DNA of 24,682 nt. Origin: a virus. Within the stretch, counting starts at the first letter, position 1; each line of letters starts with the position of its first letter. The notes under the pieces are model-generated. The model had not been told where the DNA came from, searched no databases, and saw nothing but the letters and a program-made list of their open reading frames with translations. A program made the position numbers and the translations under genes. Location of the stretch: positions 1-24,682 of the IMG/VR virus record IMGVR_UViG_3300042465_002790, one strand, 5' to 3'. Below are positions 1 to 24,682 of the stretch, one piece after another.

Positions 1-36
1 ACGGCGTCAAAAAAAATCCACCGGAAGTTGAAAATA

Positions 37-723
37 GTGGCGTTCGTCTGTACTTGCTGCAGCCGCACCCGACTTCGATTTAAGTCAGGTCCGCCGCCAA
101 TGTTCTGCCGTGCGTGTCGCCCCGGTGGATCTTGTGAGGTACTTGATAGGAAAAAACAGAAATGTAAAAACTGTGCAAATGAGTTTAGTGGCAACAAGGC
201 AAAATACTGTTCAAAGAAATGCCGGGAGCAGTGGCACCACAACAGCGGATTGATTCCGCCACGACGATGCAAAACATGCAACACCGTCTTTCATCATCGG
301 ACAGAAAAAACATTTTGCGGCGACGAATGCAGGACACGAGCATGGTCCCGCACATGCAAGGATTGTGGAGTTCATTTCACGCAGAAAAAGAACTGTTCCG
401 GAAAATGCAAGGCATGCCGCAAGCGTGATAGAAACAGATCGTCGTCAGTCAGGTTGCGTGTTCGTCGCGGAAAGGTCGTTACGGCTGTAGCTAAAATATC
501 AGTACGTGACTGCTGGGAGCGTGATGGTGGTAAATGTCAAATTTGCATGAAAAGAATCGACTTGGCGGTGAAGTGGCCGCACAAAAACAGCATGTCTGTA
601 GATCATATTGTTCCTCTGTCGAAGGGCGGAACTGATGAGGCCGTAAATGTTAGGGCAGCTCACCTTGGATGCAATTCAAGAAGAGGCAACAAACAGGGCG
701 CTCAGAAAAGGTTATTCGGATGA
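37..723 (+). CDS. HNH endonuclease with multiple zinc ribbons (packaging-associated)
   Basis: Predicted HNH nuclease of about 228 aa. The last ~65 residues hold the HNH domain: a CQIC pair, then 'VDHIVPLSKGG', then 'HLGCNSRRGNK', giving the His-Asn-His metal site framed by a zinc-binding Cys pair. The first ~130 residues carry four consecutive CxxC...CxxxC or CxxC type knuckles (e.g. 'CKNC', 'CKTC', 'CKDC'), so the protein probably binds several zinc ions. It lies directly upstream of the terminase genes, where HK97-like phages keep an HNH protein that helps the terminase cut DNA during packaging (known for that family; inferred here). I chose GTG at 37 because GGAAG sits 9 nt upstream. The frame is open to the left window edge and a TTG at 28 also exists, so the true start could lie further upstream. 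Confidence 0.85.
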   Translation: MAFVCTCCSRTRLRFKSGPPPMFCRACRPGGSCEVLDRKKQKCKNCANEFSGNKAKYCSKKCREQWHHNSGLIPPRRCKTCNTVFHHRTEKTFCGDECRTRAWSRTCKDCGVHFTQKKNCSGKCKACRKRDRNRSSSVRLRVRRGKVVTAVAKISVRDCWERDGGKCQICMKRIDLAVKWPHKNSMSVDHIVPLSKGGTDEAVNVRAAHLGCNSRRGNKQGAQKRLFG

Positions 724-1175
724 GAGGCGGAACTGGAAAGCCAGATATTGTGAAGATCGCACAAGGCACTCTTCGCAAGTGCAGGCAGAAGAAAAACGCG
801 CCGAAGGCCACTGGGAAAAAACCCAAATGCCCGTTTAATATCACTAGCATCGCCGGGCGTAAGTGGAAGGAAATAACAGAGGGACTTGAAAGACTCGGGC
901 TAATCGACGGAATTGACGCAACACATATTGAGGGGCTCTGCACTCAGTACCAGATAGCCAGAGATGCCGACATTGTTGTAAGGAAAGAGGGAATTATTAT
1001 TGATGGCGCAATGGGTGGCCGGGTGAAGAATCCAGCCTGCTCGGTGTCTGACGCGGCCTGGGGTAAGGTTCGTGCCTACTGTAACGATCTGGGGCTCAAT
1101 CACATGTCTCGCCAGCGAATGGAATCAACGGCGACAGAAACAGAAAGCGACATCGAATCGAAGTATCTAGCATGA
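720..1175 (+). CDS. terS: Terminase small subunit (P27-like)
   Basis: Protein of 151 aa, small and helical after a basic N-terminus, placed between the HNH gene and the large terminase. The central part ('WKEITEGLERLGLIDGIDA' followed by 'LCTQYQIARDAD') and the later 'NPACSVSDAAWGKVRAYCNDLGL' region follow the pattern of P27-family small terminases, which recognise the packaging start site and load the large subunit. The ATG at 720 overlaps the HNH stop (ATGA) and has AAGG 8-9 nt upstream, so I prefer it to the longer frame starting at 669 inside the HNH gene. The 3' end overlaps the large terminase start by 4 nt, so all three genes are translationally coupled. Confidence 0.8.
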   Translation: MRGGTGKPDIVKIAQGTLRKCRQKKNAPKATGKKPKCPFNITSIAGRKWKEITEGLERLGLIDGIDATHIEGLCTQYQIARDADIVVRKEGIIIDGAMGGRVKNPACSVSDAAWGKVRAYCNDLGLNHMSRQRMESTATETESDIESKYLA

Positions 1176-2734
1176 GCGAATTCTATTTCGATCAAGATGC
1201 AGCAGATCGCGCGGTGCAATTCTTCCCGGAATGCCTCGTGCATGTCAAAGGAGAAAAAGCGGGACAGCCATTTCATTTACATTCATCACACGCAAAAATC
1301 GTCTCAGACCTTTTTGGATGGAAGCGATCAAACGGGACGAGAAGATATAGAAAGGCGTACATAGAAATCCCGCGAAAGAATGCAAAAAGCACGCTAGCTG
1401 CCGGTATAGCAATTTACCTTTTATTGTGTGACCACGAAAAAGGCGGGGAGGTTTACTCAGCAGCGTCTACTCGCGATCAAGCCAGTCTGGTGTTCAATAT
1501 GGCTGCAAGTATGTTGCGGCATTCGAAGACACTGAGCAAACATGTCAGTATTCGAGACAGTGTTAAACGAATTCTGCACAAGAAATCAGATAGTTTTTAC
1601 CGTGCCATTTCAGCAGATGCCGAAGGCGCTCATGGGTTCAACGCGAATGGAATCATTTTTGATGAGGTGCACACTCAACCGAATCGTGATCTTTGGGAAG
1701 TATTAGACACTTCGACAGGAGCAAGAGCACAACCGCTTACATTCGCGATTACAACGGCCGGGCATGACAAGGCATCGATTTGCTGGGAGTTGCATCAGTA
1801 CGCGAAAGCAATCATCGGCGGAGAAATTATAGACGATAGTTTTTATGCGGTGATTTATGGGGCTGACTATGACGACGACTGGCAATCAGAAAGCACATGG
1901 TTCAAGGCGAATCCATTGCTGGGTGAAGCGGTATCGTTAGATTACATTCGTGAGCAGTGCAAACGAGCGCAGGAGCAGCCAGCATTTCAAAACAGTTTCC
2001 GCCGCCTGCATTTGAATCAGTGGACCGAACAAGAAAGCAGACTGATTCCGATGCAGCAGTGGGACAAATGCGAGTCTGAATTGAATCTGAAAGACTTCGA
2101 CGGGCGAGTGTGCTTCGGTGGCCTCGACTTGTCATCGACTCGCGACGTGACAGCGTTCGTTTTGTTGTTCCCTCGGGCCGATGGTGTGGATGTGTTTCCG
2201 TGGTTCTGGATTCCAGAAGACAACATCAGCAAACGAGCGGCGCAGGATCAGCGAGTGATTCGGTCATTTGCGGAAGCAGGGTTTATTGAGGTCACGGAAG
2301 GAAACGAAGTCGATGTGATGCGAGTTGCGGAAAGAATCACTGAGATCGCTGCTCCATTTGATTTGAGGCGAATTGGATTCGACCCGTGGAACGCAGCTGG
2401 GCCAACGCAGAGAATGAAAGAGTTGGGACTGCCGGAAGACGTGTTGGTTAAGATGCCACAAGGAACGGCAACGTACAATGAGCCGATCAAACAACTGCTT
2501 TCAATGCTGGGCTCACAGCGTTTTCATCATGACGGCAACAAGGTTTTAAGGTGGATGGCATCAAACGCGGCAGGAATGGAGGACAGCAATGGAAATCTGA
2601 AGTTTCACAAGGGCAAGTCAGGCGACAAAATCGATGGAATGACTGCACTAGGAATGGCTTTGGCGTTGTATATTTCAGAAAATCCAGAGGGTTCTGCATA
2701 TAAGAAAAGCGGATCCGGCGTAATTTTATTCTGA
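1172..2734 (+). CDS. terL: Terminase large subunit (HK97-type)
   Basis: Packaging motor ATPase/nuclease, 520 aa, the normal family length. ATPase part: Walker A 'IPRKNAKST' (residues 66-74), Walker B 'GIIFDEVH' (160-167) and coupling motif 'ITTAG' (193-197). RNase H-like nuclease part: 'GLDLSSTRD' (317-325, D319 and D325), 'GFDPW' (402-406) and 'KIDGMTA' (486-492, D488) supply the acidic metal ligands. It pumps DNA into the prohead and cuts the concatemer, working with the small subunit and portal encoded next to it. It begins in an ATGA overlap with the small subunit and ends 7 nt before the portal start. No deviation from the family is visible. Confidence 0.95.
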   Translation: MSEFYFDQDAADRAVQFFPECLVHVKGEKAGQPFHLHSSHAKIVSDLFGWKRSNGTRRYRKAYIEIPRKNAKSTLAAGIAIYLLLCDHEKGGEVYSAASTRDQASLVFNMAASMLRHSKTLSKHVSIRDSVKRILHKKSDSFYRAISADAEGAHGFNANGIIFDEVHTQPNRDLWEVLDTSTGARAQPLTFAITTAGHDKASICWELHQYAKAIIGGEIIDDSFYAVIYGADYDDDWQSESTWFKANPLLGEAVSLDYIREQCKRAQEQPAFQNSFRRLHLNQWTEQESRLIPMQQWDKCESELNLKDFDGRVCFGGLDLSSTRDVTAFVLLFPRADGVDVFPWFWIPEDNISKRAAQDQRVIRSFAEAGFIEVTEGNEVDVMRVAERITEIAAPFDLRRIGFDPWNAAGPTQRMKELGLPEDVLVKMPQGTATYNEPIKQLLSMLGSQRFHHDGNKVLRWMASNAAGMEDSNGNLKFHKGKSGDKIDGMTALGMALALYISENPEGSAYKKSGSGVILF

Positions 2735-2741
2735 GGTGGCT

Positions 2742-4346
2742 ATGGAATACGGTGTTACTCAATTCGTAGTCAACGCTACGCCGGTCGGTCGCAACGAAGA
2801 TCGAATGTGGAATCCTATGCCGTTCACAAACGGCGGCCAGTCGTCTGCTGGCGTGAAGGTTACACAGCGATCGGTGCTCGGGTATCCTCCTCTTTGGCGA
2901 GCCATTAACCTGATTAGTTCGAGCGTAGCGGGGCTGCCCTGTGATGTCTTTCGTCGTCAACGCGACGGCGGGAAAAAAGTGGACATGCGGCATCCGCTGC
3001 AGTATCTACTGGAAAAAAAGTCAAATCGATGGATTCACGCCTACACGTTCCGGCGAGCCATGACGGCCGTCGCTGCCCTGCATGGGAATTCATTTGCAGC
3101 AATTGACCGCATCGACGGGCGTCCTGCTGGCTTCATCATGTGGGACACGCAGAACACGCTGGTAAAGGTCGACAACGGGCGGTTGTGGTATGTGACTTAC
3201 ATCAACGGCAAGCCGGTTCGAGTTCCCGCGGAAGACATGCTTCACATTCGCGGATTTGGCGGTGATGGCGTCATGGGATGGCCGATTCTGGAACTAATGA
3301 AGGACGCTCTCGGCGCAGGCATGGCGGCTCAGCAGTTTGCGGGCCGATACTTTGCCAACGGATCGAACATGAGCGGCCTGCTGATGGTGCCAGGCTCATT
3401 TAACGAGGAAAAGATTCGCAACACCATGCAAGCGTGGAACAGTATGCAGCAGGGGTTATCAAATTCACACAAAGTCGCATTGCTTCAGGACGGTGTGAAG
3501 TTCCAACAAATGACGATCCCAAACGATGCTGCTCAGTTTCTGCAGACACGCGAATTTGAAACGCGACAAACCGTGAGCAACATCACCGGTGTCCCTCCGC
3601 ACATGCTCGGAGATTCCACACGCACTAGCCACAACAGCCTAGAAGCGGAAGGGCAGAGTTATCTGGATTACACACTGCAACCTTGGCTGCAGACTTGGGA
3701 GGCAGAGCTGGAAGACAAGGGGCTGACAGAAAAAGAAAAGGAAAAGGATTCGCACGTCGTCGAGTTCAATCGCGAGGCACTGATTCAGATGACCTTCGAA
3801 TCTAAGGTGAATGGTATTTATCGGCAGATTGAATCAGGCGTGATGACACGCAATGAAGGACGGGCACGGCTCAACATGCCATCGATCGGGCCGGAAGGAG
3901 ATGAATTCTATCACCCTGCGAATTGGGTTGTCGCTGGTGAGGAACCGGAACCAGCAACAGGAGCACAGCCTATGAAGGAAACGCCGGGTGAAGACGACAA
4001 CACGGAAAACCTGCTGCGGGCGATGGTGACAAGTAGCGTGACAGAAGCCCTGAAGATTGAGCGCGATCGTGTTGTTCAGCGTGCAGGGATGCAGGCGGCA
4101 AACTTTATGGTGGCAGTTGATGAGTTTTACGCGACATGGACCGACCGAACAGTGTCAGCACTGACCAATTCTGACGCTCGATTGGCAATCATCAGCCACG
4201 CTGAAGAGTCGAAGCGACTGCTCAGCGACGTTCATAGCTGTTCCACAACATCGAGCCTCAAGGCAAATGTGTCTGATGTGGTTGCGTCGTGGGATTCGCG
4301 AGCTGACAATCTGGTGCAAAACCTTATGAAAGCGGTGCAAAAATGA
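2742..4346 (+). CDS. Portal protein (HK97 family) with C-terminal extension
   Basis: Dodecameric portal forming the DNA entry vertex. The core shows the family hallmarks: 'SVLGYPPLWRAINLISSSVA' near the N-terminus, and 'TREFETRQTVSNITGVPPHM' followed by 'LGDSTRTSHNSLEAEGQSYL' in the stem/wing region. At 534 aa it is about 100 aa longer than typical HK97 portals; the extra part (after about residue 415) is acidic, then helical, and has no motif I recognise. ATG at 2742 is preferred because GAGGTGG is 2-4 nt upstream, overlapping the terminase stop; a GTG at 2736 in the same frame lies inside that ribosome-binding site. The stop overlaps the protease start (ATGA). Confidence 0.93.
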   Translation: MEYGVTQFVVNATPVGRNEDRMWNPMPFTNGGQSSAGVKVTQRSVLGYPPLWRAINLISSSVAGLPCDVFRRQRDGGKKVDMRHPLQYLLEKKSNRWIHAYTFRRAMTAVAALHGNSFAAIDRIDGRPAGFIMWDTQNTLVKVDNGRLWYVTYINGKPVRVPAEDMLHIRGFGGDGVMGWPILELMKDALGAGMAAQQFAGRYFANGSNMSGLLMVPGSFNEEKIRNTMQAWNSMQQGLSNSHKVALLQDGVKFQQMTIPNDAAQFLQTREFETRQTVSNITGVPPHMLGDSTRTSHNSLEAEGQSYLDYTLQPWLQTWEAELEDKGLTEKEKEKDSHVVEFNREALIQMTFESKVNGIYRQIESGVMTRNEGRARLNMPSIGPEGDEFYHPANWVVAGEEPEPATGAQPMKETPGEDDNTENLLRAMVTSSVTEALKIERDRVVQRAGMQAANFMVAVDEFYATWTDRTVSALTNSDARLAIISHAEESKRLLSDVHSCSTTSSLKANVSDVVASWDSRADNLVQNLMKAVQK

Positions 4347-5038
4347 AGCATAAAATTACACTTTCGCTGCCAAAACGCATCGAAAACGCAGTAAAAGACG
4401 AGAATTTCCGCGTTTTTTTCAACGATTCCAGCGAGGAACTGGAGGTGTTTCTCTATGGCGTTGTTGGTGACGAATATACCGAATCAGACGCGGGAAGCAT
4501 TTCACGAATTCTCGCTGCCAATCGAAACAGACCGGTAACCATGCGAATCAACTCCGGAGGCGGGTTGGCGTTTGACGGGCTTGCTATTTACAACGCTCTT
4601 GCCGATCATAAAGGACCGACTACAGCAATCATTGAAAGCCTTGCTGCATCGGCAGCCAGTCTCGCGGCAATCGGAGCCGACAAGGTAAAGATGTACAGCA
4701 ACGCGACGTATATGATTCATGAAGGTATCGGTTTTGCTTACGGCCACATTGCTGAAATTAAAGAAACGCTCGAATGGCTGGAGTCATTCAACGCGGCGGC
4801 GGTGACGACTTACGCTGAACGGACTGGAAAGCCAGAGAAGGAGATTGCCGCTGCGTTGCTCGGAGCGAATGGCGACGGCACAAAGTACAATGCAACACAG
4901 GCTTTGGAAATGGGATTCGTGGACGAGATCATCACGGCCGGCAGCGGTAAGAAGTCGAAGGCAAAGAACGAGACGGCAGTGGTGCAGGCCATGCTCAACT
5001 ATCGAATTGCAAAATCAGGATTGACAAACCGCCGCTAA
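4343..5038 (+). CDS. Prohead maturation protease (ClpP/S14-like)
   Basis: Serine protease, 231 aa, of the ClpP-like class that many HK97-type phages use to remove scaffolding domains during head maturation. Visible motifs are 'MRINSGGGLAFDGLAIYNAL' (about 67-86), the nucleophile region 'ESLAASAASLAAIGAD' (98-113, probable Ser103) and 'MIHEGIG' (124-130, probable His126). The third catalytic residue is probably the Asp or Glu of 'GFVDEI' or nearby, which I cannot fix without an alignment. The gene sits between portal and capsid, the standard place, and overlaps the portal stop by 4 nt. The final ~30 residues are basic and low-complexity. Confidence 0.9.
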   Translation: MKHKITLSLPKRIENAVKDENFRVFFNDSSEELEVFLYGVVGDEYTESDAGSISRILAANRNRPVTMRINSGGGLAFDGLAIYNALADHKGPTTAIIESLAASAASLAAIGADKVKMYSNATYMIHEGIGFAYGHIAEIKETLEWLESFNAAAVTTYAERTGKPEKEIAAALLGANGDGTKYNATQALEMGFVDEIITAGSGKKSKAKNETAVVQAMLNYRIAKSGLTNRR

Positions 5039-5048
5039 GCTGTTTACT
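5021..5048 (+). promoter_or_regulatory. Possible promoter for the major capsid gene
   Basis: TTGACA at 5021-5026 and TTTACT at 5043-5048 are separated by 16 nt, a passable sigma70-type arrangement with a perfect -35 and a 4/6 -10. It overlaps the 3' end of the protease gene and precedes the only long gap (169 nt) in the head operon. An extra promoter would let the capsid gene be transcribed more than its neighbours. The match could be chance. Confidence 0.3.
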
Positions 5049-5132
5049 GTCCACACATCAAGCCGTGGTAGCGTCAAGTGATGCGAATCCGGCACCTGCG
5101 ATCTGAAGTGATAAGTTTCACGCCAGTCGTTT

Positions 5133-5159
5133 GCAGTTTTTCGATTTACGAAACACTGC
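5133..5159 (+). promoter_or_regulatory. Hairpin in the protease-capsid gap
   Basis: Inverted repeat of 11 positions with one mismatch: 5133-5143 pairs with 5149-5159 around the loop ATTTA. Its 3' edge overlaps a second small stem (GCCA 5158-5161 with TGGC 5167-5170) followed by GTTTTT, which is terminator-like but short. It lies 48 nt before the capsid ATG. It may be an mRNA processing or stability element, or a weak terminator/operator; the sequence does not decide. Confidence 0.4.
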
Positions 5160-5207
5160 CAGCGGTTGGCGTTTTTCGTTGACCCTGGCGAAACAGGAAT
5201 CAACGAA

Positions 5208-6653
5208 ATGACACTCAAGGAATTGCAGGCAAAGCGTCAATCCCTGCTGGATGACGCTCAGAAGATCATCGACGCTGCTGGCGATCAGATGATGTCCGAC
5301 GAAGACGCAGCAAAAGTGAAGGCTTCAATGGATGAAGTCGACACGGTGTCAGCGTCAATCGACGAACTCGCCAAAAAGGCGAATGAGCAGACTGAGTTGC
5401 GAAACAAACTGCACGCTGCCAAGAGCAAGCCGGATAACCCAACGATCCGAGCCATGTTCAGTCAGTTTGGTGGCACAATGGCACCTTCGCTGCCGCATGT
5501 CGGCAATGGCGTCTCTCAGCTTCCGCGCAATGTGAAGCGATCTGCCGTCAAGAACTTCAAAGGCGAAGTTGATGGCATGGAAGCTCAGGTGCGAGCGTAC
5601 CGATTCGGCATGTGGGCGATGGCCACTCTGTCGGAGCAGTCGGGCGGCCGGTTCCGCAATCAGCAGGCAGTGAGCTACTGTCTTGAAAACGGGCTGATCA
5701 CCAACGCGGCACACGGCGAAGGTGGATCAGACGGGACTGGTTCACACATTTTCGTACCAGACGAATTTGGAACCGACTTGATTCTGTTGCGTGAACAGTA
5801 CGGCGTGGCTCGCCGGCTGCTCAACATCGTGCCGATGTCCTCGGACACGAAGACCGAGCCGCGCCAGTTGTCAGGACTGACTGCATACTTTGTTGGCGAA
5901 AACTCAGCCGGCACCGAATCGACCATGAGCTTTGATGATGTCACCTTGGTGGCTCGCAAGCTGATGGTTCTGGCTCGCCTGTCGAACGAACTGAATGCCG
6001 ATGCTGCAATCAGCTTTGGTGACAAGCTAGTCGGTGAAATCGCTTACGCCTTCGCCAATAAGGAAGACGAGTGTGTGTTTAACGGCACTGGGACCAGCAC
6101 TTATGGTCACATCACCGGCATTCGCACACGGCTGGATGAACTGACTGCTGGCACGGCTCCGGGGCTCACTCTCGGAGCAGGTAACGCCTATGCTGAACTG
6201 ACGCTCGCCAACTTCCAGAGCGTTGTGGGTTCGCTTCCGCAGTACGCAGACCGTCCGGGTGCTGGTTGGGTGTGTCACAAGACGTTCGCTCACACAGTCA
6301 TGCAGCGGTTGGCATTGGCGGCCGGTGGCTCAACGGCAACGGAAATCATCAACGGCATCCCAACGCTGATGTTCCTTGGCTACCCAGTCACAATCAGTCA
6401 GGTGTTTCCGTCCGTGGAAGCAAACAGTCAGATCCCGGTCATCTTTGGAGACTTGTCACTCGGAGCTATGTTCGGCAACCGTGGACAGGAAACAATCGCA
6501 TTTTCGACCGAGGCTACTGTCGGTGGTGAGTCTATGTGGGAGCGTGACCAGATTGGCGTCCGTGGCACGGAGCGTTTCGACGCTGTCGTGCATGACTACG
6601 GTAGCAACTCAACAGCCGGCCCGATTGTTGGTCTGGAAATGGCCGGCAGCTAA
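5208..6653 (+). CDS. Major capsid protein (HK97 fold) with N-terminal delta domain
   Basis: Shell subunit, 481 aa. Residues 1 to ~75 form a charged heptad-rich helix ('LKELQAKRQSLLDDAQKIID' ... 'ELAKKANEQTELRNKLHAAK') like the delta/scaffolding domain of HK97-type capsids, expected to be removed by the upstream protease. The remainder has typical capsid patterns such as 'YGVARRLLNIVPMSSDTK', 'ARLSNELNADAAISFGDKLV' and the C-terminal 'WERDQIGVRGTERFDAVVHD'. ATG 5208 is preferred because AGGA (5195-5198) is correctly spaced; an in-frame TTG at 5166 has no such site. The gene is followed by a terminator-like hairpin, so its mRNA may be made as a separate abundant unit. Confidence 0.92.
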   Translation: MTLKELQAKRQSLLDDAQKIIDAAGDQMMSDEDAAKVKASMDEVDTVSASIDELAKKANEQTELRNKLHAAKSKPDNPTIRAMFSQFGGTMAPSLPHVGNGVSQLPRNVKRSAVKNFKGEVDGMEAQVRAYRFGMWAMATLSEQSGGRFRNQQAVSYCLENGLITNAAHGEGGSDGTGSHIFVPDEFGTDLILLREQYGVARRLLNIVPMSSDTKTEPRQLSGLTAYFVGENSAGTESTMSFDDVTLVARKLMVLARLSNELNADAAISFGDKLVGEIAYAFANKEDECVFNGTGTSTYGHITGIRTRLDELTAGTAPGLTLGAGNAYAELTLANFQSVVGSLPQYADRPGAGWVCHKTFAHTVMQRLALAAGGSTATEIINGIPTLMFLGYPVTISQVFPSVEANSQIPVIFGDLSLGAMFGNRGQETIAFSTEATVGGESMWERDQIGVRGTERFDAVVHDYGSNSTAGPIVGLEMAGS

Positions 6654-6674
6654 TCGGCTAACGGCAGCCTGACT

Positions 6675-6708
6675 GCGGAGGGCTCGGCGTGAGTCCTCCG
6701 CGTTTCTG
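6675..6708 (+). terminator. Terminator-like hairpin after the capsid gene
   Basis: An 11-bp stem, GCGGAGGGCTC (6675-6685) with GAGTCCTCCGC (6691-6701) and a single G-U pair, closed by the loop GGCGT. It is followed by GTTTCTG, a weak U-tract. The position 22 nt after the capsid stop suggests partial termination or 3'-end protection of capsid mRNA. Downstream late genes must still be transcribed, so full termination is unlikely. Confidence 0.65.
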
Positions 6709-6736
6709 AAAAAAACGATCCCAAAGGGGAAACAAT

Positions 6737-7159
6737 ATGATTCGAGAACGATTAGTAAATGACTCGCTGCTTATCTCTCCACGATCGCAAACGAACACGC
6801 AAACGAATACAGCGAACCTCGACACGAAGGGGGCAAGCTATGCCACAATTCGAGTCGCTTTTGCCAGTGAGTTAAACACAAACGCCGTTGGCCCAACGCT
6901 GGTTCTGTCGCACTCAGACGACACAGTCGTTACTAACTTTGCGACGCTTGACACACAGACAGGCGTCGACCTGACTGCCGCGCGTGAGGTGCATTACGGC
7001 GTGGACCTGCGAGGCAAAAAGCGATACCTGCGACTTGCCGTAACCACCGCAACGGCGACGAACGACAATGTCACGTTTGCCGCAGTGGCAACACTCAGCG
7101 ACCTGGAAAATTCTCCAAATGGAACGACCAGTGTTGCTGACACGACAGTCTTCGTCTGA
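6737..7159 (+). CDS. Putative small structural protein, unknown family
   Basis: 140 aa, not recognised as a named family. It is rich in Thr, Asn, Ala and Val with alternating polar/hydrophobic stretches ('GASYATIRVAFASE', 'KKRYLRLAVTTATATNDNVT') that suggest beta strands; there are no cysteines, no membrane segment and no enzyme motif. It follows the capsid gene directly, has a strong ribosome-binding site (AAAGGGG about 8 nt upstream of the ATG) and is the first gene after the hairpin at 6675. This position and composition fit a capsid decoration or minor head protein, but that is only inference. Its stop overlaps the next start (TGATG). Confidence 0.7.
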   Translation: MIRERLVNDSLLISPRSQTNTQTNTANLDTKGASYATIRVAFASELNTNAVGPTLVLSHSDDTVVTNFATLDTQTGVDLTAAREVHYGVDLRGKKRYLRLAVTTATATNDNVTFAAVATLSDLENSPNGTTSVADTTVFV

Positions 7160-7749
7160 TGAGCGAAAACACGATCAATTACGAGGCTGTCGCACCTTGG
7201 ATGCAGGGGAAAGCCTTCAACGTCTACACGCAATTTGGTGAAGATGGATTGATCGCGTTTGCACTCGACAAAATTGGACCGACAAACCGTCACTGCTTTG
7301 AAATTGGAGCAGCTGACGGTCGGTTCTTTTCCAACACATTACGACTTCGCGAACTTGGCTGGTATGCGGTGCTGATTGAGGCCGACCAGCGGCACTTCGA
7401 CAAACTGCAGGCGCAATTCGGGCAGCAGTCAACGTGCATTTTTGGAACGTGCGGTGACCTGGATGACATGCTCATTCGAACCACAATCAACCGCACGCCT
7501 GACCTCGGAATTATCGACATTGACGGACAGGACTACTGGCTTTGGCACGACATGGTTGAAATCAGGCCGCGAGTCATGCTCGTGGAAATCAGCACGCAGG
7601 GCCGATCAATGCCAGTTCCTTTGCGTGGCGAACCATACCCGGCACAGGCGGGACTCGAACAAATAACGCAGCTCGGAAGTTCAAAAGGCTACACGCTCGT
7701 CGCAACGACTCACTGCAACGCTCTTTTTATTGAAAACACATGTCTCTGA
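7159..7749 (+). CDS. FkbM-like SAM-dependent methyltransferase
   Basis: 196 aa. 'CFEIGAADGRFFSNTLRL' (46-63) is the SAM-binding loop, 'VLIEAD' (71-76) the acidic strand after it, and 'LGIIDIDGQDYWLWH' (116-130) with 'RPRVMLVEIS' (136-145) are characteristic of the FkbM-like group that methylates sugars or other small polar groups. Probably cytoplasmic, as there is no signal peptide. It is embedded in the late operon between capsid and connector genes: it begins in a TGATG overlap and its end overlaps the next methyltransferase-glycosyltransferase gene by 10 nt, so the two are likely co-translated and act together. The substrate is unknown; a virion glycan or host surface glycan is the simplest idea. 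Confidence 0.8.
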   Translation: MSENTINYEAVAPWMQGKAFNVYTQFGEDGLIAFALDKIGPTNRHCFEIGAADGRFFSNTLRLRELGWYAVLIEADQRHFDKLQAQFGQQSTCIFGTCGDLDDMLIRTTINRTPDLGIIDIDGQDYWLWHDMVEIRPRVMLVEISTQGRSMPVPLRGEPYPAQAGLEQITQLGSSKGYTLVATTHCNALFIENTCL

Positions 7750-8867
7750 AACTGAACATCGGTGCTGGCTCAACTGTGATTCCCGGATTCACCCCGATTG
7801 ACCGCAAGTTCGGTTCGGAGGCGTTTCCGCTGCAGTACGCAAACAATTCCGTTGATGAAATCCGAGCGTCCCACATTCTTGAGCACTTCAGCTTTGCGGA
7901 CGCCCAAGAAGCCCTAAAGGAATGGACGCGAGTTCTGAAGCCCGGCGGACGTATTCGGCTGGCGGTCCCAGACATTGAGGCGAAGGAAAAGGCAGATCCG
8001 GACGAGTGGCCATTTATTATTATGGGCGGACAAACTGACGACAACGACTTTCATAAATCAGCATGGAACGAAACACGCCTACGGGCTCACATGGAGCACT
8101 TCGGACTGCAAAGCGTCAAGCGATGGGAATCGCCAAACACAGACACGGCGGCTCATCCATGCTCACTGAATTTAGAGGGCGTGAAGCCAGCGGCAGCCGC
8201 CAAGAAAGCATTGACCGTAAAAGTCGGTGCGTATTTGACTCTTCCGCGTTACGAAGCGGTCGCAGCCAGAACGATTATTGAGCAAGCTTTGAAGCCACAT
8301 AAGATTGACCTCACGACAACGCAAGGCGTGTTCTGGGGCCAGTGTATGCAACGCATGTTTCAAGACGCTGTCGACAAAAACATCGACTGGATTCTGTCAC
8401 TGGATTCAGACAGCCTTTTTAATCAAAAGCATATTTCCGATTTGTTCGAGCTGTTTGCGGCGAATCCACAGATCGACGCTTTGGCAGCTTTGCAGTGTCG
8501 ACGCGGCGGAAAGTATCCGCTGATGACGACTGGCACCGGCGTGCAGGATGAACACGTACAAGTCGACGGCCGTCCAATTAAAGCGACCACGGCTCATTTT
8601 GGCCTGACGCTTATTCGCGTTAATGCGTTGCGAGAAGTCAAGAAGCCGTGGTTCTGGTCGCAGCACGACGAAAGCGGGAACTGGTCGGACAACAAGCTTG
8701 ATGATGATATTTGGTTCTGGCATCAGTGGCGACTAGCGGGAAAGACGATTTACGTGGCTCCTTCAGTGTCGATCGGGCATCTAGAAGAAACGGTGGCTAT
8801 GTTCGATGCAGATCTGCAACCGAAGCACATTTACGTGCATGAATGGCGAAAGGAAAACGGGCTGTGA
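7740..8867 (+). CDS. Methyltransferase-glycosyltransferase fusion
   Basis: 375 aa with two apparent domains. Residues 1 to ~150 are a compact class I methyltransferase: 'LNIGAGSTVIPGF' (5-17), 'SVDEIRASHILEHFS' (37-51) and 'RVLKPGGRIRLAVPDIE' (64-80). From about residue 158 a GT-A type glycosyltransferase follows: 'DWILSLDSDSLFN' (216-228) supplies the DxD metal site (D222, D224), and 'DDDIWFWHQWRLAG' plus 'VSIGHLEE' resemble the late acidic motif and metal-binding His of such enzymes. Together with the overlapping upstream methyltransferase this forms a sugar-modifying pair inside the head operon. The acceptor and sugar donor cannot be read from the sequence. A sequencing artefact joining two genes is unlikely, as the linker is in frame and codon use looks even. 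Confidence 0.8.
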   Translation: MSLKLNIGAGSTVIPGFTPIDRKFGSEAFPLQYANNSVDEIRASHILEHFSFADAQEALKEWTRVLKPGGRIRLAVPDIEAKEKADPDEWPFIIMGGQTDDNDFHKSAWNETRLRAHMEHFGLQSVKRWESPNTDTAAHPCSLNLEGVKPAAAAKKALTVKVGAYLTLPRYEAVAARTIIEQALKPHKIDLTTTQGVFWGQCMQRMFQDAVDKNIDWILSLDSDSLFNQKHISDLFELFAANPQIDALAALQCRRGGKYPLMTTGTGVQDEHVQVDGRPIKATTAHFGLTLIRVNALREVKKPWFWSQHDESGNWSDNKLDDDIWFWHQWRLAGKTIYVAPSVSIGHLEETVAMFDADLQPKHIYVHEWRKENGL

Positions 8868-9070
8868 TTGTTTTACTCAAACCGTGGAACGGGCTGCCAG
8901 TCGGCTTTGTGAACACGGTAATCGGACGGGGGCCAGCGGCGGAACTGGTCAGACGCGGAATTGCTCGATGGTCAAATGAATTTGAAAACGAGGACGCGAA
9001 ATGCACCCAAGCCCAACCTTTAAAACGACAACGGGGCCGACCATCGAGCCCCTCACGCTCGACGAACTGA
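8864..9070 (+). CDS. Small phage protein before the connector gene
   Basis: 68 aa from GTG 8864, which overlaps the upstream stop (GTGA) and has AAGGA about 9 nt before it; an in-frame ATG at 8843 is possible but lies deeper in the previous gene. The first half, 'VIVLLKPWNGLPVGFVNTVI' then 'AAELVRRGIARW', has the pattern of small phage proteins often found just before head-tail connectors (a short beta hairpin, then 'A..L...G.A'). The tail is basic and disordered and is encoded by 70 nt that overlap the next gene in another frame. Function unknown. Confidence 0.6.
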   Translation: MIVLLKPWNGLPVGFVNTVIGRGPAAELVRRGIARWSNEFENEDAKCTQAQPLKRQRGRPSSPSRSTN

Positions 9071-9585
9071 AAACACGTCTCCGCATCACAACGTGTCATT
9101 TCGACACGGAGCTGCAAGACCTACTGAAGTCCGCACGCACGACTCTGGAAAGTGAATGCTATCGACGGCTGATTACTCAGACGGTGGAAATGCACATTCA
9201 GGACTTCCCTAGCACTTATGGTGACATCGAGATTCGGCTGGCTCCAATCCAGTCTATCACGCATATCAAGTATTACGATCAAGACGACACACTGACGACT
9301 TTTGACTCAGCAAAGTATTACGCGGATTTGACAAGCGTGCCTCCCAGAATCGTATTGAAGGAATCACAGAGCTGGCCCATTACACAGGAGGAGCGGCCAA
9401 ACAAAGTCGTTATCACGATGCAGGCTGGATACGGGGCAACGGCAGCCAGTGTTCCTCCCGCGGTAAGACTGGCAATCGTGGAATATTGCCGAACGCATCG
9501 CGATGGCTGCGAGGGATCGAATGCACGTTACAAGGCGATGGTTTCTGAACTGCAATGGACGGCGTTTCATAAGGTGTGGGCATGA
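9001..9585 (+). CDS. Head-tail connector protein (gp6-like)
   Basis: 194 aa adaptor expected to bind below the portal. The N-terminus 'IEPLTLDELKTRLRI' followed by 'DTELQDLLKSARTTLESECY' is the classical start of the phiE125 gp8 / HK97 gp6 connector family. It continues with a beta section ('IQSITHIKYYDQDDTL') and the helical ending 'VPPAVRLAIVEYCRTHRDG'. GAGG 7 nt upstream of ATG 9001 supports the start even though it lies within the previous gene by 70 nt. It is followed by the closure protein with a 4-nt overlap. Family assignment is fairly secure. Confidence 0.88.
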   Translation: MHPSPTFKTTTGPTIEPLTLDELKTRLRITTCHFDTELQDLLKSARTTLESECYRRLITQTVEMHIQDFPSTYGDIEIRLAPIQSITHIKYYDQDDTLTTFDSAKYYADLTSVPPRIVLKESQSWPITQEERPNKVVITMQAGYGATAASVPPAVRLAIVEYCRTHRDGCEGSNARYKAMVSELQWTAFHKVWA

Positions 9586-9929
9586 AACACGACTGCCGAA
9601 CACGCGACAAACTTGTTCGCATTGAAAAACTGATCGGGCAAACGGCAGACGCTCACGGTCAGATCGATCAGACAACCAATGCGAATTGGGGGCAACACTG
9701 CTCAGCCTGGTGTTCAGTGGTCAGTAAAGGCGGCCGGGAGTTTTGGAAGGTGCAGCAAACAAATGCAGATGTCTCGCATGTTTGGAAAGCGGACTGGACG
9801 CCGGAATTAGCTGACGCATTACCTGCCATGCGGCTAATTCACGAGGGCAACACATACGAGATCCTGAGCGTGATTGACATCGATTTGAATCACAGGGAAA
9901 TCGAGATTCAGACAAAGCGAGCGGTGTGA
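9582..9929 (+). CDS. Head closure / head-tail adaptor protein
   Basis: 115 aa. Small beta-rich protein with 'REFWKVQQTNADVSHVWKAD' and 'AMRLIHEGNTYEILSVIDID' near the C-terminus, followed by 'NHREIEIQTKRA'. This is the usual pattern of SPP1 gp16-like stoppers (head-tail joining family), where the C-terminal 'R...G..Y.I..V.......I.I' strands are most conserved. The N-terminal half is shorter and less typical. ATG 9582 is chosen because it overlaps the connector stop (ATGA) and has AAGGTG 5 nt upstream. It sits in the standard order connector, closure, gp10-like, terminator. Confidence 0.8.
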   Translation: MKHDCRTRDKLVRIEKLIGQTADAHGQIDQTTNANWGQHCSAWCSVVSKGGREFWKVQQTNADVSHVWKADWTPELADALPAMRLIHEGNTYEILSVIDIDLNHREIEIQTKRAV

Positions 9930-10423
9930 TGTCGGCTGTCTCTGGAATACCGGAACTGGAACAAGCATTCAAAGAGTTGCGGAAGGGCGTTGCAAATCGG
10001 ATCGCTCGGCCGGGACTTGCAAAGGCTGGAAGGCTGGCCGTTAAGAAGATCAAGGCAGAAATTCCGAGTCGATACAAGGGCGTTCGAAAATCGATCAAGT
10101 CACGGTCCATTAAAACGAAATTCAATAGCGGCGTTGCTGGTGTCAAAGTTGGTGCAGGTGTCAGCCGCAAGCGAGGCGAGAAACAAACGCGATCGGGTGA
10201 AAAAGGCGTTGGTATCGGTGCCAGAAATGTCCATTGGTGGTTCCTGGGCACGAAGGAACGGCGAACGAAATCAGGCAGGCAAACGGGCCGAATGCCAGTT
10301 ATGACAAACGGAGTCACAGACATCCTAAACGGCGCTCGGTCTGAAATGGTCGCTTTGATCCGAGCTGGAATTAAAGCAGGCATCGATAAAGAAGCTGCAA
10401 GGCTCGCAAAGAAACAATTATGA
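9929..10423 (+). CDS. HK97 gp10-like tail-completion protein
   Basis: 164 aa, strongly basic. The opening 'GIPELEQAFKELRKGV' and 'GLAKAGRLAVKKIKAEIP' match the start of the HK97 gp10-like family, and 'VHWWFLGTKERRTKSG' followed by 'MPVMTNGV' corresponds to its conserved 'H..W.EfGT....p..pf..pA' region. The family acts at the head-tail interface; the exact role is debated. The start is the ATG in a TGATG overlap with the previous gene; a GTG 3 nt upstream is in the same frame. Its stop overlaps the next gene by 4 nt. Confidence 0.85.
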   Translation: MSAVSGIPELEQAFKELRKGVANRIARPGLAKAGRLAVKKIKAEIPSRYKGVRKSIKSRSIKTKFNSGVAGVKVGAGVSRKRGEKQTRSGEKGVGIGARNVHWWFLGTKERRTKSGRQTGRMPVMTNGVTDILNGARSEMVALIRAGIKAGIDKEAARLAKKQL

Positions 10424-10821
10424 AATCGGGACTCGTTTCACTGCTAAGCTCAGAGGCCACGATTACCGCAATCAGTGGAACGCGAGTCTATGTGCAGCGA
10501 GCCCCACAGAACGCGGCGTTTCCTCACATCATCATCACTCAAATGGGCAGTGAAGAAAATGGGACGCTTGATGGTGGATCTGGCCAGTTGAGGTTTTTGG
10601 ATTTTGATATCGACTGCAAAGCCAAATCATCCGTGACGGCAGAGTCACTCGCCAATGCAGTCAGAACATACATCGACGATTACAGCGGAACAGCCGGCAG
10701 TTTCACGATCGGGGCTGTTCTGATGAATGATGAATCTGATGACTATGAGCCACCGCAAGACGGCTCAGACGTGGGTGTTTTTGTGATCACTTTGGATGTC
10801 ACTATCCATTACAACACTTAA
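10420..10821 (+). CDS. Tail terminator / tail completion protein (DUF3168-like)
   Basis: 133 aa. 'SGLVSLLSSEATITAISGTR' at the N-terminus, 'AAFPHIIITQMGS' and 'LDFDIDCKAKSSVTAESLAN' follow the tail-terminator pattern (gp17/DUF3168 group): a helix, the strand with 'P.i........', and a helix after a strand of alternating residues. Such proteins cap the growing tail tube and bind it to the head neck. Location just before the tail tube gene agrees. It begins in an ATGA overlap. Confidence 0.82.
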   Translation: MKSGLVSLLSSEATITAISGTRVYVQRAPQNAAFPHIIITQMGSEENGTLDGGSGQLRFLDFDIDCKAKSSVTAESLANAVRTYIDDYSGTAGSFTIGAVLMNDESDDYEPPQDGSDVGVFVITLDVTIHYNT

Positions 10822-10837
10822 TTGAGGATGTCACACA

Positions 10838-11275
10838 ATGGCAAAGCTGAAAGTTAAAGGGACCGTTCTGTCTCAGGGATCTGGAACATCATTTACGCCA
10901 GTCGCTCAGATTGTGTCGTTTGGCGTCGATGGAATGGAAACGGAAACCTACGACAGTCGAACGCTCGATGGGACGGCTGGCGTCGAATACGACCCGACTG
11001 GCTACGTTGAAGGCGGCTCAACCACGTTTGATCTGCTGTGGGATCCAGCCTTGGCCGGACATCAGGCTATTGGCGACCTCGTGACAGCAGCCTGCCTGAA
11101 CACAGATGGCAGCGCCAACAAGACAAACTGGAAAATTATCTTCGCAAACACGTCTTCCACAGAGATGACAATGACGTGTGCAGGCGTCGGAATGTCCATC
11201 ACGGGCGATGCGTCCAGCGGTCTAGCCGCTTCGCTAACACTGAAGCACTCTGGGTGCCCTGCGATTCCAAGCTGA
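10838..11275 (+). CDS. Major tail (tube) protein
   Basis: 145 aa. A beta-rich protein starting with 'LKVKGTVLSQGSGTSF', then 'FGVDGMETETYDSRTLDG', then 'GYVEGGSTTFDLLWDP' and a final 'CAGVGMSITGDASSGLAASL'. This order (charged target strand, 'gG..tf...wDP', closing strand) is that of small siphoviral tail tube proteins. Good ribosome-binding site (GAGG about 9 nt upstream), fitting a high-copy protein. It lies between the tail terminator and the tail chaperone genes, exactly where a tube gene is expected. Confidence 0.85.
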   Translation: MAKLKVKGTVLSQGSGTSFTPVAQIVSFGVDGMETETYDSRTLDGTAGVEYDPTGYVEGGSTTFDLLWDPALAGHQAIGDLVTAACLNTDGSANKTNWKIIFANTSSTEMTMTCAGVGMSITGDASSGLAASLTLKHSGCPAIPS

Positions 11276-11287
11276 TGAGGTGACGCC

Positions 11288-11599
11288 ATGAAGTGCAAAA
11301 CGATTCGGGATATCGCAGCAGATGTAAATTGCCATCCGCCTTATGTGTCGCTGAATGCACTGGGGCGAAAAGTCATCAAAGCGGGAACGACGATCTGCAA
11401 AGAAGAGTTCCCGCTGGCTGACTGCGTGGCGTTGATTCATAACGGCCTGGCCGTTCCGGAAGATGACGAGTGCCGGGCGGCCTGTAATCGCACAGAGTTC
11501 CAGATTTTGGCTGCGAAAGCGGCGATGGATAAGCTACTGGCCGGGAAAAGTCTTTCCGGCTTGGGTGAAGACGAGGAAGACAACGAGGAGGAAGATTAG
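11288..11599 (+). CDS. Unknown acidic-tailed protein between tail tube and tail chaperone
   Basis: 103 aa, family not recognised. Six cysteines lie in the first two-thirds ('MKCKTI', 'NCHPP', 'TICKEEF', 'DCVAL', 'CRAACNR'), and the C-terminus is nearly all Glu/Asp/Asn ('GLGEDEEDNEEED'). No membrane segment or enzyme motif. 'FPLADCVALIHNGLAVPEDD' looks like the 'A..Li..G.A' end of small phage structural proteins. GAGGTGA precedes the ATG. The stop overlaps the gpG start (TAGTG), whose ribosome-binding site AGGAGGAA is formed by the acidic-tail codons. It may be a tail assembly accessory factor; this is a guess from position. Confidence 0.65.
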   Translation: MKCKTIRDIAADVNCHPPYVSLNALGRKVIKAGTTICKEEFPLADCVALIHNGLAVPEDDECRAACNRTEFQILAAKAAMDKLLAGKSLSGLGEDEEDNEEED

Positions 11600-11997
11600 T
11601 GTCTCGGGTAATCGCAACTGCAGATGAGTTTTTGAGTTCGCCTGTTTTGGACCGGCAAAAGGTGGACGTTCCGGTTCCTGAATTGGGATCCGGAAAGGTG
11701 ATCCCAATTTGGGGCATGACGGTCGAAGAGAGAAGCGCATTCGAAGACCGCCGCTCGCAGCTTCCAAAGAATCAGCGCAAGAAGGAAGCACGTCAGATTC
11801 GCGAACGAATTCTCGTGGAATGCTGCCGGAACGATGATGGCGTTCAGTTGTTCACGATTGATCAAGTGGAACAACTCGGCAAGCGGCGCAGCGATGTGAT
11901 TGAGCGACTGGTAAACGTCGCATTGAACCTGTCTGGATTTACAGAACAGGACGTTGACAGCATCGCAAAAAACTTAGAGGCAGCCAGCGAAGGTTAA
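11599..11997 (+). CDS. Tail assembly chaperone, short form (gpG-like)
   Basis: 132 aa encoded before the tape measure gene, the position of lambda gpG. It is helical and charged ('EERSAFEDRRSQL', 'RIRERILVECCRND'-like stretch, 'IERLVNVALNLSGFTEQDVD') and resembles tail assembly chaperones that hold the tape measure protein before tube polymerisation. Start is GTG in a TAGTG overlap with AGGAGGAA 4-8 nt upstream. Most ribosomes should stop at TAA 11995-11997; a minority should slip back one base at 11967-11973 and make the longer form listed separately. The family identity is inferred mainly from position and the frameshift signal, which together are strong. Confidence 0.85.
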   Translation: MSRVIATADEFLSSPVLDRQKVDVPVPELGSGKVIPIWGMTVEERSAFEDRRSQLPKNQRKKEARQIRERILVECCRNDDGVQLFTIDQVEQLGKRRSDVIERLVNVALNLSGFTEQDVDSIAKNLEAASEG

Positions 11998-12290
11998 CGG
12001 CACTTCGCCTGGCTGAGTCCCGTGGTATTGAAGTCGATGAAATGCTGTCACGGATGACACATGCTCAGTTCGAGGAATGGCACGCAAAGGATCTGATTGA
12101 GCCAATCGGCAATCACGGGACGAATGAGATCCTTGCAAGGTTATGCGTTCTGATTGCTACGTATCTGGGGCAAAAGGACGTGAAGAAAGCGGCGTTCGCG
12201 CCGTGGATGGTTGAGCCGAAGAGAAACAAAACAGTGGCTGACGATGTAGCAATTGCAGCACTTCAAATTGCAGGAGCGAGGCTAACTTAA
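11599..12290 (+). CDS. Tail assembly chaperone, -1 frameshift product (gpGT-like)
   Basis: Predicted 230-aa fusion: join of 11599-11973 and 11973-12290 after a -1 slip. The second frame is open from 11958 (just after a TGA at 11955-11957) through TAA 12288-12290, so no extra start is needed. After the slip the protein reads 'LRGSQRRLTALRLAESRGIE' and then 'LSRMTHAQFEEWHAKDLIEP', the typical 'l....W..y..l.P.g' signature of T-domain chaperones. An ATG at 12042 exists, but has no convincing ribosome-binding site. The stop overlaps the tape measure start (TAATG). In lambda-like phages the G:GT ratio sets tail assembly; that role is inferred here. Confidence 0.9.
11967..12015 (+). promoter_or_regulatory. 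Programmed -1 frameshift signal (slippery heptamer plus stem-loop)
   Basis: A AAA AAC at 11967-11973 lies in the gpG reading frame exactly as X XXY YYZ. A 7-nt spacer (TTAGAGG) is followed by a 12-bp stem: 11981-11992 pairs with 12003-12015 with one bulged C, enclosing a 10-nt loop that contains the gpG stop codon. Heptamer, spacer and stem all have the classical geometry of a -1 frameshift site. Confidence 0.93.
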
Positions 12291-14005
12291 TGGCAGTCAT
12301 CGGCGATCTTGTAACACGTCTCGGAGTAGACGGGCGAAAGTTCCAAAGCGGCTTGGATAAAGCACGCGGCGATGCTCGCTCGTTTGCATCGGACATTACA
12401 AAGATCGTTTCTGGAATTGCGATCTATGACATTGGCAAATCTGCCGTGATGAGCGTGTTTGGGCTCGGCAAGTCTACAGTAGAACTTGCAGCCACAGCAG
12501 AGACGGCAGCCGTTCAATTCAAGGTGTTGACAGGCAGCGCTGAAGAAGCCGCGAGTGTGATGAAGCAGATCAACAAGTTCGCCGCAGACACGCCTTTTGA
12601 ATCAATGGAGATTACTCAGGCCGCAAAGCAACTGATTGCATTTGGTGGCTCATCGAAAACGGTGATTTCCGAACTGCAAACACTCGGCGACTTGGCGGCG
12701 GGCATGGGTATTCCTCTGGGCGAACTGGCTGAACTCTACGGCAAGTCTCGAATTCAGGGCCGGCTGTTTATGGACGATATCAATCAACTTCAAGGACGAG
12801 GCATCAATGTCACTGCTGAACTGGCCAAGGAATTTGGCAACGTGCGGGAAGCTGTCGAAAAAGGCCAGGTGAATTTTAGTCACCTTGAAAAAGCACTGAA
12901 GGCAATGACAACTGAGGGCGGCGCGTTTGCTGGCATGATGGTCGATATGTCCGCCACGTTCGACGGTAAACTGTCGACAATGATTGACAACGTGAAGACG
13001 CTCGGCCGTGGCATCGGCGAAATGTTGCTGCCGCCACTGAAAAACGTTCTGAGTGATGTGAATAATATTCTCGGCAAGTTTAATGAGATGCCAAATAGGG
13101 TCGAGTTTATCGGCGACGTGATTGAATCGTCATTTGATGTTGCGTTTCTGCACATCGCAGAAAAATGGGACGAGATGTTGATTGATATGGCAGGATCTGC
13201 AAGGGATCTGCTGATATCTGGTGCCGGCGAAATGCTGATGCCGGCATGGATGGGTGATCTTGGCGGGGCAATGGAAGTCGGAAAGAGAAATGAAAATCGA
13301 CCCCAAGATCTAGAGGCCGCAAATAAACGGCTCGAAGAATTGTTAGGCAAACTGCAAGGCCCAGCGGCTGCGGCGGCACCTGCTGCGCAGGCAAAGCCAC
13401 GTTTTGAAGGCAACACGCCGGCCATCAATAATCTAAATGCCGTCTATGCTGAGTGGGATCGACTTGGCGCAGAAGCCAACAAAGCCCGAGATGCTTTTTT
13501 GGCCGCAGCCCCAGGGCCTGATCAGATTGCAGCGATGAAAGTTTCCGAGGATGCTCAAGCTGCATTGTCGAAGATGGCACAGGTAACAGTGAAGGAAGCA
13601 CACGCTGAGGTCAGAAAAGAAACCGGCGGCAGGAAACTAACCGAAGGCGTCTCATCCCTCTGGAAAGCCCTTGAGTCTCCAATTGCAGAAGCACAGATGG
13701 CCGCTCAAGGCATGTGGGACCGTGGCAAGATCAAAGCCGATGCAGCGATGGGAACGCTGTCCAACATATTCACTGGCGATCCCGCGAAGAAGGAAAAGCC
13801 AATCGAGCCACGACTAGCCGGGGCAATGCAGGCAGGTTCTCAGGATGCGTATTCGACGATCGTGCAGGCCATGATTCGGCAAGCAGATCCAGTCGTGAAG
13901 GCGGTGCGAGAGCAAACGAAAGAGCAGAAGAAATCGTGGAATTTAATCACGCAGACAATAAAAGAAGCGAGGCCGAGATATTTGGCTGAATTTGGCGGGA
14001 TGTAA
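12290..14005 (+). CDS. Tail tape measure protein
   Basis: 571 aa. The N-terminal ~220 residues match the tape measure N-terminal domain: 'LVTRLGVDGRKFQSGLDKAR', then 'AAVQFKVLTGSAEEAASVMK', 'FAADTPFESMEITQAAKQLI', 'ELAELYGKSRIQGRLFMDDI' and 'LQGRGINVTAELAKEF'. The middle and C-terminal parts are long charged helices, with an Ala/Pro-rich linker near residue 358-372. It sets tail length and helps DNA entry. At about 0.15 nm per residue the tail would be near 85 nm, so it is a fairly short tape measure. No lytic transglycosylase or peptidase domain and no obvious long membrane segment is seen. GAGG lies 9 nt before the ATG, which overlaps the gpGT stop. Confidence 0.92.
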   Translation: MAVIGDLVTRLGVDGRKFQSGLDKARGDARSFASDITKIVSGIAIYDIGKSAVMSVFGLGKSTVELAATAETAAVQFKVLTGSAEEAASVMKQINKFAADTPFESMEITQAAKQLIAFGGSSKTVISELQTLGDLAAGMGIPLGELAELYGKSRIQGRLFMDDINQLQGRGINVTAELAKEFGNVREAVEKGQVNFSHLEKALKAMTTEGGAFAGMMVDMSATFDGKLSTMIDNVKTLGRGIGEMLLPPLKNVLSDVNNILGKFNEMPNRVEFIGDVIESSFDVAFLHIAEKWDEMLIDMAGSARDLLISGAGEMLMPAWMGDLGGAMEVGKRNENRPQDLEAANKRLEELLGKLQGPAAAAAPAAQAKPRFEGNTPAINNLNAVYAEWDRLGAEANKARDAFLAAAPGPDQIAAMKVSEDAQAALSKMAQVTVKEAHAEVRKETGGRKLTEGVSSLWKALESPIAEAQMAAQGMWDRGKIKADAAMGTLSNIFTGDPAKKEKPIEPRLAGAMQAGSQDAYSTIVQAMIRQADPVVKAVREQTKEQKKSWNLITQTIKEARPRYLAEFGGM

Positions 14006-14008
14006 ACC

Positions 14009-14218
14009 ATGAAAGCAAAACTGATCAAGGTCTGGGAAGAAGACGCCACCAACTGGACGCCAGAACGCAGGGAAGCGATTCGTTTCGCAAAGAAAGCGGA
14101 AGACGAGGACACTCTGTTTTGTGTGCATCCCATCGGCACTGTCTTCGAAGGACAAAAAGCGAGTGTGCTTGTATCGGTCGGATTCGCGGAATGGATAATT
14201 GAGGCCATCACAGAATGA
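14009..14218 (+). CDS. Small unknown tail-region protein
   Basis: 69 aa, acidic/basic mix, not recognised. 'IRFAKKAEDEDTLFCVHPIG' and 'VFEGQKASVLVSVGFAEWII' suggest a small alpha/beta protein. It sits 3 nt after the tape measure stop (TAAACCATG context, no clear Shine-Dalgarno) and overlaps the next gene by 4 nt (ATGA), so it belongs to the tail operon. It could be a tail accessory or minor tail protein; nothing more can be said from the sequence. Confidence 0.65.
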   Translation: MKAKLIKVWEEDATNWTPERREAIRFAKKAEDEDTLFCVHPIGTVFEGQKASVLVSVGFAEWIIEAITE

Positions 14219-15048
14219 CAGTAACCTATATCGGCGAAAATCACGCATCAGCAACGAACGATCGCGGTTCGCGTTCCTACACTCGCACGTTTAAATTGTC
14301 GACCAGTTCAAAGTCTGAGTCGGCCTATGACGTTGGCTCGCACGTATCACTGCCAGTCATCGGACAGCCACATCCTGACGACCCATTTGCGTTTTGCACA
14401 ACACTAACTCCGGACCCTACGGACCCGTGGCGAGGCTGGACTGTCACCGCACAATACAGCGACGCGCGGACGATGTCAGATGAAGCAACTTCTGACGGAG
14501 CTGTGATCACATGGGGCTCAGAGCAGTTCCAGCGGCCAGCCGTATTTGATCGCAACGGCAATTTCATCGTGAACTCTGCCGGCGATCCCTTTGATCCACC
14601 GAACATGATGGACGACAGCCGGCGAGTTGTCACCGTACAAAAGAATCTGGCAGTCGTTCCAACGTGGATTCTGGATTATCAGGACGCAGTCAATAGCGAC
14701 TCATTCACCATCGATGGCGTTACGGTTGCGGCCGGGCTGGCGAAGATGCAGACCGTTACCGTTGGGGAAGTCCAACGAAGAAACGGCAACACCTTTCGCT
14801 CGGTGAATTTTACGATTCATTTGCAGCGCGAAGGATGGTTGCTGAGGCCGCTTGATGCCGGTTTCAGAGAGATTGCTTACGGCGGACTTGTTAACATTAA
14901 AAACCCTGGCGACGACGAACTGCCGGGCGCTCCGGTTCCATTAAATGGCAGCGGTGTATCTCTCGCATCACCATCATTTTCGACATGCGTCTTCCTGTCG
15001 TTCGAAGTCTACGCGACTCGTGCCTTTTCCTCCCTTCCGCTGAGCTAA
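14215..15048 (+). CDS. Probable distal tail protein, unknown family
   Basis: 277 aa, no close family recognised. It is beta-rich with many Asp, Ser and Thr ('GSRSYTRTFKLSTSSKSESA', 'PWRGWTVTAQYSDARTMSDE'), and its best ordered part is 'VPTWILDYQDAVNSDSFTID' followed by 'VNFTIHLQREGWLLRPLDAG'. The C-terminal ~45 residues ('VPLNGSGVSLASPSFSTCVF') look like a separate strand-rich tail. As the first large gene after the tape measure it stands where a distal tail (Dit-like) or hub protein is expected. There is no signal peptide or enzyme motif. ATGA overlap with the preceding gene gives the start. Confidence 0.7.
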   Translation: MTVTYIGENHASATNDRGSRSYTRTFKLSTSSKSESAYDVGSHVSLPVIGQPHPDDPFAFCTTLTPDPTDPWRGWTVTAQYSDARTMSDEATSDGAVITWGSEQFQRPAVFDRNGNFIVNSAGDPFDPPNMMDDSRRVVTVQKNLAVVPTWILDYQDAVNSDSFTIDGVTVAAGLAKMQTVTVGEVQRRNGNTFRSVNFTIHLQREGWLLRPLDAGFREIAYGGLVNIKNPGDDELPGAPVPLNGSGVSLASPSFSTCVFLSFEVYATRAFSSLPLS

Positions 15049-15053
15049 ACCAC

Positions 15054-15422
15054 ATGGCAGACGAGATCAAAATAACGCAGTCCGTCAGACTTGTGAAGAG
15101 TGCACTGAAGCACGAATTCACTCCGCCACAGTTATCGTTGACTATGACCGGCTCGCTTGTCTACGACCTGACGACGAGCGTAGGCACGTCGGAGGAAACG
15201 GTAGGCCCGACGTTTGGCGACATCGGCACGGAGGGATTGTGCATCGTCTATAATCTTGACCCCACGAATTACGTTCAGGTCGGATTTGCGACGACCGTCT
15301 ACGGAATGCGATTGCGTGGGGCGAATGCTCCTGCAATCTTCTTCCTTGAGCCGAATGCGACACTCTATCTCAAGGCAAACACAGCAGCCTGCAACGTGCG
15401 TGTCATCGTCTACGAGTACTAA
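15054..15422 (+). CDS. Small beta-rich virion protein, unknown family
   Basis: 122 aa from ATG 15054; a longer frame begins at 14985 inside the previous gene and is not supported. The sequence is mostly beta strands: 'IKITQSVRLVKSALKHEF', 'PPQLSLTMTGSLVYDLTTSV', 'LCIVYNLDPTNYVQVGFA', 'APAIFFLEPNATLYLKANTA'. The 'N.....V.vG' and 'f.LeP..t..lka' pattern recalls small jelly-roll-like phage proteins that decorate tails or capsids. The start is preceded by CTAAACCAC rather than a Shine-Dalgarno, the same 14-nt context as the next gene. Likely a tail tip or fibre component, by position. Confidence 0.7.
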   Translation: MADEIKITQSVRLVKSALKHEFTPPQLSLTMTGSLVYDLTTSVGTSEETVGPTFGDIGTEGLCIVYNLDPTNYVQVGFATTVYGMRLRGANAPAIFFLEPNATLYLKANTAACNVRVIVYEY

Positions 15423-15427
15423 ACCAC

Positions 15428-15859
15428 ATGGCCGAAGACCAACCAATTGCATTCGGCCCGAAAGCCGTCGAACAAATCGCGCAGACGGTGCGCGAAGTCG
15501 CTAGGCGAATGCAAAATGAAACTCCGCATCGTGGTCGATGGCAGCAACGACCAAGCGGAGGTGGCGGCGAAACGATCTGGTTCACCATCACCGATGTTCT
15601 CTGCCCCGACACTGACTACGTCACAGAAACTACGCTGGTTGCAGCAGCAACATGGTACAGCCAAAGCTGCACAGGCACGCCTCCCGGCGCGGAGTACGGT
15701 GGCGAGTATCACGTGTACGACCTGTGCAACTACCTTTACGGATTGACGCCAACGGATTTGGTCGGAACAACAGGACGTGCGACATACATGTACCCGCTGA
15801 CCGGCACATGCACACCGAAATGGGTGATTGACGACCTTTGTGCCCAGCCGGAGTGCTAA
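15428..15859 (+). CDS. Cysteine-containing virion protein, unknown family
   Basis: 143 aa. The first ~30 residues form a charged helix ('GPKAVEQIAQTVREVARRMQ'), then a Gly-rich linker, then a Cys-bearing globular part: 'DVLCPDTDY', 'YSQSCTGT', 'VYDLCNYLYG', 'LTGTCTPKW', 'DDLCAQPEC'. Six cysteines in ~95 residues suggest disulfides or metal sites in an extracellular (virion) protein. The helix could anchor it to the tail, with the Cys domain exposed. It is followed after 3 nt by the very Cys-rich 413-aa protein, with which it probably works. Start context is CTAAACCAC-ATGGC, no Shine-Dalgarno. Confidence 0.72.
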   Translation: MAEDQPIAFGPKAVEQIAQTVREVARRMQNETPHRGRWQQRPSGGGGETIWFTITDVLCPDTDYVTETTLVAAATWYSQSCTGTPPGAEYGGEYHVYDLCNYLYGLTPTDLVGTTGRATYMYPLTGTCTPKWVIDDLCAQPEC

Positions 15860-15862
15860 CGA

Positions 15863-17104
15863 ATGCCCCCACGATACCTCCGCAAAGGATCAACACGACT
15901 CAAGCCGTGCTCTGAGTTCACTGTCGAAGCATGCGACCTTGCTCCTGCTGATCAATGTTGTGGGTCGCTGCCCTGTGCGCTATGTCTCGAACTGGAAGTC
16001 TACGGCGAAGCCACCACGTACGGTACAGCGACGTTCGGCGGATCGTCATGGACTGGCACGGTTGGCGGGCTGTCGTTTGTTTCGTATTGGGAGCGTGACA
16101 CATACGGTGAGTGTGAATACGTCGTCACCTTGGACGGCGAAGAAGTATACCGAGCGACCTGCTACGAGGGAGCAAGCTGTCGAGATCCAGGCGGGTCGGT
16201 CGGTGTGCTGATTGGTTACGACGAAGGCACGCTCACATGGGTGAAGCACGAACCACGACCGCTGGCAGTGGTGGTCGATCCTGACACGGGGTGCAATGAT
16301 TTCTTCTGCGGGACTTGTCGGTGCAGTTGCAGAACATTGTGCGTTGATGTTTTCGAAGTCCTGTCAGTGTACGACACGGACTTTGCTGTAGACACATATT
16401 CCGGAACACTTACAGACACAGCTTACAGTGACTGTGACCCACCAGTTTGGGAGGGCACAATTGGTAACTTTACAATCAGGTTGGCACTGGGGCGAGACAG
16501 TTATGGTAACTGTATCGTCACTGGGACAGTAAACGGGGAAGAATCTACCGTCAGCGTCACTGGCTGCGAAGACCTGTCCGGCACTGTTGAAATGTATGAT
16601 GGTTCGTATTTCAACTTTCGGTGCAATGACTGCAACAACTGCGCAACGGTCATCGGTGATTGTATTTGCGGTCGACCGCTGGGGCAGACATTAACGCTGT
16701 TGTGGTCATCCGGAAACGGAACGCATGGAGATGCACCGCGAGAGTTCCCGCTCAGTTACGGTCTGACGAGTGCCGAAGGCATTGTGTGCGCCCCGTACCC
16801 AACTGGAGGACCATTTCCAGCCTACACGGGAAGTGCCTCCGGCACGTTTCCTATACCGATGGGCGGAACACGCGGCGACACGCTTTACGTAATGATGGTG
16901 TGTTGTATCGGATGTCCGCTGTGCGTTTACTATCGCTACGCAACCGCCATAGCTGTCGGGGATTTGACGTGGTATCTGACTTACATCAACGTTATCGGGA
17001 TGGATTGTAATTGCCCCGCAATTCTTCCCGTGGATTCATTTTCTGCCCCACTTGATTATCAAATCGAGGACATCACAATCTTTGAAGAGGCGAGCAACTG
17101 CTAA
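15863..17104 (+). CDS. Cys-rich repeat virion protein (candidate tail adhesin)
   Basis: 413 aa with 31 cysteines (about 7.5%), which is extreme. It contains two clear divergent repeats. Repeat 1 spans about residues 40-151 and repeat 2 about 157-260. Shared landmarks are 'W[TE]GT[VI]G' (63 and 196), 'RD[TS]YG[EN]C' (78 and 211), 'GEE' (92 and 225) and closing CxxC clusters ('FFCGTCRCSC' and 'RCNDCNNC'). The last ~150 residues ('CICGRPLGQTLTLLWSSGNG', 'MMVCCIGCPLCVYYRY') may be a third, more divergent unit. No signal peptide or catalytic motif. As the largest distal tail-region protein it is the best receptor-binding candidate; this is inferred. Its stop overlaps the next start by 1 nt (TAATG). 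Confidence 0.75.
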   Translation: MPPRYLRKGSTRLKPCSEFTVEACDLAPADQCCGSLPCALCLELEVYGEATTYGTATFGGSSWTGTVGGLSFVSYWERDTYGECEYVVTLDGEEVYRATCYEGASCRDPGGSVGVLIGYDEGTLTWVKHEPRPLAVVVDPDTGCNDFFCGTCRCSCRTLCVDVFEVLSVYDTDFAVDTYSGTLTDTAYSDCDPPVWEGTIGNFTIRLALGRDSYGNCIVTGTVNGEESTVSVTGCEDLSGTVEMYDGSYFNFRCNDCNNCATVIGDCICGRPLGQTLTLLWSSGNGTHGDAPREFPLSYGLTSAEGIVCAPYPTGGPFPAYTGSASGTFPIPMGGTRGDTLYVMMVCCIGCPLCVYYRYATAIAVGDLTWYLTYINVIGMDCNCPAILPVDSFSAPLDYQIEDITIFEEASNC

Positions 17105-18519
17105 TGAGCGACTGCCAGTGTGAAATCTCAGGCTTTTGTACTCTGCGAAACGTCGCACTGAAGCCCACATTGCAGACGCTTTGTAAGCGAGACAAGCCGC
17201 GTATTGACGCGATGCTGGCGGGTGAAGCGTACGTGTCGCCGCAGGCCAAGGCAGCAACAAGCCCGCAACGCCGATCCTGCAGCACCTCAAAGCGTGGCAA
17301 ATGCACCGACTGCTCAAACGCTGGCACGCTTATGATGGCAGCGATTCAAGCGGACACCGGACAACCCGTGTCATGCGGAAGCTGCAAAACTTATTTGCTG
17401 TCACTCGACCGCATGTCCTCGCACGATCATGCAGCGATCGTTCAGAAACTTTACGCTGAAATCTCATGGCCGCAGTCATGGCGTGCAAAGCACGGTGACA
17501 AAGACGGACAGCGAGCACGAATCAGTGAGATTGTTTCGGGCGTGTTGGCAACGGCGACGACGACTTGCAAGGTGGTAAGGCCGAGCAGGTCGCACAGGCC
17601 AGTTGCCCGTGCAAGAACCAGTAACCGTGGAGCATTCCGACAAGGCTCAGGGCCAGTGCGTTTTGTGCGGTCATCACAGTTCCAATTCGACATCCTCAAT
17701 CTGATTGCGAAGATTCCTCCAGACATCACAGCCATTGCAGGCGTGGCAAGATCGGGGTTAAGTGCTGCGACGATGCTTTCGATGTACTTGCACCTGCCGA
17801 TGATTACGATTCGGCAGACCATGAACGATGTAATTCAGACTGGCAACGGATGGCGGCTCGGGGGTTCAAAGCATGTTAATCCGAGAACGGAAAAGATCCT
17901 TGTTGTCGACGACACAGTGATGACTGGCAACAGCCTGAAAGCTATCGCACCGCTGATTGATCGTGAGTTTGGAAACGCGATATACGCAGCCATCTACGTT
18001 AATCCAGCAGCGACACGAAAGCCTGACATCTGGTCAGTCGATCTACCGTGGCCACATATCCTTGAATGGAATGTTTTCAACTCGATTCTATCCCCTTCTA
18101 CAGCAATGGACTTCGACGGCATTCTTTGCCATGACTGTCCACCGGGAAGCGATGACGACGGGCCGAAGTATCTGGATTTCATCCGCAATGCTCCTCCGCT
18201 TTACATGCCGCGCCGGTGCCCTGTCCCGTTGATCGTGACGGCACGAATCGAGAAGTACCGAGCGGAAACAGAAGCATGGCTACGACGGCACGGGATCGCA
18301 TGGCACAGGCTGGTTATGCACCCAGCGGCAACATTGAGGGAAAGGCAGAGAGACAACATCGCAGCCTACAAAGCTCACCATTATGCGACATGGGCACAGC
18401 ACTTCGTTGCACGACCGGGACCACATATCTTTTTTGAATCTGAAGACAGGCAGGCCCGTGAAATCGCACAAGTGTCGAAGCTGCTCACGATCTGCCCGCA
18501 CTCTGCAGGATGTTACTAA
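17104..18519 (+). CDS. Cys-rich domain + phosphoribosyltransferase + HAD phosphatase-like fusion
   Basis: 471 aa with three parts. Residues 1 to ~100 carry CxC, CxxC and similar Cys motifs ('MSDCQCEISGFCTL', 'KCTDCSN', 'VSCGSCKTYLL'), probably a zinc or attachment module. Residues ~190-330 are a type I phosphoribosyltransferase: 'ITAIAGVARSGLSAATM' and the PRPP-binding loop 'KILVVDDTVMTGNSLKA' (264-280). Residues ~333-460 look like a HAD hydrolase: 'AMDFDGILCHD' (D336, D338), 'VPLIVTARIEK' (Thr379), a basic 'YKAHH' and an acidic 'IFFESEDRQAREI'. The reaction is unknown; it could attach or trim a phosphoribosyl or nucleotide-sugar group. It sits between the Cys-rich protein and a methyltransferase in the late operon, which suggests a shared task. 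Confidence 0.8.
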   Translation: MSDCQCEISGFCTLRNVALKPTLQTLCKRDKPRIDAMLAGEAYVSPQAKAATSPQRRSCSTSKRGKCTDCSNAGTLMMAAIQADTGQPVSCGSCKTYLLSLDRMSSHDHAAIVQKLYAEISWPQSWRAKHGDKDGQRARISEIVSGVLATATTTCKVVRPSRSHRPVARARTSNRGAFRQGSGPVRFVRSSQFQFDILNLIAKIPPDITAIAGVARSGLSAATMLSMYLHLPMITIRQTMNDVIQTGNGWRLGGSKHVNPRTEKILVVDDTVMTGNSLKAIAPLIDREFGNAIYAAIYVNPAATRKPDIWSVDLPWPHILEWNVFNSILSPSTAMDFDGILCHDCPPGSDDDGPKYLDFIRNAPPLYMPRRCPVPLIVTARIEKYRAETEAWLRRHGIAWHRLVMHPAATLRERQRDNIAAYKAHHYATWAQHFVARPGPHIFFESEDRQAREIAQVSKLLTICPHSAGCY

Positions 18520-18520
18520 C

Positions 18521-19069
18521 GTGAACCGAGACGAAACAATAACGCAGTGCTATCAGGTGCCCGGTCAAATGTGGCCCGTTGAGATGGGTTGGCTTTACGA
18601 CACGTTTAGTCAAAGCAAATCACACGCGGAGATCGGCACATATTGCGGACGATCTCTGCTGGCAAGTTGTGCGGGAATGCAGCCGGGGGCGAGTGTGGTT
18701 TCAGTCGATGATGAGAGCATCTGGCAAAACAAGGAGTGGACGAAGACAGTTCAGCAAGCAACTTTTGATCTGCTTCCTGATCACATATCGGTCAAGACAT
18801 TTGCGATGCAATCGATCGACGCAGCTCGTGAATGTCATCGCACCGGACTGCGATTCGATTCCGTGTTCATTGACGCGGATCACAACTACGCAGAATGTAA
18901 AGCAGATATCGAAGCATGGAGGCCATTGCTAAAACCGGGCGGTCTGATCTGCGGTCATGATTACTGGACACAGGATGTTGGTGTCATGGACGCGGTCAAT
19001 GAAGTCTTCGAGGGGCGGCACGAGGTTGTGCCGGGAACGCGTATTTGGTTTCACAGAGCACCGTCATAG
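18521..19069 (+). CDS. SAM-dependent methyltransferase (Methyltransf_24-like)
   Basis: 182 aa from GTG 18521, with AGGA 10 nt upstream; ATG 18569 is an alternative. The upstream ATG at 18383 would overlap the previous gene by 137 nt and lacks support. 'HAEIGTYCGRSLLASCAGM' is the SAM-binding loop, 'VVSVDDES' the second acidic motif, and 'SVFIDADHNYAECKADIEAW' with 'LLKPGGLICGHDYW' are the hallmark of the Methyltransf_24/cephalosporin-hydroxylase-like group common in glycan clusters. Last gene of the late operon; a large hairpin follows after 32 nt. The substrate is unknown but may be the same glycan or protein targeted by the PRTase-HAD protein. Confidence 0.82.
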   Translation: MNRDETITQCYQVPGQMWPVEMGWLYDTFSQSKSHAEIGTYCGRSLLASCAGMQPGASVVSVDDESIWQNKEWTKTVQQATFDLLPDHISVKTFAMQSIDAARECHRTGLRFDSVFIDADHNYAECKADIEAWRPLLKPGGLICGHDYWTQDVGVMDAVNEVFEGRHEVVPGTRIWFHRAPS

Positions 19070-19101
19070 TTGCAGCGACGCCCCAATAAAATGAGCGTGG
19101 C

Positions 19102-19153
19102 AAAACGAAGCCTGGGAAGGGCCAGTCTCGATCGGGACTGGCTCGCTTCGTTT
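19102..19153 (+). terminator. Probable late-operon terminator (two-tier hairpin)
   Basis: Outer stem AAACGAAGC (ending 19111) with GCTTCGTTT (19145-19153), inner stem GCCAGTC (19121-19127) with GACTGGC (19136-19142), separated by an asymmetric internal loop. It begins 32 nt after the last late gene. The U-tract is short on the + strand (GTTTCT); read on the other strand the outer stem ends in TTTT, so it may act in both directions. Confidence 0.6.
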
Positions 19154-19223
19154 CTACCAGCCGCAAGCCGTTCGGCAGTCATGCTGATGAGTCCTTGTGC
19201 AGACGGGTCGAGACGGCGGAAGT

Positions 19224-19246
19224 GACAGAGCAGGCTTTCCTCTGTC
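19224..19246 (+). other. Small hairpin upstream of the leader promoter
   Basis: Perfect 7-bp inverted repeat: GACAGAG (19224-19230) and CTCTGTC (19240-19246) around a 9-nt loop. It lies 45 nt before the -35 element. Could be an operator for a dimeric repressor or part of a longer RNA; no T-tract follows, so it is not a terminator. Confidence 0.4.
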
Positions 19247-19290
19247 GAAGCGGATTCAGTGGCTCCGAAAATAATTCTCAAGAACATCTG

Positions 19291-19318
19291 TTGACATCGC
19301 CGATAAGATTTGTAATCT
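19291..19318 (+). promoter_or_regulatory. Promoter-like site for the leader RNA
   Basis: A perfect TTGACA at 19291-19296. Candidate -10 elements are TAATCT at 19313-19318 (16-nt spacer, 3/6 match) or TGTAAT at 19311-19316 (14-nt spacer, 5/6 match), so the -10 is ambiguous. It follows the late-operon terminator and precedes a hairpin/terminator pair, so it is the natural start point for transcription of the genes from 19441. Confidence 0.5.
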
Positions 19319-19323
19319 TTCCG

Positions 19324-19425
19324 ACCAGCCGTGCAAGAGGCTGACCGAATTCAAACAGTGGTCCGCGAAAGCTGATCAATGTAAAACCGCCCGAGACGCT
19401 TGCACGTTTCGGAGCGGTTTTTTTT
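19324..19425 (+). ncRNA. Candidate ~100-nt structured RNA / attenuator with complementary loops
   Basis: Between the promoter-like site and the first codon of the next gene lies a short transcript with two hairpins. Hairpin 1: CAGCC (19326-19330) with GGCTG (19339-19343), loop GTGCAAGA. Hairpin 2 is the terminator at 19383-19425, loop GCTTGCAC. The loops are complementary: CGTGCAAG (19330-19337) is the exact reverse complement of CTTGCACG (19399-19406), so a kissing interaction is possible. The downstream gene's GGAG begins 3 nt after the T-tract, which suggests attenuation of the 19441 operon; a free-standing small RNA is the alternative. Confidence 0.5.
19383..19425 (+). terminator. Strong intrinsic terminator just upstream of the 19441 gene
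   Basis: AAAACCGC-CCGAGAC (19383-19397) pairs with GTTTCGG-A-GCGGTTTT (19406-19421), 15 bp with one bulged A and one G-U pair, an 8-nt loop, then eight T (19418-19425). It ends 15 nt before the next ATG. Confidence 0.9.
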
Positions 19426-19440
19426 ATGGAGTAATCCAAA

Positions 19441-19698
19441 ATGGCCGAAGAATCAAATACTGAAACAGCATTTCCCGCCATGACTCCCGGAGGCTACTGC
19501 ACGCCGGGGATGACGCTAAGAGACTGGTTTGCAGGTCAGGCGCTGGCGGCACTTATAGCGAGTGAAGTAAACGAGAGTGCGCACGGCGATTCGGAAGACG
19601 CATACATGTACGCCGACGCAATGCTCCTCGCCCGCGAACCAAAGCCAGACACCACAACAGCCCAGCACATCGCCCTCGGGATCGGGGGTGGCAAGTGA
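19441..19698 (+). CDS. Small conserved phage protein, unknown function
   Basis: 85 aa. 'GMTLRDWFAGQALAALIAS' followed by 'DAYMYADAMLLAREPK' is a pattern I know from many small phage proteins found near replication genes; their function is not established. The N-terminus is polar and Thr/Pro-rich, and there is no membrane segment. GGAG (19428-19431) lies 9 nt upstream of ATG 19441, immediately after the terminator T-tract. First gene of the second operon; its stop overlaps the helicase start (GTGA). Confidence 0.75.
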   Translation: MAEESNTETAFPAMTPGGYCTPGMTLRDWFAGQALAALIASEVNESAHGDSEDAYMYADAMLLAREPKPDTTTAQHIALGIGGGK

Positions 19699-21173
19699 GA
19701 ATCGACTTCGATACACGTTCAGCGGAAGACTACGCGCGTTTTCTGGCTGTACGCAAATGCCCGATCTATCAATTCAAGGGATCGGCCGCAATTGTCCCGG
19801 ACGAATACGCCTTTCTTATTGGCGTCAAGTCAAAGCGAAAGGCTGGCAAGAAATACACGCCGGCTGTTAAGCTGTTTGACTACCAAGCGGACATCGTTCG
19901 CATCGCCGTCGAACGTCGCAAGTATGCGATATTTGCAGACTGCGGACTCGGCAAAACTCTGATGCTCCTGGAGTACGCTCGCCACTGTGCTGAGCAGACG
20001 AGGGGAAAAGTGCTGATTGTTTCCCCATTGATGGTCTGCCGTCAGACAGTAGAAGAAGCTTTGCGATGGTACGGCGAAGCATTCCCGATCGGTCGAGTGA
20101 AAGCCGCTGATTTGCAGGAATGGCTGAATACCAGCAATGGGCCGCAAATCGGAATCACCAACTACGAAGCAATCCGCGAAGATCTTGCGCCGGGAAAACT
20201 GACTGGCCTGATTCTTGACGAGTCGTCAATGCTCAAGAGTCATTACGGTGCATGGGGGACGCGGCTGATTGATTTGGGCCGTGGGCTCGATTGGAAACTG
20301 TGCTGCACTGGAACGCCAGCTCCGAACGATCGGATTGAATTCGCGAATCATGCGGTGCTGTTGGACCGTGCGAAAACCGTCAATGAGTTTTTAGCCACCT
20401 ACTTCATTAATCGTGGCGAGACTCAAAACCGATGGGAACTCAAGCCGCACGCATTAAAGCCGTTCTATCGGTCGCTGGCTGATTGGTCGATCTTCCTGAC
20501 GAATCCAGCCACCTACGGATGGAAAGATAACGTCGGAGTCACTCCGCCGATCAATATCCACATCGACCACATCGACCTGACTGACGAACAACGCAAAGCC
20601 GCTCAGGCTGTCACGGGATCACTGATCACAAACAACATCGGCGGCATTGGCGATCGCGGCAAGCTGTCTCAGATCGCAAAAGGCAAGGGCGGAATAGCGT
20701 CGCTGAAGCCTGCATTCATTCGGGCACAGGTCGAGAGTTGGCCGGATGAAAGCACAATCATCTGGTGCCATTACAACGACGAACAAGAGCGGATGGAAAA
20801 GCTGTTTCCTGAGGCTGTGAGTGTTTCCGGTGACACGAAAGAAGCAGACCGGGAAGCGGCTGTGGATGCGTTTAAAGCCGGGCGGGCAAAGATCCTGATC
20901 ACTAAGCCTAAACTGTTAGGTTTTGGTTTGAATCTACAGGTCTGCACGCGGCAGATCTTCAGCGGCATAAAGGACTCATACGAGGAGTTCTATCAGGCCG
21001 TCAAGCGATCGAATCGTATCGGTTCCACAAAGCCTCTCAATGTCCACATTCCAGTGACGGAACTGGAAGTCCCATTTGTCGACAACGTGCTCCGAAAAGC
21101 CGGTCGAGTTCAACAGGACACTGAAGAGCAGGAAGCACTTTTTAAGGATATCGGCCATGCATGTTTTCGATGA
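19695..21173 (+). CDS. SNF2-like superfamily 2 DNA helicase/translocase
   Basis: 492 aa with the full SF2 set: Walker A 'ADCGLGKTLM' (81-90), 'VLIVSPLMV' motif Ia (106-114), motif II 'LILDESSML' (172-180, DESS in place of DEAH), motif III 'CCTGTPAPND' (203-212), and in the second RecA lobe 'IIWCHYNDEQ', 'ITKPKLLGFGLNLQ' and motif VI 'QAVKRSNRIGSTKP'. The order and spacing are those of the compact SNF2-like helicases common in phages. It probably uses ATP to move on or remodel duplex DNA during replication or recombination. The start is GTG in a GTGA overlap. It overlaps the methyltransferase gene by 17 nt, so the two are tightly coupled. Confidence 0.9.
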   Translation: MRIDFDTRSAEDYARFLAVRKCPIYQFKGSAAIVPDEYAFLIGVKSKRKAGKKYTPAVKLFDYQADIVRIAVERRKYAIFADCGLGKTLMLLEYARHCAEQTRGKVLIVSPLMVCRQTVEEALRWYGEAFPIGRVKAADLQEWLNTSNGPQIGITNYEAIREDLAPGKLTGLILDESSMLKSHYGAWGTRLIDLGRGLDWKLCCTGTPAPNDRIEFANHAVLLDRAKTVNEFLATYFINRGETQNRWELKPHALKPFYRSLADWSIFLTNPATYGWKDNVGVTPPINIHIDHIDLTDEQRKAAQAVTGSLITNNIGGIGDRGKLSQIAKGKGGIASLKPAFIRAQVESWPDESTIIWCHYNDEQERMEKLFPEAVSVSGDTKEADREAAVDAFKAGRAKILITKPKLLGFGLNLQVCTRQIFSGIKDSYEEFYQAVKRSNRIGSTKPLNVHIPVTELEVPFVDNVLRKAGRVQQDTEEQEALFKDIGHACFR

Positions 21174-22092
21174 TTCAGAACAATATCACGTCCATCACGG
21201 CGACTGCATTCCGCACATGCTTGAAGACATGCCGGAAGACTCTGTGGACTTTGCAGTCTTCAGCCCGCCATTCCCGTCGCTATATGCTTACAGTGACGCA
21301 GAAGGCGACATTGGAAACGTCGACGCGATGGGCATGGAAGCGGCGGTGCATTTATCGTTCATGTTCAACGGGCTTCTGCGAGTTTTGAAACCGGGACGGG
21401 CGGCAATCGTTCACGTTTGCCAGATCCCACGAATGAAGCGATCGGGCGGAGTTGGGCTCTGTGACTTTCGAGGAACCAACATTCGGCTCGGTGAACGTGC
21501 GGGCCTTGTGTATGAATACGATTGGAGCGTTCGAAAGAATCCACAGTCACAAGCGATCAGAACACGAGCACGAGAACTACAGTTTTCCGGATTGGAAAGC
21601 GACCGATCGAAGCAACGCGGAACGCTGCAAGATTACCTGATCAAATTCCGCAAGCCTGGAGAAAACGCAGTCCCAATCGACGCCAAGGGGCAGGTCAGTC
21701 GAAACGATTGGATTGCATGGGCTGAGGGCTGCTGGGATGACGTACATGAAACTGACACGCTGAACACAGCAGCGGCAAAATCAGACGACGACACGCGGCA
21801 CATTTGCCCTCTCCAGCTTGAGGTGATTCGTCGATGTGTGCTGCTGTACTCAAACCCCGGTGAGATTGTTTTCAGCCCGTTTGCTGGTATCGGGTCGGAA
21901 GGATTCATGTCGCTCGGTGGAACATCACCAAAGACAAAAAAGACGATCTACGACACGCGGCGTTTTTATGGCTGCGAACTTAAAACGGAATACCACCAGC
22001 AGGCTCTGAAGAATCTGTTGTTGGCAAGCCGGCAACATTCCGCTGTCCATCAGACAAGCTTGTTCGCGGAACTTGAGGAGGTCGCCCCATGA
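21157..22092 (+). CDS. Orphan DNA methyltransferase (SPPF motif, likely m4C or m6A)
   Basis: 311 aa. The catalytic motif IV is 'VFSPPFPSLYAYSD' (34-47) and comes first; the SAM-binding motif 'VFSPFAGIGSEGF' (238-250) follows near the C-terminus with 'FYGCELKTEYHQQALKNL' after it. This circularly ordered arrangement is the beta class of amino-methyltransferases. The SPPF form is known from N4-cytosine enzymes such as M.PvuII, though N6-adenine cannot be excluded. ATG 21157 has AAGGA 8 nt upstream and is preferred to the ATG at 21076 inside the helicase gene. No restriction endonuclease partner is encoded nearby, so it is an orphan enzyme, possibly protecting phage DNA or marking it for the helicase or resolvase. 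Confidence 0.88.
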   Translation: MHVFDDSEQYHVHHGDCIPHMLEDMPEDSVDFAVFSPPFPSLYAYSDAEGDIGNVDAMGMEAAVHLSFMFNGLLRVLKPGRAAIVHVCQIPRMKRSGGVGLCDFRGTNIRLGERAGLVYEYDWSVRKNPQSQAIRTRARELQFSGLESDRSKQRGTLQDYLIKFRKPGENAVPIDAKGQVSRNDWIAWAEGCWDDVHETDTLNTAAAKSDDDTRHICPLQLEVIRRCVLLYSNPGEIVFSPFAGIGSEGFMSLGGTSPKTKKTIYDTRRFYGCELKTEYHQQALKNLLLASRQHSAVHQTSLFAELEEVAP

Positions 22093-22424
22093 TTCAAAAA
22101 ACCCTCAGCTTCGACACCCCCGCAAAACTCTCCCGCAAATCCGACCCGATCACCAGCCAGAAGTCAGCAGCGGAGACAGAGAGAAGTCTGGGACTGCTGC
22201 AGGAACGCTGCATGATTGTCCTGAGAATCAGCCGCGTTGCACTGACAGCCAACGAGATCGCAGACCGGGCGGCTAGGACTTACGGCAAGCAAGCGGAATC
22301 GTATCGGAAGCGATTACATGAGCTGGTTGAAAAAGGCCATGCCATTGAATCAGGTGAGCGAGCGTGTGATGTGACAGGCAAGACGGCAACAACTTACACA
22401 GCAAGGCAGGTCAACAATGGTTGA
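22089..22424 (+). CDS. Winged-helix DNA-binding protein
   Basis: 111 aa. 'DPITSQKSAAETERSLGLLQ' leads into a winged-helix unit: 'LTANEIADRAARTYGKQAES' (helix-turn-helix), 'YRKRLHELVEKGHAIESGER' (recognition helix and wing) and 'TGKTATTYTA' (wing strand). The phrase 'T.eiA' plus 'R...L...G.i' is standard for small phage regulators and replication-associated DNA-binding proteins. The start has a strong GAGGAGG about 7 nt upstream and overlaps the methyltransferase stop (ATGA). The target is unknown; the neighbours suggest a role in replication or operon control. Confidence 0.75.
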   Translation: MIQKTLSFDTPAKLSRKSDPITSQKSAAETERSLGLLQERCMIVLRISRVALTANEIADRAARTYGKQAESYRKRLHELVEKGHAIESGERACDVTGKTATTYTARQVNNG

Positions 22425-22572
22425 ACTCATCCAAATCCTAGCAGTTGTCTTCTCTGGTCTGTTCGCTGCCGAGGCAATCATTGCCAGCAACGGCACTAAG
22501 GCCGAACGAAAGCAAAAGCGAGATGGGGCACGCTGGGCCGCCGAGCGTTGCCAACGACATCCAAAATATTAA
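22417..22572 (+). CDS. 51-aa single-span membrane protein
   Basis: Short gene, ATG 22417 to TAA 22570-22572. Residues 4-23 ('LIQILAVVFSGLFAAEAIIA') form one hydrophobic segment, followed by a basic, cytoplasm-like tail 'KAERKQKRDGARWAAERCQR'. AGG ends 6 nt upstream of the ATG, and the gene overlaps the previous stop by 8 nt, both typical of real genes in this operon. By the positive-inside rule the C-terminus should be cytoplasmic. The size would fit a small holin/antiholin-like or membrane accessory protein, but no lysis gene is adjacent and I assign no function. Confidence 0.65.
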   Translation: MVELIQILAVVFSGLFAAEAIIASNGTKAERKQKRDGARWAAERCQRHPKY

Positions 22573-22602
22573 CCGGCCAGTCCAAGGGGACGCCGGATTT
22601 TT

Positions 22603-22637
22603 ACACTCCCGAAGACGGGTTCACCCGCGTGGAGTGT
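22603..22637 (+). other. Two-tier hairpin in the csrA leader
   Basis: ACACTCC (22603-22609) pairs with GGAGTGT (22631-22637); inside it CGGG (22616-22619) pairs with CCCG (22624-22627) around TTCA. No T-tract follows, so this is a structural element rather than a terminator. It precedes the tRNA-like element. Confidence 0.5.
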
Positions 22638-22639
22638 GC

Positions 22640-22717
22640 CGCTCCGTGGTTAGCAGCATCAGGCTGTCGGCAATCTCGTGAGGTGAGATTGGTTGGGTTC
22701 GATTCCTAGCGCAGCGG
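22640..22717 (+). other. tRNA-like element, good 3' half and poor 5' half
   Basis: A canonical T-arm is present (TTGGG-TTCGATT-CCTAG, 22693-22709), preceded by a hairpin with a 7-nt anticodon-like loop GTGAGGT (22678-22684, U at position 33, reading GAG) on a 7-bp stem (22671-22677 with 22685-22691). 3' CGCAGCG (22710-22716) pairs with CGCTCCG (22640-22646) with one mismatch. The D-arm region does not fold properly, the variable loop is too short for a GAG leucine tRNA, and no CCA follows. It may be a decayed tRNA, a tRNA mimic, or an attP site carrying the 3' half of a host tRNA gene. Confidence 0.3.
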
Positions 22718-22720
22718 TTT

Positions 22721-22793
22721 ACGCCTGGTCGAATGTGGAACGAATCCGCACGGTTGGCCTCCGCAATCCAATGAAGGACGGCCAGGCGTTTTT
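22721..22793 (+). terminator. Terminator-like structure upstream of csrA
   Basis: ACGCCTGG (22721-22728) pairs with CCAGGCGT (22782-22789), followed by TTTTT (22789-22793). The 53-nt interior forms TGTGGA/TCCGCA, and a competing pairing of GGCCTCC with GGA(C)GGCC near 22756-22783 would break the outer stem. It ends 9 nt before the csrA ribosome-binding site, so conditional termination of csrA transcription is possible. Confidence 0.55.
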
Positions 22794-22815
22794 ACATTTT
22801 CAAAGGAGTGAGGCA

Positions 22816-23007
22816 GTGCTTGTATTGAGTCGCAAAGTTGAAGAACGGATTCGCATCGGTGACGAGATCACAATCGTGGTCACTCGCATCAGCAAGGACA
22901 AAGTCAGACTTGGCATTGATGCTCCACGAGGTATGCAAGTGCATCGCGAAGAAGTCTACGAGGCACTCAAAGCCGCCGAAGCCACAACCGATTCCGACTG
23001 CGATTAA
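22816..23007 (+). CDS. csrA: CsrA/RsmA carbon storage regulator
   Basis: 63 aa with the complete CsrA pattern: 'MLVLSRKVEERIRIGDEITI' at the N-terminus, then 'VRLGIDAPRGMQVHREEVYE'. The two RNA-contact residues of the family, Leu4 and Arg44 (in 'HREEV'), are present. CsrA dimers bind GGA motifs in hairpin loops of mRNA leaders and block or stabilise the message. GTG 22816 is used, with AAAGGAG 8 nt upstream; that site contains a GGA, so it could be bound by its own product. The leader carries several hairpins and a terminator. A phage copy would be suited to redirect host post-transcriptional control, or to regulate late phage mRNAs. Confidence 0.93.
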   Translation: MLVLSRKVEERIRIGDEITIVVTRISKDKVRLGIDAPRGMQVHREEVYEALKAAEATTDSDCD

Positions 23008-23018
23008 GGAGAACACAC

Positions 23019-23249
23019 ATGCCAGCAGTACGAAGGAAACCGCAAATGCTAGTCGGGCAAGTCTGGGAAGGCCGATCGAAAATCGGTGGCCCATTTACTC
23101 GACGACGAATCACGGCAATAACGGACGACCGTGTTGAATGGGAGATTGTTGGAGCGTGCTTCAAAGGTCCGCAGGCTGGATCGATCAGCCTCGCCAGTTG
23201 GAAGACATGGGCGCAATTGCAACACATGCCACGGAGGAATGAGACGTGA
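23019..23249 (+). CDS. Small phage protein, unknown function
   Basis: 76 aa, basic, with 'LVGQVWEGRSKIGGPFTRRR' followed by 'ITAITDDRVEWEIV' and a C-terminal 'ISLASWKTWAQLQ'. The 'GqvWe......R...v..i.....v.w' layout recalls small beta-barrel phage proteins of unknown role. AAGGAG lies 7 nt before the ATG. It comes 11 nt after csrA and overlaps the next start (GTGA), so it is in the same operon. Confidence 0.7.
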   Translation: MPAVRRKPQMLVGQVWEGRSKIGGPFTRRRITAITDDRVEWEIVGACFKGPQAGSISLASWKTWAQLQHMPRRNET

Positions 23250-23641
23250 GAATTACAGTACAGGCGGCAATCGATCTAATCACCGATCGCGGGCCATTAA
23301 CGGCGATGGAATTGGCTGATCACTTCGGTGCGACGATTAAGAGAATGCACCACAGCCTCGGTGAGTGGCGAGGCCGCAAGCTAATCAAACGAGATCTGAA
23401 CGACCCTCCAAGATACTCATTCAAGCCGCTGAGCCAAATCGGCCGGGATGAGATCGGCAGGCTGTCTCTGCCAAAAACATACGACCCAACGCCTGAGGAG
23501 ATCAGGGCCGCTTGTTTGGAGATTCAGAAAGAGTGGTCGCCGCAAGAGGAGTATAGCCGGCGGATGTATAAGGATGAGCCGGTTGATCTACAGCGAACTG
23601 GGTGCCATCACGATAGTCACGGTGGCATGGATTTTAGCTAA
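23246..23641 (+). CDS. Winged-helix protein with C-terminal 'EIQKEWS' segment
   Basis: 131 aa. Residues 1-65 form a winged helix: 'AAIDLITDRGPLTAMELADH', 'IKRMHHSLGEWRGRKLIKR' and wing 'DPPRYSFKP'. The C-terminal part 'PEEIRAACLEIQKEWSPQEE' followed by 'YSRRM' is a recurrent short motif I associate with small phage proteins, possibly planctomycetal; its role is unknown. It ends in a His-rich tail ('TGCHHDSHGGMDFS'). GTG start with GGAGG 8 nt upstream, in a GTGA overlap. Likely a DNA-binding regulator or replication accessory factor. Confidence 0.72.
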   Translation: MRITVQAAIDLITDRGPLTAMELADHFGATIKRMHHSLGEWRGRKLIKRDLNDPPRYSFKPLSQIGRDEIGRLSLPKTYDPTPEEIRAACLEIQKEWSPQEEYSRRMYKDEPVDLQRTGCHHDSHGGMDFS

Positions 23642-23650
23642 GGGGATGTG

Positions 23651-24088
23651 ATGAAAGAACTGGTTTACATCGGAATCGATCCAGGGCAGTCAGGATCAAT
23701 CGCAGTCGTCTTTCCGTCTGGGAATGCGACGTGGATAAAACTGGACAGCACAGACCATGACATCGCTGATTGGCTGCGTGACATTCAGGTTAACCATCAC
23801 AGCATCTGCTGCATCGAGCGAGTCAGCGCAATGCCGAAGCAGGGCGTTTCATCCACGTTTAAATTCGGTCGCTCCTTTGGATTCCTACAGGGGCTACTGG
23901 TCGCGTTTCAAATTCCGTTTGAACTGGTGACTCCGCAGAAGTGGCAAGGCTTCATGGGATGCCGAACGGCCGGCGACAAGAACGTCTCGAAGGCGGCGGC
24001 GCAGAGGCTTCATCCATCGTTAAAAATAACGCACGCGAATGCTGACGCTCTGTTGATTGCGGAGTATTGCAGGAGGACGGCACCGTGA
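23651..24088 (+). CDS. RuvC-like Holliday junction resolvase
   Basis: 145 aa. 'YIGIDPGQSGSIAVV' (6-20) gives the first catalytic Asp (D10), 'CCIERVSAMPKQGVSS' (53-68) the Glu (E56), and 'THANADALLIAEYC' (127-140) the closing acidic residue (D132) of an RNase H-fold resolvase. 'FKFGRSFGFLQGLLVAF' and 'TPQKWQGFMG' are the usual connecting elements. It cuts branched DNA formed in replication or recombination, so that the terminase can package it. ATG 23651 is preferred to the GTG 3 nt upstream, with AGGGG 5-6 nt before it. It overlaps the next gene by 4 nt. Confidence 0.88.
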   Translation: MKELVYIGIDPGQSGSIAVVFPSGNATWIKLDSTDHDIADWLRDIQVNHHSICCIERVSAMPKQGVSSTFKFGRSFGFLQGLLVAFQIPFELVTPQKWQGFMGCRTAGDKNVSKAAAQRLHPSLKITHANADALLIAEYCRRTAP

Positions 24089-24453
24089 GCGAGTACAGCA
24101 GGCACGTCGGATGGGAAGCAAGTTGCGCGGACCGTGGCGCGTATGGCATGACAGCCGGCGACAGCTTCTGGCAAGGGCTGCGTGACTACAACCAGTCGCG
24201 ACCATGCCCCAACGGACTACCGATCGACATGCGGCTGCCAGGCGAGTGTGAGCACTGGCGGCGGCGGATCGAAAAGGCGAAGCGATTCATAGGCGAATGG
24301 AATTCAGAACAGCGGGTCCGCAGCGTAGCGGATTCAATTACAGACGAAGAGATACTTTTAGATATTGAGGTCATAAGACAATGGCAGCACTTACAAAAAC
24401 AAGCCCCACAACAGACTGGCTGTCACGCATTGACGCAAGCCGAACTGAGCTGA
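24085..24453 (+). CDS. Unknown small protein
   Basis: 122 aa from GTG 24085, in a GTGA overlap with AGGAGG 8 nt upstream; the ATG at 24067 is inside the resolvase gene. It begins with 'SEYSRHVGWEASCADRGAYG' and ends with a helical section 'ITDEEILLDIEVIRQWQHLQ'. Two cysteines lie in the middle, no motif is recognised. It overlaps the next gene by 73 nt, in a different frame, so its C-terminal ~24 residues are encoded by double-used DNA. Confidence 0.6.
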   Translation: MSEYSRHVGWEASCADRGAYGMTAGDSFWQGLRDYNQSRPCPNGLPIDMRLPGECEHWRRRIEKAKRFIGEWNSEQRVRSVADSITDEEILLDIEVIRQWQHLQKQAPQQTGCHALTQAELS

Positions 24454-24682
24454 TCGAAGTCGCGAAGTCAGGCAATCGCGTAGCTTCGGCATTCGCGATG
24501 GCAGAGGCTCGGATCAACTTGATTGAGTCGCTCGATGATGAGCAGATCAAAGCCCGGTTGCTGCGCATGACTGACCCGCGAATCGGGATGGTGGAACTGG
24601 CAAACAGCCCCACGGAAGAGGATCGCATCCGCGTTTGTGCAATCGCAATCCTGAGCGGCTTTTGCCCTGGGGATGATCAGTT
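24381..24682 (+). CDS. Partial gene running off the window end (possible recombination protein)
   Basis: Open frame from ATG 24381 to the window edge, 100 complete codons, no stop. GAGG ends 10 nt upstream of the ATG. The sequence is helical and charged: 'DWLSRIDASRTELIEVAKSG', 'AEARINLIESLDDEQIKARL', then 'PTEEDRIRVCAIAILSGFCP' and 'GDDQ'. The late 'E..r.rVc.iai.sGf.P' turn recalls the conserved core of RecT-like annealing proteins and related phage recombination factors, which would fit beside the resolvase. That is a weak resemblance. The rest of the gene lies outside the window. Confidence 0.6.
   Translation, partial: MAALTKTSPTTDWLSRIDASRTELIEVAKSGNRVASAFAMAEARINLIESLDDEQIKARLLRMTDPRIGMVELANSPTEEDRIRVCAIAILSGFCPGDDQ

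Follow-up and report, generated by a model that had tools for sequence, protein, structure and literature searches.

The window, that is, the whole stretch of 24,682 nucleotides that was analysed, is an IMG/VR virus record and carries terminase, portal and tape-measure genes (Pfam, PHROGs). An upstream operon that includes a methyltransferase gene ends at 19069, and the terminator scan places a hairpin, GGGCCAGTCTCGATCGGGACTGGCTC, at its end (19119-19144). In loci L274-L276, a methyltransferase gene is likewise followed by a CGATCGG-centred hairpin resembling this one. Another gene of the upstream operon, at 17104-18519, encodes 471 aa; its product contains a phosphoribosyltransferase domain (Pfam E=1.4e-7) and weakly matches polynucleotide kinase (PHROG). 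A second operon opens with TTGACA at 19291, and its leader (19326-19425) contains two hairpins and a terminator, in that order, with a Shine-Dalgarno-like element and an ATG next. A blastn search of INPHARED with 18800-21200 as the query gave zero matches. The features of the second operon are as follows.

19291-19319, plus strand: promoter, -35 TTGACA (19291-19296), 17-nt spacer and weak -10 AATCTT (19314-19319); from the sequence.
19326-19343, plus strand: hairpin 1, CAGCC-GTGCAAGA-GGCTG, loop GTGCAAGA at 19331-19338; from the fold and stem covariation.
19331-19337, plus strand: kissing partner 1, GTGCAAG; exact complement of 19399-19405.
19355-19382, plus strand: hairpin 2, interrupted stem with a GAAA tetraloop (19367-19370); from the fold.
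19383-19425, plus strand: intrinsic terminator, stem 19383-19421, loop GCTTGCAC at 19398-19405, U-tract 19418-19425; from the terminator scan, fold and stem covariation.
19399-19405, plus strand: kissing partner 2, CTTGCAC, within the terminator loop; exact complement of 19331-19337.
19428-19431, plus strand: Shine-Dalgarno-like GGAG directly 3' of the U-tract; from the sequence.
19441-19698, plus strand: first gene of the putatively controlled operon, 85 aa, phrog_2201-like, function unassigned; from the ORF list and PHROGs (E=4.5e-13).
19695-21173, plus strand: SNF2/DEAD-type helicase gene, second in the operon; from Pfam and PHROGs.

The loops of hairpin 1 and the terminator are matched. 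An earlier sequence-only reading of this DNA had given CGTGCAAG (19330-19337) and CTTGCACG (19399-19406) as exact reverse complements, and these coordinates are right; the searched loop-complement pattern occurs once in the window and in 0 of 100 shuffles. On the strong terminator that the same reading had placed 15 nt before an ATG, the fold and the terminator scan agree: 19324-19430 folds at -42.9 kcal/mol (z = -4.7 against shuffles), and the ATG at 19441 lies 15 nt past the end of the U-tract. Its TTGACA promoter survives in part, the -35 being present but the -10 weak (AATCTT/TAATCT), and a strict sigma-70 scan of the window did not call the leader promoter. The same -35 is found in the window's orthologue L296 and in L164, L047, L069 and L151, and relatives have better promoters in the same place (TTGACK-N16-TATGAT in L118a and L118b; TTGACA-N18-TAGAAT in L151). 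Hairpin 1 is predicted to sit at about the expected transcription start (+1). Both hairpin 1 and the terminator had been recognized from the letters, but the GAAA-capped hairpin 2 had been overlooked. L296 (TTTTTTTATGGAGTTTCAAAATG) and most relatives have a Shine-Dalgarno-like element at the corresponding position.

Twenty representative phage loci share this architecture, and among them the kissing loops take 15 distinct sequences, near-duplicate records being left out of the count. Relatives of the helicase in IMG/VR supplied two leaders of the same plan with other loops, namely L013/L164 (GGTGCAAGC with GCTTGCACC) and L047 (GTGGAAGA with TCTTCCAC). L276 was reached via relatives of a neighbouring gene, and L296/L297 via the 85-aa protein downstream of the window's leader (72% identity). 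Scans for a terminator loop complementary to the loop of an upstream hairpin brought the count to 11 distinct modules, and an energy-based scan contributed L118a, L118b and L151. DNA patterns for hairpin 2 alone added L278, L281, L285 and others; three further matches to these patterns, L280, L283 and L284, were rejected as not being leaders. A strict pattern of hairpin 2 plus terminator returned only one known member and one unrelated match from IMG/VR, and a search for relatives of the L173 replication protein found none beyond itself. Two covariance models were also used. Model R1, in which the loops were left unpaired, was built on a padded seed of three sequences, as MAFFT left the structure unaligned; it recovered L171b, L173 and L160, all with perfect loops. 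Model R2 added L339 as a weak match with seven complementary loop bases.

Each of the 20 loci has seven loop-loop pairs, every one of them Watson-Crick and none G-U. Several members were selected by complementary-loop searches, and their pairing is partly by construction; those reached by the downstream protein, by hairpin 2 alone or by a covariance model are free of this bias. Because of the selection, the proper control is the same search, with the same criteria, on complemented or reversed loops: at the loop distance typical of the family, 45-72 nt, the reverse complement gave 13 matches (12 members and one antisense read), the complement 1 and the reverse 2. Kissing scans on terminator loops also yield false matches in coding sequence, and these were judged by the same controls. 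The complementarity of the loops is far beyond chance. Members found by the sequence of hairpin 2 alone showed full loop pairing in every case. We take the orthologue L296/L297 to be the decisive case, as it was discovered by the downstream protein and not by the RNA: its loops are GTACGAG/CTCGTAC against GTGCAAG/CTTGCAC in the window, so that two positions have changed and both are compensated, while the TTGACA promoter, U-tract, Shine-Dalgarno element (ATGGAG) and ATG are retained. L281 differs from L279/L162 in two loop pairs, in each of which both bases have changed (G-C to A-U and C-G to G-C), and these loci appear to be syntenic by the common start of their downstream reading frame.

When the 13 core members are aligned, all 91 kissing cells are Watson-Crick without G-U, and each of the seven pairs has changed on both sides. 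The covariation score of the kissing pairs in these 13 members is 1.03, against 0.26 when shuffled and <=0.15 when slid; the stem pairs of hairpin 1 and of the terminator covary too. The check that the sequence-only reading had proposed, a search for compensating loop changes in related phages, was therefore passed, the window's own orthologue included, and the comparison supports a loop-loop contact kept by compensating changes across a phage leader family. Dimerization between RNAs through the palindrome TGCA, which had been suggested alongside, fares badly: TGCA occurs in only 5 of the 15 distinct loops, and for many loops, self-pairing of the first loop is predicted to be weak or unfavourable, the energies lying around zero or above it.

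Two cassettes on one 6.4-kb contig, L118a and L118b, have the promoter and the stem of hairpin 1 in common but differ in their loops, which match in cis only (the cross match is 3 nt). Although this pair came from the pairing scan, such a scan would not be expected to select for common stems that carry different, matched loops, and the loop matching points to action in cis. The two leaders, at L118:3114-3200 and L118:5625-5720, are paralogous, the first lying directly 5' of a helicase gene.

What stays constant in the family is a hairpin 1 located 5' of the terminator, loops of ~7-9 nt paired almost end to end, and the U-tract. Most loci also have a promoter-like site just 5' of hairpin 1 and a start codon soon after the U-tract. 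An ATG, scored by position and not necessarily the start used, lies <=18 nt from the U-tract in 18 of the 20 loci, the exceptions being L164 (53 nt) and L118b (none within 60 nt). The promoters of the window, L164, L160 and L339 are weak, and in L069 another hairpin follows the cassette. The second base of the 7-nt core of the hairpin 1 loop is U in 14 of 15. Hairpin 2 is a bulged hairpin in most relatives, often with a GNRA or UUCG cap, but is not essential: it is missing between hairpin 1 and the terminator in L118a, L118b and L339, and is found inside the terminator in L151. The L151 element (L151:8313-8440) combines its strong promoter with a GNRA hairpin (CCGC-GAAA-GCGG) and a kissing hairpin inside one large terminator.

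The genes that follow are varied and include the 85-aa gene, the helicase (directly 3' of the cassette in L164 and L118a), a sigma-70 region 4 protein, a deoxyribosyltransferase/nuclease protein and others. In L279 and L285, the cassette is common until just past the U-tract and the sequences then diverge, which argues that it moves as a promoter-leader module. On the minus strand of L171 (9968-10063), a kissing leader precedes the gene for the sigma-70 region 4 protein (Pfam E=5e-9), which is a possible regulator under cassette control.

We consider it probable, with some reserve, that these leaders are cis-acting promoter-plus-leader cassettes that serve as conditional terminators for early or replication operons of phages, the kissing contact setting termination. 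Transcription would begin at hairpin 1, pass the optional hairpin 2 and enter the intrinsic terminator, and the first gene of the operon would start at the Shine-Dalgarno element and ATG right past the U-tract. The ATG is so near the U-tract that a second promoter could not fit between them, and the mRNA of the operon should have to pass the terminator. The operon should then depend on readthrough, and for this reason we interpret the leader as a terminator that acts conditionally and in cis. Within one nascent RNA, the loops of hairpin 1 and the terminator would pair as a kissing helix of 7-9 bp, and this helix would set how often RNA polymerase terminates, thereby forming an attenuator. An unusual attenuator with a loop-loop contact had been suggested by the sequence-only reading; the contact is kept by compensation and the position of the cassette fits, whereas partial or regulated termination and readthrough are predicted from sequence. 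As in the attenuator class, a promoter-like site, a terminator and a gene follow in order, but most members lack an alternative antiterminator built on the terminator's 5' arm, and any switch would have to operate via the contact between the loops.

In most members, the complementarity stops at the loop or <=2 nt beyond, which argues for kissing rather than strand exchange; in L164 and L171a, it extends into the stems (13 and 11 pairs). A strand-exchange antiterminator competing for the terminator 5' arm was rejected for most members on this ground. Attenuation by a leader peptide was also rejected, since inspection by eye revealed no short ORF common to the leaders of the window, L164 and L296.

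How kissing would act on the terminator can be discussed in the light of the guanidine-IV (GGAM-1) riboswitch, in which a kissing contact to the terminator loop accompanies antitermination and a rigid structure of two hairpins is proposed to hold the outer terminator pairs apart (PMC7736828; PMC10907184). By analogy, kissing in the conditional terminators described here would tend to lower termination. Hairpin 1, completed first, would grip the terminator loop on its exit from the polymerase, and formation of the stem would be delayed or strained. A kinetic effect of this kind may be at least as likely as the rigid-structure effect of guanidine-IV, because the linkers may be too long for a geometry of that type. 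The sign could also be the opposite, with the kissing helix neutral or favouring termination, since a helix on the terminator loop would be geometrically compatible with a formed terminator. The likeliest regulator would be a phage or host RNA-binding protein that recognizes the kissing helix or hairpin 2.

The strict Watson-Crick pairing, together with the freedom of the sequence, suggests that shape and not sequence is read. There is a precedent in plasmid ColE1, where the 7-nt loops of RNA I and RNA II pair over their full length and Rop reads the complex by its shape, not its sequence; this kissing is intermolecular, controls plasmid replication and does not have a terminator loop as a partner. 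As in ColE1, the 7-nt loops of the phage leaders are fully paired, and a protein could read their shape. We suggest tentatively, and well short of expecting it, that the cassettes are ligand-free phage switches in which the fully paired helix between the +1 hairpin and the terminator loop is an antitermination signal, recognized by its shape either by RNA polymerase or by a phage protein resembling Rop, the loop sequence being a private address that would let several cassettes per phage work independently.

An unlikely alternative is that the cassette makes a stand-alone phage sRNA of ~80-110 nt, given a compact fold by its kissing loops, which acts in trans or binds a protein, the gene being merely nearby. 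The cassette does form a complete unit with its own promoter and strong terminator (84-122 nt from the -10 to the end of the U-tract across loci), its fold is highly stable, and it is reused 5' of different genes. Such an sRNA is, however, hard to reconcile with the ATG at 9-18 nt past the U-tract in most loci, which leaves no space for a promoter of the operon's own, and with the upstream operon of the window, which appears to stop at its own hairpin, 19119-19144. The loops are also not conserved, unlike a seed acting in trans, unless the target varies too.

We think it improbable that the family works by self-addressed feedback in trans, in which the hairpin 1 or terminator loop of the terminated RNA would pair with new leaders of the same cassette and alter their termination, so that RNA dose or phage copy number would feed back and the variable loops would prevent cross-talk. 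The 15 different and perfectly matched loop pairs without G-U would suit such a scheme, as would the differing loops of co-resident cassettes (L118a and L118b; L171a and L171b), which can be likened to those of plasmid antisense RNAs, where the loops are incompatibility determinants. Yet the cis partner, always only tens of nucleotides off, has a very high local concentration, L171a and L171b are still complementary to each other over 5 nt, and drift with compensation explains the variety of loops equally well. A purely structural role, in which the kissing helix shields the 5' end or the terminated RNA from nucleases or sharpens termination without any regulation, is the least probable, for although hairpin 1 lies at the predicted 5' end and kissing complexes with 5-7 pairs need no factors to form (PMC10907184), a simple terminator has no need of a kissing partner and an operon with strong, unregulated termination ahead of its first gene would be silent.

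Several known systems resemble the conditional terminators in part. The antitermination sites of the phages lambda (nut/boxB) and HK022 (put) are leader hairpins 5' of early genes, and hairpin 2 here is similarly small and often GNRA-capped, although it is not universal. We know of no loop-loop pairing with a terminator in nut or put, and a kissing scan of lambda, HK022, P22 and T7 found no such element. Plasmids pT181 and pIP501 use antisense attenuation by kissing RNAs. The same is true of RnaG-icsA, where, as in the leaders here, an intrinsic terminator is under the control of kissing hairpins in the leader, but the partner is a separate antisense RNA (PMC5394118), whereas here both loops are in one transcript and one of them is the terminator loop. 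In the cobalamin riboswitch env8, a kissing loop, L5-L13, couples the sensing part to the expression platform, but this riboswitch differs in hiding a ribosome-binding site, in being ligand-dependent and in having a large aptamer (PMC10907184).

The closest parallel in build is guanidine-IV, which shares with the leaders an upstream hairpin, an intrinsic terminator, a pseudoknot or kissing contact to the terminator loop, and association with non-homologous genes (PMC7736828; PMC10907184). Its loops contain the highly conserved nucleotides of the guanidine pocket (PMC7736828), whereas the leaders have 15 variable 7-nt loops that are all Watson-Crick paired; its genes are mostly transporters, with sugE-type and other guanidine-linked genes among those it precedes, whereas those examined here are phage early genes. 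With its variable loops and unrelated genes, we judge that the leader family is not a member of guanidine-IV. Rfam 15 yielded no match at the gathering score when the window was searched, nor any at E<=1 when the queries were the window leader and ten family members, and we found no intramolecular kissing terminator in phages in the open-access literature. The sequence-only reading knew of no named RNA family with this arrangement, which agrees with Rfam but must be qualified by the contact that guanidine-IV also makes with its terminator loop (PMC7736828; PMC10907184). As far as sequence comparison can tell, the leaders are a new RNA family within the leader terminators controlled by a kissing contact.

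As far as we could find, tertiary contacts with a terminator's own loop are established for one riboswitch class, the mechanism of which is still debated. A family with exchangeable, fully paired loops would let the effect of kissing on termination be tested free of ligand, and loop addresses that can be swapped would make such terminators useful programmable parts. The leaders are also candidate control elements for the early operons of phages related to planctomycete prophages, in which gene regulation is essentially unstudied. Helicase relatives in genomes are found at two prophage-like loci of Planctomycetes bacterium TBK1r (72% identity), in Thalassoglobus and in Gemmata, and one further relative (60% identity) is in a Parvularculaceae MAG; the phages that carry the leader family are likely to be planctomycete phages. 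Model R2 found no family leader, only marginal matches, in a sample of 392 planctomycete genomes or in 6 genomes including those of TBK1r, Thalassoglobus and Gemmata. The marginal matches were rejected because they lack a matching hairpin 1 and are ordinary terminators or coding sequence.

A few elements outside the family look similar. In a pig-gut Bacteroidia MAG (L191:6880-7000), a TATAAT promoter precedes a sequence that pairs, as GTAGCAG/CTGCTAC, with a terminator hairpin of very large size, and AAAGGAG and an ATG come next; its hairpin 1 folds differently, and this element is either a distant analogue or due to chance. In a Flavobacteriaceae MAG (L221:175-290), a single case, a hairpin loop, GGGGTAAA, is complementary to a terminator loop, TTTACCCC, 61 nt 3' of it. 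Hairpins of sequence CCCATCACCCAGCGGCGGGGTGATGG at L096:14858 and L152:13664 (minus strand) are partly complementary to a nearby hairpin. The CCCATCACCCAGCGGCGGGGTGATGG hairpins are also directly repeated in this phage group, a repeat that is distinct from the kissing leaders.
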